Made by a program: the position numbers and the translations under genes. Positions 1 through 64,000 of a stretch of DNA of 64,000 bases are shown here, piece after piece (position 1 is the first letter of the stretch; each line of letters begins with the position of its first letter). This DNA comes from Bradyrhizobium sp. CCGB12. Its GTDB lineage: Bacteria > Pseudomonadota > Alphaproteobacteria > Rhizobiales > Xanthobacteraceae. Location of the stretch: NCBI RefSeq assembly GCF_024199845.1, contig NZ_JANADO010000001.1:8172001-8236000 (forward strand). The letters run 5' to 3'. The notes below the pieces were generated by a model. That model saw nothing but the letters and a program-made list of their open reading frames with translations. It had not been told where the DNA came from and ran no database searches.

Positions 1-699
1 GTCGTCGTGGACTGGGCGATGCGCTATGGCAATCCCTCGATCAAGTCGGGCATCGACGCGCTGATCGCGAAAGGCTGCGAACGCATCCTCGCCGTCCCCC
101 TGTATCCGCAATATTCCGCCTCGACCTCGGCAACGGTCTGCGACGAGGTGTTCCGCGTGCTCGCCCGCCTGCGCAACCAGCCGACACTGCGGGTGACGCC
201 GCCTTATTACGAGGACACGGCCTATATCGAGGCGCTCGCGACCTCGATCGAGACCCATCTGGCGACGCTCGCCTTCACGCCGGAGCTCATCGTTGCCTCC
301 TTCCACGGCATGCCGAAATCCTATGTCGACAAGGGCGATCCCTATCAAAGCCATTGCATCGCCACGACCGCGGCGCTGCGCCGCCGGCTCGGCATGGACG
401 AGACGAAGTTGCTGCTGACCTTCCAGTCGCGCTTCGGCAATGACGAGTGGCTCCAGCCGTATACCGACAAGACGATGGAGCAGCTGGCGAAAGAGGGCGT
501 GCGCCGAATCGCGGTGGTGACGCCGGGCTTTTCGGCCGATTGCCTGGAGACGCTGGAGGAGATCGCACAGGAGAATGCCGAGATATTCAAGCACAATGGT
601 GGCGAGCAGTTTTCCGCGATCCCCTGCCTCAACGACAGCGTACCAGGTATGGACGTGATCCGCACCCTGGTGCTGCGCGAGCTCCAGGGCTGGATCTGA
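1..699 (+). CDS. hemH: Ferrochelatase, C-terminal part (5' end outside window)
   Basis: Inserts ferrous iron into protoporphyrin IX, the last step of protoheme synthesis; usually a peripheral inner-membrane protein. The frame is open from the first base, so the N-terminus lies outside the window and about 232 residues are seen of a roughly 340-residue family. Visible ferrochelatase signatures are AVPLYPQYSASTSATV, the SFHGMPKSYV segment carrying the catalytic histidine, the GDPYQSHC stretch, LTFQSRFG and TPGFSADCLETLEEI with the conserved glutamate. The stop codon overlaps the ATG of the next gene by one base, suggesting translational coupling. Assignment is firm; only the start is missing. 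Confidence 0.95.
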   Translation, partial: VVVDWAMRYGNPSIKSGIDALIAKGCERILAVPLYPQYSASTSATVCDEVFRVLARLRNQPTLRVTPPYYEDTAYIEALATSIETHLATLAFTPELIVASFHGMPKSYVDKGDPYQSHCIATTAALRRRLGMDETKLLLTFQSRFGNDEWLQPYTDKTMEQLAKEGVRRIAVVTPGFSADCLETLEEIAQENAEIFKHNGGEQFSAIPCLNDSVPGMDVIRTLVLRELQGWI

Positions 700-1685
700 T
701 GGGGTATCCCGTGAATCGCCGAGAATGTCTGGCGCTTCTTGGGGTGATCGCGGCGCTGCCGGCCTCAGTGCAGGCGCAGCCGGATGCGACGCGCCGGCTC
801 GGCGTGCTCTCGGTCACCGCCGCCGAGGATGCGATCGGGCAAGCGCGCAGCACGATCCTGGTCGAGGCGCTCGCCGGCCACGGCTGGAAGGAGCGCGACA
901 ACCTCAGGATCGATTGGCGTAGCGGCGGCGGCGACCGGGCGAAAATCGCGCGCTTTGCGGACGAACTGGTCGCGCTCAAGCCCGACATCCTGCTTGCGGT
1001 CGGCACGCCCTCGGTCGAGGAGCTGCGCCAGCGCACCACGACAATCCCGATCGTGTTCGCCGTCGTCACCGATCCCGTCAGCCAGGGCTTTGTCAAAAAC
1101 CTCGCTCATCCCGGCGGCAACGTCACCGGCTTCACCGATTACGACGGCCCGCTCGCCGGCAAATGGCTGGAGATGCTGACGCAGGTCACCCCGCCCGTCC
1201 GCCGCGTCTTCGTCGTCTACAATCCCGAGACCGCGCCGTTTGCGCCCTTGATGCTGCGCACGCTCGAGGACGCGGGCCGCACGCTTCACGTGCTCGTCGA
1301 GCCCGCGCCGGTGAGCGACGCCGGCTCGATCGCGGCGCTGGCCTCGCGCAAGGAGGGCGGCCTCCTGGTCCTTCCGGACTTCTTCACCATGGCCAATCGC
1401 GCGCAGCTGCTGGCGGTGATTGGTGAGGCGCGCCTGCCCGCGGTGTTCTGGAGCCGCACCTTCGTCGAGGAGGGCGGGCTGATGTCCTACAGCACCGACA
1501 GTGCCGAGCAGCTCCGCCGCGCCGCCTCCTACATCGATCGCATCCTGAGGGGCGCGCAGGCGGCCGATCTGCCGGTCCAGAATCCCACCAAGTTCGAGCT
1601 GACGATCAACCTGAAGACGGCCAAGGCGCTTGGCATCACGCTCCCCGCGGGCCTGCTCGCAATCGCGAACGACGTCATCGAGTAG
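699..1685 (+). CDS. ABC transporter substrate-binding protein (COG2984-type)
   Basis: Predicted periplasmic binding protein of 328 residues. The N-terminus has basic residues (NRRE) and a hydrophobic stretch LALLGVIAALPASVQAQ typical of a signal peptide cut after AQA. The body (TRRLGVLSV, IDWRSGGGD, ELVALKPDILLAVGTPSVEEL, TIPIVFAVVTDPVSQGFV, GGNVTGF) matches the TrpX/COG2984 family of uptake proteins, often encoded with their own permease and ATPase; neither is seen here, so the partner components must be elsewhere. The ATG at 699 overlaps the hemH stop; a GTG at 711, closer to the basic signal region, is an alternative start. The ligand cannot be predicted. Confidence 0.85.
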   Translation: MGYPVNRRECLALLGVIAALPASVQAQPDATRRLGVLSVTAAEDAIGQARSTILVEALAGHGWKERDNLRIDWRSGGGDRAKIARFADELVALKPDILLAVGTPSVEELRQRTTTIPIVFAVVTDPVSQGFVKNLAHPGGNVTGFTDYDGPLAGKWLEMLTQVTPPVRRVFVVYNPETAPFAPLMLRTLEDAGRTLHVLVEPAPVSDAGSIAALASRKEGGLLVLPDFFTMANRAQLLAVIGEARLPAVFWSRTFVEEGGLMSYSTDSAEQLRRAASYIDRILRGAQAADLPVQNPTKFELTINLKTAKALGITLPAGLLAIANDVIE

Positions 1686-1772
1686 GGCGGGTGGCGGTCG
1701 GAAAGTCCAGGTTCTGCAAGCTTCTGAGATGGACGAAGGCGGATCTCCCGATCGAGGAGCGCAGCAAGAGTT

Positions 1773-2132
1773 TCATCCCGTCGTCGACCGATGTCGTTTC
1801 TTGGCGATGCGCCGCGCTGCCGCCAATGCCGCACGCGCCCATTTCATAAATTCGTCGGGATCGTCGAACAGTCGGTCAGGTACGCGCCAGAACGACAGCT
1901 CGATGAGCGTGCCCTTCTTCGCATAGTTCAAGGGTGGAGATGAGCGTGCCTCCTCGAAGGTCGCGCGGTTGTCGTCATCGACTCTTAGATAGAGCGTGTT
2001 GGCGGTGACCATCCCGAGCATCCCGCCGTCGCAAAAGACGCCCGTTTTGCCGAACATGCGTCGCGTCGTGATCCGGCCAAGCGGAGCTAGCTGCTCGCTT
2101 AGGAAGTCGGCATACTCTGGGCTTGCAACCAT
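1773..2132 (-). CDS. TfoX/Sxy N-terminal domain protein
   Basis: A 119-residue protein consisting essentially of one TfoX N-terminal domain: LSEQLAPLGRITTRRMFGKTGVFCDGGML opens the fold, then a strand-rich LYLRVDD section and the SFWRVPDRLFDDPDEFMKW helix. In gamma-proteobacteria this domain belongs to the competence regulator Sxy, but stand-alone copies are common in rhizobia with no known role in DNA uptake. The tail is arginine/lysine rich. It is divergent from the isomerase-like gene, with only 25 bp between start codons, so both promoters must extend into the neighbouring coding region. Family assignment is sound, function unknown. Confidence 0.85.
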   Translation of the reverse strand: MVASPEYADFLSEQLAPLGRITTRRMFGKTGVFCDGGMLGMVTANTLYLRVDDDNRATFEEARSSPPLNYAKKGTLIELSFWRVPDRLFDDPDEFMKWARAALAAARRIAKKRHRSTTG

Positions 2133-2157
2133 GCCTTGATTCTAGAGATCATGAGCC

Positions 2158-2781
2158 ATGACTGTCAAAATCGACACCTATTACGACTTCAGGTCGCCGT
2201 ACGCATATTTCGCCGATTACAGGGCCCGCAACGCCGACTTCGGCTTGGCGGTCGAGGTTGAATGGGTCGGTCGTCCGATTTTCATCGACGTGATCCTCAA
2301 CCTCCAATCTGGCCGAGAGCCATGGGCGCCTTATGTCGATACCCTCATCCCTCCAAAGCGGGCTTATCTGATGGCGGACATCCGCCGCATGGCCAGGTTT
2401 TACGGGGCGCCTTACAAGCCTTCGTGGAAGTGGCCCAACCGTCCAAATCAGATTCCTGCGTTGTGCATTGCATCCCTGCTGTCTGGTCGGGCCGAGGAGG
2501 TTTTTCGGAGCGCCATCTTCGATGGTCTTTGGCATGAACAGCGGGACATTTCCGACCCTGCGGTGTTGAGAGAAGCCGTCGCCCGCGCTGGTGGTGATCC
2601 GGCAGTCGTGGAGCAAGCTGCTGATCCCGGTGTTCGCGACGCCTTAACGAGGCGGACAGTGGAAGCCTATGCGAATGGTGTGTTCGGGACGCCCACGTTC
2701 GTCTGGAATGGTGAAATCTTCTTTGGCGCGGATCGACTCGAAGTCTTGGCTTGGAAAGTGAATCGCGCAGCCGACGAATGA
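2158..2781 (+). CDS. 2-hydroxychromene-2-carboxylate isomerase / DsbA-family thioredoxin-fold protein
   Basis: A 207-residue thioredoxin-fold protein of the HCCA isomerase (kappa-class GST-like) group. The N-terminal YYDFRSPYAYFA motif carries the serine that in this family replaces the CxxC cysteine and contacts glutathione; the C-terminal GVFGTPTFVWNGEIFFG holds the cis-proline loop. HCCA isomerase acts in naphthalene breakdown, but most family members have unknown substrates and no aromatic-ring genes adjoin this one. Codon use looks more relaxed than in the neighbours (more third-position T), which with the TfoX gene hints at a different history for this pair. No signal peptide is seen. 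Confidence 0.8.
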   Translation: MTVKIDTYYDFRSPYAYFADYRARNADFGLAVEVEWVGRPIFIDVILNLQSGREPWAPYVDTLIPPKRAYLMADIRRMARFYGAPYKPSWKWPNRPNQIPALCIASLLSGRAEEVFRSAIFDGLWHEQRDISDPAVLREAVARAGGDPAVVEQAADPGVRDALTRRTVEAYANGVFGTPTFVWNGEIFFGADRLEVLAWKVNRAADE

Positions 2782-3010
2782 TGGCTCTGCTTTCGATAGG
2801 ACTGGTACGAAATCCTTAACGTCCGCTGCTAGGTCTGCGCCCGGACGCTTTCAAGAGCCTTTCTGAAATACATATCGTGACCGTTCCCTCCTGGCGTGTC
2901 TTGTGCAGAATCGCGCCTGTACCGACGTTACTTGCGACCGCTGAACCGGTAGGGTTGTGATCCCGACCAATGACGGCGCGGGAAAGGTCCTTTCCTGTCT
3001 TGGAGGAAAT

Positions 3011-4015
3011 ATGAGCGGTTTCGACATTTTCGCGATTGTTCTGGTGTTGCTCGTCATCGTCACGCTGGTCGCCGGCGTGAAGACGGTGCCGCAGGGCTAT
3101 GACTGGACCATCGAGCGGTTCGGCAAATACACCCAGACCTTGCGCCCCGGGCTCAACCTGATCGTGCCCTATTTCGACCGCGTCGGGCGCAAGATCAACA
3201 TGATGGAGCAGGTGATCGACATTCCCGAGCAGGAGGTCATCACCAAGGACAACGCCACCGTGACGGTGGACGGCGTAGCCTTCTATCAGGTATTCGATGC
3301 CGCGAAGGCGAGCTACGAGGTCGCCAATCTCAACCAGGCGATTACCGTCCTGACCATGACCAACATCCGCTCGGTGATGGGTTCGATGGATCTCGACCAG
3401 GTGCTGTCGCATCGTGACGAGATCAACGAGCGCCTGCTGCGCGTCGTCGACGCCGCGGTCTCGCCCTGGGGCGTCAAGGTCAACCGCATCGAGATCAAGG
3501 ACATCGTCCCGCCGGCCGACCTCGTCGAAGCCATGGGCCGGCAGATGAAGGCCGAGCGCGTCAAGCGCGCCGACATTCTCGCCGCCGAGGGCCAGCGCCA
3601 ATCCGAGATCCTGCGCGCCGAGGGCGCCAAGCAGGGCCAGATCCTCCAGGCCGAGGGCCGCAAGGAAGCTGCGTTCCGCGATGCCGAAGCGCGCGAGCGG
3701 TCCGCGGAGGCCGAGGCCAAGGCGACGCAGATGGTCAGTGAAGCCATCTCCAAGGGCGATGTTGCCGCGTTGAACTATTTCATCGCCGACAAATATATCA
3801 AGGCGTTCGGCCAGTTCGCGGAGGCGCCGAACCAGAAGATCATCATGCTGCCGATGGAAGCGACGAGCATGCTCGGCTCGCTCGCCGGCATCGGCGAGAT
3901 CGCCAAGGCGACCTTTGGCGAGAGCGCGGCCTCCGCGGCCGCCGCCGCTCGCCGTCCCGGCTCGGTGCCGCCGACCGGCGGCACGCCGCCGGCGGTGCCG
4001 CCGCGGCAGGGGTAA
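3011..4015 (+). CDS. SPFH (stomatin/prohibitin-like) membrane protein
   Basis: A 334-residue slipin/stomatin relative. A single N-terminal membrane segment (FDIFAIVLVLLVIVTLVAGV, residues about 4-23) is followed by the SPFH domain: VPQGYDWTIERFGKYTQTLRPGL, PEQEVITKDNATVTVDGVAFYQV and WGVKVNRIEIKDIVPP. After it comes an alanine/glutamate-rich coiled coil (about residues 180-260) that drives oligomerisation, then a proline-rich tail. The ATG at 3011 has a clear GGAGG six bases upstream; an in-frame ATC/GTG region further up lacks one. Such proteins form ring scaffolds in membrane microdomains and pair with NfeD, whose gene lies just downstream. Confidence 0.93.
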   Translation: MSGFDIFAIVLVLLVIVTLVAGVKTVPQGYDWTIERFGKYTQTLRPGLNLIVPYFDRVGRKINMMEQVIDIPEQEVITKDNATVTVDGVAFYQVFDAAKASYEVANLNQAITVLTMTNIRSVMGSMDLDQVLSHRDEINERLLRVVDAAVSPWGVKVNRIEIKDIVPPADLVEAMGRQMKAERVKRADILAAEGQRQSEILRAEGAKQGQILQAEGRKEAAFRDAEARERSAEAEAKATQMVSEAISKGDVAALNYFIADKYIKAFGQFAEAPNQKIIMLPMEATSMLGSLAGIGEIAKATFGESAASAAAAARRPGSVPPTGGTPPAVPPRQG

Positions 4016-4017
4016 AC

Positions 4018-4112
4018 CGCATGCCCCGGACCCGGAGGGCCACGTTGGTGCAAAGTGGATACCGGTTTTCCCTCGCGACAAACGCGGAGCGCATTTGCGC
4101 GGAGGGCATGCG
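4018..4112 (+). repeat. Palindrome-ended intergenic repeat between SPFH and NfeD genes
   Basis: A 95-bp intergenic element bounded by a perfect 9-bp inverted repeat (CGCATGCCC at 4018-4026, GGGCATGCG at 4104-4112). The centre holds a GTGCAAAGTGGATACCGG-like segment resembling the rhizobial repeat whose usual form runs GATCCGGAAAAGTGG..ACCGGTTTTCC. A relative lies at 25168-25232. It separates the SPFH gene from nfeD without removing their shared orientation, so co-transcription through it is likely. Confidence 0.6.
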
Positions 4113-4133
4113 CCAATGTAAAGAGGTCGTGTC

Positions 4134-4577
4134 ATGACCGACATGTTCGTATCGCTCGGCACCTGGAACTGGCTGATCTTCGGCTTCATCCTCATGGCGC
4201 TCGAGGTGCTGGCGCCGGGCATCTTCCTGTTCTGGCTCGGGCTCGCCGCGCTGCTCGTCGGCCTGATCTCGTTCACTGTTGCGGTGTCCTGGCAGATCCA
4301 GCTCGTGATGTTCGCGATCTTCGCCGCCGCGGCGGTGCCGGTGTGGCGCCGTCTGGCCCGGCCGAAACCCGACGCCAGCGCCAGCCCCTTCCTCAACAAG
4401 CGCACGGAGGCGCTACTCGGCCGCGAGTTCACCCTGGAGAAGCCGATCATCGACGGCTCGGGCACCGTCCGCATCGGCGACACAGTGTGGCGCGTGGCTG
4501 GCCCGGATACTCCGGCAGGGACGCGGGTGAAGGTGGTGCAAGTGGACGGCGCCAATCTGACGGTCGCTGCGGCGTAG
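4134..4577 (+). CDS. NfeD-family membrane protein
   Basis: A 147-residue short-form NfeD protein: three hydrophobic segments (about residues 10-30, 31-52 and 55-72, including LIFGFILMALEVLAPGIFLFW) followed by a soluble OB-fold (GREFTLEKPIIDGSGTVRIGDTVWRV..GPDTPAGTRVKVVQVDGANLTV). NfeD proteins are encoded next to SPFH proteins and are thought to anchor or modulate the SPFH ring; this short type lacks the ClpP-like serine protease domain of the long forms. The gene follows its SPFH partner by 118 bp in the same direction. Function in membrane-domain organisation is inferred from the family. Confidence 0.92.
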   Translation: MTDMFVSLGTWNWLIFGFILMALEVLAPGIFLFWLGLAALLVGLISFTVAVSWQIQLVMFAIFAAAAVPVWRRLARPKPDASASPFLNKRTEALLGREFTLEKPIIDGSGTVRIGDTVWRVAGPDTPAGTRVKVVQVDGANLTVAAA

Positions 4578-4587
4578 AGACTCTTCG

Positions 4588-4728
4588 CCTCTCCCGCGTG
4601 CGGGGAGAGGCCGGATTGCATCGCAGATGCAATCCGGGTGAGGGGGACTCTGCGCGAATCCGTCTCTTACCGTCCTCGCGGAGGCTCTCCCTCACCCCGA
4701 CCCTCTCCCCGCAAGCGGGAAGAGGGGG
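4588..4728. repeat. Palindromic repeat, family B (CTCTCCC..GGGAGAG type)
   Basis: Imperfect inverted repeat built from CCTCTCCCGC / GCGGGAAGAGG outer arms and the internal pair GATTGCATC / GATGCAATC plus GGGTGAGGG / CCCTCACCC. Related elements occur at 18510-18720, 38566-38788, 41651-41768 and 55782-55917. This copy enters the 3' end of the HxlR gene on the minus strand and supplies its last codons. Confidence 0.8.
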
Positions 4729-5056
4729 AAGACCTCTTCCACCTCTCCGCAAATTTGTGCAGCGGCATGAACGTCTCGCACAATTCCCGCCCCAGCGCTG
4801 TCAGGCCGTAACCTCCACCGTCGCCCAGCTCGACGAACCCTGCCTCGCGCAACTCGCTCAGCCGCGCTTGCAGCACCGTCGGCGAAGCTTCGTCACATGC
4901 GCTGCGTAAGCCTCGGGAGGTGAGGGGGGCGTCGCGCAATTCCCACAGGATCCGAAGGCTCCAGCGCCGGCCCAGGAGGTCGAGCAGCGCCATGATCGGC
5001 CGTCCCGTGCGCGAGCCGCGCACACTGCGTGATCCGGAAGTAGCCCGTTTCGACAT
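4667..5056 (-). CDS. HxlR-type winged-helix transcriptional regulator
   Basis: A 129-residue DNA-binding protein. After a basic leader (SKRATSGSRSVRGSRTGRP) comes the HxlR-type winged helix: ALLDLLGRRWSLRILWELRDAPLTSRGLRSA, then SPTVLQARLSELREAGFVELGDGGGYGLTALGREL. HxlR proteins are dimeric, often redox- or aldehyde-responsive, and usually control a divergent gene. Here the divergent gene encodes a carboxymuconolactone-decarboxylase-family protein and two perfect inverted repeats lie between them. The last ~20 residues (SSPSSRLRGEGRGEGEPPRG) are encoded by the palindromic repeat at 4588-4728 and are probably not part of the ancestral protein. Confidence 0.88.
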   Translation of the reverse strand: MSKRATSGSRSVRGSRTGRPIMALLDLLGRRWSLRILWELRDAPLTSRGLRSACDEASPTVLQARLSELREAGFVELGDGGGYGLTALGRELCETFMPLHKFAERWKRSSPSSRLRGEGRGEGEPPRGR

Positions 5057-5074
5057 CGGCGCCCCCTTGCGTTG

Positions 5075-5116
5075 TGCTACAAATAATGTAGCATATTGCT
5101 ACGGTAATTGTAGCAA
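5075..5116. promoter_or_regulatory. Twin inverted-repeat operators for the HxlR regulator
   Basis: Two perfect dyads with the same arms sit side by side: TGCTAC-N7-GTAGCA at 5075-5093 and TTGCTAC-N7-GTAGCAA at 5096-5116. Their centres are 22 bp apart, about two helical turns, so two dimers would bind the same DNA face. They fill the 72-bp gap between the divergent genes, and the Shine-Dalgarno GGAGG of the downstream gene begins at about 5118, right after site 2. Occupancy should block transcription of the + strand gene and probably of the regulator. Confidence 0.8.
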
Positions 5117-5128
5117 CGGAGGCGGCTT

Positions 5129-5686
5129 ATGTCCCAGCAGATGCCACGCATCGCGCCGCTCGATCCGCCTTATCCCCCGGAGATCCAGGCGCAGTTCGAC
5201 CGCATCATGCGCGGCGCGCCGACGCTGATGCTGTTCCGGGTGATGGCGGGCCACTGCCGTGCCTGGGACAAGTTTCGCGCCGGCGGCCTGCTCGATCCCG
5301 GCCCGCTGTCCTTGCGTCTGCGCGAGATCGTCATCGACCGCACCTCCGCGCTGAACAGGTGCGAGTACGAATGGGGCGTGCACGTCGCGATCTTTGCCGG
5401 CCCCGCGCGGCTCACCGAGGAGGAGGTGCGGGCGACCGTGTTGGGCGATGCGACGTCGCCGTGCTGGTCGCCGGCCGAGCAGGCGCTGATCGCGGCCGTC
5501 GATGCGCTGCATCACCGTGCGACGCTCGATGACGAGGAGTTCGCCGCGCTGTCGGCACATTACGACGAGGCGCAGATCCTGGAGATCATGCTGTTGTGCG
5601 GCTTCTATCGCACGGTATCGTATCTAGCGAACGGCTTGAGGCTGCCGCTGGAGGAGAAGGCGGCGCGGTTTCCGCCGCCACTCTAG
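5129..5686 (+). CDS. Carboxymuconolactone decarboxylase (AhpD-like) family protein
   Basis: A 185-residue all-helical protein of the CMD/AhpD family. The core runs from LRLREIVIDRTSALNRCEYEWGVHVAIF through EEEVRATVLGD to a C-terminal DEAQILEIMLLCGFYRTVSYLANGL helix. True AhpD proteins carry a redox CxxC with a nearby histidine; here the place is occupied by NRCEYEWGVH, which keeps one cysteine and the histidine, so a peroxidase with paired cysteines is unlikely while a different small-molecule or thiol role remains possible. Start ATG 5129 follows GGAGG. It lies divergent to the HxlR regulator that presumably controls it. Confidence 0.87.
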   Translation: MSQQMPRIAPLDPPYPPEIQAQFDRIMRGAPTLMLFRVMAGHCRAWDKFRAGGLLDPGPLSLRLREIVIDRTSALNRCEYEWGVHVAIFAGPARLTEEEVRATVLGDATSPCWSPAEQALIAAVDALHHRATLDDEEFAALSAHYDEAQILEIMLLCGFYRTVSYLANGLRLPLEEKAARFPPPL

Positions 5687-5690
5687 CCAC

Positions 5691-5710
5691 CGTCATTGCT
5701 CGCAATGACG
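5691..5710. repeat. Minimal family A palindrome
   Basis: A 20-bp near-perfect palindrome CGTCATTGC / TCGCAATGACG immediately after the stop codon of the preceding gene. It equals the two ends of the longer family A repeat (for example 10487-10572) joined with the interior missing, so it looks like a deletion product of that family and could act as a weak transcriptional stem-loop. Confidence 0.65.
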
Positions 5711-5742
5711 ACGTGGAGGCAGGCGCGCGCTACATCCTCTCT

Positions 5743-5845
5743 GTCATTCCGGGGCGCGACGAAGTCGCGAGCCCGGAAGCCATTGGGCCGCGATCTCAGT
5801 GAAATGGATTCCGGGCTCGCGCCAAGTGGCGCGCCCCGGAATGAC
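5743..5845. repeat. Palindromic repeat, family D (GTCATTCCGGGGCGCG type)
   Basis: Inverted repeat with outer arms GTCATTCCGGGGCGCG (5743-) and CGCGCCCCGGAATGAC (ending 5845) and inner arms GAGCCCGGAA / ATTCCGGGCTC. A related element is at 55403-55499. It lies between two convergent genes and may serve as a bidirectional terminator-like hairpin. Confidence 0.7.
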
Positions 5846-5861
5846 GGGAGGAGGCAGCGCC

Positions 5862-6881
5862 CTACGCCACGCCGGCCCGCAACAGATCGTGCAGATGCAC
5901 GATCCCGACCACCTTGCCCGCTTCGGTCACGACCAGCGTGGTGATCTTGCGCGTGTTCAGCACCTCGATCATCTCGGTCGCGAGCATCGAGGGCGGCACC
6001 GTCTTCGGCTCCCTGGTCATGATCTCGTCGACCGTCGCCGTCAACAGGTCCGGTCGCATGTGGCGGCGCAGATCGCCGTCGGTGATGATGCCAGCGATGG
6101 CGCCGGCATCATCGATGATGCAGACGCAGCCGAGCCCCTTGGCCGACATCTCGACCACGGCGTCCGACATCTTGGTACCGAGCGGCTTGACCGGGATCTC
6201 GTCGCCCGTGCGCATGTAGTCGCGGACGAATTTCAGCATCGCACCCAGCTTGCCGCCGGGGTGGAAGTGCGCGAACTCGAGCGCGGTGAAGCCGCGGCCT
6301 TCGAGCAGCGCGATCGCGATCGCGTCGCCGATCGCGGCCTGCATCAGCGTCGAGGTGGTCGGCGCCAGATTGTGCGGGCAGGCCTCACGCGCCTTCGGCA
6401 ACTCGATCACGATGTCGGCGGCTTGTCCCAGCGAGGACGCCGCGCTCGACGTCACCGCGATCATAGGAATCGCAAAGCGCGCCGAATAGTTCACGAGGTT
6501 CTTCATCTCCGGCTGCTCGCCGGACCAGGACAGCGCCATGATGACGTCGTCGGTCGTGATCATGCCGAGATCGCCATGGCCGGCTTCGGCCGTGTGCACG
6601 AAGAAGGCGGGCGTTCCAGTCGAGGCCAGCGTCGCCGCGATCTTGCGGCCCATATGGCCTGACTTGCCGAGCCCGGTGACGATGACGCGGCCCTTGGCGT
6701 TGCGGATCAGATCGACCGCCTTGGCAAATGTCGCACCCAGCGGTCCGCGCAGGGCCGTGGCGAGCGCGTTGATGCCGCCGCTCTCGGTCTCCAGCGTGCG
6801 GAGCGCGGATTCGACGCTATCAGGGATGGAGCCGGATGATGCGGTCATCAGCGGTTTCGAACTCGGCATGCTCAGGTCCAA
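5862..6881 (-). CDS. kdsD: Arabinose-5-phosphate isomerase (KpsF/GutQ family)
   Basis: A 339-residue sugar-phosphate isomerase interconverting ribulose-5-phosphate and arabinose-5-phosphate, the first committed step toward KDO for lipopolysaccharide. The SIS domain includes GRVIVTGLGKSGHMGRKIAATLASTGTPAFFVHTAEA and GDLGMITTDDVIMALSWSGE; it is followed by two CBS domains (GCVCIIDDAGAIAGIITDGDLRRHM and ITTLVVTEAGKVVGIVHLHDLL). Length and order match KdsD/KpsF exactly. Translation starts at the ATG complementary to 6879-6881. It is convergent with the CMD gene and divergent from the outer-membrane barrel gene; no KDO synthase neighbours are visible. Confidence 0.93.
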   Translation of the reverse strand: MDLSMPSSKPLMTASSGSIPDSVESALRTLETESGGINALATALRGPLGATFAKAVDLIRNAKGRVIVTGLGKSGHMGRKIAATLASTGTPAFFVHTAEAGHGDLGMITTDDVIMALSWSGEQPEMKNLVNYSARFAIPMIAVTSSAASSLGQAADIVIELPKAREACPHNLAPTTSTLMQAAIGDAIAIALLEGRGFTALEFAHFHPGGKLGAMLKFVRDYMRTGDEIPVKPLGTKMSDAVVEMSAKGLGCVCIIDDAGAIAGIITDGDLRRHMRPDLLTATVDEIMTREPKTVPPSMLATEMIEVLNTRKITTLVVTEAGKVVGIVHLHDLLRAGVA

Positions 6882-7059
6882 GGAGGAGGGCGTTCGCCCG
6901 TTGGCGCCTGCTTAGCACGCCGCGGCCGAGGAGGCGACGCGGCCGCCAACTCCCTCAACGGGTCATTAACCATAATTGTTTTAACTCCATTAAGGATGGT
7001 TCCCGCCTACCGGCGGAGGTCGTCATGAAAGTGTTTGATTTCGTTGGAGTTCTTTCATC
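6882..7059 (+). promoter_or_regulatory. Divergent intergenic region with TTAACC-type motifs
   Basis: Control region between kdsD and the barrel gene. An AT-rich patch at about 6964-6998 contains three TTAA blocks (ATTAACCATAATTG, TTTTAACTCC, CATTAAGG) in an otherwise GC-rich gap. TTAACC is the half-site of the alphaproteobacterial cell-cycle regulator CtrA, but the spacings (11 and 5 bases) do not match the TTAA-N7-TTAA full site, so direct CtrA control is only a possibility. Confidence 0.35.
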
Positions 7060-8814
7060 GTGGGGTCGTCTCCAGGCAGGGGCCGGAGCAAACGCGCGCA
7101 TTTCCTGCGCGCGGCTTTGCCGTGGCTGGTGCTGACGGCCTTTGACAGCGCACCGGCTTTGGCCCAGAGCCTCACACCCGATCTGTTCAATCCCAACCGC
7201 GGCGGCTTCGCCTCGCCCGATACGCTGCCGACACGGCGCACCGCCGGTGTGCCGCAGGCGCCGTCAGACGCTTTGCCGACGCTGCCCGATCCCAACGATC
7301 CGCGCCGGCGCCAGCAGCCGGCGGCCGCCCCGCGCGCCGGACAAGGCCCGACCGGTCAGGTCCCGACCTACGGCCTGCCCGCCGCCAACGGCGCGAGCGG
7401 CTCCGGTTACGACTCGCTCAACCGCAAGCGGCAGCAGCCCAAGCTCTATCCCGGCCAGCCGAAGCCGAAGCGGCCGCCCGGCCCCGGCTCACCGGTGCCG
7501 CCGGCAACGCCGGAGCGGACGCTTGGCCCGCCGCGCATCGCACCGCCGCCCTCCGAGACCGCGCACAAGGTACCGGTGCCGCCGGCGATGGCGGGCAACG
7601 TGCCCGGCCAGCCGCTGCGTCGTCGTCTCAAGCTTGACGAGGATCCGTTCGGCGCGGTCGGCGATTATGCCGGCAGCTTCCTGATCAAGGGCGGGCTCGA
7701 ACTCTCCGCCGGCTACGACACCAATCCGGCGCGCCTCAACAAGCCCGTGGGATCGCCGGCCTATGTGGTCGCGCCCGACCTCCTCGTGGTGTCCGACTGG
7801 GAGCGCCATGCGCTGGTCGCCGATTTGCGCGGCTCGTTCTCGGGCTACACCAACAACATGCCGGCGACGATCAACGGCTTCGCCTCGCCGTCGCCGGTCG
7901 AGATCGACCGCCCCGATTTCACCGGCCATGTCGACGGCCGCGTCGACGTCACCCGCGATTTCAAGCTCCTCTCGCAGCTCCGTCTGCGGCTAGCCACCGA
8001 CAATCCCGGCAGCCCGAACGTACAGGCCGGCTTGCAGAAATACCCTGTCTACGCCACCTACGGCACGACCCTCGGCTTCGACCAGACCTTCAACCGCTTC
8101 CAGGTGGCGGCCGGCGCCACCGTCGATCGCACCGCCTACACCGACTCCAAGCTCACCGACGGCTCGACCTTTGCCAACACCGACCGCGACTTCAATCAAT
8201 ATGGCGGTGTGGGGCGGTTCTCCTACGACCTGAAACCGGGCTTGAAACCGTTCGTCGAGATCGAGGGCGACACCCGCGTGCACGACCAGGCCGCCGATCG
8301 CAACGGCTATTTCCGCGATTCGAACGGCGGCTATGCCAAGGTCGGCTCGTCCTTCGAGTTCTCGCGCATCCTCACCGGCGAAATCTCGGTCGGCTATTCC
8401 GCGCGCAACTATACCGATCCGCGTCTCAGCCAGCTCGCGGGCTTCCTCACCACGGGCTCACTGATCTGGAATGCGAGCGGCCTCACCACGGTGAAATTCT
8501 TCACCGACACGCAGATCAACGAGACCACGATTCCTGGCTCCTCCGGCGTGCTGGTGCGCACCTACGCCGCCGAAGTCGACCACGACTTCCGCCGCTGGCT
8601 CACCGCCGTCGGCAAGTTCACCTACGGCACGTACGACTATCAGAACCAGAATCGCAACGACAAGACCTACTCGCTCGAAGGCAATTTGATCTACAAGCTC
8701 AACCGCAACGTCTGGATCAAAGGCACGCTGCGCCACGACATCCTGGATTCGAACGTGGCGTCGGCGAGCTCGCAGGGGACGGTGGTGATGCTGGGGGTGA
8801 GGCTGCAGAATTAG
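7060..8814 (+). CDS. Outer-membrane beta-barrel protein (BBP2-like putative porin)
   Basis: A 584-residue exported protein. The N-terminus (basic RGRSKRAHFLR, hydrophobic AALPWLVLTAF, cleavage after APALAQS) is a Sec signal. Residues 40-200 are a proline-rich low-complexity spacer (PPGPGSPVPPATPERTLGPP). From about residue 215 a barrel follows with alternating strands such as FLIKGGLELSAGYDTNPARLNK, a start motif shared with the BBP2_2 family, and it ends in GTVVMLGVRLQN, close to the aromatic/terminal strand signal. The GTG at 7060 has GGAG about ten bases upstream; a better-spaced ATG at 7025 is in another frame. Substrate unknown; a surface-polysaccharide or secretion channel is possible. 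Confidence 0.75.
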   Translation: MGSSPGRGRSKRAHFLRAALPWLVLTAFDSAPALAQSLTPDLFNPNRGGFASPDTLPTRRTAGVPQAPSDALPTLPDPNDPRRRQQPAAAPRAGQGPTGQVPTYGLPAANGASGSGYDSLNRKRQQPKLYPGQPKPKRPPGPGSPVPPATPERTLGPPRIAPPPSETAHKVPVPPAMAGNVPGQPLRRRLKLDEDPFGAVGDYAGSFLIKGGLELSAGYDTNPARLNKPVGSPAYVVAPDLLVVSDWERHALVADLRGSFSGYTNNMPATINGFASPSPVEIDRPDFTGHVDGRVDVTRDFKLLSQLRLRLATDNPGSPNVQAGLQKYPVYATYGTTLGFDQTFNRFQVAAGATVDRTAYTDSKLTDGSTFANTDRDFNQYGGVGRFSYDLKPGLKPFVEIEGDTRVHDQAADRNGYFRDSNGGYAKVGSSFEFSRILTGEISVGYSARNYTDPRLSQLAGFLTTGSLIWNASGLTTVKFFTDTQINETTIPGSSGVLVRTYAAEVDHDFRRWLTAVGKFTYGTYDYQNQNRNDKTYSLEGNLIYKLNRNVWIKGTLRHDILDSNVASASSQGTVVMLGVRLQN

Positions 8815-8855
8815 CGGTTAGTCGCAAGGGTCACTGGCGGAGCCAAGCCCTCGAC

Positions 8856-8983
8856 GTCGTCCTGGCGAAAGCCAGGACCCATTACCCCAGGGAAGAGTGT
8901 GGCGAAGACTGGGCACTCGGTACTGCGACCATCGGCCCATCGATAGATTCCGCGGTATGGGTCCTGGCTTTCGCCAGGACGAC
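8856..8983. repeat. Palindromic repeat, family C (GTCGTCCTGGCGAAAGCCAGGAC type)
   Basis: Perfect 27-bp inverted arms at 8856-8882 and 8957-8983 enclose about 74 bp; each arm is itself a small hairpin (CCTGGC GAAA GCCAGG). A second family member with 24-bp arms is at 16695-16768. Located between convergent ends of the barrel gene and gltD. Confidence 0.88.
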
Positions 8984-8989
8984 AGCCGT

Positions 8990-10441
<1,452 letters not shown>

Positions 10442-10486
10442 TAAACCCGAAGTCCCTGCCGCTTAGTCGTTTGTTGCTGCTTCAAC

Positions 10487-10572
10487 CGTCATTGCGAGGA
10501 GCGAAGCGACGAAGCAATCCAGTCTGCTGCTGAGGAGAAAGTCTGGATTGCTTCGCTGCGCTCGCAATGACG
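10487..10572. repeat. Palindromic repeat, family A (CGTCATTGCGAGG type), gltB-gltD spacer
   Basis: An 86-bp element starting CGTCATTGCGAGGAGCG and ending CGCTCGCAATGACG, with inner arms GAAGCAATCCAG / CTGGATTGCTTC. Copies occur at 18591-18678, 38674-38751, 59827-59906 and, split by an insertion sequence, 62207-63350. In this place it lies inside the gltBD transcript and may change mRNA processing between the two cistrons. Confidence 0.9.
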
Positions 10573-10585
10573 GGCGCTGATATGA

Positions 10586-15319
<4,734 letters not shown>

Positions 15320-15813
15320 TGTTCCTATCCTCTCCATGCGGCAAGCTGCCTCACCGCCATCTTCGGCGCACCTTGGGCGTTCCGCGGCACCCGCCTCTGG
15401 GTCACCGCTCGTCCGCTCGCGAGCCGCATTTTCTTAAATTCAGGCCTAGGCGTTCTACGTCCCCGAGAACGGCTTTGCCTGGTACCTTCCTGGCGCTCGA
15501 GAGCACCAGTTTTCGCTGCAATCCCTGTGCCGGAACCGCAAGCAAAATTGAGACAGCTTTCCTGTCCTAACCATCACCTTGCCAAATTTTTGTCTAGCAC
15601 ACAAGCGCGCGGAAGTCCCGATTCCCGATATGTCAATCAATCGCTTTCCGAAAGTTGCGCGGCCCCGGTTTTGAAGCAAACGCGCCCTGATCCGGCCCCG
15701 CGGGTGCCGAAATCCCAAATGAAGCTTCGCATCAACCCTTCGGAAGGTGCGCCACGCCGCGAGAAGCGAAAGAGGGGCGGCCATCGGGAGGGCCTGACAG
15801 GAGCGTCTCGACC
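15320..15813. other. 494-bp non-coding region upstream of gltB
   Basis: No convincing gene on either strand: the open frames here lack family features and a consistent ribosome site. The stretch near 15575-15650 is AT-richer than its surroundings and would suit the gltB promoter; the rest probably holds the gltB leader and the control region of the divergent secreted-protein gene. I could not identify a specific operator. Confidence 0.5.
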
Positions 15814-16656
15814 ATGAAGTTTTTCACAGGATGTGTGGCCGCCGCCACGCTGGCGCTGGCAGCCAGCGCCGGGCATGCGCAGGTTCCCGCGAACGGTATC
15901 GCGGGAGGGGTTATCGTGGTGTCGGATTTCGACGGACCGTATGGGCCCCCGGAGGCCGCGCCGCCCCCGCCGCCGCGCTATGGCTACGGCTATGGCTACG
16001 AGGAGCGCGGCCCGGCCCCGGCACTGCTGCCGTCGACCGAAGTCTACGCGGTGCTGCGCGACAACGGCTTCTCGCCCCTCGGCATCCCGCGACTGCGCGG
16101 CAGCGTCTACACCATCGCGGTGATCGACCGCCGCGGCGACGATGGCCGGCTGGTGATCGACGCCCGCGACGGGCGGATCATCCGTTTCATGCCGGCCGCT
16201 GACGCCTATGGCATGGCGCCCGCCTATGAGGGGCGCGCGGTCGCGCCTTACGGCCCGCAAAGCGCGCTGCCGCCGCCGACCGTGATCCGCAGCGGCCCGC
16301 CGCGCCCGCCGGCTTCAATCCCGCACGTGGCGAGCCGCACCGTGCCGCTGCCCAAGGCCGCGCCGCGGCGCGCCGAGACGCCGGTGGTCGCGTCGAAGCC
16401 GGTCGAGCCCGCGCCGCAGCAGTTTCAAGCGTCACCGCAGGCCCAAGCGCCGCAGGCCCAAGCGCCTCAGGCCCAGGCGCCGCAGGCTCAAGCGCCGCAG
16501 CAGACTCAAGCCCAGCCCGCGCAGCAGACCGCTGCCATGCAGGCCAAGCCCGCCGAGGCCGTGCCGCAAGCCGCTGCTCCAACCGTCGGTCAAGCCAAGC
16601 CGGCGGCAACGATCCTGCCGACCCAGGAGATGCCGGCGGCGCAGGGATTGGACTAG
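15814..16656 (+). CDS. Secreted proline/alanine/glutamine-rich protein, function unknown
   Basis: A 280-residue exported protein. MKFFTGCVAAATLALAASAGHAQ is a textbook signal peptide. A short ordered region (about residues 65-125) contains LPSTEVYAVLRDNGFSPLG and GSVYTIAVIDRRGDDGRLVI, a PepSY-like alternation also seen in other rhizobial periplasmic proteins. The rest is low complexity: a Pro/Tyr/Gly-rich N-terminal section and a Gln/Ala/Pro tail with four copies of the pentamer AQAPQ. Likely envelope-associated, but no activity can be assigned. Divergent from gltB by about 0.5 kb. Confidence 0.7.
   Translation: MKFFTGCVAAATLALAASAGHAQVPANGIAGGVIVVSDFDGPYGPPEAAPPPPPRYGYGYGYEERGPAPALLPSTEVYAVLRDNGFSPLGIPRLRGSVYTIAVIDRRGDDGRLVIDARDGRIIRFMPAADAYGMAPAYEGRAVAPYGPQSALPPPTVIRSGPPRPPASIPHVASRTVPLPKAAPRRAETPVVASKPVEPAPQQFQASPQAQAPQAQAPQAQAPQAQAPQQTQAQPAQQTAAMQAKPAEAVPQAAAPTVGQAKPAATILPTQEMPAAQGLD
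16441..16500 (+). repeat. In-gene tandem repeat, four 15-bp units
   Basis: Four consecutive 15-bp units (GCCCAAGCGCCGCAG and close variants) encode AQAPQ four times in the tail of the secreted protein. A degenerate fifth unit precedes them. Such arrays change copy number by slippage. Confidence 0.85.
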
Positions 16657-16694
16657 CGGCGTTGGCTTGATCGAACTCGCGCTACATTTTCGGT

Positions 16695-16768
16695 GTCGTC
16701 CCGGCGAAGGCCGGGACCTAGCCCAACCACTCCCTGTGGCTATGGGTCCCGGCCTTCGCCGGGACGAC
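16695..16768. repeat. Palindromic repeat, family C, second copy
   Basis: Perfect 24-bp arms at 16695-16718 and 16745-16768 (GTCGTCCCGGCGAAGGCC...), separated by 26 bp. Same family as 8856-8983. It sits between convergent genes, next to the intrinsic terminator at 16784-16811. Confidence 0.88.
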
Positions 16769-16783
16769 ATAGAGCAAAACGAA

Positions 16784-16811
16784 AAAACGCCCCGGGGCAC
16801 CGGGGCGTTTT
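16784..16811 (-). terminator. Rho-independent terminator of the hsp20 gene
   Basis: Perfect 12-bp stem AAAACGCCCCGG with a 4-base loop. Read on the minus strand the stem is followed by six T residues, correct for ending the hsp20 transcript; on the plus strand four T residues follow, so it may work both ways and also stop read-through from the secreted-protein gene. Confidence 0.88.
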
Positions 16812-16835
16812 CGCAACTTGGTGGTGTCGATGTGC

Positions 16836-17297
16836 TTAGGCGGCGACCGAGCTCTCGATCACCTGCGCCTTTGGAGCGCTGGTGTTGATCGCGATCTGGC
16901 GCGGCTTCTTGGCCTCGGGAATCTCGCGGACGAGGTCGACGTGAAGCAGGCCGTTCTCGAGCGAGGCGTCCTTCACCTGCACGAAATCGGCAAGCTGGAA
17001 GGCGCGCTCGAAGGCGCGTGCGGCAATGCCGCGATAGAGCACTTCGGACTTCGAGTTCTCGTTGGCGACCTTCTCGCCCTTGATCGTCAGCGTGTTTTCC
17101 TTCGCGACGATGGAGAGCTCATCCTTGGCGAAGCCCGAGACCGCAACGGTGATGCGGTAGGCGTTCTCGCCGGTACGCTCGATGTTGTAGGGGGGATAAC
17201 CGGGGCTGCCGTCCGAACCGGCCTGGTCGAGCAAGTTGAAGAGGCGGTCAAAGCCGACGGTGGAACGATAGAACGGGGTGAGATCATAGCTACGCAT
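16836..17297 (-). CDS. Small heat-shock protein, Hsp20 family
   Basis: A 153-residue ATP-independent holdase that binds unfolding proteins in the cytoplasm. The N-terminus MRSYDLTPFYRSTVGFDRLFNLLD is typical of class A rhizobial sHsps. The alpha-crystallin domain spans about residues 35-130: YPPYNIERTGENAYRITVAVSGF, ENTLTIKGEK, IAARAFERAFQLAD, and the dimer strand ASLENGLLHVDLVREIPE; the C-terminal anchor motif is reduced to PRQIAI. The ATG complementary to 17295-17297 is chosen because GGAGGA lies eight bases upstream. A ROSE-like leader precedes it. Confidence 0.95.
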   Translation of the reverse strand: MRSYDLTPFYRSTVGFDRLFNLLDQAGSDGSPGYPPYNIERTGENAYRITVAVSGFAKDELSIVAKENTLTIKGEKVANENSKSEVLYRGIAARAFERAFQLADFVQVKDASLENGLLHVDLVREIPEAKKPRQIAINTSAPKAQVIESSVAA

Positions 17298-17410
17298 GGT
17301 CAAGTCCTCCATTGAGCGACTGTTCGGGTAACCTGCCCGCCAATCGGGCCGGGCTTTCGTCTGTGTGCAGCCTGATGTTCCGGTTCCGAAACACTGGTAG
17401 CGGCCTGCAC
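17298..17410 (-). ncRNA. ROSE-like RNA thermometer in the hsp20 leader
   Basis: The 113-base leader folds into at least two parts on the minus strand. The 5' arm GTGCAG (17405-17410) pairs with CTGCAC downstream and encloses an 8-bp hairpin (GTGTTTCG / CGGAACAT with one G-U pairs). Next to the start codon, TCGCTCAATGGAGGA forms the ROSE signature: CTC pairs with GAG over the Shine-Dalgarno, a G opposes the second G of the GG pair, and the UYGCU motif is present as UCGCU. In Bradyrhizobium ROSE elements melt on heating and free the ribosome site. Confidence 0.72.
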
Positions 17411-17414
17411 GAAA

Positions 17415-17444
17415 ATGATATGGGTGGAACGAGACGGCGTTCAA
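17415..17444 (-). promoter_or_regulatory. Predicted sigma-70-type promoter of hsp20
   Basis: On the minus strand TTGAAC (17439-17444) and TATCAT (17415-17420) are separated by 18 bases, a good housekeeping promoter. Start of transcription would fall near 17408-17410, exactly at the first base of the leader stem, which supports the thermometer assignment. Confidence 0.65.
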
Positions 17445-17490
17445 GAGGGCGGCACAAAGCGCCTTTTCGGCGCTCCCGCCCCTTGATTTG

Positions 17491-17528
17491 CAGCACTTGT
17501 CTTACAGCACTTGTCTTACAGCACTTGG
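17491..17528 (+). repeat. Short tandem repeat upstream of the hydrolase gene
   Basis: Two identical 14-bp units (CAGCACTTGTCTTA) and a partial third (CAGCACTTGG) end 20 bp before the start codon. The repeat occupies the place where promoter and leader of the hydrolase gene are expected. Confidence 0.8.
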
Positions 17529-17547
17529 CGCCCAAGCACTTCCAATC

Positions 17548-18495
17548 ATGACGCTGGTCTCGATCCCGTCCAATCCCGTCCCCGAAAACGTCGTCAGCGG
17601 TACCATCAAGACCCCCGATGGCGCCGAGCTGCGCTTTGCGCGCTGGGCGCCGCCGGCGGGCCGCAAGGGCACCGTCTGCGTCTTCACCGGGCGCAGCGAG
17701 CAGATCGAGAAATATTTCGAGACCGTGCGCGACCTGCGCGACCGCGGCTTTGCCGTGGCGATGATCGACTGGCGCGGGCAGGGCCATTCGTCGCGCCGCC
17801 TGCGCGATCCGCGCAAGGGCTATGTGCGCGACTTCGCCGATTTCGAGGTCGACGTCGAGACCTTCGTGCAGCAGGTTGTGTTGCCGGATTGCCCGCCGCC
17901 GTTCTTCGCGCTCGCCCATTCCATGGGGGGCACCGTGCTGCTGCGGGTGGCGCACGCCGGCAAGCGCTGGTTCGATCGCATGGTGCTGTCGGCGCCGATG
18001 ATCGATCTGCCCGGCCGCGCTACGTCGCTTCCGGCGCGGATGCTGCTCAGGACGATGCGTCTGCTCGGGCAGGGCGGCCGCTATGTCCCCGGCGGCAACG
18101 ACCACATCACCGGGCTCAATCCCTTCATCAACAATCCCCTGACCAGCGATCCCGTGCGCTATGCGCGCAATGCCGCGATCCTGGAGGAGGATCCGACGCT
18201 CGGGTTGGCGTCGCCGACGGTGGCCTGGGCCGATACAGCGTTCCGCGCGATGCACACCTTCAAGGGCATGAACTACCCCTCGGAGATCCGCCAGCCGATC
18301 TTGATGCTGGCGGCCTCCAACGACACCGTGGTCTCGACCGCGGCCATCGAGGAGTTCGCCTATCATTTGCGCGCCGGCTCCCATCTCGTGATTGCCGGCG
18401 CCAAGCACGAGATCCTGCAGGAGCAGGACCGCTACCGCTCCCAGTTCTGGGCCGCCTTCGACGCCTTCGTGCCCGGCACGCCGCTGTTCAAGTGA
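17548..18495 (+). CDS. Alpha/beta hydrolase, lysophospholipase/monoacylglycerol-lipase-like
   Basis: A 315-residue serine hydrolase of the PldB type. Visible are the N-terminal cap strand ELRFARWAPPAGRKGTVCVFTGRSEQIEKYFE, the MIDWRGQGHSSR motif, the nucleophile elbow LAHSMGGTVLL with serine, and the late acid and histidine segments ILMLAASNDTVVS and GAKHEILQEQDRYR. No signal peptide, so it should act in the cytoplasm or at the inner membrane on lysophospholipids or monoacylglycerols. The ATG at 17548 begins the conserved fold; the frame upstream is the tandem repeat. Confidence 0.9.
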   Translation: MTLVSIPSNPVPENVVSGTIKTPDGAELRFARWAPPAGRKGTVCVFTGRSEQIEKYFETVRDLRDRGFAVAMIDWRGQGHSSRRLRDPRKGYVRDFADFEVDVETFVQQVVLPDCPPPFFALAHSMGGTVLLRVAHAGKRWFDRMVLSAPMIDLPGRATSLPARMLLRTMRLLGQGGRYVPGGNDHITGLNPFINNPLTSDPVRYARNAAILEEDPTLGLASPTVAWADTAFRAMHTFKGMNYPSEIRQPILMLAASNDTVVSTAAIEEFAYHLRAGSHLVIAGAKHEILQEQDRYRSQFWAAFDAFVPGTPLFK

Positions 18496-18509
18496 GAGTG
18501 GCGGTGCGC

Positions 18510-18720
18510 TCCCTCGCCCCGTTCTTACGGGGAGAGGGGCTGTTTCCGTGATGGCGGTGAAGGTTGAGTCTGCGGAGAGGCCTCATTCTCCGTCATTGCG
18601 AGGAGCTCTTGCGACGAAGCAATCCAGACTGCCTCCGCGAAGACAGTCTGGATTGCTTCGCTGCGCTCGCAATGACGGTGTGGATGAGTTCCGACCTCTC
18701 CGCGCAGGCGGGGAGAGGTG
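18510..18720. repeat. Composite repeat: family A nested inside family B
   Basis: Outer arms CCCTCGCCCCG..GGGGAGAG (18511-) and CTCTCCGCGCAGGCGGGGAGAGG (ending 18720) belong to family B. Between them, at 18591-18678, is a full family A palindrome (CGTCATTGCGAGG ... GCAATGACGG). The junction CCTCATTCTC/CGTCATTGCG is identical to that at 38664-38680, so this nesting was copied as a unit. Confidence 0.82.
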
Positions 18721-18729
18721 AACGGCAGC

Positions 18730-21501
18730 TCACAGCGTCTTCAGATACTCGATCAGATCGTAGCGTTCGGCATCGTCCTTGAACATGCGACCGATCACGC
18801 CGGGGCGTTTCGGTTCGCCTTGCTTGCGTTCGAAGGAATGGCCGAGCACGCTGTTGCCTTGGATCGGCTTGCCGTCAGGTCCCGTCGCAGAGAACTCCGT
18901 TTCACCCGACTTGCAGCGCTCGTTGGCGGTGACTGCGAAACCGACCGTCTCGGGATCATAGTCGCGGCGGCCCATGCAGAATTTTTGCGGACGCTCGCTC
19001 GCCGGCTTCAGCAGCCAGTACAGCGAAGGTACCGAACCGTTGTGCAGGTAAGGCGCCGTCGCCCAGATGCCGTTCAGCGGCCGCGCGCGATAGCGCGGAT
19101 CAGGCGCCGGATTGAGACAGTTCTTGCGCGCGAGATTCCACATTTGCGCGCGTTCGGCCTCCGGGATCTTCTCGTCGTCCATCCATTTGCGGGCGACGAG
19201 ATCGACCACCGTCATGAGGCCGAGGGCATAGACCATCTCGGTCGGCGAACTCGCGGTCGGGATATCGCATTGCCACCATTTCTGCAGGTCGGCCGTGTTC
19301 ACCTTCAGGAAGCCGGGCACATCGACGGTCCTCTTGCTGAGAACGAGCGACTGTTCGGGATCCGTCTTGATCTCGTCGAGGGGGATCGTCACCGCGTTCA
19401 GGACCTTGCTGTCGCCGTTCGGCTCCCAATGCTTCGACGACCAGAAGGCCGGAGTGTCGACGGCCGGCAAATGGCATCCCGAACACATCTCGGTGTAGAT
19501 GGTGCGGCCGCGCTCGACGCGATCGGGCTTCAGTCTCCATGCGTCGCCGAGGATCTGCGAAGGCCATTTCGGCGCGAGCAGGCCGCCGAACTTCGGACCG
19601 CTCGAAGGATCGGCCGGCTTGAACGGATCAGGGCCTCTCAGCATGTCCTCGATCCAGCCGATTGTCCTGATGTTGACCGAGGAGCGCCACAGCCTGTCCT
19701 CCGGATAGGCGTCGGACAGGTTGAGCAGGGCGGTCACGCCGAGGGCTTCGCCGGCGTTGCGGATCAGCGGCTGCTCGATCGAGGCGTCGTACTGGGCGAA
19801 CTTGAACCACGGCACGGTCCAGATCGCGGGGTAGCTGACCGGCGCGTCCTGGGCATGCAGGTTCTTCTCGAATCCCTTGATCCCGCTCAGAGCGAGATCC
19901 TGCGAAAAGACCTGGTTGCCGATACGGTTGAGGGCGTCGAGCCGGCCGAACCCTTCCTCGGTGTCCTGCTGCTCCTTGCCGTCCCAGGTCTTCTTGCCCT
20001 CGATTGTCTTCTCGTAATTCTTGGCCCAGTCGATCAGGAAGCTGCCGATCGTGCTGAGTTTCTGCTTGAGCGCGGCGCGGTCCGTCTTGCTGGCCTCGGC
20101 GCCAAGCATGCGATCGGCGAAGCGCTGGAAGCGGAACGGGACGTAGAGCGTGTAGGCGATCGACAGGCCGGTCGCGAGCTCGAGCTTCTTGAGGTCGGTC
20201 ATCGCCGGACCACCGTCGAAGCGGACGTCGACGCCCTGATAGTGGATCTGGCCGGTATGACAGGCCGCGCAGGTCAGCCCGATCTTGTCCTCTTCGCGGC
20301 GGCCCGTCGCTGGATCGACCACGCCGGTCATCCGGGCGAAGCCGACCGGCAGGCCGTCGACGTTCTCCGCCGGCGTCCATCTCGTCGACCAGTCCGAGGC
20401 CTGTGACGTCTCGTAGACATTGGCGTAGCCGAAGCGGCGCAGCGTCGCCGTGTCGGTCTGGATCGACTGCGGGCTCGGGATGAAGCCGAAGCGCTCGAGA
20501 TAGGCGCTCTCCTTCATCATGCCCGGCTTTGAGAACAGATGAAGGCGCGGCTGCTCCAGCGCCACGAACCACTCATAGGGCACCGGGAAAGTCGCTGTGC
20601 CCTGGCTGGCATGGTGAAACCAGTGCCGGTCCTTCAGCGACCAGTTTTGCTCGAGCCAGTAAGCTGCCTTCGTTTCCGGGACCGCGGGCAAGGGCGGCGG
20701 CAGAAGATTCACGAGGACGCCCTTCTGCGGCAGCATGGCGCGAACCTGGTTGGGGAATTCGGCGACCGCGACGAGGGCGACGAGACCGAGGCCGATGACG
20801 AGCGCCGTGAGCGCGACGGCCCAGCGAAAGCGGAGTTGGCAGGCCGACAGCAGCGGCTGCGACAATATCCGCTGGTTGATGCGGTCGGGGAATTTGCGCT
20901 CGTTGAACAGCGTGTGCACGTCGGCCACGCTGAGATAGCGCTCCTCGTCCGTCTTGCCCTTGCCGATGATCTTCAGGAGGATGGGCCATTCGAACTTCAT
21001 CAGTAGCGGGTAGTACCAGCGTGCGGCGCTGCCGGCGCGCTTGAGGTTGTCGCGCATGAAGCTCTTGATTTCCGCGGCGTTGAGGCCGGGCTCGCTGCTG
21101 CCGGTGTTCGGGTCGGTGTAGGTCCGGCCGAAGCTCGCGAGCCGCGCGATCTCGTCCTCGTTGACTTTGCCGTCGACGCCGAGGATGCGCGAGCCGGCGC
21201 CGCGCTTGTCGAGCGGGCCGCCGCGCAGCGCGTCGAGCTGCGCGCCCGACCAGATGCTCTTCAGGATGTGACCGAGACCGTTGGCGATCATCGCAACACC
21301 GCGGACCTGGATGCGGGCCGAGATCTTCTTCAACCCCGTCTCGCCGCTCGCATTCGCGATGGTCTGCGACAGCGTGTTGAGCGGGACGGTGCCGCCATCG
21401 ACGAAGCCTTCGCCGACGAGGCCGCGCAGGAACGGGCAGGGATTGTTCGGCGAGACCGGGATCGAGGGATCGAAGGGAGGCTTCGAGGCGGCATCGTTCA
21501 T
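18730..21501 (-). CDS. Membrane-anchored RoxA-like diheme cytochrome c with unusual N-terminal domain
   Basis: A 923-residue protein. Residues 1-225 are cytoplasmic by topology and open with NPCPFLRGLVGEGFVDGG, followed by a degenerate calcium-loop-like DGKVNEDEI. One membrane helix covers about 226-248 (VALTALVIGLGLVALVAVA). The remaining ~670 residues would be periplasmic and hold two heme-c sites, CAACH (411-415) and CSGCH (673-677), plus the NGSVPSLYWLL motif shared with rubber oxygenase RoxA and diheme peroxidase relatives. Start is the ATG at 21501; the longer frame begins with TTG. Likely a diheme oxygenase or peroxidase; substrate unknown. Confidence 0.8.
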   Translation of the reverse strand: MNDAASKPPFDPSIPVSPNNPCPFLRGLVGEGFVDGGTVPLNTLSQTIANASGETGLKKISARIQVRGVAMIANGLGHILKSIWSGAQLDALRGGPLDKRGAGSRILGVDGKVNEDEIARLASFGRTYTDPNTGSSEPGLNAAEIKSFMRDNLKRAGSAARWYYPLLMKFEWPILLKIIGKGKTDEERYLSVADVHTLFNERKFPDRINQRILSQPLLSACQLRFRWAVALTALVIGLGLVALVAVAEFPNQVRAMLPQKGVLVNLLPPPLPAVPETKAAYWLEQNWSLKDRHWFHHASQGTATFPVPYEWFVALEQPRLHLFSKPGMMKESAYLERFGFIPSPQSIQTDTATLRRFGYANVYETSQASDWSTRWTPAENVDGLPVGFARMTGVVDPATGRREEDKIGLTCAACHTGQIHYQGVDVRFDGGPAMTDLKKLELATGLSIAYTLYVPFRFQRFADRMLGAEASKTDRAALKQKLSTIGSFLIDWAKNYEKTIEGKKTWDGKEQQDTEEGFGRLDALNRIGNQVFSQDLALSGIKGFEKNLHAQDAPVSYPAIWTVPWFKFAQYDASIEQPLIRNAGEALGVTALLNLSDAYPEDRLWRSSVNIRTIGWIEDMLRGPDPFKPADPSSGPKFGGLLAPKWPSQILGDAWRLKPDRVERGRTIYTEMCSGCHLPAVDTPAFWSSKHWEPNGDSKVLNAVTIPLDEIKTDPEQSLVLSKRTVDVPGFLKVNTADLQKWWQCDIPTASSPTEMVYALGLMTVVDLVARKWMDDEKIPEAERAQMWNLARKNCLNPAPDPRYRARPLNGIWATAPYLHNGSVPSLYWLLKPASERPQKFCMGRRDYDPETVGFAVTANERCKSGETEFSATGPDGKPIQGNSVLGHSFERKQGEPKRPGVIGRMFKDDAERYDLIEYLKTL

Positions 21502-21688
21502 GGCCCAAAATCCTGACAGCAGCGAATCGTGAAATGCACAGGCGCCGATCAAGCGCGGAAAGTCCTAACAAACTTACAGCACAATATACTACTTCAGCGT
21601 GTGACGAAGTGTGGCGGATTTCACTGTCGCGTCAACGGGAGCAGGCGGGAGGTTGGTCGCCAAGGACGGCAACGGGCCCCGTGGCCCT

Positions 21689-23485
21689 TCAGGACTCGAC
21701 GGCGCGTTTGACGTCGCTCTGCACCAGGGTCAGTCTGCCCAGCGGCACGCCGGCCTTCAGCAGCCCCTCGCGGTAATGGGCAATGTCCTCGGGCCGCTTC
21801 CAGTGGAAATTGCGCAGGTGACGATCGACGTTGAGAGTCGGGTAGTTGCCCATCAGCACGCCGGCGGCCTCGGCCGTCTCGTCGCTCCGCCCCAATTGCG
21901 CCAATGCGGCGGCGCGGATCGCCAGCGCCTGCATGTGGTTCGGATTGATGTAGAGCTGCTCGCGGGCCCATGATAGGGTCGCGTCATATTGGCGCAACAG
22001 GTAGTGACTGAAGGCGTTCAGCGCCGCCCATTGGTAGCGCGGGTCGCTGTTGTCGCGCTGCGAGGCCATCGAGAACAGCTCGACCGCCTCGCGGTGCTCG
22101 CCGATGATGAAATGGCAGATGCCGAGCACGCCGCGCGCGCCGTTGTCGTAGGGGTTGAGCGCGACCGCGCGCTTGGCGGCGTCCATCGCGGCCTCGTAGT
22201 GGCCTTCCATGCCGTGGGCCCAGGACAGGATCGAGAACGCGAAGGAGGAGCGCGGGTCGAGCCGGACGCTGGTTTCGGCAAGGTTCATCGCCTCGGCCCA
22301 CATCTCCCGCGTGCCCTTGACCCAGCCGAACTGGATGCTCTGGATCTGGATCGTGGCGAGATAGGCATGCGCGATCGACAGCTTGGGATCGAGCCTGATG
22401 GCCTCGCGGAACAGGTCGACGGCGGTGGCCAGATCCTCCTTGGTCTGCCGATAGTAATGCGACAGCCCCTTGAGGAAGCGGTCCCAGGCGCTCACGTCGG
22501 TCGAGAGCCGTGCCGGTGCCGAGGCCTCGGCCCGGACGATCTCGGTGGCGATGGCGGCGGACAGGTTGGTGGTGATCTCGTCCTGCATCGCGAACAGGTC
22601 GCCGATGTCGCGATCGTAGCGGCCGGTCCAGAGCTGCTGACCGGTCTCCGGCGCGATCAGCTCGGCGGTGACGCGGATCTTGGCGCCTGCGCGCCGTACC
22701 GAACCCTGGATCAGATAGGTGGCGTCGATCTCGCGCGCGATCAGCCGCGTGCTGGTGTTCATGCCCTTGAAGGCGAAGGTCGAGTTGCGGCTCAGCACGC
22801 GATAGAAGGATTGCAGCGACAGCGCGTGGATCAAATCCTCGGTCAGGCCGTCGGAGAAATATTCGTCCTGGGCGTCGCTGAGATTGGCGAAGGGCAGCAC
22901 GCCGACGATGGCGGTGCGGTACTGCTGCGAGAGCGCGGACGCCTCCCTCAGCTCGGGCGCGAGCGCCGGCGCACCCTCGGGCGTCCAGGTCCAGACCCCG
23001 ACCGAATCCTTGATGTTCTTGAAGCGATGGTTGCCGGCATCGACCAGCGGCACCGTGAGATGCTTGCTTGCCTCGCGATAGGCCTTCGCCGAGATCGCGA
23101 AGCCGCCGGGGCTCGCCACCGCTTCCAGGCGCACGGCAATGTTGACATCGTCACCGAATACTTCGTCCTCGTCGGCGATGACGTCGCCCATGTGGATGCC
23201 GAGCCGGAACTGCATGGCGCGGTCGGACGGCAGATGGCGGTTGCGCTCCGCCATTAGAGTCTGCATCGCGATCGCGGCCTCGGTGGCGCCGACGATCGAA
23301 GCGAATTCGAGCAGGAAGCCGTCGCCGGTGTTCTTCACGACGCGGCCGCCGTGATTGAGGATGATGGGATGGATCGCGCTGCGATGGGCCTTGAAGGCGG
23401 CATGGGTGCCTGCCTCGTCGCTGCCCATCATGCGCGAATAGCCGGCGACATCGGCGCAGACGATGGCAGCCAGACGTCTTTCCAT
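21689..23485 (-). CDS. Class III adenylate/guanylate cyclase with TolB-like and TPR domains
   Basis: A 598-residue soluble signalling protein. Residues 1-170 are a class III cyclase domain (LAAIVCADVAGYSRMMG with the first metal aspartate, VKNTGDGFLLEF with the second, HMGDVIADEDEVFGDDVN). Residues about 195-330 form a TolB/FlgO-like domain (VGVLPFANLSDAQDEYFSDGLTEDLIHALS). The C-terminal half is tetratricopeptide repeats (AYLATIQIQ, NPYDNGARGVLGICHFIIGE, NPNHMQALAIRAAAL). The architecture is abundant in Bradyrhizobium and presumably links protein interaction to cyclic nucleotide output. Start at 23485 because MERRLAAIVCADV is the family N-terminus. Confidence 0.92.
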   Translation of the reverse strand: MERRLAAIVCADVAGYSRMMGSDEAGTHAAFKAHRSAIHPIILNHGGRVVKNTGDGFLLEFASIVGATEAAIAMQTLMAERNRHLPSDRAMQFRLGIHMGDVIADEDEVFGDDVNIAVRLEAVASPGGFAISAKAYREASKHLTVPLVDAGNHRFKNIKDSVGVWTWTPEGAPALAPELREASALSQQYRTAIVGVLPFANLSDAQDEYFSDGLTEDLIHALSLQSFYRVLSRNSTFAFKGMNTSTRLIAREIDATYLIQGSVRRAGAKIRVTAELIAPETGQQLWTGRYDRDIGDLFAMQDEITTNLSAAIATEIVRAEASAPARLSTDVSAWDRFLKGLSHYYRQTKEDLATAVDLFREAIRLDPKLSIAHAYLATIQIQSIQFGWVKGTREMWAEAMNLAETSVRLDPRSSFAFSILSWAHGMEGHYEAAMDAAKRAVALNPYDNGARGVLGICHFIIGEHREAVELFSMASQRDNSDPRYQWAALNAFSHYLLRQYDATLSWAREQLYINPNHMQALAIRAAALAQLGRSDETAEAAGVLMGNYPTLNVDRHLRNFHWKRPEDIAHYREGLLKAGVPLGRLTLVQSDVKRAVES

Positions 23486-23697
23486 ATCCCTCGGAGCTCC
23501 AACGGATGGCGGACCGGCCACGGCGTGGCAGTCGCCTCGAATCCCGCATTTCAAGAACCCTGCCTTTATAGAGCAGATAAGGCGGCGCGAAAGTATGACC
23601 CGCATTGCAAATTCGAGGTAAATCCCACGCAATTGCGGTAGTGGACGGGGGCGCCCGGACCGACTAAGCGGAATTGGGACGGCCGGGGGCACCTTCC

Positions 23698-24330
23698 ATG
23701 CTTGGCATTCACGAAATCTGGCTCTTCATCCTGTCGGGCGTGCTGCTCAACATCACGCCGGGGCCGGATTCGGTCTACGTAATCGGCCGCAGCATGCAGA
23801 TGGGCTGGCGGGGCGGCGCCGCCGCCGCGCTTGGCATCAGTTGCGGCTGCTTTTTCCACGTCGCGGCAGCGGCGATCGGCCTTTCGGCCCTGCTGATGGC
23901 CTCATCGACGGCGTTTTCGATCCTGAAGCTGGTCGGCGCGGCCTATCTCGTCGTGACGGGACTTCAGATACTGTGGTCGCGCCCGGCGCTGGCCTCGGCC
24001 ATCGACGAGCCGGTGCGGAGCTCGCTGCGGCGGGTCTTTCTCCAGGGCGTCTTCACCAACGCGCTCAATCCCAAGGTCGCCCTGTTCTTCCTGGCCTTCC
24101 TGCCGCAATTCGTCGCAGCCGATTCAGCCCACAAGCCGCTCGCCTTCCTGACGCTCGGCCTGATCTTCATCTCGACGGGAACGCTGTGGTGCCTGGTGCT
24201 GGCGGCGTTTGCGGCCAAGGCCGCCCATCGCCTGCGGAGCTCGGAGGGCGCGATCGCCTGGGTCAACCGTGCGCTCGGCGGTCTCTTCATCTATCTCGGA
24301 ATCCGCGTCGCCATGCTGGAGACGCGGTAG
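23698..24330 (+). CDS. LysE/RhtB-family exporter
   Basis: A 210-residue inner-membrane exporter of amino acids or related metabolites. Six hydrophobic segments are seen; the conserved N-terminal LLNITPGPDSVYVIGRSMQMG and the internal GVFTNALNPKVALFFLAFLPQF are diagnostic of the RhtB/LysE superfamily. ATG 23698 is chosen since the family starts with this helix; an upstream start would add eight residues. It is convergent and nearly touching (5 bp) with the TauE-like gene, so the pair are unrelated transcripts. Confidence 0.92.
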   Translation: MLGIHEIWLFILSGVLLNITPGPDSVYVIGRSMQMGWRGGAAAALGISCGCFFHVAAAAIGLSALLMASSTAFSILKLVGAAYLVVTGLQILWSRPALASAIDEPVRSSLRRVFLQGVFTNALNPKVALFFLAFLPQFVAADSAHKPLAFLTLGLIFISTGTLWCLVLAAFAAKAAHRLRSSEGAIAWVNRALGGLFIYLGIRVAMLETR

Positions 24331-24335
24331 TTCCC

Positions 24336-25088
24336 TCAGGTAAATTCCTTCAGCACGGCGCTGCCGGTAAGATAAAGGCCAAGCAGGATCATCGCGATCA
24401 GGAACCAGCGGCGAAACGCTTCCGCCGGCATCCGCGCCCGCACCGATTGGCCGATGAACATGCCGGCAAAGGCCATGGCGAGGCCTACAGCGCCCGGCAC
24501 GACATTCGCCGGCGTCATCAATCCGACGGCGGTCAGGTTGAAGGCGAGCGCCAGCGTCGCCGTGGTGAAGAACACGCCGAGCGCCTGTACCAGCTCGTCC
24601 TTCTCCATGCCGATCGCCTGCATGAACGGCATCGAGGGGATCACCTGCACGCCTGTCGAGGCCGAGATCACGCCGGTGATGACACCGACCACGCCGCCAA
24701 CCCATTTCTCGTTCTCAGGTGCGACGCGGAACTGGAGTTTGTTCAGGCCGATCACGGCGTAGATGATCAGCAGGGCGCCGAGCACGATCGTGCCGTAGCG
24801 CGCATGCGGGCCGGTCAGCGCGCCGGCATTGAGCCAGCATCCGATCACGGTGCCGATCATCAGCGGCCACAGCCGCTTCAGGATGTCGCGCAGATAAGGG
24901 CCGACGAAGGTCTGCCAGATGTTGGTGACGATGGCGGGCACGATGACGATGGCGATGGCTCGGCTTGGCGCCATGCTCACCGCGAGCAGACCCATGGAGA
25001 CCGTCGGCAGGCCGAGCCCGACCACGCCCTTGACGAATCCGGCCAGCAGGAAGACGGCGGCGATGAGGATGAGCAGCGGGTCGATCAT
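24336..25088 (-). CDS. TSUP family permease (TauE/SafE-like)
   Basis: A 250-residue membrane protein with about eight hydrophobic helices in two repeats. Start MIDPLLILIAAVFLLAGFVKGVVGLGLP carries the family motif, repeated later as GGVVGVITGVISASTGVQVIPSMPF. TSUP proteins move sulfite, sulfoacetate, taurine or other organosulfur/carboxylate anions; no neighbouring gene fixes the ligand. It is divergent from the LysR gene, which may control it. The ATG complementary to 25086-25088 is preferred over a start 11 residues upstream. Confidence 0.9.
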   Translation of the reverse strand: MIDPLLILIAAVFLLAGFVKGVVGLGLPTVSMGLLAVSMAPSRAIAIVIVPAIVTNIWQTFVGPYLRDILKRLWPLMIGTVIGCWLNAGALTGPHARYGTIVLGALLIIYAVIGLNKLQFRVAPENEKWVGGVVGVITGVISASTGVQVIPSMPFMQAIGMEKDELVQALGVFFTTATLALAFNLTAVGLMTPANVVPGAVGLAMAFAGMFIGQSVRARMPAEAFRRWFLIAMILLGLYLTGSAVLKEFT

Positions 25089-25167
25089 ATCTGCACATTG
25101 ACCGAAGCCGCGCGCCGGCACAATCTGGAGGTTACGGAGAGTGCCTTCGTTTCAGGCGAAGGCTAGA

Positions 25168-25232
25168 ACATGATCCGGACCCTTAGGGCCGCGTCAGCGC
25201 AAAGTGCGCAGCGGTTTCCGACAAGATCATGC
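25168..25232. repeat. RIME-like palindromic repeat between TSUP and LysR genes
   Basis: Short element with ends CATGATCCGGA (from 25169) and TCCGACAAGATCATG (to 25231) and a GCAAAGTGCGCAGCGG core. It resembles the common rhizobial GATCCGGAAAAGTGG..GATCATGC repeat; a relative is at 4018-4112. It occupies most of the divergent promoter region. Confidence 0.65.
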
Positions 25233-25257
25233 TCCAACAATGAGAGAACGACCTGCC

Positions 25258-26148
25258 ATGCGCTTCGACCTCGTCGACCTCCAGCTCTTCATCGCGGTCG
25301 CCGACCAGCGCAGCATCACCCGCGGCGCGGAGCGGTCGCACCTGGCGCTGGCCTCGGCCAGCGCGCGCATCAAGGGCCTCGAGGACGCGCTCGGCGTCGC
25401 GCTGCTCAAGCGCGGGCGCCGCGGCGTGGAACTGACCGCGGCCGGCGAGAGCCTGCTCGATCATGCGCGGCTGGTCATCCACCAGATCGACGCCATGCGC
25501 GGCGATCTCGCCGGCTTTGCCAGCGGCGTGCGCGCCAGCGTGCATTTCCTCGCCAACACGTCGGGCCTGTCGGAACACCTGCCGAAGGCGCTCGCTGGCT
25601 TCCTGCGCGAGCATCACGATGTCGCCATCGACATCGAGGAGCGCGAGAGCACCGACATCGCGGCGGCGATCACCGCCGGTGCCGCCGATCTCGGCTTCGC
25701 CGCCGAGCACGCATTACCCGAACATATCGAGCGCTTCGTCTTCAGCGAGGACCGCCTGACACTGGTGACATCGAAACGCGGCCCGTTCGCCGGCCGCCGC
25801 CAGATCGACTTTCAGGAGGCGGGAGCATGCGACTTCGTCGGCCTGACCAGCGCCACCGCACTCCAGATGCACATCTCGAAACATGCGGCGCGGCTCGGCA
25901 TGCGTCCGCATTTTCGCGCGCGGTTGCGCGATTTCGACGCGATCTGTCAGATGGTCGCCGCCGATGTCGGCGTGGCGCTCGTGCCCGAAGCCGCTGCCCG
26001 CCGTTGTGCCAGGACCATGCCGCTCGCGATGGTCCGCCTGCGCGATGCCTTCGCCAACCGGAGCCTCGTGATCTGCGCGCGCAGCTTCAAGGCGCTGCCG
26101 CGGCCGGCCAAGATGCTGGTGGAGCATTTGAGGGCCGAGGCAGCGTGA
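25258..26148 (+). CDS. LysR-type transcriptional regulator
   Basis: A 296-residue regulator: an N-terminal winged helix (DLVDLQLFIAVADQRSITRGAERSHLALASASARIKGLEDALGVALLKRGRRGVELTAAG, residues 3-62) and a periplasmic-binding-like effector domain (VHFLANTSGLSEHLPKAL, LTLVTSKRGPFA, MVAADVGVALVPEAAARR). LysR proteins usually control a divergent gene and themselves; the divergent gene here encodes the TauE-like permease, so an organic anion effector is plausible. ATG 25258 begins the helix-turn-helix; an in-frame ATG at 25240 would add six residues. Confidence 0.92.
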   Translation: MRFDLVDLQLFIAVADQRSITRGAERSHLALASASARIKGLEDALGVALLKRGRRGVELTAAGESLLDHARLVIHQIDAMRGDLAGFASGVRASVHFLANTSGLSEHLPKALAGFLREHHDVAIDIEERESTDIAAAITAGAADLGFAAEHALPEHIERFVFSEDRLTLVTSKRGPFAGRRQIDFQEAGACDFVGLTSATALQMHISKHAARLGMRPHFRARLRDFDAICQMVAADVGVALVPEAAARRCARTMPLAMVRLRDAFANRSLVICARSFKALPRPAKMLVEHLRAEAA

Positions 26149-26304
26149 GCCGTAGCGCCGCGCTCGCGGCAATGCCGACCAACCGAGTCAAAATCGGTCG
26201 TTCCGTGCGGCGTTCGTTTTCATGCGCCGCTGCGGCGATCAGCCCGGGGAACGGTCGCAGCCTTACCTCATTGCCCAGTTGGCGAAACGAGCCAGGAGCA
26301 AACC

Positions 26305-26709
26305 ATGTCCAGGAACAGGCGCAACGCGAGACGTTCCATGCGCGTAACCGGCCTCGTGCTGGTCGCTGTGCTGGCAAGCGCTTCCATTGGTCCAGCATCA
26401 GGGCAGAGCGGCGGGGGTGGCGGAAGTTCGGGCGGGGGAGGCGCGGGCAGCGGTGGCGCTTCGTCTGGGACCGCGACCGCTCCCGGAACCAACGCGGCCG
26501 GCACGGCTCAGTCGGGCGGTGGCGCTGGTCCGCGTGGATCAACGACCGTTGGGCGGCCCGGCAATCCGGCGGGTGGCACCAATATCGGTCGGATCGATGG
26601 GACGGTCACGCCCGGTCCCTCGTTGCAGGGCGATGACCAGATCCGCTCGGAGAGCTCGGCGAACTCACAGGCCGATCGGAAGATCAAGAGCATCTGCAAG
26701 GGATGCTAA
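26305..26709 (+). CDS. Small exported Gly/Ser-rich protein, function unknown
   Basis: A 134-residue protein with twin basic residues (RNRRNARRSMR), a hydrophobic VTGLVLVAVLASASIG and likely cleavage near PASG/QS. The mature part is a glycine/serine-rich, disordered stretch followed by a Thr/Gly/Pro section and the tail DRKIKSICKGC, ending in CxxC-like cysteines at the very C-terminus. GGAGC lies eight bases before the ATG. No known domain recognised; extracytoplasmic location is the only inference. Paired C-terminal cysteines could make a disulfide or bind metal. Confidence 0.6.
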   Translation: MSRNRRNARRSMRVTGLVLVAVLASASIGPASGQSGGGGGSSGGGGAGSGGASSGTATAPGTNAAGTAQSGGGAGPRGSTTVGRPGNPAGGTNIGRIDGTVTPGPSLQGDDQIRSESSANSQADRKIKSICKGC

Positions 26710-26792
26710 GCATGATTCCGGTTCAATAACCTCTGCAACCGCGGACATAGGCAAAACGAGGGAACGCGGCGATGCTTGGGCGGCGCCGGGTC

Positions 26793-27773
26793 CTACTTCG
26801 CCGTCTCGATCCCGGCGTCCTTGATCACCTTCGCCCACTTCTTCGTCTCGTCCGCGATGAAGCTGCGGAAGTGCTCGGGCTCGTCGCCGATCAGGGTCGC
26901 GCCTTGGGCGGCGAGCTTCTCCTTCACCGCGGGATCCGCCATCGCCTTCGTCGCAAGGGCGTGCAGCGCAGTAACGACCTCCTTCGGCGTGCCCTTGGGC
27001 GCGACCATGCCGTACCAGTTCTCGATGCGCAGATCGGCAAAGCCCGCTTCGGCCATCGTCGGTACATCAGGCGCGGTCGGGGCGCGTTCGGCCGAGCCCA
27101 TCGCGATAGGACGCAGGGCGCCTGCGTTAACCTGCGGCAGCAGCACGGGGAGATCGAGGAACGTCATCTGGACCTGCTGACCCAGCAGATCGTTCACCGC
27201 AGGAGCTGCGCCGCGATAGGGCACGTGCACGATGTCGATCTTTGCGGTCAGCTTGAACAATTCGCCGGCGAGATGCGGCAGGCTGCCGGGGCCGGAGGAG
27301 GCGAAGTTGAGCTTTCCGGGCTGTGCCTTGGCGAGTGCGATCAGCTCACCGATGTCCTTGGCGGGCACATTGGTGCCGACGACCAGCATTTCCGGCACGG
27401 TCGCGACCAGCGTCACCGGCGTCAGGTCGCTCGAGGTGTCGTAGGCGACCCGTTCCATGCTCGGGCTGATCGCGAGCGCGCCGGCTGAGGAGATCGCGAT
27501 GGTGTAGCCGTCGGGCGTGGCCTTGGAGACGGCGTCAGTGCCGAGCACGCCGCCCTGGCCGCCGCGATTGTCGATCACCACCGGCTGTCCTGACAGCTCG
27601 GACATCCGCTGGCCGATGACCCGCGCGATGATGTCGTTGGGGCCGCCGGCCGGGAACGGCACGATCAGCTTGATCGGCTTGGCTGGAAAATTCTGCGCCG
27701 ACGCAAGCGTCGGCAACAGAAGCAGGAACAATCCCGAGAACAATTCAACGAGCAGCCTGCGTGAGATCGTCAT
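26793..27773 (-). CDS. Bug-family (TctC-type) solute-binding protein
   Basis: A 326-residue periplasmic binding protein of tripartite tricarboxylate-type uptake. Signal peptide MTISRRLLVELFSGLFLLLLPTLASAQ, then the hallmark KPIKLIVPFPAGGPNDIIARVI, GAGGQ-like NRGGQGGVLGTDAV and HLAGELFKLTAKIDIVHVPYRGAAPAVNDLLGQQVQM. The TctA/TctB membrane subunits are not seen nearby, as is usual for orphan Bug proteins in this group. It starts 20 bp after the HisN-type gene in the same direction, so they are probably co-transcribed. Ligand unknown, most likely a carboxylate. Confidence 0.93.
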   Translation of the reverse strand: MTISRRLLVELFSGLFLLLLPTLASAQNFPAKPIKLIVPFPAGGPNDIIARVIGQRMSELSGQPVVIDNRGGQGGVLGTDAVSKATPDGYTIAISSAGALAISPSMERVAYDTSSDLTPVTLVATVPEMLVVGTNVPAKDIGELIALAKAQPGKLNFASSGPGSLPHLAGELFKLTAKIDIVHVPYRGAAPAVNDLLGQQVQMTFLDLPVLLPQVNAGALRPIAMGSAERAPTAPDVPTMAEAGFADLRIENWYGMVAPKGTPKEVVTALHALATKAMADPAVKEKLAAQGATLIGDEPEHFRSFIADETKKWAKVIKDAGIETAK

Positions 27774-27793
27774 GCAAGCCTCCGCCCGCGTTG

Positions 27794-28576
27794 TTATTGG
27801 TTCAAGAGTTTCAGTGCTTCTTCGTGAACCCTGGGATCACCGGCCGCGATGATGCGGCCGCCGCCCTGGGCCGGCTTGCCTTCCCAGGTGGTGACGACGC
27901 CGCCGGCACCGGTCACGATCGGGATCAGCGCCGCAATATCGTACGGCTTCAACTCGGTCTCGACCACGAGGTCGACATGGCCGGCCGCCAGCATGCAATA
28001 GGAGTAGCAGTCACCGCCATAGCGCGACAGCCGCGCGCCCTGCTCGATGCGGCTGAAGATGGCGCGGTCGCGCTCGTTCATCAGCAGCGGGCTGGTGGTG
28101 TAGGTCGTGGCTTCCGACAGCGAGGCGCAGCGGCGGACCTGGAGCCGGCGCTCGCCGGAGAGGCCCTTATAGTTGGCCGAGCCGTTGTCGCCGGAAAAGC
28201 GCTCGCCGATGAAGGGCTGGTGCATCATGCCGAACACCGGCGCACCCTTGTGCAGCAGCGCGATCAACGTCCCCCAGATCGGAAAGCCGCCGATGAAGGA
28301 TTTCGTGCCGTCGATGGGGTCGAGCACCCAGACATAGTCGGCGTCTTCGCGCTCATTGCCGAATTCCTCGCCGACGATGCCGTGCTGGGGGAAGTTGGCC
28401 TTGATCAGCCGCCGCATCACCGCCTCCGCGGCGCGGTCGGCTTCCGTGACCGGATCGAAATCCTTGGTCTTGCTCTTGTCGTCGATCGACAGCGAGGTGC
28501 GGAAGAACGGCAGGATGGTTTCGCCGGAGGCGGTGGCGAGCCGTCCGATGAAGGCGGAGAAGTCGATCACCGTCAC
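27794..28576 (-). CDS. hisN: Inositol-monophosphatase-family phosphatase, HisN-type histidinol phosphatase
   Basis: A 260-residue magnesium-dependent phosphatase. Motifs: GIVGEEFGNE with the metal-binding glutamates, WVLDPIDGTKSFIGGFPIWGTLIALL with the DPxDGT signature, and C-terminal KPYDIAALIPIVTGAGGVVTTWEG. The TKSFIGGFP loop is characteristic of HisN histidinol-phosphate phosphatases, the last but one step of histidine synthesis, rather than of SuhB, though substrate cannot be proven. Upstream, on the opposite strand, lies an sRNA of the class first described beside suhB. Followed by the Bug gene. Confidence 0.87.
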   Translation of the reverse strand: MTVIDFSAFIGRLATASGETILPFFRTSLSIDDKSKTKDFDPVTEADRAAEAVMRRLIKANFPQHGIVGEEFGNEREDADYVWVLDPIDGTKSFIGGFPIWGTLIALLHKGAPVFGMMHQPFIGERFSGDNGSANYKGLSGERRLQVRRCASLSEATTYTTSPLLMNERDRAIFSRIEQGARLSRYGGDCYSYCMLAAGHVDLVVETELKPYDIAALIPIVTGAGGVVTTWEGKPAQGGGRIIAAGDPRVHEEALKLLNQ

Positions 28577-28877
28577 GGCGAATCCTCGAAAGCGAAAGTC
28601 GAATGAAGCTCGCTCCTGCCTAGCTCAAATCGGCAGACTCTTGCAGCGCTGTCTTGATTTGGCCCCTGGTATTTTGAATGCCGCGATTGGCTGCCTCATC
28701 TCAGTCATCTCCTGGCCAAATATCGATCACAGCGTTGAAACCTTAGTTCCGCCCCTGCCTCGTTCGTATGCAAACATCTATCAACCCATTGAATTTCCTT
28801 ATTAAAGAAACTGAATCTGGGTTTCCATAGAAGCAACTGAGCCATGTGCGTTTTGCATGGGAAACCGCTCAAAAGCC
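28577..28877. other. AT-richer spacer between hisN and the sRNA promoter
   Basis: About 300 bp without a supportable gene. It has visibly lower GC than the surrounding genes (for example TTGAATTTCCTTATTAAAG near 28790) and would contain the hisN promoter and any upstream control sites of the sRNA. The only short open frames have no ribosome site. Confidence 0.5.
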
Positions 28878-28906
28878 CTTGCACTTTGTGCGTCGCGGTC
28901 GCATAT
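28878..28906 (+). promoter_or_regulatory. Predicted promoter of the sRNA
   Basis: CTTGCA (28878-28883) and GCATAT (28901-28906) are separated by 17 bases, a good alphaproteobacterial housekeeping promoter (CTTGAC-N17-CTATAT type). Transcription would start near 28913, just before the first hairpin of the sRNA. Confidence 0.65.
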
Positions 28907-28912
28907 TGTTGC

Positions 28913-29002
28913 GGTGCGGTAGCGCTTGGCGTTACCGCTGCCCTCCTTGGGCGTTTCCTCCCTAGACTTGGGCCGCTTCTTCATTAGAAGCGGCCCTTTT
29001 TT
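28913..29002 (+). ncRNA. Candidate trans-acting sRNA, alpha-r14/suhB-like
   Basis: About 90 bases with three stem-loops. Hairpin 1 (28918-28936) is GGTAGCGC-TTG-GCGTTACC; hairpin 2 (28940-28952) is GCCC-TCCTT-GGGC; then comes an unpaired TTTCCTCCCT (28954-28963) and a perfect 11-bp terminator hairpin GGGCCGCTTCT (28970-28996) with six T. Both the hairpin-2 loop and the single-stranded stretch carry CCUCC-type anti-Shine-Dalgarno sequence, the hallmark of the alpha-r14 (Rfam suhB) family of Hfq-dependent repressors. The tail CCTCCCTAGACTTGGGCCGC fits that family by memory; a covariance search would settle it. Divergent from hisN. Confidence 0.68.
28970..29002 (+). terminator. Intrinsic terminator of the sRNA
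   Basis: Perfect 11-bp stem (28970-28980 with 28986-28996), loop TCATT, followed by six T residues at 28997-29002. It has no upstream plus-strand protein gene to serve, which is the main reason for proposing an sRNA here. Confidence 0.92.
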
Positions 29003-29092
29003 CTTTGGCCCTTGTTTTCATTTTGGTGCGCGCGAGTTCGCGAAGCGAAAGCATGTTCGCGCCTGTGGTCGGCAACGCGAAAGAGTTCGAGC

Positions 29093-29983
29093 CTATTCCG
29101 CCGCAGCCTGGAACGGGCCGAGATCGCCGAACGGGATCGTCGTTGCCAGCACGTCGGCAAGCACGCCGAAATCGGACGCAACTTGCGCAAAGCGCGGACC
29201 GCGCTCGCGCCGCCGTTCGTCCATGTAGATCGCGCGATTGAGCTCAAGCTGCACCGCGTGCAGGCCGCTCGCCGGATTGCCGTAATGCTCGGTGATGAAG
29301 CCGCCGGCGTAGGGTTTGTTGCGGCCGATCGAATAGCCGAGCCCCGTCATGGTCTCCTCGACCCTGTCGGGGAGCAGCGGCGTGCAGCTCGTGCCGTAGC
29401 GGTCGCCGATCACGACGTCGGGCCGGCGCGGCTCATCTCTGCTGACGCCGACCGAGGGCATCGAGTGGCAGTCGACCAGCACCACGGTGCCGAACATCTG
29501 GTGCACCTGGTTGATCAGCCGGCGCAGAGCGCGGTGGTATGGCTTGTACAGCGCCTCGATCCGCCCCAGCGCGTCGTCGACCAGGATGCGCTCGCGATAG
29601 ATCTCCTGGCCGTCGCCGACCACGCGCGGAATGGTGCCGAGGCCGCCGGCGACCCGCATCGAGCGCGTATTTGCAAAGCTCGGCAGCCGCCCGGTGAACA
29701 TACGGGGGTCGAGCTCATAGGGCTCGCGATTGACGTCGACATAGGAGCGGGGAAAGTTGACCCGCACGGTCGGAAAGCCGCGCTCGCTCAAATGGCCGAT
29801 CAGCTCGTCCATGAAGGAATCTTCGGACCGCCGCAGCGTCGGCAGGTCGATCCGCGAGGCCGCCAAGAATTCGTCCGGATAGGTCGAGCCGGAATGGGGC
29901 GAGTTGAAAATGACCGGCGCGCGCCATTGCGCGGGCTCCACGATCTCGAAGGCTGGCGACGCATCGCCGTCAAACCGGGTCAT
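29093..29983 (-). CDS. N-formylglutamate amidohydrolase family protein
   Basis: A 296-residue zinc hydrolase. Family motifs are FNSPHSGSTYP near residue 25, RVNFPRSYVDVNREPYELDP, MFGTVVLVDCHSMPS with the metal-binding DCHS, and GFITEHYGNP with the catalytic histidine. The reference activity splits N-formyl-L-glutamate to formate and glutamate at the end of one histidine-degradation route (HutG), but no other hut gene is close, so a related N-acyl amino-acid substrate is possible. Cytoplasmic. The minus-strand start is the ATG at 29983; the sRNA terminator lies beyond its stop. Confidence 0.88.
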   Translation of the reverse strand: MTRFDGDASPAFEIVEPAQWRAPVIFNSPHSGSTYPDEFLAASRIDLPTLRRSEDSFMDELIGHLSERGFPTVRVNFPRSYVDVNREPYELDPRMFTGRLPSFANTRSMRVAGGLGTIPRVVGDGQEIYRERILVDDALGRIEALYKPYHRALRRLINQVHQMFGTVVLVDCHSMPSVGVSRDEPRRPDVVIGDRYGTSCTPLLPDRVEETMTGLGYSIGRNKPYAGGFITEHYGNPASGLHAVQLELNRAIYMDERRRERGPRFAQVASDFGVLADVLATTIPFGDLGPFQAAAE

Positions 29984-30311
29984 CTTCTCAGGCTTCGTCC
30001 CTTCGCGCCGGAATCTGGCAGGGGCCAGATCGCATTGATTCGGCCGATCGAGCGGCTCTTATGTGTCGTCATTGTCCGGAATCGCAACCATTCTGCCAAG
30101 CGAAAAGATGTGATGGCTGCTGGAACACGTCTTAACCGTGCAGGCAGGGAGGTGGGGACGCGCCGGCGCGGCTCGATTGCTTCGAGCCGCATTCCAGTTC
30201 ACAAGGACCGGCAACGCAGCCCGCTTGGGGTTAAGATTTTCACCTCAAATTTACCCTCTATCGGGCTTAGTAACCTTTGCTGATATCCTCTGGGGAGTCG
30301 ACTTTCCTGCC
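29984..30311. other. Divergent intergenic region upstream of cpdR
   Basis: 328 bp with no protein gene supported. It contains a perfect 9-bp stem GCGGCTCGA with a 5-base loop at 30168-30190, a TTAACC motif at 30132-30137 and a GGTTAAG at 30231-30237, in AT-richer sequence just before cpdR. In Caulobacter cpdR is under cell-cycle control, so these TTAA blocks are plausible but unproven control sites. Confidence 0.4.
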
Positions 30312-30671
30312 ATGCCAAAGATCCTCCTCGCCGAAGACGACAACGACATGCGCCGTTTCCTGGTCAAGGCGCTGGAAAACGCCGGTTTTCAGGTTTCGTC
30401 CCACGACAACGGCATGGCCGCCTATCAGCGGCTGCGGGAAGAGCCGTTCGAGATGCTGCTGACCGACATCGTCATGCCGGAGATGGACGGCATCGAGCTC
30501 GCCCGCCGGGCCTCGGAACTCGATCCCGACATCAAGATCATGTTCATCACCGGCTTCGCCGCGGTGGCTCTGAACTCGGATTCGGACGCCCCCAAGAACG
30601 CCAAGGTGCTGTCCAAGCCCGTGCATCTGCGCGAATTGGTCAGTGAAGTGAACAAGATGCTGGCGGCCTGA
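30312..30671 (+). CDS. cpdR: Single-domain response regulator CpdR
   Basis: A 119-residue receiver-only protein. The acidic pocket is ILLAEDDNDM (residues 8-10), the phosphorylation site is Asp52 in LLTDIVMPEMDG, the switch threonine lies in FITGFAAV and the lysine in VLSKPVHLREL. Length and the NSDSDAPKNAKVLSKPVHLRELV segment match CpdR, which when unphosphorylated brings ClpXP to the pole to degrade CtrA and other cell-cycle factors; the phosphorelay CckA-ChpT silences it. No output domain. The tRNA-Val gene follows by 74 bp. Confidence 0.95.
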   Translation: MPKILLAEDDNDMRRFLVKALENAGFQVSSHDNGMAAYQRLREEPFEMLLTDIVMPEMDGIELARRASELDPDIKIMFITGFAAVALNSDSDAPKNAKVLSKPVHLRELVSEVNKMLAA

Positions 30672-30745
30672 ATCGGCGCCGTTCCGTCCTTGCGCCGGCT
30701 CCCCTGAGCCGTTATAGGGACCCCACCCGATCTAGACGACATCTA

Positions 30746-30820
30746 GGGCACGTAGCTCAGCGGGAGAGCACTACCTTGACATGGTAGGGGTCACAGGTTC
30801 GATCCCTGTCGTGCCCACCA
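30746..30820 (+). tRNA. tRNA-Val (anticodon GAC)
   Basis: A 75-base tRNA with encoded CCA. Acceptor stem GGGCACG pairs with CGTGCCC; the D arm is TAGCTCAGCGGGAGAGCA, the anticodon arm CTACC-TTGACAT-GGTAG gives anticodon GAC, and the T arm CAGGTTCGATCCCTG is canonical. It reads GUC (and GUU) valine codons. Confidence 0.97.
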
Positions 30821-30850
30821 TCCTTCGCTCGCGATAGCGAGAGAAGGATG
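30819..30850 (+). terminator. Hairpin after tRNA-Val
   Basis: A 14-bp stem with one mismatch (CATCCTTC.CTCGC / GCGAG.GAAGGATG) and loop GATA begins at the last bases of the tRNA. There is no T tract, so it may serve 3'-end processing or factor-assisted termination. Confidence 0.55.
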
Positions 30851-31025
30851 CCGCGCCGAAGCCCAACGGGCGCGGGCGGGCCGCCGCCGCGAGCTTCGGC
30901 GAAGCAAGCCCACCAATCAATCTCAATGCAAAGCGTGTCCGGCGTAGCTCGAAGAGCGAAGACGGATTGGGGCGTCTAGCTCTGCTCCTCTGGAACGCCC
31001 CGAAGCCATCGGGCATTGTTCCGCC

Positions 31026-31253
31026 ATGGCCAAGCCGTCCACAAAACCCTTCAGCCGCGGCGATCACGTCAGCTGGAATTCCGAGGCCGGCCGCGTGCGG
31101 GGCCATATCCTGCGCGTCCACACCCAGGACGTCGATTACAAGGGCTATACGCACCACGCCACGCCGGATGATCCGCAATACGAGATCAAGAGCGACAAGA
31201 CCGATCACGTCGCCCTCCACAAGCGCCGGGCGCTGCGGCGGCTGCGCACGTAA
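31026..31253 (+). CDS. DUF2945 (HVA1-like Tudor-fold) small protein
   Basis: A 75-residue basic protein. FSRGDHVSWNSEAGRVRGHILRVHT and the charged YTHHATPDDPQYEIKSDKTDHVALHKRRALRRL match the DUF2945 family, a small Tudor/SH3-like barrel of unknown function often found in bacteria and fungi. No signal peptide. It is preceded by a short RBS-like region after the tRNA hairpin. Function unknown; nucleic-acid or peptide binding is only suggested by fold. Confidence 0.82.
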   Translation: MAKPSTKPFSRGDHVSWNSEAGRVRGHILRVHTQDVDYKGYTHHATPDDPQYEIKSDKTDHVALHKRRALRRLRT

Positions 31254-31321
31254 CGGGCAAGCTCTCGGCGCCAACATCAAGTTGAGTTATCGTCTTCTGA
31301 CGTGAGGTCGCCGGTGAGGAA

Positions 31322-31573
31322 ATGCGAATGACGCGGGCAGCAGGTTTTTCCGTGGCGATACTGGCGCTGATGGTGTCGCGCGCGGATGCAGCGATTGTCG
31401 ACTGGCAGGCCGAGCTGCAGCGCTGCCGTGTGCTGCGCGAGAGCGTCGCGCCGCTGCTTCAGGCCGGCGAGGGGATATCCGCCGTCGGCCGCTCCAACAG
31501 GTCGGTTCGCCGTTGCATCTGGATCCAGCGCATGGCGGTGCGCAAGAAAATCCCCGGCGCCGGGGTCTGGTAG
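31322..31573 (+). CDS. Small exported hypothetical protein
   Basis: An 83-residue protein with a hydrophobic leader (MRMTRAAGFSVAILALMVSRADA), probable cleavage after ADA, and a short mature part IVDWQAELQRCRVLRESVAPLLQAGEGISAVGRSNRSVRRCIWIQ with two cysteines that could form one disulfide. GGTGAGG lies about eight bases upstream of ATG 31322. No known domain; the signal peptide makes a real gene more likely than not. Confidence 0.5.
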   Translation: MRMTRAAGFSVAILALMVSRADAAIVDWQAELQRCRVLRESVAPLLQAGEGISAVGRSNRSVRRCIWIQRMAVRKKIPGAGVW

Positions 31574-31626
31574 CCTGCCGGGTGCTGCGCATGCGATGAC
31601 GGCGGCAGGGGCGGCATCTGCATAAC

Positions 31627-31757
31627 CGTCACCCTGAGGTGGCGGCTTCTTCAGCGGCCCTCGAAGGGCGACGGCCCCGCTGTATCCGGGCCGTACATCC
31701 TTCGAGGCTCTCAGCGCAGTGCGGATGCACTGCGCGGTTCGCACCTCAGGATGACGG
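31627..31757. repeat. Palindromic repeat, family F (CGTCACCCTGAGG type)
   Basis: Inverted repeat with ends CCGTCACCCTGAGGTG (31627-) and ACCTCAGGATGACGG (to 31757) and inner arms CCTCGAAGG / CCTTCGAGG. A relative is at 40044-40177. The right end overlaps the last codons of the NUDIX gene on the minus strand, so the repeat supplies the protein's C-terminal tail. Confidence 0.75.
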
Positions 31758-32231
31758 AGTTGAGACCTTGGTCCTGTCCTTGCTTCCGAGCAGCACGTCC
31801 TTCAACCCGGTCGGGTACAGGCTCGGACCGCCCTCGACATCGAGGTCGGCGAGATTAAACCAGCGGGCCACAATCTGCTCGCCGTTATCCTCGCGAAAAT
31901 CGACGCGTTCCTGGTCGCTGAACGCGCCATCCGGAAACGCGACCGCCGCGATGAACATCATCTCGTGCCCGGTCGATCCCTCGTGCACGAAAATATTCTC
32001 CATCACCAGTGGCTCGCCGGTGATGGTGATGCCGATGCCGAGTTCTTCGTGAAATTCCCGCACCAGCGCCGCCCGCCAGCTCTCGCCGAACTCGATCTCG
32101 CCGCCGAGCGGACGCACGCCCTTGATCCGGCCTGCATCGTCGCGAACCTCGGCCGCGAGCAGCCGCCCGTCCCGCCAATGCAGGCCGATCGCGACGACGC
32201 GGATGTGGGGATGCGGGCGCCATGTGGTCAT
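31746..32231 (-). CDS. NUDIX hydrolase
   Basis: A 161-residue pyrophosphohydrolase. The NUDIX box GGEIEFGESWRAALVREFHEELGI (about residues 43-66) has all the glutamates for magnesium binding. The family hydrolyses nucleoside diphosphates linked to another group; substrate here cannot be named. C-terminal SSxx residues come from repeat family F. It follows the AroE-like gene on the same strand after 65 bp, so it may be the last cistron of the transporter operon, or an independent housekeeping gene. Confidence 0.88.
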   Translation of the reverse strand: MTTWRPHPHIRVVAIGLHWRDGRLLAAEVRDDAGRIKGVRPLGGEIEFGESWRAALVREFHEELGIGITITGEPLVMENIFVHEGSTGHEMMFIAAVAFPDGAFSDQERVDFREDNGEQIVARWFNLADLDVEGGPSLYPTGLKDVLLGSKDRTKVSTPSS

Positions 32232-32296
32232 GGGGCATGGTTAGTCGGCTTCGCGCGATCTCGCAACGATGAGGGATGATTGCCTGTCTGTCCGGA

Positions 32297-33091
32297 TCAC
32301 AGGATGGAAGCCCGCCAGAACGCCGTCTGCAGCGGCAGCTGATGCCGGATCATCGCGACACCATCGACGACCTTCAATCCGCGGGCGGCGCAGGCCTCCA
32401 TGAAGCCGGTGCGCCGCGCGGCTATGATGTCAAATACTGCGCAATCCCCCGGCAGCTTGGCCGGGTCCATCGGCAAGGCATCGGTCACGCGCAGGCCGAG
32501 GGATGTCGCGTTGACGCACAGTCCCGCGTCGTCGAAGCGCTCCTCGAGGCTCAGGTCGAGATCGGGGAATTGCCCGCGCAGCTTTGCCGCGAGCGCCTCG
32601 ACCGGGCCGGGCACCTCGTTGAGGATGCGCAAGCGCTTCAAGCCGGCCGCTACCAAGGCGTGGCAGATCGCGCGGCCGGCACCACCCGCACCGATCACGA
32701 CGGTTCGGCGTTCAGGGTCGAAGATGCCGGCTTCGCGTGCGGCGTTCAAAAAGCCGCCGCCGTCGAAGGACTCGCCGACGAGTTTTCCGCTCGCCTCTAG
32801 TCGGATGGTATTGACCACGCCCTCGAACTTCGCGGCAGGCCCGACCTCGTCGCAGAGTTCGAACGCGGCCGGCTTGTGCGGCATGGTCAAGTTGAAGCCG
32901 GCGGTGCTCGGCGACTTCGCCAGCGCGCGGATCGTCTCGGCGAGATGCTTCGGCTCGACATCCATTGGCACCAGGTGCCAGTCGAGGCCCTGCTCCTCGA
33001 AATAGGGCGTGTAGTAGCGGGGAGCCGCGACGTGGCCCGCCGGGTGGGCGAAGATGAAGACGGTGCGCGTTGCGCCGGTCGGAAGCTTCAT
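32297..33091 (-). CDS. Shikimate-dehydrogenase-like oxidoreductase with altered substrate site
   Basis: A 264-residue AroE-fold protein. It keeps the catalytic lysine (NLTMPHK, Lys73) and aspartate (ESFDGGGF, Asp110), GVVNTI, and the NAD(P) loop VVIGAGGAGRAI. The N-terminal loop that in AroE reads HSxSP and binds the shikimate carboxylate is here HVAAP (residues 20-24), so both serines are lost. It is therefore unlikely to be the housekeeping shikimate dehydrogenase. It starts 4 bp after the ABC permease stop and belongs to that operon, where oxidising a transported polyol or acid would make sense. Start ATG 33091 follows AGGGATGAG. Confidence 0.82.
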   Translation of the reverse strand: MKLPTGATRTVFIFAHPAGHVAAPRYYTPYFEEQGLDWHLVPMDVEPKHLAETIRALAKSPSTAGFNLTMPHKPAAFELCDEVGPAAKFEGVVNTIRLEASGKLVGESFDGGGFLNAAREAGIFDPERRTVVIGAGGAGRAICHALVAAGLKRLRILNEVPGPVEALAAKLRGQFPDLDLSLEERFDDAGLCVNATSLGLRVTDALPMDPAKLPGDCAVFDIIAARRTGFMEACAARGLKVVDGVAMIRHQLPLQTAFWRASIL

Positions 33092-33095
33092 GATC

Positions 33096-33923
33096 TCATC
33101 CCTTGACGGCACCCGCCGTGAGCCCGCTGACGAGATAGCGGCGCACCGCGAGCGAGAAGATCAGCACCGGTGCCATCACCAGCGAGCCGCCGGCGGCGAT
33201 CTTGCCCCATTCCCAGCCTTCGTAGTTCATGAAATTGACGACGGCGACCGGTGCGGTGCGCGCATTGGTTCGGGTCAGGATCAGCGCGAAGAAGAAATCG
33301 TTCCAGGCATAGAGGAAGCACAGGATCGCGGTAGCGGCGATGCCGGGCGTCACCATCGGCAGCACGATCTTGGTGAACACTGTGCGCGTGCGCGCGCCGT
33401 CGACCAGCGCCGCCTCTTCCAGCGAGACCGGGATCGTGTCGAAAAACGGCTGCATCATCCAGATCACCAGCGGCAGGTTGAAACTGGTATAGACCAGAAC
33501 GAGGCCCGTGATGGTGTCGAGCAGCCCGATCCACCGATAGAACAGGAAGAACGGGATCGTGAACGCGATCGGCGGCGCCATGCGCGTCACCAGGATCGCA
33601 AAGGAGAGGCCATGCTTGCCGCGCCCGGCCCAGCGCGACAGCGCATAGGCTGCGGGCACGCCGAACAGCAGCGCCAGCGCGGTCGAAAGCGAGGCGCTGA
33701 GCAGGCTGTTGACGAAGGACGCCGAGAACGCGCTATGCCAGAGCGAGACGTAGTTCTCGAGCGTCGGCGTGAAGATCAGCGGCGGGGGGAACTGCAGGAT
33801 CTGGTCGTTGGTCTTGAAGCTCATCTGCAGCAGCCACAGGAACGGCGAAAGCAGGATGAGCAGCGTGACCGTAATCGCGATCAGCCGGCCGGGCGTGGCC
33901 TTGCGGAGGGAAGACTCGCTCAT
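33096..33923 (-). CDS. Carbohydrate ABC transporter permease (MalG-like)
   Basis: A 275-residue inner-membrane permease with six hydrophobic segments. The cytoplasmic EAA loop reads EEAALVDGARTRTVFTKIVLP, the contact point for the ATPase. C-terminal LIFSLAVRRYLVSGLTAGAVKG is typical of MalG/CUT1 proteins. The ATG at 33923 overlaps the stop of the upstream permease gene by four bases, so translation is coupled. Works with the MalF-like permease and the Tat-exported binding protein encoded upstream. Confidence 0.93.
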   Translation of the reverse strand: MSESSLRKATPGRLIAITVTLLILLSPFLWLLQMSFKTNDQILQFPPPLIFTPTLENYVSLWHSAFSASFVNSLLSASLSTALALLFGVPAAYALSRWAGRGKHGLSFAILVTRMAPPIAFTIPFFLFYRWIGLLDTITGLVLVYTSFNLPLVIWMMQPFFDTIPVSLEEAALVDGARTRTVFTKIVLPMVTPGIAATAILCFLYAWNDFFFALILTRTNARTAPVAVVNFMNYEGWEWGKIAAGGSLVMAPVLIFSLAVRRYLVSGLTAGAVKG

Positions 33924-34816
33924 GCCAGTGCCGCCTTGCGCCGGCCCATCCAGACCAGGCCCAGGCTGATGCCGCAGACCAGCAGCAGCATCACCACCGT
34001 GACCGCGCTGGAATAGCCGATCTCGTTGGTGTCGAAGGCGAGGAGATACGCATAGTAGTTCGTGACTTCGGTGACGGTGCCGGGTCCGCCGCCGGTCAGG
34101 AGAAAGATCAGCGGGAAAGCCTTGACGCTGTCGATCAGGCGGAACATGCCTGATATCACCAGGATCGGCGTGATGAAGGGCAGGGCGACGTACCAGAATA
34201 TCTGGAGCTTGTTGGCGCCGTCGACGAGAGCGGCCTCCGAATATTCGTCGGGAATGGTCTGCAGCGCCGCCAGTACCATCAGGAAGGTGAAGGGCAGCCA
34301 TTCCCAGGTGTCGGCGATGATGATCGAGGTCAGCGCGAAATCGACGCTCGAGGTCAGTGCCGGCAGCGTGAAATGCAGCGCTTGCGCGGCGTAATAGAGC
34401 GGGCTGATGTCGGGCGCGTAGATCAGCTTCCAGATCACCGCGACTACGATCGGCGGCAGCACCATCGGGATCAGGAAGAAGGTGCGCGCGAATTCGACGA
34501 AGCGCGACGGCACGTTCAGCAGCAGCGCCAGCAACATGCCGAGCAGCACCTGGAACAGCACGCTTGCGACCGACAGCTTGGCCTGCACGGCCAGCGAGTT
34601 GACGAAGCGGGGGTCACCGGGCAGCAAGGCATAATTGCGAAACGGATCGCTGAAATCGGTGGCCGAGCCCGGCGTCGTCAACTGGAACGGGGTCAGGCTG
34701 GTCACGACGAGATAGATCGCCGGCAGCACGGCGACTGCGAACAGCACGATCAAACTCGGCGTGAGCGCGAAGGCGATGAACCTTCGGCGCTCATCGTCAA
34801 TTCCGCTCTCGCTCAA
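33920..34816 (-). CDS. Carbohydrate ABC transporter permease (MalF-like)
   Basis: A 298-residue CUT1-type permease with six membrane helices. Family marks are the first helix FALTPSLIVLFAVAVLPAIYLV, the periplasmic LVTSLTPFQLTTPGS region and the EAA loop SEAALVDGANKLQIFWYVALP. Its start overlaps the binding-protein stop by four bases and its stop overlaps the next permease start by four, making a tight three-gene unit. No ATP-binding subunit is encoded in this operon. Confidence 0.93.
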   Translation of the reverse strand: MSESGIDDERRRFIAFALTPSLIVLFAVAVLPAIYLVVTSLTPFQLTTPGSATDFSDPFRNYALLPGDPRFVNSLAVQAKLSVASVLFQVLLGMLLALLLNVPSRFVEFARTFFLIPMVLPPIVVAVIWKLIYAPDISPLYYAAQALHFTLPALTSSVDFALTSIIIADTWEWLPFTFLMVLAALQTIPDEYSEAALVDGANKLQIFWYVALPFITPILVISGMFRLIDSVKAFPLIFLLTGGGPGTVTEVTNYYAYLLAFDTNEIGYSSAVTVVMLLLVCGISLGLVWMGRRKAALA

Positions 34817-36165
34817 AGTTTTGTCCCGGCGCGGCGGAGTGCGGCGATGGCCTGATCCTGGGCCGCGCTCATCGCGTCCTTTGCCGGCAGCTGGCCGGTG
34901 GCGACCTGCTCGAACGCCTTGTTGAGGACGTCGCCGACGATCGGGAACTCCTTCGAGGTGCGGTAAGCCATGTAGTTCTCGCCCTTGCCGGGCAGCTCGA
35001 GCACCTCAAGATAGAGCGCGCCGAGGTCCTGGCCGTTTACCGTATTCAACTTGCGATACTCGTCGCTGGTGATGATCGAGCGCCGACACACCGAGGAGTG
35101 ACCGTGCTCCTTGACGAGCTTCATCGAGATCTCGGGGCTGAGCGCCCATTTGATGAATTCCCAGGCTGCCTTCTGGTTTTTGGCGTTCTTGGGAATGCCG
35201 AGGCCCTGGCTGTTCGAGGCCGGATAGTCGTGCACGGGACCGGCCGGGGAGCGCACCACGCGCGCGGTGTCCTTCACCTTGCTTTCTTCGGAGAGCAGGA
35301 TCGGCGTCACCCAGGCGCTGGAATGAATGAAGATATTGGCGCGGCCGGTCAGCATCGCCTGCCGGGCCTGGTCCTCGGTGTAGGTCAAGACGCCCTTCGG
35401 CGCGCTCTTCAGGAGGTTCGCATAGAACTCGACGCCCTGGATCGCCTCGGGCGTATTCAGCGCCGGCATGACGTCGCCGGGCGGCTTCTTGAAGATGTTG
35501 CCGCCGAAGCCCTGGATGTAGGGCGGCAGATTCCAGTTGTGGAGGAACCACGACACCATGCCGCTGACGCCGTCGGTGCCGTTGATCTCGGCGCAGACCT
35601 GCTGAAGCTCGGCGAAGGTCTTTGGGATCTTCAGCCCCTTCTTCTCCATCAGGTCCATGCGCGACAGCCCCATCAGCATGGCGCCGCCTTCCCAGGAGTA
35701 GCCGTAGGTGGCGCCCTTGGCGTCGCGATAGGGCACCTGCGCGCCATCGACGAAATCCTTCGGATTCCAGTCGGCCGGCGTCAAATTGGCGTCGCCCGTG
35801 AACTCGTCGAGATTGGCGAGCAGGCCTGCCGCGATCCAGCGGGTCGCAAGCGTGAAGGTGACGTTGACGAAGTCATAGGCCGAGCCGCCCGAGGACAGTT
35901 CGAGATTGGCCTGCTGGTTGTAGACGGGCAGGGCCGAGAGCTGGAGGTCGACCTTCATGCCGGTCTTTTCCTCGAACTCGGGGATGTACTTTTGTAGCAG
36001 CGTGAAGAAGCGGTGCTGGAACGAGGCGCCGTGCAGCGTCACGCCGGCAAAGGGTTTGGTCTGCGCGATCAGTGGCGCCGGGAATGCCGCGAGCGCCGCG
36101 GTGGCGGCACTGGCTTTGAGTAATTTGCGGCGGGTGAGCGAACTCGCGCGCGATGCGGTCTTCAT
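34813..36165 (-). CDS. Extracellular solute-binding protein, family 1 (Tat-exported)
   Basis: A 450-residue sugar-type binding protein. The signal region SLTRRKLLKASAATAALAAFPAPLIAQ contains a twin-arginine motif (TRRKLLK), so it is probably folded before export, unlike most relatives. The mature part (VTLHGASFQHRFFTLLQKYIPEFEEKTGMKVDL, TLATRWIAAGLLANLDEF, YTEDQARQAMLTGRANIFIHSSAWV, NSQGLGIPKNAKNQKAAWEFIKWAL) is the standard CUT1 fold. ATG 36165 begins the signal sequence; an upstream start at 36180 would add five residues. It lies 31 bp after the FadR-type gene. Confidence 0.93.
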   Translation of the reverse strand: MKTASRASSLTRRKLLKASAATAALAAFPAPLIAQTKPFAGVTLHGASFQHRFFTLLQKYIPEFEEKTGMKVDLQLSALPVYNQQANLELSSGGSAYDFVNVTFTLATRWIAAGLLANLDEFTGDANLTPADWNPKDFVDGAQVPYRDAKGATYGYSWEGGAMLMGLSRMDLMEKKGLKIPKTFAELQQVCAEINGTDGVSGMVSWFLHNWNLPPYIQGFGGNIFKKPPGDVMPALNTPEAIQGVEFYANLLKSAPKGVLTYTEDQARQAMLTGRANIFIHSSAWVTPILLSEESKVKDTARVVRSPAGPVHDYPASNSQGLGIPKNAKNQKAAWEFIKWALSPEISMKLVKEHGHSSVCRRSIITSDEYRKLNTVNGQDLGALYLEVLELPGKGENYMAYRTSKEFPIVGDVLNKAFEQVATGQLPAKDAMSAAQDQAIAALRRAGTKL

Positions 36166-36196
36166 GCTTGTCTCCCTCAACTATTGTTTGCCGGTT

Positions 36197-36958
36197 TCAA
36201 CGCGTCCGTCTGGTGCGGGCGTTCTCGTCCTCGGTGTCTTTCTTCTGGCGCGACATGGCCGTGACGATGTTCCCTTCAGTGAGATCCATCAGCTTGTGCA
36301 TGGCCTGGCGCGCGCCGTCTGAATTGCGCGCCCAGATCTCGTCGAGCACCGCGCGGTGATAGGGCAGGCTTTTCCGCGGCGCGCCGGGATTCTTGCTCGA
36401 CATATTGAATGACATCCGCAAGGCCGCGGCGACTGTCGCGCCGAAGGCGATTAGGAAATCGTTGCCGGTGGCGATCAGGATGCCGCGATGGAACTGCAGG
36501 TCGGGCTCGGCATAGGCGACGCGATCCATACCGGCCGCGTCCATGCCGCGATAGGCGCGTTCGATCCGGGCAAAATCCTCGTCGGTGCCGCGCACCGCGC
36601 AGATCGCGCAGGCCTCGGGCTCGACGATGCGGCGGACCTCCATGATCTGCTTGGCGAACTCCTGTGTCGGCAACGCCGACAGCGTCCAGTTGAGCAGCTC
36701 CTCGTCGAGCATGTTCCAGTCGAAGCGCGCCCGCACATGCGTGCCGGCTTTCTGCTTCGAGGCGATCAGCCCTTTCGCCTTGAGCAGCGACAGTGCCTCG
36801 CGGATCGAGGCGCGGCTGACATCGAAGCGCGACGCCAGCTCGATCTCGCGCGGCAGCGTCGTGCCCTCACGCCACACGCCGGTCAGGATCATCCGCGCCA
36901 CCTCACGGGCGACCACGGCGCTCGATTGCGGGTTGTCCTTGCTAGGAGGTTTTACCAC
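36197..36958 (-). CDS. GntR-family (FadR subfamily) transcriptional regulator
   Basis: A 253-residue regulator. The winged helix is VAREVARMILTGVWREGTTLPREIELASRFDVSRASIREALSLLKAKGLI; the FCD effector domain follows with EVRRIVEPEACAICAVRG, DLQFHRGILIATGND and the metal-binding histidine region LPYHRAVLDEIWARN. FCD proteins sense small carboxylates or sugar acids. The longest frame starts with TTG far upstream; the GTG at 36958 (VVKPPSKDN) fits the usual spacing to the helix better, though its ribosome site is weak. It leads the binding-protein/permease operon and is divergent from the sulfatase gene. Confidence 0.88.
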   Translation of the reverse strand: MVKPPSKDNPQSSAVVAREVARMILTGVWREGTTLPREIELASRFDVSRASIREALSLLKAKGLIASKQKAGTHVRARFDWNMLDEELLNWTLSALPTQEFAKQIMEVRRIVEPEACAICAVRGTDEDFARIERAYRGMDAAGMDRVAYAEPDLQFHRGILIATGNDFLIAFGATVAAALRMSFNMSSKNPGAPRKSLPYHRAVLDEIWARNSDGARQAMHKLMDLTEGNIVTAMSRQKKDTEDENARTRRTR

Positions 36959-37065
36959 GTTGATCCCGGATGCGTGGAACAAAATGTCTGATTTATTGCG
37001 AGTGTCAGCGAAGGTGAGTGCAGAATTTGGCTCCCCGAGGCAAAAATAATCAAATCCGCGTCGGT

Positions 37066-37094
37066 TTGACAAGAATTATTATGTCAGACATATT
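37066..37094 (+). promoter_or_regulatory. Sulfatase promoter overlapped by a FadR/GntR-type operator
   Basis: TTGACA (37066-37071) and CATATT (37089-37094) are 17 bp apart. The perfect dyad TATGTC-A-GACATA (37080-37092) covers the spacer end and the -10, and contains the GT-NNN-AC core of FCD regulators. A partial copy ATGTCTGAT lies at 36984-36992, nearer the regulator start. A regulator bound here should block the sulfatase and its own operon until the effector appears. Confidence 0.7.
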
Positions 37095-37130
37095 TCCTGT
37101 AAGAACAACGCCGCGTAGGACAAATCGATC

Positions 37131-38558
37131 GTGACGAAGCCCCACATCATCCTGGTCATGACCGACCAGCAACGTTTCGACACGATCGCGGCGACGGGGC
37201 ATCCCTACATGAAGACGCCGAACCTCGATCGGCTGGTGCGCGAGGGCGTCTATTTCGATAATTGCTTCATCAATGCGCCGAGCTGCGTGCCTTCGCGCGC
37301 GGCGCTGTTCTCCGGCCTCTATCCGCACGCCTCGGGCGTGCTAAAGAACGGGCAGCACTGGCAGAAGACGTGGGTGAGCAATCTTGGCGAGGTCGGCTAT
37401 CACTGCGTCAATGTCGGCAAGATGCACACCATTCCCTATGACGCGAAGGCCGGCTTCCACGAGCGCTTCGTGGTCGAGAACAAGGACCGCTTCTTCGAGG
37501 GGCGCTGGTTCGCCGACGAGCTCGACAAGGCCTTTGCCGCGCACAAGCTGACAAAGCCGTCGCGCGCCGGCTATCGCAGCCTGCCTGACTATGGCGACCG
37601 CATGGGCGCCTTCACCTGGGAGATGCCGAAGTCGCTGCATCCGGACATCTTCGTCGCTGAGACCGCGATGTGGTGGCTGGAGACGCGGCCGAAGCCCGAG
37701 GCGCTGTTCATGCAGATCGGTCTGCCGGGGCCACATCCGCCCTATGATCCCTTGCCGGAATACCTCGAGCACTACCTCGCTCGCAACGACCTGCCGGTGC
37801 CGCAGCCGACCGATGCGGAGATCGAAGGCCTGCCGGCCTATCTGAAAGAGAAGCGCCGCCACGACACCGAGGTCGACCACGATGCGGTGTCATGGAAGCT
37901 CGCACCGACGCATGAAGAGATGCGCCGCCTGCGCGCGCATTACTATGCCAACGTCACCATGATCGACGAGCAGATCGGCCGCCTGATCGAGATGCTGGAC
38001 ACGAAGGGCTATCTCGACAATTGCGTCGTCATCTTCATGTCGGACCACGGCGACAATCTCGGCGAGCACGGCCTCAGCCAGAAATGGTCGATGTACGAGC
38101 CCGTCACCCGCATCCCACTGCTGTTCTGGTCGCCGAGCATATTCTCGGCGGGCCGCCGGATCCGCGAAAAATGCCAGCTGTTCGACCTTGCTCCGACCAT
38201 TCTCGATCTTGCCGGCGCGCAGCATCCAAAGCCGTTCCAGGCGCGCAGCCTGCTTCCGGCGCTGAAAGGTGAGGAATGGAGCGGCCGCGATTTTGTGTTC
38301 AGCGAGCAGGCCGGCGACGTCGCCATGACCGGCGCGCGGCTGATCACCATGGTGCGCGACGACCGCTGGAAGGTCGTGTTCATTCACGGCGCCACGGACG
38401 GACAGCTATTCGACCTCGAGACCGATCCGCTCGAGCAGCGCAATCTCTGGGGCGTGCCCGAGTATGCCGGCACGATCAGCCGCCTGAAGGACGCCTTCAT
38501 CGACTGGCGCCAGAACAGCCTGCTGGAGACGATGGATTTGAACGCGGCGGCGCGGTGA
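37131..38558 (+). CDS. Sulfatase / phosphonate monoester hydrolase family enzyme
   Basis: A 475-residue alkaline-phosphatase-superfamily hydrolase. The active-site signature SCVPSRAALFSG has Cys52, which is expected to be converted to formylglycine. Metal ligands are seen in VMTDQQR (Asp12) and in IFMSDHGDNLGEHG near residue 300; the next conserved block is GKMHTIPYD. No signal peptide, so it acts in the cytoplasm, like the rhizobial phosphonate monoester hydrolases and some sulfatases that follow uptake. It starts with GTG, preceded by TAGGA. Divergent from the FadR regulator; together with the transporter it suggests use of an imported sulfate or phosphonate ester. Confidence 0.9.
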   Translation: MTKPHIILVMTDQQRFDTIAATGHPYMKTPNLDRLVREGVYFDNCFINAPSCVPSRAALFSGLYPHASGVLKNGQHWQKTWVSNLGEVGYHCVNVGKMHTIPYDAKAGFHERFVVENKDRFFEGRWFADELDKAFAAHKLTKPSRAGYRSLPDYGDRMGAFTWEMPKSLHPDIFVAETAMWWLETRPKPEALFMQIGLPGPHPPYDPLPEYLEHYLARNDLPVPQPTDAEIEGLPAYLKEKRRHDTEVDHDAVSWKLAPTHEEMRRLRAHYYANVTMIDEQIGRLIEMLDTKGYLDNCVVIFMSDHGDNLGEHGLSQKWSMYEPVTRIPLLFWSPSIFSAGRRIREKCQLFDLAPTILDLAGAQHPKPFQARSLLPALKGEEWSGRDFVFSEQAGDVAMTGARLITMVRDDRWKVVFIHGATDGQLFDLETDPLEQRNLWGVPEYAGTISRLKDAFIDWRQNSLLETMDLNAAAR

Positions 38559-38565
38559 TTCTTCA

Positions 38566-38788
38566 CCTCGCCCCGCTTGCGGGAGAGGTCGAATTTGCGC
38601 AAGCGCAAATTCGGGTGAGGGGGAGTCTCCGCGGGGAAGGTGAGAGTAGGGCTCGTGGAGAGTCCTCATTCTCCGTCATTGCGCGCAGCGAAGCAATCCA
38701 GACTGTCAATGCGGAAAGATTCTGGATTGCTTCGCTGCGCTCGCAATGACGGTGTGGATGCATTTTGATCCCCCGCAAGCGGGGCGAG
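38566..38788. repeat. Composite repeat: family A nested inside family B, second case
   Basis: Family B arms (CCTCGCCCCGCTTGCGGG from 38566; CCCCGCAAGCGGGGCGAG to 38788) with an inner GAATTTGCGC / GCGCAAATTC hairpin surround a family A palindrome at 38674-38751. The arrangement and the junction sequence match 18510-18720. It lies between convergent genes. Confidence 0.82.
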
Positions 38789-38820
38789 CGAGCGCACCTC
38801 CGCTGCGGATGTAGCTCCAA

Positions 38821-39912
38821 TCACTCCACCAGATACTTCCTCACCGCCGCCTCATCCCACGAGATCCCGTTGCCGGGCTCTTCGCTCGGCAGCGCAAAGC
38901 CGTCCTTGATCGCGAGCCGCGTCGAAAGCACCGCATCGGCCCAGTCGACATATTCCAGCCAGTGCGCGGTGGGCGTCACGCAGAGCAGGTGCGCGCTGAT
39001 CTCCGAGAACAGATGGGTCGACATCTCGATGCCGGCGGCATGCGCAAGCGAGGCGGCGCGGAGCCAGCCGGTGACGCCGCCGATGCGCTGGACATCAGGC
39101 ATCACATAGTCGCAGGCTTCCGCCGACAGTGCAGCCTGCATCGAAAAGGCGCTGTCGAAATTCTCGCCGATCTGAACCGGCGTGCGTAGCGCGTCCGCAA
39201 TGCGGGCACAGCCGGCATAGTCGTCGTGGCGGATCGGCTCCTCGATCCAGGTCAGTCCCTCGTCGTCGAGCATCTCGCCGCGGCGGATGGCTTCGGTGAC
39301 CGTCAGCGCCTGATTGTAGTCGCACATCAGCGTCACCTGGTCGCCGACGGCCTTGCGTACCGCGCGCACGACCGCAAGATCCTCCCGTGCATCGGGCCGG
39401 CCGACGCGAATCTTTGCTGCCCGAAAACCCTCGGCCAGCAGCTTGTGGGCTTCCTCGACCGCCGCGCCCACGGGCATGATGCCGAGCCCCTTCGAATTGT
39501 AGGCGCGCACCGGCTTCGGCGCGCCGCCGAGCAGCCGCGCCAGCGGCATGCCCTTGCTGCGCGCCAGTGCGTCCCACGCCGCCATGTCGATGCCGGATTG
39601 CGCCAGCCGCTGCAGGCCGGCGAGGCCCAGCAGGGTGAAGCGCTGGGCCAGCTTGCGCTCGATCTCGAACGGCAGCAGCTCGTCGCCGGCGACGAGATCC
39701 GACATTTCCGTGACCATCGCCGTCAGTGGCTTCAAGGCAGACGGCGTGATCGAGAACAGATAGGCATGGCCCACCGCGCCCTGGTCGGTCTCGCAGTCGA
39801 TCAGCACCAGCGGCGCCTTTGCGACCGCCCCGGTCGAGGTCTGGAGCGGCAGGTTCATCGGCACGATCACGGGCCGCGCGTGGAAGCGCTTGATGCGGAT
39901 GGTCTCGGTCAT
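38821..39912 (-). CDS. Mandelate-racemase-like enolase-superfamily enzyme (KxR variant)
   Basis: A 363-residue enzyme that aligns with mandelate racemase at a constant offset of three: Lys167 (K164), Asp198 (D195), Glu224 (E221), Glu250 (E247), Asp273 (D270), His300 (H297) and Glu320 (E317) are all present, but the second lysine of KxK is Arg169 (AAKIRVG). Motifs seen: WIEEPIRHDD, VQIGENF, MPDVQRIGGVTGW, MSTHLFSEISAHLL. It should abstract the alpha proton of a carboxylate with the His-Asp dyad; loss of Lys166 argues for a dehydratase or one-sided reaction. Start ATG 39912 follows GGGAGAG. Convergent with the sulfatase. Confidence 0.9.
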   Translation of the reverse strand: MTETIRIKRFHARPVIVPMNLPLQTSTGAVAKAPLVLIDCETDQGAVGHAYLFSITPSALKPLTAMVTEMSDLVAGDELLPFEIERKLAQRFTLLGLAGLQRLAQSGIDMAAWDALARSKGMPLARLLGGAPKPVRAYNSKGLGIMPVGAAVEEAHKLLAEGFRAAKIRVGRPDAREDLAVVRAVRKAVGDQVTLMCDYNQALTVTEAIRRGEMLDDEGLTWIEEPIRHDDYAGCARIADALRTPVQIGENFDSAFSMQAALSAEACDYVMPDVQRIGGVTGWLRAASLAHAAGIEMSTHLFSEISAHLLCVTPTAHWLEYVDWADAVLSTRLAIKDGFALPSEEPGNGISWDEAAVRKYLVE

Positions 39913-40253
39913 GGATCTCTCCCGGCGGGGCGGATGCAGGTCGGGTGCCGATCTTAAGCATCCGTGATCAAACGAAAAGGCACCTGTTGCAAGGTGGCCC
40001 TTCCTCATCTGCGGGGCAGGACAATCGCCTCAAGAATGGTGCGGCATCCTTCGAGACGCCCGCTTTAGGCGGGCTCCTCAGGATGAGGATAGAAAGCGTG
40101 CGATCGCTTCAACGGGCATCGATGCCGATTAGCCTCATCCTGAGGAGACCGCGAAGCGATCGTCTCGAAGGGCGAGGCGCGCGCTCAGGCGCCGCCAAAG
40201 GTCAGATGCGATTGCCCTGCCCCTGCAGGGGATAAGCGCCGATCTGACGCGCC
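39913..40253. other. Intergenic region with family F repeat
   Basis: 341 bp between two minus-strand genes. It holds the family F palindrome at 40044-40177 and, near 39950-39985, an AT-richer segment that may be the promoter of the racemase-like gene. No further gene seen. Confidence 0.5.
40044..40177. repeat. Palindromic repeat, family F, second copy
   Basis: Ends CATCCTTCGAGACG (40044-) and CGTCTCGAAGG (to 40173) with inner CTCCTCAGGATGAGG / CCTCATCCTGAGGAG. Same family as 31627-31757. Confidence 0.75.
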
Positions 40254-41477
40254 TCAGCGCGCCGCGCCTTCGGTGAACGCGGTTTCGATCACGTCGCCGA
40301 ATAGCTGCCAGGACCGGCCGTCGAACTGGACGAGCCGCATCTGCTTGATCGGCAGATAGTTTGTGGGCGAGGTATTCATCCTGATGTCGGGCAGCGCAAC
40401 GGAGGGGTGATACCCCTTGAGTGACGCCGCCTGACGCATGATGTTCTCGCGCGAGAAGTCGTCGCCGCATTGCTTCAGCACCTGCGTCAGCGCCTCGGCC
40501 GCGGCGTAGCCATAGACTGCTGCGCTGTTGTTGGTGCTTTCGACGTGGTGGTACTGGTCCATGAAGGCGAACCAGTCCTTCATGGCGGGATCGTCCTTCC
40601 ATGCGGGATCGCTCGGATCCTTCAGGAAGGTCGCGGAGATCACGCCGGCGGAATTCTCCAGGCCCGCGGGCGCCATCGCATTGGCGATCGAGGCGGAGGC
40701 ATCGTTCACGATGAAGACCGGGCGCCAGTTGAGCGAGGCCGCCAGCTTGATCACCTTGGCTGCCGTCGATGGCACGCCGAGAAAGACGAAGATGTCGGCG
40801 CCGGCGCGCTTGAGGATCGAGACGTGCCCGTCGAGATGCTGATCGGCGATGTCGAAGGCGATGTCGACGAGGACATGACGGTTGAGGTCGCCAAGTCCTT
40901 CCTGGATGCCCTTGTAGAGCATGCGGCCGAACTGGTCGTTCTGCCAGAGCACCACGATCTTCTTCTTGGGATAATAGGCCTGGATGTAGTTGGCGTAGAT
41001 GCGTCCCTCCGACCGGAACGGTGGCTGCCAGCCCATGGTCCAAGGGAACGCCCTGGCCTGGCTCAGCTCCTCGTCGCCGGAGGCGACGAACAGCTGCGGG
41101 ATTTTCTTCTCGTTCAGATACCAGCGCGTGGCGAGATTGCCCGGCGTGCCGAACGAGCCGAACATCAGGTGCACGTCATCGGTCTCGACCAGGTTGCGCG
41201 TCAGCTCCAGCGCGGTCGCCGGGTCGGAATTGTCGTCGCGCGTGATGAAGCGGATCTTGCGGCCGTTGATGCCGCCGCGCGCGTTGATCATGTCGAAATA
41301 GGCGGCTTCCGCCTGGCCGATGGCACCGAACTCCGAGAGCGGTCCCGAATACGGCATGACATTGCCGATGCGGATTTCCTTGTCGGTCGGGGGTTGCTCC
41401 GCGTGTTGCAGGGACATCGCCCCTAGCGATGCCAAGGCAACGATCAAAACGAACAGCAGTCTGCCGGTGACGCGCAT
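40254..41477 (-). CDS. ABC transporter substrate-binding protein, branched-chain amino acid (LivJ/HAAT) type
   Basis: A 407-residue periplasmic binding protein. Signal peptide MRVTGRLLFVLIVALASLGAMSLQHAE, then IRIGNVMPYSGPLSEFGAIGQAEAAYFDMINARGGINGRKIRFI and LMFGSFGTPGNLATRWYLNEKKIPQLFVASG, typical of type I LivJ-like receptors, which bind not only Leu/Ile/Val but many aromatic or carboxylic compounds in rhizobia. No permease or ATPase genes adjoin it. It follows the racemase-like gene on the same strand only by 0.3 kb upstream, so joint use is possible but not shown. Confidence 0.92.
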   Translation of the reverse strand: MRVTGRLLFVLIVALASLGAMSLQHAEQPPTDKEIRIGNVMPYSGPLSEFGAIGQAEAAYFDMINARGGINGRKIRFITRDDNSDPATALELTRNLVETDDVHLMFGSFGTPGNLATRWYLNEKKIPQLFVASGDEELSQARAFPWTMGWQPPFRSEGRIYANYIQAYYPKKKIVVLWQNDQFGRMLYKGIQEGLGDLNRHVLVDIAFDIADQHLDGHVSILKRAGADIFVFLGVPSTAAKVIKLAASLNWRPVFIVNDASASIANAMAPAGLENSAGVISATFLKDPSDPAWKDDPAMKDWFAFMDQYHHVESTNNSAAVYGYAAAEALTQVLKQCGDDFSRENIMRQAASLKGYHPSVALPDIRMNTSPTNYLPIKQMRLVQFDGRSWQLFGDVIETAFTEGAAR

Positions 41478-41811
41478 GTCGACACCTTGACGTTGGCCCC
41501 CGACGAGGTCGGCTCGATCCGCACCGAGGCGAGTTGATCTACGTCAAGCGTTTGTCAATCCTGTGGCTTGGCGGGGCACTTCAACGTAGCGCAGGGCCGC
41601 AGCGAAATGACAGGCGTGTTGACGCGGCGCTAGTCCGCTGCTGGTCTGCTCCCTCTCCCGCTTGCGGGAGAGGGCTGGGGAGAGGGTTTCTCCTCAACGG
41701 GATAATCCCCAGGCGGAAAGAGCCCTCACCCGCGCCTTCGGCGCGACCTCTCCCGCAAGCGGGAGAGGTTGAAACCTCGGCTCCATCTGTTGCCTCGCTA
41801 CCGTGCCGCCG
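41478..41811. other. Intergenic region with family B repeat
   Basis: 334 bp between minus-strand genes. Positions 41651-41768 are a family B palindrome; 41478-41600 probably contain the promoter of the binding protein gene. Nothing else seen. Confidence 0.5.
41651..41768. repeat. Palindromic repeat, family B
   Basis: Arms CCCTCTCCCGCTTGCGGGAGAGG (41651-) and CCTCTCCCGCAAGCGGGAGAGG (to 41768), with inner GCGCCTTCGGCGC hairpin. Same family as 4588-4728. Confidence 0.85.
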
Positions 41812-42741
41812 TTACGGCAGCCCTCGCGCCTCCAGCTGATGCACCAGCAGCAGCGTCGGCTCGGCGAGGCTGTCGCCGGAGCCGTCGAGGCCGAAGGCGC
41901 TCGCGATGCCGTCACGGTTGCGCAGCAGCGCGCTGCGCGGACAGTGGCCGGCGCCGCAGAGCGTCTTCTTCAAGGTTTCGCCTTGCGCGACGACGCCGGC
42001 AGAATCGTCCGCGGCCCAGGCCAGCACGATCGGCACGTCGACATTGAGGATGCCGGGAAAGACCGAGCGCGTGTTGTACTGGCCGGCGTCGCTGCCGAGA
42101 TAGGCCTTCTCGCTGTCGCTTGCGTCCTTGCCCGCACGGTAAATGCCGGACACCAGGACCACGGCGGCGACATCGGCGCGGTCGGCCTGAAGCTCGGGAT
42201 GCGCCAGCAGGGTGGCGACATGGAAGGCGCCGGCGCCGTAGCCGACCGCAACGATCTCGCGCGCGTCGCCGTTGAACAGGTCGATATTGCCGTGGATCCA
42301 GGACAGCGCCGCCGCCACGTCCGTGGCCCCCATCGGCCAGGTCGCTGCGGGCGCCAGGCGATAGCTCACGCGCACGCCGATCATGTCGTTGCGCGCGGCA
42401 AAGCACATCGCCTGGTCCTGGATCTGCCGGGCCAGCTCCGGCGCCGCGTGGTCGCCGGTAAAGCTGTCGCCCGTCACGAACACCAGCACGGGCCGAGGCG
42501 TATCCGCCTTGGTTGCGCTGGTCGCGACGTCGAGCACATTGGCTTCGGTCTCGCCGTAGCGCAGGCCGCGCGAGAAGGTGACCTGCTCGCACAGCCGGGC
42601 GGTGCCGCCCGCCGTCGTGTCGGAATCGGTGAGGCCCACTTGCACGAGATCGGACGGCGAGGGGAGCCGGGCCGGCAAAGGTCCGTGCGCGGAGGCCGTG
42701 GTCACGAACAGAAGAAGGAAAAATGCCAGATAATTCTTCAT
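41812..42741 (-). CDS. Exported esterase-like alpha/beta hydrolase lacking the nucleophile serine
   Basis: A 309-residue protein with signal peptide MKNYLAFFLLLFVTTASA. The fold is that of carboxylesterase/BD-FAE enzymes (PRPVLVFVTGDSFTG, VRVSYRLAPAATWPMGATDVAAALSWI, VLAWAADDSAGVVAQGE). The nucleophile elbow that should read GxSxG is VGYGAGAF, with glycine in place of serine, and the HGG oxyanion loop is replaced by VTGDSF. It is thus probably not an active serine esterase; a binding or structural role is possible. ATG 42741 starts the signal peptide. Confidence 0.8.
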   Translation of the reverse strand: MKNYLAFFLLLFVTTASAHGPLPARLPSPSDLVQVGLTDSDTTAGGTARLCEQVTFSRGLRYGETEANVLDVATSATKADTPRPVLVFVTGDSFTGDHAAPELARQIQDQAMCFAARNDMIGVRVSYRLAPAATWPMGATDVAAALSWIHGNIDLFNGDAREIVAVGYGAGAFHVATLLAHPELQADRADVAAVVLVSGIYRAGKDASDSEKAYLGSDAGQYNTRSVFPGILNVDVPIVLAWAADDSAGVVAQGETLKKTLCGAGHCPRSALLRNRDGIASAFGLDGSGDSLAEPTLLLVHQLEARGLP

Positions 42742-42919
42742 GGTGGTGCCGGCCTTGCGGGACTCATATTGGCTCGCCGGTTTGGCCTGTCTTTTCAATT
42801 CGCCTCATTAGTTAGCTGGCCTTGAGGCGAATTCACGGCGCCTGCTCGGCGGCAATTCAATTGCCTGGCTGGAATGTGCGGCCCGCCCGCTGCTGTCCTT
42901 CGGCGTGACGGCGTTGGTC

Positions 42920-43339
42920 TCAGGCCGCTTTCTTCCGCTTGGCCGTCTTATTCACTGTCTTCCTGGTCTTCTTCGCGGTCCTCCTGGCCTTCTTCGCCGC
43001 CTTCTGGGCGGCGAGATAGGCTTCGACCTTCCTGGAGGAATGGCCGGCGGTCGCGACCACGAGCCTCAGCTTGGCCGGGGTGAGCTTGAACCGCTTCGAC
43101 CAGTAGCGGACCTCGTAGGGCTCGCTCAGCGCGATCCGGCTCTTGTCGGAGGCGCGGTGCTTCTGGAGCTTGATGTACTCCTCGACCTTCCTGGCGGAGC
43201 GGCCGACCTTTTTCACGGCGTATTTCAGCTTGGCCGGGGTCACCTTGAACTTCTTCGACCAGTAGGCGACCTCGTACTTCTCGGTGAGCGCAATCAACGC
43301 GCGATCGGCTCCGCCCCGTTTTGCCTTGTTGTCGGCCAT
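42920..43339 (-). CDS. Tandem DUF3606 protein with histone-H1-like basic tail
   Basis: A 139-residue, strongly basic protein. Two DUF3606 units are seen: DRALIALTEKYEVAYWSKKF..VTPAKLKYAVKKVGRSARKVEEYI (about residues 12-55) and SRIALSEPYEVRYWSKRFKLTPAKL..TAGHSSRKVEAYL (about 65-112). The rest is Lys/Arg/Ala/Thr-rich (KKARRTAKKTRKTVNKTAKR), like the tails of bacterial H1-type nucleoid proteins. DUF3606 is a small helical domain of unknown function. A perfect AGGAGGG lies seven bases before the ATG at 43339. Likely DNA- or RNA-binding. Confidence 0.85.
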   Translation of the reverse strand: MADNKAKRGGADRALIALTEKYEVAYWSKKFKVTPAKLKYAVKKVGRSARKVEEYIKLQKHRASDKSRIALSEPYEVRYWSKRFKLTPAKLRLVVATAGHSSRKVEAYLAAQKAAKKARRTAKKTRKTVNKTAKRKKAA

Positions 43340-43615
43340 GCTTCCCTCCTGCCTGGACAGCGTGTGCCAATCTAGCACGCAACCGGATTCGGAAGGCAAG
43401 ACGGCAAGCCGCGCGGCGATTGCGCGGAGCGGCGGTTTTGCACCGACCTCTCAGGCGCTTGCGGGCCCGCGACCGCGCCGCGGGCTGGAAGGGGCTTTCT
43501 ACTGTGCATGGGGTTGTTTTCGCCGTTTTTTGTTCCTCGCATTTCCGTGATGGAACCTTCTGGCGCCTGATGCGACTTATCCATGACACGGGGAGTAGTA
43601 ACGTGTGAGGCCGTC

Positions 43616-43756
43616 ATGGCAGAGAAGCATGCCGCCGATCCCGCCGAGATGATGCGGGCGACCGGTCACCCTGAACTGGAATATGCCGCTGGCTGGACCA
43701 TCGCCGGTCTCGTCACCATCGGCGCCATCGTAGCCGCCTGGGTATTTGCCATCTAG
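43616..43756 (+). CDS. Small membrane protein (46 residues), function unknown
   Basis: A short gene with a charged N-terminal half (MAEKHAADPAEMMRATGHPELEYA) and one C-terminal membrane helix (WTIAGLVTIGAIVAAWVFAI) that ends the protein. GTGAGG lies seven bases upstream of the ATG. Its stop codon overlaps by four bases, on the opposite strand, the end of the histidine kinase gene. The size and topology recall single-helix accessory subunits of membrane complexes, but no family is recognised. Confidence 0.6.
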   Translation: MAEKHAADPAEMMRATGHPELEYAAGWTIAGLVTIGAIVAAWVFAI

Positions 43757-45339
43757 GCCGCTGGAAACTGGAGCTCGAAGGCCGCGCCCTCGTCGGTCGG
43801 CTTGAGCCTGATCGAGCCGCCATGGCTCGCCATCACCGCGCGTGCGATCGCCAGCCCCATCCCTGTGCCGCCCTGGTCGCGGCGGGTGGTGAAGAAGGCG
43901 TCGAAAATCCTGTCGCGGTTGGGCGCCGAGATCGGCTCGCCGTCATTGCTCACCGTCAGCAGCAAGGTCGTCCGCTCGAAGGTCGCCTCCAGCCTGATCG
44001 TCCTTGCCTTGTGCCGCATTGCGTTGTCGGCGAGATGCGACAGCACGATCAGCGCCTTCTCGCCGGACATGCCGATCGCCCGGTCGAGGCTGCCGGCGGC
44101 CGAGATCGCGCTTTCCGGAAACCGGCTCTTGAGGTCGGCGATGACGGGAGCAAGCTCGGTGCGCTCGTTCTGCGGCAGGCTTTCGGCGCGGGCGAGCTCG
44201 CGCAGCCGCTGCGCCATCGCCTCCAGGCGCTGGGTGTCGGACAGGATGTTGGTGATGAAGGTCTTCTGCTCGGCCGGCGTCAGGCTACCCGACTTGCCCT
44301 GAAGTGAATCCTGCAACAGCTCGGCGGCGCCCTTGATCGAGGTCAGCGGCGATTTCAGCTCGTGGGTGAGGTGCGCCGAGAACGTCGCGATATAGTCGGA
44401 ACGGCGCGCCAGCTGCTCGGCCATGCCGAGAAAGCTGTGCGAGAGCTGGGCGAACTCGCTTGTGCCGTAATGCCGCAGCGGCCGGAACGCCTCGCGGTCG
44501 CCGCGGCCGATCCGCGCGGCGCGGTCGATCAGCTCGCGCATCGGCAGCGTGATGGTGCGCGAGAACACGAGGCCGATCGCGATCGTGCCGAAGATCACGG
44601 CGAGGCCGGCCAGCACGAACTTGCCGCGTTCCTGGTAGAGATGGTCAAAGATGTTGCTCGGCGTCCGCGTGGTGTAGATCACCCCGGCGACGCGGTTGTT
44701 GACGATAACCGGCATTGCCGAGAACACGTGCACGCCGAGGCCGCGGCTGAAGGAATAGATCGGTGGCGGCGGCTTGTCCGGCACGCGATTGCGCAAGGTG
44801 GCGCGGTATTGCCCGTGGAGGGCGTCCGCGACCTCCTCGATATGGGCGAGCGACAGCCCGACCTCCTGCCGGCCGGCGATCACCACGCCTTGCGGATCGA
44901 GGATGCGGAAGCCCGCCAGCGTCACCTTCTGGGTCTCGCGGATGATCGGCGTCAGCTTGGCGCCGATCTCGACATAGGCCTGCTCCGCCGGCCGAGCCGC
45001 GGCCTGTGCATCCGGCCGCCGCCGCAACAGGTCGTTGGCGGTGAGATCGAGCGCGGGGCGGATCGGGGTGACGGGGTCGCCGGGATCGGGCAACACCCCT
45101 GGCGGCACCTCGGCGCCGAGCGTCAGGCCGCCATCGAGCCTTGCCGTGACCTCCTGCGCATAGATCGTCGCGAGCACCCGGCTCTGCGCGATCAGCTCGG
45201 CCTGGGTCTGGCGGATCAGCTGGTTGTCATAGAGGCGGAAGAAGAACAGGCCGACCAGCGGCAGCACGCCGACGGTCGCCAGCACCGTGAAGATCACGAG
45301 GGTCAGCGACGGCCGCCATTTGTCGGGCGCCGTGCTCAT
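43753..45339 (-). CDS. Sensor histidine kinase (CreC-like architecture)
   Basis: A 528-residue inner-membrane kinase. Two membrane helices (about residues 12-34 and 240-260) flank a ~200-residue periplasmic sensor containing GVVIAGRQEVGLSLAHIEEVADAL. Next are a HAMP region (TLPMRELIDRAARIGRGD), the phospho-acceptor His326 in AHLTHELKSPLTSIKGAAELL, and the ATPase boxes LADNAMRH, NDGEPISAPNRDRIFDAFFTT and GTGMGLAIARAVMASHGG. The ATG overlaps the response-regulator stop by four bases. The input signal is unknown. Confidence 0.93.
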   Translation of the reverse strand: MSTAPDKWRPSLTLVIFTVLATVGVLPLVGLFFFRLYDNQLIRQTQAELIAQSRVLATIYAQEVTARLDGGLTLGAEVPPGVLPDPGDPVTPIRPALDLTANDLLRRRPDAQAAARPAEQAYVEIGAKLTPIIRETQKVTLAGFRILDPQGVVIAGRQEVGLSLAHIEEVADALHGQYRATLRNRVPDKPPPPIYSFSRGLGVHVFSAMPVIVNNRVAGVIYTTRTPSNIFDHLYQERGKFVLAGLAVIFGTIAIGLVFSRTITLPMRELIDRAARIGRGDREAFRPLRHYGTSEFAQLSHSFLGMAEQLARRSDYIATFSAHLTHELKSPLTSIKGAAELLQDSLQGKSGSLTPAEQKTFITNILSDTQRLEAMAQRLRELARAESLPQNERTELAPVIADLKSRFPESAISAAGSLDRAIGMSGEKALIVLSHLADNAMRHKARTIRLEATFERTTLLLTVSNDGEPISAPNRDRIFDAFFTTRRDQGGTGMGLAIARAVMASHGGSIRLKPTDEGAAFELQFPAA

Positions 45340-46040
45340 GCCTCTGTCTCGCAGCGGCCGAGCTTGAAGCCGACGCCGTGGATGGTCTCGATGACGTTGT
45401 CGCAAGCCAGCGCCGCCAGCTTGGCGCGGATGTTGCGGATGTGGCTGTCGATGGTGCGGTCGGAGACCTGGATGTTGAGCTGATAGGCCGCCCGCATCAG
45501 CTGCTCGCGGTTGAACACCGATGTGGGCCGGGTCAGGAACGCGCGCAAGATGCCGAACTCGATCGCCGTCAGTTTCAGCGGCGTGCCGGCGAAGGACGCC
45601 AGGTGCTGTTCGGGATCGATCAGGAGACTGCCTTGGGTTAGCGTCGCCGGGCCGGCCTTGATCTCGCCGTTGCGTGGACCGAGCCTGCGCAGGATGACGT
45701 TGACCCGCGCGACCAGCTCGCGCGGACTGAACGGCTTCGTCACGTAGTCATCGCCGCCGATCTCGAGGCCAAGGATGCGGTCGATCTCCTCGTCGCGCGC
45801 CGACAGGAACAGGATCGGCACGTCCGAGCTCTTGCGTATCTCGCGACAGACGTCGAGCCCGTCGAACTCGGGCATGCCAATGTCGAGCACGATCAAATCG
45901 GGCTTGTCGGCGGCAAAGCGGGCGAGCGCCTCCTTGCCGTCGCGCGCTTCGATCACGTCCATGCCGGCCTTCTTGAGGGCGACACGGATGACCTCGCGGA
46001 TGTGGCCCTCGTCGTCGACAATGAGAATGCGATGCGCCAA
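45336..46040 (-). CDS. OmpR-family response regulator (CreB-like)
   Basis: A 234-residue regulator. Receiver: ILIVDDEGHIRE, phosphorylated Asp53 in VLDIGMPEFDGLDVC, FLSARDEE and VTKPFSPRELVARVN. The C-terminal winged helix covers LTAIEFGILRAFLTRPTSVFNREQLM..VSDRTIDSHIRNIRAKL. Partner of the kinase encoded immediately after it. It follows the DUF4173 gene by only 19 bp, so all three are probably one operon. Confidence 0.95.
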   Translation of the reverse strand: MAHRILIVDDEGHIREVIRVALKKAGMDVIEARDGKEALARFAADKPDLIVLDIGMPEFDGLDVCREIRKSSDVPILFLSARDEEIDRILGLEIGGDDYVTKPFSPRELVARVNVILRRLGPRNGEIKAGPATLTQGSLLIDPEQHLASFAGTPLKLTAIEFGILRAFLTRPTSVFNREQLMRAAYQLNIQVSDRTIDSHIRNIRAKLAALACDNVIETIHGVGFKLGRCETEA

Positions 46041-46059
46041 GAAACTCTCCGTGACCTGG

Positions 46060-47568
46060 TCAGCCCGCCGGCTGGCTGCCGGACCGGGCCTTCGCCTGGG
46101 CTTCCAGCCTGCGCTGGAGTCGCCAGTTGCGAAAGCCCCAGCTTCGCCAGGCCAGGTCCTGACGCTGCTGTTCTACAAGGCGGTCTCGGCGTGACACAAG
46201 GCAGCCCTCGCTGACGCCGGGCCGCAGCGCGATCGCCCTGTCGATGGCGGGCAGCGCCTGCGGCCCGAGCGTCAGGAGATAGTCGATGTCGATTTGCACG
46301 CCTCGACCCGACGCTTCCCGGCTGTGGGCGACATTGTAGTCGGCGATGAGGGCGTCGAAGTTCACGAGCGAACAGCCATAGAGCACGATCGTCAGCGCGA
46401 TCAGGTTGGCCCCGATCAGCCATTGGTTGGACCTGTCGAGCACGATGCGCGCGACGATCAGGATCAGGCCAAGCGCCACCAACCCCATCCAGATGAAGGC
46501 CGCGATGCGCCAGTAGGTCAGCATGTAGATGTCGACGTAGAGATCGAGCCGGAGGATGGACGAGGCGACCAGAAGCACGTTCTGCCCCACCCAGAGATAG
46601 ACCAGCGGCCGGATCACCGGCGATTTCTCGGCCGGTCCGCCCGGGCGCATCGCCACCAGCACGAAAGCGGCGGCGAGCAGCGCGGTCGCGATCAGCGGAT
46701 AGGCGCCGCGATGGGCATAGGCGGCGTAGGTCAAATTGTCGGGCAGTGCCACATGGCCCCAGAGATAGATGCCGTCGAGGACGGATTGCGCCGCGAACAG
46801 CAGATTGAACAGGATCAGCGACCGCAGAATGGTGGAGGGGCCCAGAAACTCTGCCGAGACAAAGGGCGCCAGAGGCTCTGGTTCTGCGACCTCGGTTGCG
46901 GCGGCAACAGCCATTTTCTGGCGCCGCCACCGCACATGGATGAAAGGCCAGACCAGCGCCAGCATCAAAGTCCAGAACAGCACGCGCCACACACTGACAT
47001 ATTCGAAGATGACCTTCGGATTGAGCAGGGACACCCATTGCTCGATCACCGGATTGGCCGCCGCGAACAGCGCGACGAACACCGTGCTCAGCGTCGCCGG
47101 CAGCAGCCAGAGCGCGACGCCGCGGGTGAACGCCGACAAGTTGAAGGCCTGGAGTGCATCGGGGAAGAACCGCAAGAAGCCGAACAGAACGAAGTTTCGG
47201 AGCGCGTGGGCGCGGTCCGCGAGCCCGGTCGTCTCCGGATTGGTCGTGAGCAGCAGGGCGATGAGCAGCGCCGCGATGAGGATCAGGAACGAGAGCGTGT
47301 TAAGCTGTTCCACGGCAGGCGCCAGGCCGAGCGCGACGATATTGCCGCCGATCGCCGCGCGCCGAAGATCCAGCGTCGTGTGATTGGCGAGCACCGAGGC
47401 GCAGGTGATTGCGGTCGCAAAGATCGCCAGCGACAGTCCGATCCGCTGGCCGTAGAAGAGCCAGTCGGCGAGCGCGGCGAGCAGCAGCGCCATTGCGAGC
47501 TTGGCCGACAGCGCGGAAGGCCTGATCGGTTGGATGTCCGTCGTCGACGTCGAAGCCAGGCTCGTCAT
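46060..47568 (-). CDS. DUF4173 multi-pass membrane protein
   Basis: A 502-residue protein with roughly twelve hydrophobic helices, for example AMALLLAALADWLFYGQ, FLILIAALLIALLLTT and WRIAAFIWMGLVALGLILI. The central VIFEYVSVWRVLFWTLMLALVWPF and C-terminal YNVAHSREASGRGVQIDIDYLLTLGPQALP are typical of DUF4173 proteins of unknown role. First gene of the operon with the two-component pair, which suggests a part in sensing or as a target. The start at 47568 has GGAGG about thirteen bases upstream; an upstream ATG at 47601 is also possible. Confidence 0.85.
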   Translation of the reverse strand: MTSLASTSTTDIQPIRPSALSAKLAMALLLAALADWLFYGQRIGLSLAIFATAITCASVLANHTTLDLRRAAIGGNIVALGLAPAVEQLNTLSFLILIAALLIALLLTTNPETTGLADRAHALRNFVLFGFLRFFPDALQAFNLSAFTRGVALWLLPATLSTVFVALFAAANPVIEQWVSLLNPKVIFEYVSVWRVLFWTLMLALVWPFIHVRWRRQKMAVAAATEVAEPEPLAPFVSAEFLGPSTILRSLILFNLLFAAQSVLDGIYLWGHVALPDNLTYAAYAHRGAYPLIATALLAAAFVLVAMRPGGPAEKSPVIRPLVYLWVGQNVLLVASSILRLDLYVDIYMLTYWRIAAFIWMGLVALGLILIVARIVLDRSNQWLIGANLIALTIVLYGCSLVNFDALIADYNVAHSREASGRGVQIDIDYLLTLGPQALPAIDRAIALRPGVSEGCLVSRRDRLVEQQRQDLAWRSWGFRNWRLQRRLEAQAKARSGSQPAG

Positions 47569-47756
47569 GTCCAGAAGATCCTCCGTGAATGGTGGCATCA
47601 CGAAGTCTGAACGTCGCTTGTGCAGAAGCCGGGGCCATCGTCTGCATGGTTTCAGGAGTCTTTTGCAGTTTTCGTGCAGGCGCGCTTTTGCCTCTCGCGT
47701 GGTGCAAATCGCTTTGATAGGTGCGAAGCATCCACCCCAATCGCGTGTGATGCATC

Positions 47757-49157
47757 ATGCAATTCCTCAAGCGCATCGGCCTCATCCTGCTCTGGCTTTC
47801 CGCGCCGCTCGTGGCATTCGCGGCCGTGAACAAGAATGATCCCTATCTGCTCGCGCTACGTGGCGCCGGAAACATCGCGCTTGTCGTCACAAGCATCGTG
47901 ATCGTCATCATTCTGCTTCGCAGCGGGCACTGGCGCAGCATGGCGGGCAAGCTGCTCGTCATGCTCTGGTGTCTGCCGCCGATCCTAATGTCTGCAGCGC
48001 ATCTGAAGTTCGAGCTGCGCAAGCACGATGTCCTCGCCGCGAGCGCCGCCGAGGCACGACAGCTCGGACCTCACGTCATGGTCGGCTATTCGTCGTTTCC
48101 GGAAGTTGCGCGCCTTGCCGAATTGGGATTGATCGGTGGCGTCTATGTCACCCGGCACAACATCCGGGGGCGGACGGTCGAGGCGCTGCGTGCCGAGATC
48201 GCAGCGCTACAGGATATCAGGCGCGCAGCGGGCCTACCGCCGCTGGCCGTCGCTGCCGATCAGGAGGGCGGGATTGTCGGGCATCTCGCGCCGCCGCTGA
48301 CGAGGGTGCCGGCGCTGGCGACGCTCGCCGGGCTCGCCCCCGACGACCAGCAGGCCAAAGCCGAAGAGTTCGGCCGCATCCACGGGCGTGAACTCGCGGG
48401 GCTCGGCGTCAACCTCAATCTCGCGCCGGTGCTTGACCTCAAGCCGCCGGCGAGACGCAATCGCCTCGACTTCCACACGTTGATCGGGCAGCGCGCGATC
48501 GCGACCGATCCCGCTGTCGTCAGCACGATCGCGAGTGCCTACGTACGGGGGCTGGAAGAGTCAGGCGTCGGGGCCACGCTGAAGCATTTTCCCGGCATCG
48601 GCCGCGTGCGCAACGATACGCATCATTTCAGCGCCAATCTCGATACGCCGGTGAAGGAATTGGAGGTAACCGACTGGCTCCCGTTCCGCGAGGTGCTGTC
48701 GCATTCGCGCAGCGCGCTCATGGTCGGTCATGTCACGCTCACGGCCGTCGACCCCGATCGCGCCGCCTCGCATTCGAAGCGCGTCGTCGATGGAATTATC
48801 CGCGACCGGTGGAACTACCAGGGCGTGGTGATGACGGACGATCTCGTCATGGGCGCGATCTACCAGCATGACATCTGCAAGGCCGTGGTCGAGGCGATCA
48901 ATGCCGGCGTCGATTTGCTGCTGGTCGCCTATGACGGCGCGCAGTTCTACCGCGTTTTCGCCTGCGCTCTCGACGGATCGCGGCAGGGCAAGCTCGACGC
49001 GGCGATGCTGCGCGCGAGCGAGACGCGGCTGGAAAGAGGCTTCCCAACAGAGCAGGTGCGAGCGGCGTCACGCCCGTCCACGCCGCCGACGACGGTCAGC
49101 TTGTCGCAAGCCGCGGGTAGTCCGGCTCGTGGTGAGATCGGAATTCGCAATCCGTGA
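47757..49157 (+). CDS. Membrane-anchored glycoside hydrolase family 3 (NagZ-like)
   Basis: A 466-residue protein. Two N-terminal helices (about residues 5-25 and 40-60, and a third near 68-80) precede a periplasmic or cytoplasmic GH3 TIM barrel: VAADQEGG, LGVNLNLAPVLDL, GATLKHFPGIGRVRNDTHH and VVMTDDLVMGAI with the catalytic aspartate. NagZ removes N-acetylglucosamine from recycled cell-wall fragments; normal NagZ has KHFPGHGD..DSH and no membrane anchor, so this is a divergent, anchored relative. It ends in a low-complexity tail. Wall remodelling is the likely role. Confidence 0.85.
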   Translation: MQFLKRIGLILLWLSAPLVAFAAVNKNDPYLLALRGAGNIALVVTSIVIVIILLRSGHWRSMAGKLLVMLWCLPPILMSAAHLKFELRKHDVLAASAAEARQLGPHVMVGYSSFPEVARLAELGLIGGVYVTRHNIRGRTVEALRAEIAALQDIRRAAGLPPLAVAADQEGGIVGHLAPPLTRVPALATLAGLAPDDQQAKAEEFGRIHGRELAGLGVNLNLAPVLDLKPPARRNRLDFHTLIGQRAIATDPAVVSTIASAYVRGLEESGVGATLKHFPGIGRVRNDTHHFSANLDTPVKELEVTDWLPFREVLSHSRSALMVGHVTLTAVDPDRAASHSKRVVDGIIRDRWNYQGVVMTDDLVMGAIYQHDICKAVVEAINAGVDLLLVAYDGAQFYRVFACALDGSRQGKLDAAMLRASETRLERGFPTEQVRAASRPSTPPTTVSLSQAAGSPARGEIGIRNP

Positions 49158-49224
49158 CGATTCGTATCCAGGCGACGCACGGTATGGTCGCCGTCATACG
49201 ACATCGACCGTGCCGGGCAAGTCG

Positions 49225-50679
49225 CTACGGTGTCACCGCTCCGCGTGCGACCGCGCGTGGAGCGGTCAACTCCTTCCACGTCGAATTGGCCAGATGCACC
49301 GGCGAGAACGCGGGACGTTCGACGTAGCGGCCGTCGCCGGCCTCGGCGCGCAGATCGCCATCCTTCCAGACGATGCGGCCACGGGACAGCGTCGCGGCTG
49401 GCCCGCCCGTGCAGGAAAAGCCCTCGAACACGTTGTAGTCGATCCGGCTCAGCTGCCGCTTGGCGCTGATGGTCCTGGCCGACTTGGGATCCCAAACCAC
49501 GATATCGGCATCCGAGCCGACGGCGATGGCGCCCTTGCGGGGATAGATGTTGAGGATGCGGGCGATGTTCGCCGAGGTCACCGCGACGAATTCTTCCTTG
49601 GTGAGCCGCCCACTGACGACGCCCGCGGTCCAGAGCAGCGCGAGGCGGTCCTCGAGGCCGCCGGTGCCGTTCGGGATCTTCCTGAAGTCGCCGAGGCCAA
49701 ACCGCTTCTGTGCGGTGGTGAACGCGCAATGGTCGGTTGCGACCACCTGGAGCGAACCGGCTTGCAGGCCGGCCCACAGGCTGTCCTGATGCGACTTGTC
49801 GCGGAACGGCGGCGACATCACGCGCTGGGCGGAATGATCCCAGTCCTTGTGCTGGTACTCGCCGGCATCGAGCAGCAGATGCTGGATCAGCGGCTCGCCA
49901 TAGACGCGCTTGCCGGCAGCGCGCGCGCGGGCGATCGCCTCATGCGCCTCGCGGCAGCTGGTGTGCACGATGTAGACCGGGGTGCCGGTCATGTCCGCGA
50001 TCATGATGGCGCGGTTGGTGGCTTCGCCCTCGACCTCCGGCGGTCGTGAGTAAGCGTGGCCTTCCGGGCCGGTGACGCCGCGTGCGATCAGCGCCTCCTG
50101 CATCAGGGCGACGACGTCGCCGTTCTCGGCATGGACCACCGGCATGGCGCCGAGATGGGCGCAGCGCGCGAACGAGTTGTAGAGCTCGTCGTCGTTCACC
50201 ATCAGCGCGCCCTTGTAGGCCATGAAATGCTTGAAGGTGTTGATGCCGTAGGTCTTGACCACGGTCTCCATCTCGTCATGGATTTGCTTCGACCATGACG
50301 TCACCGCCATGTGGAAGCCGTAGTCGGCGGCCGCCTTCTCGGATTTGTGGCGCCAATCCTGATAGGCCGCGAGCATCGACTGGCCGGGATCCGGCAGGCA
50401 GAAATCCACCACCATGGTGGTGCCGCCGGCGAGTGCCGCCTTGGTTCCGGATTCGAAATCGTCTGCGGTGACGGTACCCATGAACGGCATTTCGAGATGG
50501 GTATGCGGATCGATGCCGCCGGGGATGATGTAGGCGCCGCCGGCGTCGATCACCTCAGTGCCCGCGGGCGCATCGAGCGAGGCCCCGACCGCGACGATGG
50601 TCTCGCCGTCGATCAGCACGTCCGCGCGGCGCGAGTGATCGTGATTGACGACGGTGCCGCCGCGAACGAGGAGGGACAT
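49225..50679 (-). CDS. Dihydropyrimidinase / D-hydantoinase
   Basis: A 484-residue zinc amidohydrolase opening the ring of dihydropyrimidines or hydantoins. Metal site: IDPHTHLEMPFMG, the carbamylated lysine segment INTFKHFMAYKGALMV, VHAENGDVV and VIVHTSCREA, and the last aspartate in ATDHCAFTT. Length is that of the family. Cytoplasmic. The TetR gene upstream is on the same strand, 115 bp away, but no other pyrimidine-degradation gene is visible. Exact substrate (dihydrouracil or hydantoin) cannot be read from sequence. Confidence 0.93.
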   Translation of the reverse strand: MSLLVRGGTVVNHDHSRRADVLIDGETIVAVGASLDAPAGTEVIDAGGAYIIPGGIDPHTHLEMPFMGTVTADDFESGTKAALAGGTTMVVDFCLPDPGQSMLAAYQDWRHKSEKAAADYGFHMAVTSWSKQIHDEMETVVKTYGINTFKHFMAYKGALMVNDDELYNSFARCAHLGAMPVVHAENGDVVALMQEALIARGVTGPEGHAYSRPPEVEGEATNRAIMIADMTGTPVYIVHTSCREAHEAIARARAAGKRVYGEPLIQHLLLDAGEYQHKDWDHSAQRVMSPPFRDKSHQDSLWAGLQAGSLQVVATDHCAFTTAQKRFGLGDFRKIPNGTGGLEDRLALLWTAGVVSGRLTKEEFVAVTSANIARILNIYPRKGAIAVGSDADIVVWDPKSARTISAKRQLSRIDYNVFEGFSCTGGPAATLSRGRIVWKDGDLRAEAGDGRYVERPAFSPVHLANSTWKELTAPRAVARGAVTP

Positions 50680-50794
50680 GAAGGACTCCGGGGAGAGGCG
50701 AGGGACGCTTTGACGCGAAGGCTAAGCGCGGCGATCGCGATGCGACAGGCGAAATTTTAGTCAGCCCCCGCCAAAGGATTCGCCGCGCTGGCCT

Positions 50795-51403
50795 CTACGT
50801 CGCGCGGGCGGCCAGCCCATCCAGCATAGCGCGCACGAGGCCCGCGATTTCCTTCCGCAGCGCTGGCAATGGCACGGCGACCAGCCTCTGCTCCAGCCCC
50901 AGCGCTACCATGCCGTGCACGGCAGAGAACAGGCTGCGTGCGGTGATGCCGAGCTCGTCCGCACCTCGCTTTGGGAGCAGCGTGGCCAGCGGTTGGTAGA
51001 TGTGGCGGAACAACTGCAACTGGTCGTCGATCGACCACTCGGGGAGGGCCTTGTCAGCCGCCATGCGGTGCTCGAACATCGCGCGCCAAAGTTCGAGATT
51101 CTCCGCGGCGAAATCGCAATAGGCGATCGCGATGCGGACCAGCGTCTCCTGCGGCGACGGATCGCCCGCGCCTTCAGCCGCGCTGAGCGCCTCGTCGAGC
51201 CGGAGCAGCGTGCGTGAGCCGACGTGCAGGACCAGCTCGTCCACGTCGGCGACGAGATTGTAGACCGCGCCATTGGCGCAGCCGATCTCGCGGGCCAAAT
51301 CGCGAGTTTTTAGACCCGCCAACCCTCGCTCAGCGATCGTCCGCTCGGCCGCCTGGATCAGGTCGGCCCGCAATTTCTCTCGACGTTCCAAGGCCTTAGT
51401 CAT
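50795..51403 (-). CDS. TetR-family transcriptional repressor
   Basis: A 202-residue regulator with the N-terminal helix-turn-helix RADLIQAAERTIAERGLAGLKTRDLAREIGCANGAVYNLVADVDELVLHV and a C-terminal ligand domain including NLELWRAMFEHR, of the WHG-type TetR C-domain. It is divergent from the PspA-like gene across a 103-bp gap with three copies of an inverted repeat. Direct repression of that operon and of itself is the natural reading. Ligand unknown. Confidence 0.93.
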   Translation of the reverse strand: MTKALERREKLRADLIQAAERTIAERGLAGLKTRDLAREIGCANGAVYNLVADVDELVLHVGSRTLLRLDEALSAAEGAGDPSPQETLVRIAIAYCDFAAENLELWRAMFEHRMAADKALPEWSIDDQLQLFRHIYQPLATLLPKRGADELGITARSLFSAVHGMVALGLEQRLVAVPLPALRKEIAGLVRAMLDGLAARAT

Positions 51404-51419
51404 TTGTTAACCAAATTCA

Positions 51420-51490
51420 TGAGCATCGCTCAAATATTTATTGAACGATGTTCAAGATTGCTGCTACAAAGGATCTGTGAGCAACGCTCA
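51420..51490 (+). promoter_or_regulatory. Three TetR-type operators in the divergent promoter region
   Basis: Three perfect 13-bp dyads share the form TGARC-N3-GYTCA: TGAGCATCGCTCA at 51420-51432, TGAACGATGTTCA at 51442-51454 (extended to 15 bp by TT..AA), and TGAGCAACGCTCA at 51478-51490. The middle one overlaps a -35 (TTGAAC 51441-51446) that has TACAAA (51465-51470) 18 bp later, and the third lies at the predicted start of transcription. Spacing is 22 and 36 bp. Confidence 0.85.
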
Positions 51491-51506
51491 TAACAGGGAG
51501 CTGCAG

Positions 51507-52202
51507 ATGTTCAAGACCGTAGTGACACTTTTCCGCGGGAGCGTGGCCGCCGCGGGCGAGGAGCTGGAAGACCGGACGGCCCTTCTGATCCTCGACCAGC
51601 AGATGCGCGATGCGGCCGCGGCCGTCGAGCGCAGCAAGCGGACGCTGGCGCTGGCGATCGCGCAGGACCAGCAGGAAGGCCGCAAGTTAGAAGCGACCAT
51701 CGCCCGCATCGCCGATCTCGAGACCCGCACGGTTGCGGCGCTCGACGGCGGCCGCGAGGATCTCGCCAGAGACGCCGCCGAAGCCATCGCAGGCTTGGAG
51801 GCTGATCGCGATGCGGCGATGACGGCCCGCGCACTGTTCGCGACCGAGATCGCCCGGCTGAAGCGGCATGTCGCGAATGCGCAGGCCCGCATCACCGAGC
51901 TCGACCGCGGCCGCCGCGTCGCCCGAGCCTCGGAAGCGGTGCGCTCGCTCCGCCGCAGCGGCATCGAGGCGGCGCGTCCTTACGAATCCACGCTGCCGGA
52001 GGCGGAGAGCACGTTGAGGCGTCTGCGCGACCGGCAGATGGAAGCCCAGGCAGCCGATGATGCGCTGGTCGAACTCGATGCGGCCACCGGTCCGCTCGCC
52101 ACCGCCGAAAAACTCGCCGAACAGGGCTTTGGCCCCCGGCTCAAGACGACCGCAGACGATGTGCTGGCGCGGTTGAAGTCCAAGCGCATGCCGACTGCCT
52201 GA
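51507..52202 (+). CDS. PspA/IM30-family membrane-stress protein
   Basis: A 231-residue protein, almost wholly coiled coil. It starts MFKTVVTLFRGSVAAAGEELEDRTALLILDQQMRDA, the family N-terminal helix that inserts in membranes, followed by long Ala/Arg/Glu helices (AVERSKRTLALAIAQDQQEG, RALFATEIARLKRHVANAQARI). PspA proteins protect and repair the inner membrane and can form ESCRT-III-like polymers. The normal PspF regulator is not seen; a TetR repressor with operators seems to replace it. ATG 51507 follows AGGGAG. The YiaA-like gene follows by 51 bp. Confidence 0.9.
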   Translation: MFKTVVTLFRGSVAAAGEELEDRTALLILDQQMRDAAAAVERSKRTLALAIAQDQQEGRKLEATIARIADLETRTVAALDGGREDLARDAAEAIAGLEADRDAAMTARALFATEIARLKRHVANAQARITELDRGRRVARASEAVRSLRRSGIEAARPYESTLPEAESTLRRLRDRQMEAQAADDALVELDAATGPLATAEKLAEQGFGPRLKTTADDVLARLKSKRMPTA

Positions 52203-52253
52203 TCTCAATCCCGATCTCGAACCCAATCATCATTCGAAACACAGGAGACCATC

Positions 52254-52529
52254 ATGAACCAGAACGGCCAACCCCACAGCAGCGCTTGGGTGACCTTCAC
52301 TTACGCGTCTTTCGCAGCCTCCGCCTTCCTCGTCGCCATCGGCGTCTTCTTCCTGCCGATCGATCTCTGGATGAAGGGCTATCTCACGATGGGCATCGTG
52401 ATGCTGATCCAGACCTGCATCACCCTGACCAAGACCGTGCGCGACAATCATGAGAGTGGCCGGCTGGTGAACCGCATCGAGGATGCCAAGGCAGAGCGTC
52501 TGCTGATGGAGGTCTCCAAGGCAGCTTGA
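52254..52529 (+). CDS. YiaA/YiaB-type inner-membrane protein
   Basis: A 91-residue membrane protein with two helices: AWVTFTYASFAASAFLVAIGVFFL (about residues 11-34) and KGYLTMGIVMLIQTCITLTKTV (about 41-62), the YiaAB two-helix domain, then a charged tail RDNHESGRLVNRIEDAKAERLL. In the enteric bacteria yiaA/yiaB are of unknown function. Pairing with a PspA-family gene under a TetR repressor suggests a joint envelope-stress role. An AGGAG lies eight bases before the ATG. Confidence 0.92.
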   Translation: MNQNGQPHSSAWVTFTYASFAASAFLVAIGVFFLPIDLWMKGYLTMGIVMLIQTCITLTKTVRDNHESGRLVNRIEDAKAERLLMEVSKAA

Positions 52530-52567
52530 TAAGGCGGCCTGAGACGGCCGAAACCATACGCAAGGAG

Positions 52568-52592
52568 GCGGCGGAGCAATTGGCTCCGCCGC
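52568..52592 (+). terminator. Stem-loop after the YiaA-like gene
   Basis: Perfect 10-bp stem GCGGCGGAGC with loop AATTG, 39 bp after the stop. No T tract follows, so it is a weak terminator or an mRNA-stabilising hairpin. The rest of the 253-bp gap before the next gene holds no gene I can support. Confidence 0.55.
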
Positions 52593-52782
52593 TTCCGCGT
52601 CGAAGGCACCGCGGCGCGTTCCATCAAGCCTCATATCGCGACTGCGAAATGCAATAGAGCCATGACGGATCGCGCGGGTGCGCTCCCTTGCGCCGCGGCG
52701 GCGGCCAGCGCACTCTACGCAGGCGGCTCGCAAAGAACGCCGCCAATAAGATGTGCCTACAAGATCTCGGCGAGGAAGCTCC

Positions 52783-53844
52783 ATGGCGGCGACGCGGATC
52801 GACTGCGACATCCATCCGGCGGTTGGCGGTACCCGCACGACGCTGCTTCCCTATCTCAGCGACCATTGGAAAGAGCAGGTGGTGAGCCGCGCCATCGACG
52901 GGCTCGATCTCACCTCTTATCCGCCGACCATGCCCCTTTCAGGTCGGGCCGACTGGCGACCGGCGAATGGTGCCAAACCCGGCTCCGATCTCGCCATGGT
53001 GCAGAAGGGCGCGTTCGACCAGCTGGGTGCGAGCCACGCCATCCTCAACGTGCTCTACGGCGCGCAAGCTGTGTTCGACGCCTACATGGCGGCCGACTTC
53101 TGCAAGGCCATCAACGACTGGATCGCCGCCGAATGGCTGTCGCGCGATCCCCGCCTGCGCGCGTCCATCGTGGTGCCGATGCAGGCGCCGGATCTCGCGA
53201 TCGAGGAGATAGAGCGCCGCGCCGGCGATCACCGCTTCGTATCCATCCTGGTGTTGGCGCAGGGCGAGACGCTGCTGGGGCGGCGCCATTTCTGGCCGGT
53301 CTACCAGCTCGCCGAGAAGTACAAGCTGCCGCTCGCGATCCACGCCGGCACGCAATACCGGCAGGCGCCGAGCTCGGCCGGCTGGCCATCGCACCGCTAC
53401 GAATATTATTTCGTCGAGGCGCAGGCGTTTCAGGCGCAGATCCTCAGCCTGATCTACGAGGGCGTGTTCGGCAAGTTTCCGAGCTTGAAGGTCGTGCTGA
53501 TGGAATCGGGTGTCAGCTGGCTGCCGGCCTTCATGTGGCGCGCCAACAAGACCTGGCGCGGCGTGCGCGTCGAGGTCCCCTGGGTGGAGCGCGAGCCGGC
53601 CGCGATCATCCGCGAGAATTTCCGCGTCACCATGCAGCCGTTCGACGCGCCGGCAAACGCGAAAGGCGTCGAGGAGATCATCGACCAGATCGGCTCGGAA
53701 AAGATGTTCCTGTTCGCGTCCGACTATCCGCACTGGCAGTTCGACGGCGACGATCCGATCCCGCCGAACCTGCCGAGGAGCATCATCGAGAAGATGTGTG
53801 TCGACAATCCGCTGGAGACGTTTCCGCGGCTGTCGATCAACTAA
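52783..53844 (+). CDS. Amidohydrolase family 2 protein (ACMSD-like)
   Basis: A 353-residue metal-dependent hydrolase or decarboxylase of the amidohydrolase-2 group. Key segments are RIDCDIHPAVGG (DxH metal site), LAIHAGTQY with the third histidine, VVLMESGVSWLP and LFASDYPHWQFDGDD with the metal aspartate. Relatives such as ACMSD decarboxylate aromatic or muconate acids. Start ATG 52783 follows GAGGAAG; the upstream frame is not conserved. It forms an operon with a paralogue 15 bp downstream and a Rieske protein. Confidence 0.9.
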   Translation: MAATRIDCDIHPAVGGTRTTLLPYLSDHWKEQVVSRAIDGLDLTSYPPTMPLSGRADWRPANGAKPGSDLAMVQKGAFDQLGASHAILNVLYGAQAVFDAYMAADFCKAINDWIAAEWLSRDPRLRASIVVPMQAPDLAIEEIERRAGDHRFVSILVLAQGETLLGRRHFWPVYQLAEKYKLPLAIHAGTQYRQAPSSAGWPSHRYEYYFVEAQAFQAQILSLIYEGVFGKFPSLKVVLMESGVSWLPAFMWRANKTWRGVRVEVPWVEREPAAIIRENFRVTMQPFDAPANAKGVEEIIDQIGSEKMFLFASDYPHWQFDGDDPIPPNLPRSIIEKMCVDNPLETFPRLSIN

Positions 53845-53859
53845 TTCCGGAGGTTTCGC

Positions 53860-54972
53860 ATGAGCGACGTCATCGACCGCCCGCTACGCGAAGACGAAAA
53901 GCCCGCCGCATCAAGGCTGCGCATCGTCGATTGCGACGTGCATCCGAGCCTGAGATCGACGGACGACCTCAACGAGTTCCTGCCAAAGCGCTGGCAGCAG
54001 CACCTGAAGGAATATGGCAGCCATCTGCGCACACCGTACCTCTTCACGACGCCCTATCCGCGCTCCTCGCCGCTGATCGCGCGGCGTGACGCATGGCCGC
54101 CGACCGGCGGGGTGCCGGGCTCCGATCTCGCCTTCATGCAGAAGCAGCATCTCGATCCGCTCGACGTCGAGTTCGGCATTTTGCAGGTGCTCGATCTCTT
54201 CATCTTCTCGCAGCAGAACCTGGAATTCGGTGCCGCGATCCAGCGCGCCATCAACGACTGGCAGCTGGCGTTCTGGTCGCATCGCGATCCGCGCCTGAAG
54301 GCCTCGATCCTGGTCGGGCAGGACGGGTTCGACCTCGCCATCGCCGAGATCGAGCGCTGCGCAAAAACCGGCGAATACATCCAGATCAACGTCTCGCCGC
54401 GCGCCAACGAGCCGCTCGGCCGGCGCCGCTATTGGCCGATCTACGAGCGCGCCGAGGCGCTGGACCTGCCGCTCGGCATCCATGTCGGCGGCTATGGCGG
54501 CCACGCGCCGACCGGTGGCGGCTGGCCGTCCTATTATGTCGAGGAGCATCAGTCCAATGCGCACACCATCGCGGCGCAGCTTGCCAGCCTCGTGATCGAG
54601 GGCGTGCTGGAGCGCTTCCCGAAGTTGAAGATCGTCTTCATCGAAGGCGGGTTCGGCTGGATTCCTTCGGCGGTGTGGCGCATGGATCAGCATTTCGAGC
54701 GCTTCCGCAGCGAGGTTCCGCATCTCCGGCGCAAGCCGTCGGAATATGTCCGCGAGCATTTCTGGTTCACGACGCAGCCGATCGACGAGCCGGACGAGGC
54801 GCGGCATCTGCGCGCCCTGATCGAATGGGTCGGCATCGACCGTCTGTTGTTCTCGTCGGATTATCCACACTGGGATTTCGACGATCCGCGCTTCGCCTTC
54901 AAGACGCCGCTGACCGAGGCCGAGCGAAAGAAGATCTTCAGCACCAATGCCCGCGCGGTCTACAAGTTCTGA
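53860..54972 (+). CDS. Amidohydrolase family 2 protein, paralogue
   Basis: A 370-residue relative of the gene just upstream: RIVDCDVHPSLRS (metal site), LPLGIHVGGYGG with histidine, IVFIEGGFGWIPS and LFSSDYPHWDFDDP with the aspartate. Both share the WxHRDPRLKAS block. GGAGG precedes the ATG at 53860. Two similar but not identical enzymes in one transcript suggests a heteromer or successive steps on related acids. The Rieske gene begins eight bp after its stop. Confidence 0.9.
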   Translation: MSDVIDRPLREDEKPAASRLRIVDCDVHPSLRSTDDLNEFLPKRWQQHLKEYGSHLRTPYLFTTPYPRSSPLIARRDAWPPTGGVPGSDLAFMQKQHLDPLDVEFGILQVLDLFIFSQQNLEFGAAIQRAINDWQLAFWSHRDPRLKASILVGQDGFDLAIAEIERCAKTGEYIQINVSPRANEPLGRRRYWPIYERAEALDLPLGIHVGGYGGHAPTGGGWPSYYVEEHQSNAHTIAAQLASLVIEGVLERFPKLKIVFIEGGFGWIPSAVWRMDQHFERFRSEVPHLRRKPSEYVREHFWFTTQPIDEPDEARHLRALIEWVGIDRLLFSSDYPHWDFDDPRFAFKTPLTEAERKKIFSTNARAVYKF

Positions 54973-54979
54973 GACAGGC

Positions 54980-55393
54980 ATGGCTCGTCACATCATCGCC
55001 ACCACCTCGGAGATTCCGCCCGGCGGCAACAAGGTCGTCGATATCGCCGGCCGCGACATCGTCGTGTTCCACGTCAATGGCGAGTTCTTCGCGCTGTTGA
55101 ACCGCTGTCCCCACGAGGGTGCGCCGCTGGAGAAAGCCGCCTGCGTGGCGCGGCTGACCTCGCCCGAGCCCGGCGTCTACGAGCGCTCGCGCGTCGGCGA
55201 GATGCTGCGTTGTCCCTGGCACGGCTGGGAGTTCGACATGCGCAACGGCCAGTCCTGGTTCGATCCGAAGCGCATCAGGATCCGGTCATATCCGGTCGCG
55301 GTGGAGCGCGGGGAGGAATTGCAGAAGGGGCCGTATGTTGCCGAGACATTTCCCGTGCATGTCGAGGACAGCTACGTGATTGTCGAGGTCTAG
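54980..55393 (+). CDS. Rieske [2Fe-2S] ferredoxin-like protein
   Basis: A 137-residue protein with a single Rieske domain: the first ligands in LLNRCPHEGAPLEKA and the second pair in LRCPWHGWEFDM. Such small ferredoxins feed electrons to ring-hydroxylating oxygenases or other redox partners; no oxygenase alpha subunit is seen in the window, so the acceptor may be elsewhere, or the protein may serve the amidohydrolases as a fixed partner. Third gene of the operon. An extended loop between the two ligand pairs (VARLTSPEPGVYERSRVGEM) is longer than in typical ferredoxins. Confidence 0.9.
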   Translation: MARHIIATTSEIPPGGNKVVDIAGRDIVVFHVNGEFFALLNRCPHEGAPLEKAACVARLTSPEPGVYERSRVGEMLRCPWHGWEFDMRNGQSWFDPKRIRIRSYPVAVERGEELQKGPYVAETFPVHVEDSYVIVEV

Positions 55394-55402
55394 ATTGCGC
55401 AT

Positions 55403-55499
55403 CGTCATTCCGGGGCATTCGCGCAGCGAATCAGGCCGAAATCTGGAGATTCCCCGGTGCGCCTGTGGTCTGGTCCTTCGGACCATCCCGGAATGACTG
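55403..55499. repeat. Palindromic repeat, family D, second copy
   Basis: Ends CGTCATTCCGGGGC (55403-) and TCCCGGAATGAC (to 55499) with a degraded centre containing GGTCCTTCGGACC. Related to 5743-5845. Confidence 0.65.
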
Positions 55500-55566
55500 A
55501 TCACACATTGAGATTCGAACGCAGGTGCGATATGGCTCTCGCGCTTTCCAGAGGCGGAGATGAGCT

Positions 55567-55773
55567 TTGTCCAAACAATCCCTGCGTGAGGAGGCCGAGC
55601 GCCTGATCCGCGAATCGATGGAAAAGAAGACCATCGTCGTCAAGCAGGGCGCCACCCGCATCGAGGCCGTCTGCGGCAAGTGCGGCGCGCCGAACCGGGT
55701 GCAAGCGGAGAAGGGCCAAACCCGCGTCAAATTCGCCTGCAAGAATTGCGGGCACAAGCAAGAGACGCTGTAG
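55567..55773 (+). CDS. Small zinc-ribbon-like protein
   Basis: A 68-residue protein: a charged helix LREEAERLIRESMEKK, then a beta part with two CxxC knuckles, VCGKCGAPNR (Cys36, Cys39) and FACKNCGHKQ (Cys58, Cys61), a likely zinc ribbon. It may bind nucleic acid or act as a scaffold. The only good upstream start is TTG at 55567, with GAGATGAG shortly upstream; a later ATG (MEKKTIVV at 55618) would give a 51-residue protein. Function unknown. Confidence 0.65.
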   Translation: MSKQSLREEAERLIRESMEKKTIVVKQGATRIEAVCGKCGAPNRVQAEKGQTRVKFACKNCGHKQETL

Positions 55774-55781
55774 GGTTCTAA

Positions 55782-55917
55782 CCCTCTCCCCTTGTGGAGA
55801 GGGTGGCTTCGCGCAGCGAAGCCGGGTGAGGGGTTCTCTCCTCACGGACGATTGCGCGAGGTGAAAGAACCCCTCATCCGGCGCTTCGCGCCACCTTCTC
55901 CCACAAGGGGAGAAGGG
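55782..55917. repeat. Palindromic repeat, family B
   Basis: Arms CCCTCTCCCCTTGTGGAGAGGG (from 55782) and CTTCTCCCACAAGGGGAGAAGGG (to 55917), with inner GGCTTCGCG..GCGCTTCGCG. It separates convergent genes. Confidence 0.85.
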
Positions 55918-55924
55918 AAGGCGC

Positions 55925-56770
55925 CTACTCTCCCTCCACAAATCTCTTAAACGCGTCCGCATAATCCGGATGCCAGCGCGACAGCGGAGGGCGGTTCTCG
56001 ATGATGTCGCCGGCGGCCCATTGCATGCGCTTCTCGTCGAGAGTGCGCGGCACGTCATTGTCCGGGCACAGGATATAGAAGTCGCCAGCCTCCAGACGCG
56101 TCAGCATGAAATCGACCGTCTGCTCCGGTGTCCAGGCGCCGGCCGGCTTTTCGGTGCGGCCTTTCGCGGTCAGCCCGGTGAAGACAAAGCCGGGAATGAG
56201 CAGATGCGCAGTGATGCGACAGTCCCTGGTATTGCGCAGCTCGTGCTGGAGCGCTTCCGTGAACGCCTTCGCGCCGGCCTTGGAGACGTTGTAGGCGGGA
56301 TCGCCGGGCGGCGCGGTGATGCCCTGCTTGGATCCGGTGTTGATGATCAGGCCGGCCTTGCCGCGCGCGATCATATTGGGCGCGAAGATGCGTGAGCCGT
56401 TGATGATGCCCCACATGTTGACGCCGATGATGCGCTGCCAATTGTCGGGCTCGGCGAACAGTGTGCTGCCGGGCTGGATGCCGGCATTGTTCATCAGGAT
56501 GTCAGTGCCGCCAAAGCGTTCGCGCACGGCGTGTTCCAGTCCCGCCACGCTCTCGGCCTTGCTGACATCTACGGCCAACGTCATCACATGTGTGGCAGAC
56601 GTGACGGATGACAGTTTTGTTGCGGCCTCGGCCAATCGAGCCGCATCGACATCGGCGATGCAGACCTTCATGCCGGCACGCGCGAAGGCTGCTGCGGCGG
56701 CGAATCCAATACCGGACGCACCACCCGTGATCACGGCAACATTGTCTTTGGCGATGGCGGAATGCGGCAT
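55925..56770 (-). CDS. Short-chain dehydrogenase/reductase
   Basis: A 281-residue NAD(P)-dependent oxidoreductase. Nucleotide loop AVITGGASGIGFAAAAAFARAG, NNAGIQPGSTLF, the catalytic serine in INTGSKQG and YxxxK in YNVSKAGAKAFTEAL are all present. A C-terminal extension carries FYILCPDNDVPRTLDEKRMQWAAGDI, shared with a rhizobial SDR branch. It is divergent from the aldehyde dehydrogenase gene, so alcohol to aldehyde to acid oxidation of one substrate is a plausible combination. Substrate not known. Confidence 0.92.
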   Translation of the reverse strand: MPHSAIAKDNVAVITGGASGIGFAAAAAFARAGMKVCIADVDAARLAEAATKLSSVTSATHVMTLAVDVSKAESVAGLEHAVRERFGGTDILMNNAGIQPGSTLFAEPDNWQRIIGVNMWGIINGSRIFAPNMIARGKAGLIINTGSKQGITAPPGDPAYNVSKAGAKAFTEALQHELRNTRDCRITAHLLIPGFVFTGLTAKGRTEKPAGAWTPEQTVDFMLTRLEAGDFYILCPDNDVPRTLDEKRMQWAAGDIIENRPPLSRWHPDYADAFKRFVEGE

Positions 56771-56953
56771 GGAATGTCTCCGGGAGAGGGGGAATTCGAG
56801 CTATAACATGGCGCTCGCGCGACCCTGCACAAGTCGGCATGGGAGGTCTTCGTTCCGCGCTGCCTTTACGCCTCTCCGCCACCGCTGTATTCTCTTCGAC
56901 CTAACGATCCCGCCCAGATCGAACCAATCAATCACCTGATAGGGAGTGCAGCC

Positions 56954-58450
56954 ATGGCTGTGTCGCAGGCTATTCCGATCACGCGCCATCCGTTCGCCAA
57001 CGGGTCTTACAAGCAGATGCTGATCGACGGGAAGTGGGTCGACGCTGCCTCCGGCAAGCGCTTCGAGACCCGCAATCCCGCCACCGGCGAGCTGCTCGCA
57101 ACCGTCGCCGAAGGCGACAAGGAGGATATCGATCGTGCGGTCGCCGCCGCACGCCGCGCCTTCGAAGGACCCTGGAGCAAGGTCAAGCCGTTCGAGCGGC
57201 AGAACCTGCTTCTGAAGCTCGCCGACCTCGTCGAGAAGAATTTCGACGAATTGTCGCAGCTCGACACGCTCGACATGGGTGCGCCGCTCAGCCGCACCCG
57301 TGCCTATCGCCTGCGTGCCGTCGGCATGCTGCGCTATTACGCTGGCCAGACCACCGCGATCCATGGCGAGACGATCGAGAACTCGCTGCCGGGCGAAATC
57401 TTCTCCTACACGCTGAAGGAGCCCGTCGGTGTCGTCGGCGCCATCATCCCCTGGAACGGCCCGCTCACCGCGACGCTCTGGAAGATTGGACCCGCGATCG
57501 CGACCGGCTGCACCGTAGTGCTCAAGCCCGCCGAAGAGGCGCCGCTGACCTCGCTGCGCATTGCCGAACTCGCGATCGAAGCCGGCATTCCGCCCGGCGT
57601 CGTCAACGTCGTGCCGGGCTATGGCGAGACCGCGGGCGCCGCGCTCGCCTCGCACCATGACGTCGACAAGGTCGCCTTCACTGGCTCGCACGTCACGGGA
57701 CAGTCGATCATCCGTGCGTCGGCGGGCAACCTCAAGCGCGTCTCGCTCGAGCTCGGCGGCAAGTCGCCGGACATCGTGTTCGCGGATGCCGATCTCGATG
57801 CGGCCGTCCCCGGCGCCGCAATGGCGGTGTTCGCCAACTCCGGCCAGATCTGCAGCGCGGGCACCCGCCTGTTCGTCGAGCAGTCGGTCTACGAAGAGTT
57901 CGTCGGCCGCGTCGCCGAGTTCGGCAAGAAGCTGCAGGTCGGCAACGGCCTCGATCCCAATGTGCAGATTGGCCCGCTCGTCTCCGAGGAGCAACTCAAG
58001 CGCGTCACCGGCTATCTCGACATCGGCCAGAAAGAAGGCGCGAAGGCGCTCGCCGGTGGCGGCCGTGTCACTGAAGGCGCGCTGTCGAAGGGCTTCTTCG
58101 TCTCGCCGACCGTGTTCGCGGGCGTCCAGGACAACATGCGCATCGCGCAGGAGGAGATCTTCGGTCCCGTCATCTCCGCGATCGCGTTCAAGGACATGGA
58201 CGAACTGGTCAAGCGCGCCAACGCCACCACGTTCGGCCTCGGCTCCGGCCTGTGGACGCGCGACGTCAGCAAGGCGCATGCGGTGGCGAAGAGCCTGCGT
58301 GCCGGCTCGGTGTGGGTGAACTGCTACCAGGCAATGGACCCGGCCGTGCCGTTCGGCGGCTACAAGATGAGCGGCTACGGCCGCGAGTCCGGCAAGCAGC
58401 ACGTCGAGGAATATCTCAACGTGAAGGCGGTCTGGATCAAGACGGCGTAA
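56954..58450 (+). CDS. Aldehyde dehydrogenase family protein
   Basis: A 498-residue NAD(P)-dependent enzyme oxidising an aldehyde to an acid. Landmarks: VVGAIIPWNGPLTATLWKIGPAI (cofactor), KPAEEAPLTSL, KRVSLELGGKSPDIVF with the general-base glutamate, NSGQICSAGTRLFVEQS with the catalytic cysteine, and VPFGGYKMSGYGRESGK at the C-terminus. It resembles betaine- or phenylacetaldehyde-type dehydrogenases. GGAG lies eight bases upstream of the ATG. Same direction as the Old Yellow Enzyme gene, 121 bp away. Confidence 0.94.
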   Translation: MAVSQAIPITRHPFANGSYKQMLIDGKWVDAASGKRFETRNPATGELLATVAEGDKEDIDRAVAAARRAFEGPWSKVKPFERQNLLLKLADLVEKNFDELSQLDTLDMGAPLSRTRAYRLRAVGMLRYYAGQTTAIHGETIENSLPGEIFSYTLKEPVGVVGAIIPWNGPLTATLWKIGPAIATGCTVVLKPAEEAPLTSLRIAELAIEAGIPPGVVNVVPGYGETAGAALASHHDVDKVAFTGSHVTGQSIIRASAGNLKRVSLELGGKSPDIVFADADLDAAVPGAAMAVFANSGQICSAGTRLFVEQSVYEEFVGRVAEFGKKLQVGNGLDPNVQIGPLVSEEQLKRVTGYLDIGQKEGAKALAGGGRVTEGALSKGFFVSPTVFAGVQDNMRIAQEEIFGPVISAIAFKDMDELVKRANATTFGLGSGLWTRDVSKAHAVAKSLRAGSVWVNCYQAMDPAVPFGGYKMSGYGRESGKQHVEEYLNVKAVWIKTA

Positions 58451-58571
58451 GGCCTGTTCTCTCTCTCGCGTTCCGTAGGAGGGAATATCGACTTTTGCAG
58501 GGGCGGCGCCTTTTCCGGTGGCCGCCCTTCGCTATATGATCTGCATCCTTTGATAGCCATTCGGGGACCAC

Positions 58572-59699
58572 ATGAAATTCGAGGCGTTGTTCAAACCGTT
58601 GCAGGTCGGCCCGTACAAGCTCGCGCATCGCGTCGCGATGGCGCCGCTGACGCGTATGCGCGCCGAGCGCGAGAGCTTTTCGCCGCGCCCGCTCAACGCC
58701 GAATATTACGGCCAGCGCGCAACAAAGGGCGGCCTGCTCATCGCCGAAGCCTCGCCGGTCCTCTCGCACGGCCGCGGCAATCCCGCGACACCGGGCATCT
58801 ATTCGGAGGCGCAGATTGCCGGCTGGCGCAAGGTGGTCGACGCGGTCCACGCCAAGGGCGGCATCATCTTCCTCCAGCTCTGGCATGTCGGCCGCGTTTC
58901 GCATTCCTCCTTCCATGGCGGCCAGCTGCCGGTGTCGGCCTCGGCGATCCCGATCAGGGCCGAGGGTATGAGGGCGATGACCGCTGACGGCAAGATTGCC
59001 GACTACGAGACGCCGCGCGCGCTGGCGACCGAGGAGGTCAATAACATCGTCGAGGCGTTCCGGCAGGGTGCCAAGAACGCGCTCGCCGCCGGCTTCGATG
59101 GCGTCGAGATCCATGGTGCCAATGGCTATCTGCTCGAGCAGTTCCTGCAATCGCGCAGCAATCAGCGCACCGACCAATATGGTGGTTCCATCGAGAACCG
59201 CGCGCGGCTGCTGCTCGAGATCACGCAGGCCGCGATCGACGTCTGGGGCGCGAACCGCGTCGCGGTCCGGCTGTCGCCACATGGTATCGCCAACGATTCC
59301 GGCGAACCCGATCCGATGCCGCTCTACACCCATGTGGTGAAGGCGCTCGACAAGCTGGGCCTTGCCTATCTGCACTTCATCGAGCCGCGCTCCAGCGGTG
59401 CAGGCCGCGCCGACGTCCACTGGGAGAACGTGCCGTCCGCGATGGTGCTGTTCCGCCCGCACTACAGCGGCGTGTTGATGACCGCCGGCGGCTTCACCGG
59501 CGAGACCGCGAATGCGGCGATCGCCGACGGCCACGCCGATATCATCGCTTTCGGCCGCATCTTCATCTCCAATCCCGATCTGCCGCGCCGGCTGGAGCAC
59601 AACTATCCGATCACGCCGTACAACCGCGCGACGTTCTATGGCGGCGAGGCGAAAGGGTACACGGATTATCCGGTTTATGACGAGCTGACGCCGGCGTAG
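58572..59699 (+). CDS. Alkene reductase, Old Yellow Enzyme family (NemA-like)
   Basis: A 375-residue FMN enzyme reducing activated C=C bonds of unsaturated carbonyls, maleimides or nitro compounds. Motifs are MAPLTRMRAE, LQLWHVGRVSH, VEIHGANGYLLEQFLQ with the His-x-x-Asn carbonyl-binding pair, NQRTDQYGGS and IAFGRIFISNPDLPRRL. Length and order match NemA/YqjM-type enzymes of proteobacteria. Located between aldehyde dehydrogenase and GFA-type genes, in a detoxification-like context. Start ATG 58572, with a GGGGA seven bases earlier. Confidence 0.94.
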   Translation: MKFEALFKPLQVGPYKLAHRVAMAPLTRMRAERESFSPRPLNAEYYGQRATKGGLLIAEASPVLSHGRGNPATPGIYSEAQIAGWRKVVDAVHAKGGIIFLQLWHVGRVSHSSFHGGQLPVSASAIPIRAEGMRAMTADGKIADYETPRALATEEVNNIVEAFRQGAKNALAAGFDGVEIHGANGYLLEQFLQSRSNQRTDQYGGSIENRARLLLEITQAAIDVWGANRVAVRLSPHGIANDSGEPDPMPLYTHVVKALDKLGLAYLHFIEPRSSGAGRADVHWENVPSAMVLFRPHYSGVLMTAGGFTGETANAAIADGHADIIAFGRIFISNPDLPRRLEHNYPITPYNRATFYGGEAKGYTDYPVYDELTPA

Positions 59700-59706
59700 A
59701 CGATGT

Positions 59707-59790
59707 CGTAGCCCGGATGAGCGAAGCGATATCCGGGACTTTCGCCTAGCAATGGCTTCCCCGGATGTCGCTTCGCTCATCCGGGCTACG
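59707..59790. repeat. Palindromic repeat, family E (CGTAGCCCGGATGAGCG type)
   Basis: Near-perfect inverted repeat CGTAGCCCGGATGAGCGAAGC (from 59707) with GCTTCGCTCATCCGGGCTACG (to 59790). The only copy in the window, right after the reductase stop; it may act as a terminator-like hairpin. Confidence 0.88.
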
Positions 59791-59826
59791 AAACTATTGT
59801 TGGACTCCGACGGTCACCACAAACTC

Positions 59827-59906
59827 CGTCATTGTGAGCGCAGCGACGCAATCCAGAACCTTTCCGCGGAGGCAGTCTGGATTGCTTCGCTGCGCTCGCA
59901 ATGACG
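59827..59906. repeat. Palindromic repeat, family A
   Basis: Ends CGTCATTGTGAGCGCAGCGAC (from 59827) and GCGCTCGCAATGACG (to 59906), inner ATCCAGAACC/GTCTGGATTGC. It ends 13 bp before the next start codon, so it may lie in the leader of the GFA gene. Confidence 0.88.
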
Positions 59907-59919
59907 ATCGGGAGGCACA

Positions 59920-60423
59920 ATGGCCAAAGCCGCAGTCGCCGCAGGAACCGCCACCGGGCAATGCCTCTGCGGCAAGGTCAGCTTCGAGATCGATATTCCC
60001 GCGCGCTGGGCCTGGCACGATCATTCCACCGCCAGCCGCCGCGCCCATGGCGCGGCTTACGCGACCTATGTCGGCAGCTGGAAGAAGCGCTTTCGCATAA
60101 CAGCCGGCAAGACCGCGCTCACGCGCTACGAGGACAAGGCTACGAAGACCACCCGCAGCTTCTGCGCCCATTGCGGCACGCCGATCGCCTATGAGCGCCC
60201 GCGCGGCCCGCACATGATCAACATCCCGCGCGCATTGTTCAACGAGCGCACGGGTCGGCAGCCGCTCTATCACATCGCGATCGAAGAGCTGCAGGAATGG
60301 GCCTATACCGGCGAGCCGCTGGTGCCGCTGAAAGGCTTTCCCGGCGTGGTCTGGCAGCGCTCGAAAAAGAAGAAGCGCGCGGGCGGCGCGGATCCGTTCG
60401 AGCTTGGCCGCGAGGAGATGTAA
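59920..60423 (+). CDS. GFA-family (glutathione-dependent formaldehyde-activating / CENP-V-like) protein
   Basis: A 167-residue zinc protein. The first cysteines are in GQCLCGKVSFEI, and the second site in RSFCAHCGTPIAYE; the ligand between them is replaced by HDHSTASRR, where many family members have CHC. True Gfa joins formaldehyde to glutathione; most relatives have no known activity. A C-terminal basic SKKKKRAGG stretch is present. It follows a family A repeat and is in line with the TPP enzyme gene downstream. Confidence 0.87.
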   Translation: MAKAAVAAGTATGQCLCGKVSFEIDIPARWAWHDHSTASRRAHGAAYATYVGSWKKRFRITAGKTALTRYEDKATKTTRSFCAHCGTPIAYERPRGPHMINIPRALFNERTGRQPLYHIAIEELQEWAYTGEPLVPLKGFPGVVWQRSKKKKRAGGADPFELGREEM

Positions 60424-60528
60424 TGCGCGCACGCGCAACGCAGCCATGACCGCGCTTTCTTGCGCGGATCCCAAAACTTCGGTCATCATGCGCCCGTCCT
60501 TGCGGCGACGCCCGCTCCTGGAGGAAAC

Positions 60529-62190
60529 ATGAAGAACAAGATCACCGGCCGCTCCGCCTTTCTCGCGCTGCTCAAGGACGAGGGCATCACCCATCTGTTC
60601 GGCAACCCCGGCACCACCGAGCTGCCGATCATGCATGCGCTGAAGGACCATCCCGATCTCACCTATGTGATGGCGATGCAGGAGAGCCTGGTGGTGGCGA
60701 TCGCGGACGGCTACAGCCGTGCCTCCGGAAAACTCGTCGCCTGCAATGTCCATGTCGCACCGGGCCTCGGCAACGCGATGGGCTCGCTCTACAACGCCCA
60801 GTTCACGGGCACGCCGATGATCCTCACGGCCGGCCAGCAGGAGCAGGGCCATGGCCTGATGGAGCCGGTGCTCTATGGCCCGCTGGTGCGCATGGCCGAG
60901 CCGCTGGTGAAATGGGCGGTCGAGGTGACGCGGCTGGAGGATCTGCCGCGCATCGTGCGCCGCGCTGCCAAGGTCGCGATGACGCCGCCGACCGGGCCAG
61001 TGTTCATCTCGCTGCCCGGTGACATCCTCAACAGCGAGGCCGGGATCGATCTCGGCCGCTCCACCCGCATCGATGCGCGCTCCAAACCATCGGATGACGC
61101 ACTCGGGGCATTTGCAGCGCGGCTGCTGAAAGCCGAGCGTCCCGTGATCGTCACCATGGACGAGGTGGTCAAGAGCGATGCGCTGAAGGAGGCTGCCGAA
61201 CTTGCCGAGCTGCTGGGGGCGGCGGCCTATCAATCCTCCACGCCCTATGGCGCGCATTTCCTCTCCGAGAGCCCGAGCTTCGTCGGCACGCTGGCGCGCG
61301 TGCAGAAGGTCGCGCGCGATACGCTCGCGCCCTACGATCTCCTGATCGCGCTGGGCGGCGATCCCCTACGGATGTCGGTCCATAGCGAGGTCGATGCGTT
61401 GCCGGATGGTCTTGGCATCGTGCAGGTCGGCCTTGTTGACTGGGAGATCGCCAAGAACTACGGCGCCGAGATCGCGTTGAAGGCGGATCTGAAGGAAACA
61501 CTGCGCGCGCTGATCCCGGTACTGAAAGAGATGGGCGGCGCGACACTCGCGAGCCGCGCAAAACAGCGTCTCGCCGAGCTTGCGCCGAAGAACTGGACCG
61601 CGCGCCGCGGCGCGCTGGTCGAGCAGATCGGCAAGAGCGCCGGCCGCACGCCGATCGATCCGGACTTCCTGGTGCTGCAAATGGTCGAGGCCATGCCGGA
61701 CAATGCCATCCTCGTCGACGAGGGCCTGACCTCGAGCCGCCAGATCACGGCGCTGCGCCCGCACCGCGACCGCTACGGTTATCACGGCCTTGCGTCAGGC
61801 GGCATCGGCTGGGGTCTGCCGGCGTCGGTCGGCGCCAGTATCGCCAATCCCGATCGGCCCGTCGTGTGCTTCTCCGGTGACGGCAGCGCGATGTATTCGA
61901 TTCAGTCGCTGTGGACGGCGGCGCATCACAAGCTGCCGCTCAACGTCGTCATCGCCAACAATGGCGGCTACCGCATCATCAAGCAGCGCCTGCTCGCCTT
62001 CCATGGCAATGACAATTATGTCGGTATGGACTTTGTCGATCCGCCCGTGGATTTCGCTGGCGTCGCCAAGGCGCTCAGCTGCGAGGCGATCAAGATCGCC
62101 GATCCCCGTGAGCTGAAGGCGACGCTGGCGTCGGCATTTGGCCGGCCGGGCACCAAGCTGATCGAGGTGATGGTGGACGGGAAGGTGTAG
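60529..62190 (+). CDS. Thiamine-diphosphate enzyme, benzoylformate-decarboxylase-like
   Basis: A 553-residue TPP-dependent enzyme. Compared with benzoylformate decarboxylase it keeps the glutamate that activates the cofactor (MQESLVVAIADGYS, Glu52) and the active-site histidine (NVHVAPGLGNAMG, His75); the serine of NPGSNELP is threonine here (NPGTTELP). The cofactor motif is VVCFSGDGSAMYSIQSLWTAAHHKLPLNVVIANNGGY. It should decarboxylate a 2-oxo acid or join aldehydes. ATG 60529 follows GGAGGAAAC. The aldehyde dehydrogenase 2 kb upstream could use its product. Confidence 0.9.
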   Translation: MKNKITGRSAFLALLKDEGITHLFGNPGTTELPIMHALKDHPDLTYVMAMQESLVVAIADGYSRASGKLVACNVHVAPGLGNAMGSLYNAQFTGTPMILTAGQQEQGHGLMEPVLYGPLVRMAEPLVKWAVEVTRLEDLPRIVRRAAKVAMTPPTGPVFISLPGDILNSEAGIDLGRSTRIDARSKPSDDALGAFAARLLKAERPVIVTMDEVVKSDALKEAAELAELLGAAAYQSSTPYGAHFLSESPSFVGTLARVQKVARDTLAPYDLLIALGGDPLRMSVHSEVDALPDGLGIVQVGLVDWEIAKNYGAEIALKADLKETLRALIPVLKEMGGATLASRAKQRLAELAPKNWTARRGALVEQIGKSAGRTPIDPDFLVLQMVEAMPDNAILVDEGLTSSRQITALRPHRDRYGYHGLASGGIGWGLPASVGASIANPDRPVVCFSGDGSAMYSIQSLWTAAHHKLPLNVVIANNGGYRIIKQRLLAFHGNDNYVGMDFVDPPVDFAGVAKALSCEAIKIADPRELKATLASAFGRPGTKLIEVMVDGKV

Positions 62191-62215
62191 GGCAGCTGCC
62201 CACCACCGTCATTGC

Positions 62216-63267
62216 TGTGCAAGTTCACTAATTCGCTGATCGAATCCGTTCCCAGCGTGGAGGATCCGATGCGCGACAACAGCTTCGACCGGACGATTGA
62301 GCGGAATTATCTTCAGAAGTGGCGGTTCCTGATCGCCGAGTATGAGGAGGTGAAGGCCGGGCGGTCGGCGACGTTCCGCCGGGTGGGAGACTTCTACAAG
62401 CACCACGGCACCTGCTCGCAGACCTTCCGGAAGTACTACAACCGCTACCTGCGGAGCGGCGCGGAGGCTGACCTGTTGCCGCAACGCCGCGGACCGAAGT
62501 GGCGCGAGCGCCGCGAGCCGCAAGGCATCGAGGCGGAGATCGTTGCTTGCCGAACGCGCGGCATGAACCGGTACGAGGTCCACGCTGCCTTGCGCGAACG
62601 GCGAGATACGGTACCGTCGCTCTCGACCATCTACCGGGTCTTCAAACGCAATCAGCTCAACCGCCGCACCCCGACGATGCGCGAGGAGAAACGTCGTATT
62701 ATCAAGGACAAGATCGGCGAGCTCGGCCATGTCGACCTGCACCAGCTGTCCCGCGACATGTTCCTGGCGCCCCCCTCAAGCCCCGCCTTTATCGTCAGCC
62801 TGGTCGACAGTTGCTCGCGCCTGGCCTGGGCCGAGGTGCTGACTTCAAAAAAGGCCCTGCCGGTCATGTTTAAGACCTTGAAGATGATCAACACGCTCAA
62901 CGTCACCTATGGGATCCAGTTTGCCGAGATCCTGTCCGACAACGGCGCGGAGTTCGCATCCCGCAACACGCCTGAAGAGCATCCCTTCGAGGCCATGCTG
63001 ATCGAGCTCGGCATCAAGCATCGCTACACCAGACCCTACCGGCCGCAGACCAACGGCAAGGTCGAACGCTTCTGGCGAAACCTGGACGACGACGTCATCG
63101 AAGGCGCAACCTTCGATAACCTGGACCACTTCGCCAACGAGCTGTTCGAGTACGTGATCTACTACAATAACTTCAGGCCCCATCAGGCCCTCGGCGGCAA
63201 GACACCGAAGGAATTTGCCGAGGCCCAGACCTAAACCATTCGATCAGCGAATTAGTGAACTTGCACA
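62216..63267 (+). mobile_element. Complete IS481-like insertion sequence (1052 bp)
   Basis: Perfect 30-bp terminal inverted repeats at 62216-62245 and 63238-63267 (outer end TGTGCAAGTTCACTAATTC) frame one transposase gene. They are flanked by a direct 5-bp duplication ATTGC at 62211-62215 and 63268-63272. TGT ends and one DDE gene fit the IS481 group; the family is tentative. Identical repeats and duplication suggest a recent insertion. Confidence 0.93.
62269..63234 (+). CDS. IS481-like transposase (DDE integrase core)
   Basis: A 321-residue transposase. An N-terminal helix-turn-helix region (about 30-60, RSATFRRVGDFYKHHGTCSQ) and a second one (about 95-130, GMNRYEVHAALRE) are followed by the RNase-H-like core: LGHVDLHQL (Asp156), EILSDNGAEF (Asp224) and PQTNGKVERFWRNL (Glu266), then FRPHQALGGKTPKEF. 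Reading frame is intact, so the element may still move. GGAGGA lies before ATG 62269; the frame open upstream lies in the terminal repeat. Confidence 0.93.
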   Translation: MRDNSFDRTIERNYLQKWRFLIAEYEEVKAGRSATFRRVGDFYKHHGTCSQTFRKYYNRYLRSGAEADLLPQRRGPKWRERREPQGIEAEIVACRTRGMNRYEVHAALRERRDTVPSLSTIYRVFKRNQLNRRTPTMREEKRRIIKDKIGELGHVDLHQLSRDMFLAPPSSPAFIVSLVDSCSRLAWAEVLTSKKALPVMFKTLKMINTLNVTYGIQFAEILSDNGAEFASRNTPEEHPFEAMLIELGIKHRYTRPYRPQTNGKVERFWRNLDDDVIEGATFDNLDHFANELFEYVIYYNNFRPHQALGGKTPKEFAEAQT

Positions 63268-63362
63268 ATTGCGAGGAGCTCTTGCGACGAAGCAATCCAG
63301 ACTGCCTCGGCGGTGAAATTCTGGATTGCTTCGCTTCGCTCGCAATGACGAGGAGGAGGCGC

Positions 63363-64000
63363 CTACCCCGTCTTCCCCACGCGATACCCCGCGGCCGGAT
63401 GCGTCGCGTCGAGCCTTGCGCGGCCTGCGCCAAAAAGCTTTTCCCGCAGCGTGCCCTTCGCGTAGTCCGGCTTGTATCGTCCGCGCCGGGTCAACTCCGG
63501 CACCAGCATGTCGGCAATGTCCTCGAAATCGCCGGGCGAGATCGCAAAGGCGACGTTGAGGCCGTCGACGTCGGTCGCCTCGAACCATGCCTCGATCTTG
63601 TCGGCGACCATTTCCGGCGTGCCGACCACGACCGGGCCGGCGCCGCCGATGCCGACATGCTCGATGACGTCGCGTACGGTCCAGATGCGGTCGGGATCGG
63701 CGCGGGTGACGTTATCCATCGCGCTGCGGCCGGCATCGTTCTGGACGTGGCGAACCTGCTGGTCGAGGTCGTAGCCGGAGAAGTCGACACCGGTCCATCC
63801 CGACATCAGGGCTAGCGCGCCTTCCGGACTGATGTGGCGGCGGTAGTCGGCATATTTTTCTTTGGCTTCGGCTTCGGTCCGGCCGAGGATGATCGTCATC
63901 ATCGAGAACATCAGGATCTCGGCCGGGTTGCGGCCAATTGCGGCGGCTTCCTGCCGGATCGCGGAGACGCGCGGCGCGATCACCTTGGCGGATGGGCCCG
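63363..64000 (-). CDS. LLM-class flavin-dependent monooxygenase, C-terminal part (start outside window)
   Basis: About 212 residues of a bacterial-luciferase-like FMNH2 monooxygenase of the NtaA/SnaA/DszA group. Visible parts: the helix EAAAIGRNPAEILMFSMMTIILGRTEAEAKEKYADYRRHI, DLDQQVRHVQNDAGRSAMDNV, TVRDVIEHVGIGGAGPVVVGTPEMVADKIEAWFEATDVDGLNVAF and PELTRRGRYKPDYAKGTLREKLFG at the end. The frame continues past the window edge. Such enzymes oxidise nitrilotriacetate, sulfonates or long alkanes with a separate flavin reductase. A family A repeat lies just past its stop. Confidence 0.9.
   Translation of the reverse strand, partial: GPSAKVIAPRVSAIRQEAAAIGRNPAEILMFSMMTIILGRTEAEAKEKYADYRRHISPEGALALMSGWTGVDFSGYDLDQQVRHVQNDAGRSAMDNVTRADPDRIWTVRDVIEHVGIGGAGPVVVGTPEMVADKIEAWFEATDVDGLNVAFAISPGDFEDIADMLVPELTRRGRYKPDYAKGTLREKLFGAGRARLDATHPAAGYRVGKTG

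Follow-up and report, generated by a model that had tools for sequence, protein, structure and literature searches.

A FadR-linked importer and sulfatase gene set of Bradyrhizobium, likely for uptake and desulfation of a small O-sulfated compound

Genes for a FadR-type regulator, a sugar-type binding protein, two permeases, an AroE-like dehydrogenase and a sulfatase lie together in the window (the whole 64,000-nucleotide stretch of Bradyrhizobium sp. CCGB12 DNA that was analysed). On balance, we favour the view that they form a module, controlled by FadR, which takes up a small O-sulfated organic compound and desulfates it; sulfated sugars, polyols and sugar acids are the likeliest candidates. 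The binding protein, after export by the Tat pathway, would capture the compound, and the two permeases would import it with a MalK/UgpC-type ATPase encoded elsewhere. The formylglycine sulfatase would then strip the sulfate in the cytoplasm, after which the AroE-like dehydrogenase may use NAD(P)+ to oxidise what remains of the molecule. FadR would repress both divergent units from two sites in the gap between its gene and that of the sulfatase; either the substrate or an intermediate of its breakdown would release it. Sulfate esters make up a large pool of organic sulfur, and for many bacterial sulfatases no substrate is known. The module offers four linked handles on one: the binding protein, the sulfatase, the dehydrogenase and a regulator whose site is defined.

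Layout and conservation of the gene set

Open reading frames and Pfam families agree with the gene content, order and strands given by an earlier, sequence-only reading of this DNA. The genes of the AroE-like NAD(P)-dependent dehydrogenase (32297-33091), the ABC permeases PermG (33096-33923) and PermF (33920-34816), the binding protein (34813-36165) and the 253-residue FadR (36197-36958) are on the minus strand, separated by short gaps or overlapping. The permease starts are approximate; as called, PermF and PermG overlap by 4 nt. FadR probably starts at GTG 36958 and the AroE-like protein at ATG 33091, in an ORF that opens at GTG 33112. The sulfatase gene (37131-38558, plus strand) is divergent from the FadR operon, and an enolase-superfamily gene (38821-39912, minus strand) is convergent with it. 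The GC content of the module (0.634) equals that of the left flank (0.634) and is close to that of the window (0.646), which rules out a strongly foreign base composition.

Among 117 Bradyrhizobium genomes searched, 13 carry a sulfatase at least 90% identical to that of the window. All 13 also have, next to the sulfatase, FadR, both permeases and the binding protein, the latter again at least 90% identical. The AroE-like gene is present in nine; the similarity search did not find it in the other four. A second survey kept 80 of 118 sulfatase relatives and covered 68 loci outside Bradyrhizobium, some on short contigs. A binding-protein homologue lies near the sulfatase in six of these, all with an AroE-like gene; no such transporter was found near the sulfatase in the other 62. 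The order FadR / SBP-PermF-PermG-AroE-sulfatase recurs in five distant loci (L150, L152, L155, L156 and L157), while in L161 the sulfatase precedes AroE. As called, the AroE-like and sulfatase genes overlap by 4 nt in L152, L155, L156 and L157. Remnants of AroE, sought in nine loci without the gene, were found in one (L144, a 57-residue piece).

Gene maps were drawn with a custom ORF caller and single-linkage clusters, so that starts are approximate, each label comes from one scanned member and FadR is assigned by clustering (the FadR identities quoted below come from a separate comparison). They miss some genes, such as the enolase-superfamily gene of L127, which was found by similarity search. 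Counts are raw tallies, not corrected for shared ancestry, and the two surveys are not independent because several loci are the same genomes (L138/G116, L140/G082, L141/G013 and L145/G043). The expectation that the genes stay together in related genomes was borne out for FadR, binding protein, permeases and sulfatase, whose co-location is confirmed as more than chance. It held in part for the AroE-like gene and failed for the enolase-superfamily gene.

The binding protein matches SBP_bac_1 (PF01547; 118.9 bits, cut-off 26) and the permeases match BPD_transp_1 (PF00528; 60.0 bits for PermG and 71.4 for PermF, cut-off 26.4). This combination is that of a CUT1-type sugar ABC importer, and the best solved relatives of the binding protein are sugar or polyol binding proteins. 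The Tat signal that had been claimed for it is probable: TIGR01409 scores above its cut-off (19.7 against 16.7), although PF10518 falls short (20.3 against 22.7). The earlier reading did not raise the question of the ATPase. ORFs and domain scan gave no ATPase gene among the operon genes, and 21 candidates were found elsewhere in the genome, the best-scoring of which is 53% identical to a protein of L152. We infer that the importer borrows one of them. In L150, L152, L155, L156 and L157, a gene of an ABC-ATPase cluster, labelled from another member that was scanned, adjoins FadR. A wider search with the binding protein retrieved two genomes at 41-42% identity, where permeases flank it and neither AroE nor the sulfatase gave a match; in the family draw, hits came to 4 of 198, all within the genus.

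FadR carries a GntR domain (PF00392; 64.7 bits, cut-off 27) and an FCD domain (PF07729; 87.3 bits, cut-off 24.3), which places it in the FadR subfamily. The palindrome reported earlier between FadR and the divergent sulfatase, ATGTCAGACAT, is indeed there (37081-37091), once in the window against 0.02 expected, and is exact in all 13 Bradyrhizobium FadR-sulfatase gaps. Its 15-nt form, TTATGTCAGACATAT, has one exact copy in the 9.4 Mb genome and one further occurrence with a single mismatch; by eye, the gene at that second place resembles the MarR type. A genome-wide regulon was rejected on this count. A second operator-like site, AATGTCTGATTTATT (36983-36997), occurs once in the window at up to two mismatches (0.02 expected) and aligns in all 13 gaps, with one base different in L101. 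Outside this group, ATGTCnGACAT is also present in L150, L153 and L154, and TGTCTGACAT in L155. FadR identity declines along this series, from 86-96% via 55-63% to 44-45%. The FadR relatives of loci with a TTT transporter are only 26-34% identical, and there the site was mostly not found. These conserved sites would be where FadR binds and represses.

The closest relatives of the transporter belong to a sister group of 13 other Bradyrhizobium genomes, with AroE in 13, FadR in 12 and no such sulfatase. An SsuD-like monooxygenase gene (one member scanned) is found in 12. Since these clusters lack the sulfatase and mostly carry the SsuD-like gene, neither the transporter nor the dehydrogenase is tied to sulfate esters. 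In two of the genomes (G050 and G054) the AroE match has a stop inside the aligned range, and the maps call ORFs of 262-263 residues. A strict search for the operator-like site found none in 12 sister-group genomes tested. By eye, L110 and L112 show partial half-sites.

NMT1-type ABC importers and SsuD-like monooxygenases are typical of sulfur supply. The same sulfatase family adjoins NMT1-type importers in some relatives, and the sister cluster has the monooxygenase. From this it could be argued that the main job of the gene set is to scavenge sulfate from its alkyl or aryl esters of various kinds, and that the carbon skeleton is incidental. We consider this unlikely: the linked regulator is of the FadR type, and its site has a single exact copy in the genome, rather than being a recognised sulfur regulator, and a sugar-type importer and a dehydrogenase are linked as well.

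The enolase-superfamily neighbour and the AroE-like dehydrogenase

The enolase-superfamily gene scores 198.8 bits with MR_MLE_C (cut-off 29.4) and matches mandelate racemase (PDB 1mdl, 1mdr and 1mns) along almost all of its length (E 2e-103). The K-x-R motif noticed earlier is present as KIR, and KIRVG is found in 53 of 54 orthologue loci, some from the same genome, but not in the remaining one. At the position of the second catalytic lysine of mandelate racemase (Lys 166, K166) the window gene has an arginine. The sequence-only reading counted this enzyme as part of the module; it would then be a further catabolic step that dehydrates or epimerises a sugar acid delivered by the dehydrogenase. 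All 13 Bradyrhizobium genomes that carry the module do have an orthologue at least 87% identical. In 11 of 68 distant loci (a raw count) the sulfatase has other enolase-superfamily proteins encoded within seven genes of it, and in L146 a different one (35% identity) converges on the sulfatase. However, the orthologue occurs in 59 of the 117 genomes, 46 of which belong to the 104 without a 90% sulfatase and have no module, and the 12 of these module-free genomes that were mapped keep it in its usual chromosomal surroundings. A single insertion of the module beside an older gene would also yield 13 of 13. Moreover, in G061 the gene flanks the opposite side of the module and in G094 it is five genes distant, no sister-group genome (0/13) carries it at 87%, and it adjoins the sulfatase in one of 68 distant loci. 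Within the window, no exact palindrome was found near it. In view of the module-free orthologues, the maps and the single distant adjacency, we do not regard it as an established member. The gene looks like a neighbour and putative bystander, and a catabolic role in the module is rather improbable.

The AroE-like protein has a Shikimate_dh_N domain (PF08501; 63.1 bits, cut-off 27) and a confidently predicted fold (pLDDT 93.1; best match 4k28). It is below the cut-offs of all 17 NCBIfam models listed, for example TIGR00507 (129.8 against 200.2) and NF001312 (148.3 against 295). V21, K73, N94, D110 and Q251 are invariant in 24 sequences. We take K73 and D110 to be the catalytic lysine and aspartate of shikimate/quinate dehydrogenases, and positions 21 and 23 presumably correspond to the serine pair that binds the carboxylate of shikimate. 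Position 21 is a valine in all 24 sequences and position 23 an alanine in the window protein. Because both serines of this presumed motif are replaced, the protein is probably not a shikimate dehydrogenase. The domain, the conserved lysine and aspartate, and the many relatives that public sources name shikimate dehydrogenase would fit a true shikimate/quinate dehydrogenase acting on an imported, sulfated hydroaromatic acid, but the scores below the curated cut-offs and the replaced serine pair speak against that enzyme, and we rejected it as very unlikely. The relatives so named are flagged here as probably something else. A dehydrogenase for the desulfated carbon skeleton is what we would expect instead. 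The AroE-like protein shares 27% identity with 5-ketofructose reductase (PDB 7cok/7col), described as having an AroE-family fold and a sugar rather than shikimate as substrate (PMC7954740).

The sulfatase

The hydrolase matches PF00884 (158.1 bits, cut-off 25). Its CxPxR motif (C52-P54-R56) is found in 80 of 80 sequences checked, and D12, C52, R56, K97, H99, H202, D305, H306 and K318, which we take to be the sulfatase metal and catalytic residues, are invariant in 43. The model (pLDDT 92.9) matches best to 7oz8. The protein begins with VTKPHIILVMTDQQR, and the stretch ahead of the first strand is too short for a signal peptide. We conclude that it is probably an S1-type formylglycine sulfatase, predicted to be cytoplasmic. 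Because it lacks a signal peptide and is linked to an importer, import would precede desulfation, in line with what had been proposed from the sequence. As for maturation of an S1-type formylglycine sulfatase, the genome has seven FGE-family (PF03781) matches over the cut-off elsewhere. It has 14 sulfatase-family matches, including that of the window.

The phosphonate hydrolase alternative of the sequence-only reading lost ground: a PMH/PehA-type enzyme that hydrolyses phosphonate or phosphate esters would explain the similarity to PMH (2w8s, E 9.9e-40; Foldseek rank 22), but is highly improbable given that sulfatases match better in both sequence and Foldseek, that the PehA model (NF045661) scores 181.3 bits against a cut-off of 900, and that other sulfatases lie near 28 of the 68 non-Bradyrhizobium relatives. 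FGE genes near 17 of these 68 do not decide between the two, since PMH also carries formylglycine.

Relatives of the sulfatase adjoin other importers as well (TTT, NMT1-type ABC and MFS). Neighbours of near relatives, scanned as single representatives, include a regulator with a sugar-binding domain, a sugar MFS transporter, a LacI regulator, and gluconolactonase-like, xylose-isomerase-like, Gfo/Idh and galactarate-dehydratase-like genes. A small sulfated sugar, polyol or sugar acid would suit these surroundings. Counting against it, the neighbours of the module that were annotated include no glycosidase or lyase, so that no polysaccharide source is visible.

Relation to known systems

A literature search found nothing pairing an AroE-like protein with a sulfatase, nothing on catabolism by a cytoplasmic sulfatase and nothing relevant on a sulfatase with TTT and formylglycine. 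We tentatively raise the possibility that sulfated monosaccharides, polyols or sugar acids are broken down by an undescribed catabolic route: a cytoplasmic sulfatase would be followed directly by a dehydrogenase of AroE fold whose specificity has moved away from shikimate. In the same idea, a FadR-type regulator and a sulfatase may form a portable core that different bacteria have combined with importers of different kinds (sugar ABC, perhaps TTT).

By sequence (E 8.8e-59) and by fold, the closest solved structure to the window sulfatase is BT1918, an S1_46 GlcNAc-3-O-sulfatase (PDB 7oz8; 30% identity), described as periplasmic (PMC10154612). In the alignment, the residues E111, R112, N117 and K118, invariant in the family of the window sulfatase, are unmatched in BT1918, whereas E116 and R120 are matched. 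The choline sulfatase BetC, solved from Sinorhizobium, has a similar fold, but choline sulfatase was rejected for the window protein at the TIGR03417 cut-off (211.6 against 433.45).

Systems that combine ABC import with desulfation in the cytoplasm are known; the present gene set and its substrate appear not to have been characterised. The Smon0120-0127 cluster of Streptobacillus moniliformis resembles the window module: it pairs a sulfatase with an ABC importer for a sulfated sugar. Its authors predicted that sulfatase to be cytoplasmic, and they describe a glycosaminoglycan cluster with lyases and a GH88 hydrolase (PMC5430744). In the window module no lyase or GH88 enzyme was identified; an AroE-like dehydrogenase and a FadR regulator are found instead.

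Organization of the module within Bradyrhizobium

The FadR regulator gene (36197-36958) opens a minus-strand run that continues with the genes of the Tat-type binding protein (34813-36165), the permeases PermF (33920-34816) and PermG (33096-33923) and, last, the AroE-like dehydrogenase (32297-33091). FadR and the binding protein gene are about 30 nt apart and the remaining junctions overlap or almost touch, in agreement with the single operon proposed in the sequence-only reading. The sulfatase gene (37131-38558) is divergent from this operon, and the GC content of the intervening gap is 0.448 versus 0.646 for the window. The genome holding the window (9.4 Mb) contains 14 sulfatase-family matches, including this one; judged by protein similarity and gene neighbourhood, the nearest relatives of the window belong to Bradyrhizobium. 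No ATPase gene was found among the operon genes by gene calls and a family scan of the window. The ATPase-cluster protein of a Variovorax locus (L152) gave 21 matches at 1e-60 in the genome, the top-scoring one being 53% identical. Because these ATPases are present while the operon has none, the importer likely shares an ATPase encoded elsewhere in the genome.

At a threshold of 1e-60, sulfatase matches were found in 15 of 117 Bradyrhizobium genomes, 13 with at least 90% identity and two with 47-53% in other settings. In all 13 genomes of the first set, a binding protein of at least 90% identity is encoded within a few kb of the sulfatase, and the gene maps show FadR, the binding protein and both permeases beside it. 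The proposed grouping of these genes is thus kept in related genomes (13/13); the AroE-like gene was found in nine of them and not in the remaining four. At one locus (L144:4666-4833), the search for the AroE-like gene recovered only an N-terminal piece of 57 residues (79%). A record named Frankia sp. RB7 (L140) shows a Bradyrhizobium-type locus with the same synteny and a 94% sulfatase, and is probably misnamed.

A sister group of 13 further genomes has the binding protein (81-84%) with the AroE-like gene (79-83%) and no module sulfatase; in 12 of the 13 maps, FadR and the binding protein gene point away from each other. Transporter, AroE-like gene and FadR thus form a unit able to do without the module sulfatase. 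One additional genome carries a binding protein at 51% with permeases; AroE is absent. An SsuD-like flavin monooxygenase cluster gene (one member scanned) lies near the transporter in 12 of the 13 sister genomes. These loci (L110-L115 and L117-L122), which pair it with transporter and AroE-like genes, mostly add quinone-oxidoreductase-like and DUF2889 genes (one member each scanned). The sister-group cluster suggests a sulfonate-linked version of the system.

Relatives beyond the genus and operator-like sites

A scan of one genome per species (84,980 species) yielded 118 sulfatase relatives. The 80 loci kept comprise 12 of Bradyrhizobium type, among them the look-alike record, together with 68 from elsewhere. 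Up to seven genes away from the sulfatase, the FadR cluster was found in 12/12 and 29/68 loci, respectively, the binding protein in 12/12 and 6/68, the AroE-like gene in 6/12 and 8/68 (one of the eight at 32% identity) and an enolase-superfamily protein in 11/12 and 11/68. The corresponding counts were 0/12 and 17/68 for TctC, 1/12 and 17/68 for the formylglycine-generating-enzyme (FGE) cluster and 0/12 and 28/68 for another sulfatase. The order FadR / SBP-PermF-PermG-AroE-sulfatase is complete in five loci, from a Rhodobacteraceae member (L150), Variovorax (L152), a Burkholderiales MAG (L155), a beta MAG (L156) and a gamma MAG (L157), and an ABC-ATPase cluster gene adjoins FadR in all five. 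In an alpha MAG (L161), the sulfatase precedes AroE. AroE and the sulfatase overlap by 4 nt in four of those loci.

A tree built from 85 sulfatases places 18 of the 19 rows carrying a module-type transporter in one group of 23 (support 100/99), whose remaining five rows have a different sugar-type ABC transporter. Outside that group, many rows neighbour TTT, MFS or NMT1-type ABC genes; 20 of the 85 rows have no such neighbours. Random draws showed relatives of the sulfatase, AroE-like and binding proteins to be rare: one non-genus sulfatase at 1e-130 (48%) among 385 genomes of the class, and two non-genus binding proteins (41-42%) but no AroE-like protein above 37% outside the genus among 398 genomes of the phylum. 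Among 198 genomes of the family, no binding protein was found outside the genus.

At L159, L163, L171, L180 and L185, the sulfatase family stands beside TTT importer genes, a FadR relative, further sulfatases and enolase-superfamily genes, with a galactarate-dehydratase-like gene in L163, L171 and L180. Such TTT-type loci perhaps encode a larger sulfated sugar-acid pathway. Five loci (L168, L173, L178, L179, L183; Rhizobium, Tianweitania, Aureimonas, Faunimonas and a Rhizobiales bacterium) have a second sulfatase paralogue and an FGE-cluster gene beside an NMT1-type ABC importer. A same-class 2.6 Mb genome (L242) carries a 44-48% sulfatase relative amid several sulfatase-like stretches within 20 kb.

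The FadR-sulfatase gap of the window contains the palindrome ATGTCAGACAT and a second conserved site. ATGTCAGACAT occurs in all 13 Bradyrhizobium gaps and in 12/12 named loci, partly from the same genomes; the 15-nt palindrome form exists as a single copy in the genome. ATGTCnGACAT is exact in L150, L153 and L154, L155 carries TGTCTGACAT, and looser variants occur in L152, L156 and L161. In L157, GGTCGGACATAT is readable, yet inside the called FadR gene and hence unlisted in the site survey; in L158, TGTCAGACAT is located outside the FadR gap. A clear palindrome site is missing in most TTT loci. Across the compared loci, the core GTCnGAC occurs 43 times in 67,307 bp of intergenic sequence and 117 times in 490,739 bp of genes. 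Its density is thus higher between genes, but these counts are uncontrolled for composition, and a single site shared by near-identical Bradyrhizobium loci contributes 12 to the 43. We infer that FadR binds at these operator-like sites.

The mandelate-racemase-like neighbour

The enolase-superfamily gene (38821-39912), convergent with the sulfatase, had been counted as part of the module. Orthologues of at least 87% identity were found in 59 of the 117 Bradyrhizobium genomes, one of them partial: in 13/13 module genomes, 0/13 sister-group genomes and 46 of the 104 genomes without a 90% sulfatase. In 12 of these 46 carriers, which were mapped (L127 by search-match coordinates, not a gene map), the module genes are not beside it and at least one usual neighbour is. 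It lies on the opposite side of the module in one genome (G061) and five genes away in another (G094). Its company with the module is explained by one insertion event next to an older gene. Membership fits the 13 module genomes but not the 46 module-free carriers nor the two shifted arrangements, and a functional link with the module is improbable. A 520-aa family gene, resembling by eye an adenylate-cyclase-type sensor and absent from the window map, adjoins the enolase-superfamily gene in L098, L099, L125, L128 and other loci.

The encoded protein aligns with mandelate racemase almost end to end and has Arg at the Lys166 position. In the alignments, its best match, 1mdl, likewise has Arg at 166 and 1mdr has Lys; we take 1mdl to be the K166R mutant. 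The two bases of the racemase are Lys166 and His297, according to PMC9835602. Since one of them is replaced by Arg, racemisation as such would be doubtful. The KIRVG motif, with a natural Arg at this position, is kept in 53 of 54 orthologue loci, and roughly half of the Bradyrhizobium genomes covered encode this close relative of mandelate racemase.

Enzymes, substrate and related systems

The sulfatase has a complete catalytic signature and, as claimed earlier and confirmed by a sequence check, no signal peptide. Its best solved match (confident model, pLDDT 92.9) is BT1918, a GlcNAc-3-O-sulfatase of S1_46, at 30% identity; the window sulfatase falls below the curated cut-offs of named sulfatase models. 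Residues E111, R112, E116, N117, K118 and R120, invariant in 43 relatives, may line the substrate pocket. The genome contains seven FGE-family matches, so formylglycine maturation would be possible in the host.

For the AroE-like protein (model pLDDT 93.1), the top match is 4k28, followed by shikimate dehydrogenases and 5-ketofructose reductase. Lys73, Asn94, Asp110 and Gln251 are invariant across 24 relatives, but the serine pair binding the shikimate carboxylate is replaced, in part by an invariant Val21. Work on 5-ketofructose reductase (PMC7954740) shows an AroE-type fold able to act on a sugar; in the same paper, a relative resembling shikimate dehydrogenase had no activity on 5-ketofructose. 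Enzymes of this kind are also described as reducing iminosugars promiscuously (PMC9881201).

Genes near the sulfatase relatives (single representatives scanned) include a sugar-binding-domain regulator, sugar MFS transporters and gluconolactonase-like, xylose-isomerase-like, Gfo/Idh and galactarate-dehydratase-like genes. TTT importers and FCD regulators point towards acids. Stated as narrowly as these data allow, the substrate would be an O-sulfated small molecule: a sugar, a polyol or a sugar acid. No published work on this gene combination was found in open-licence PubMed Central text; ABC uptake of sulfated sugars, linked to a sulfatase for which a cytoplasmic location is predicted, is already described (PMC5430744).
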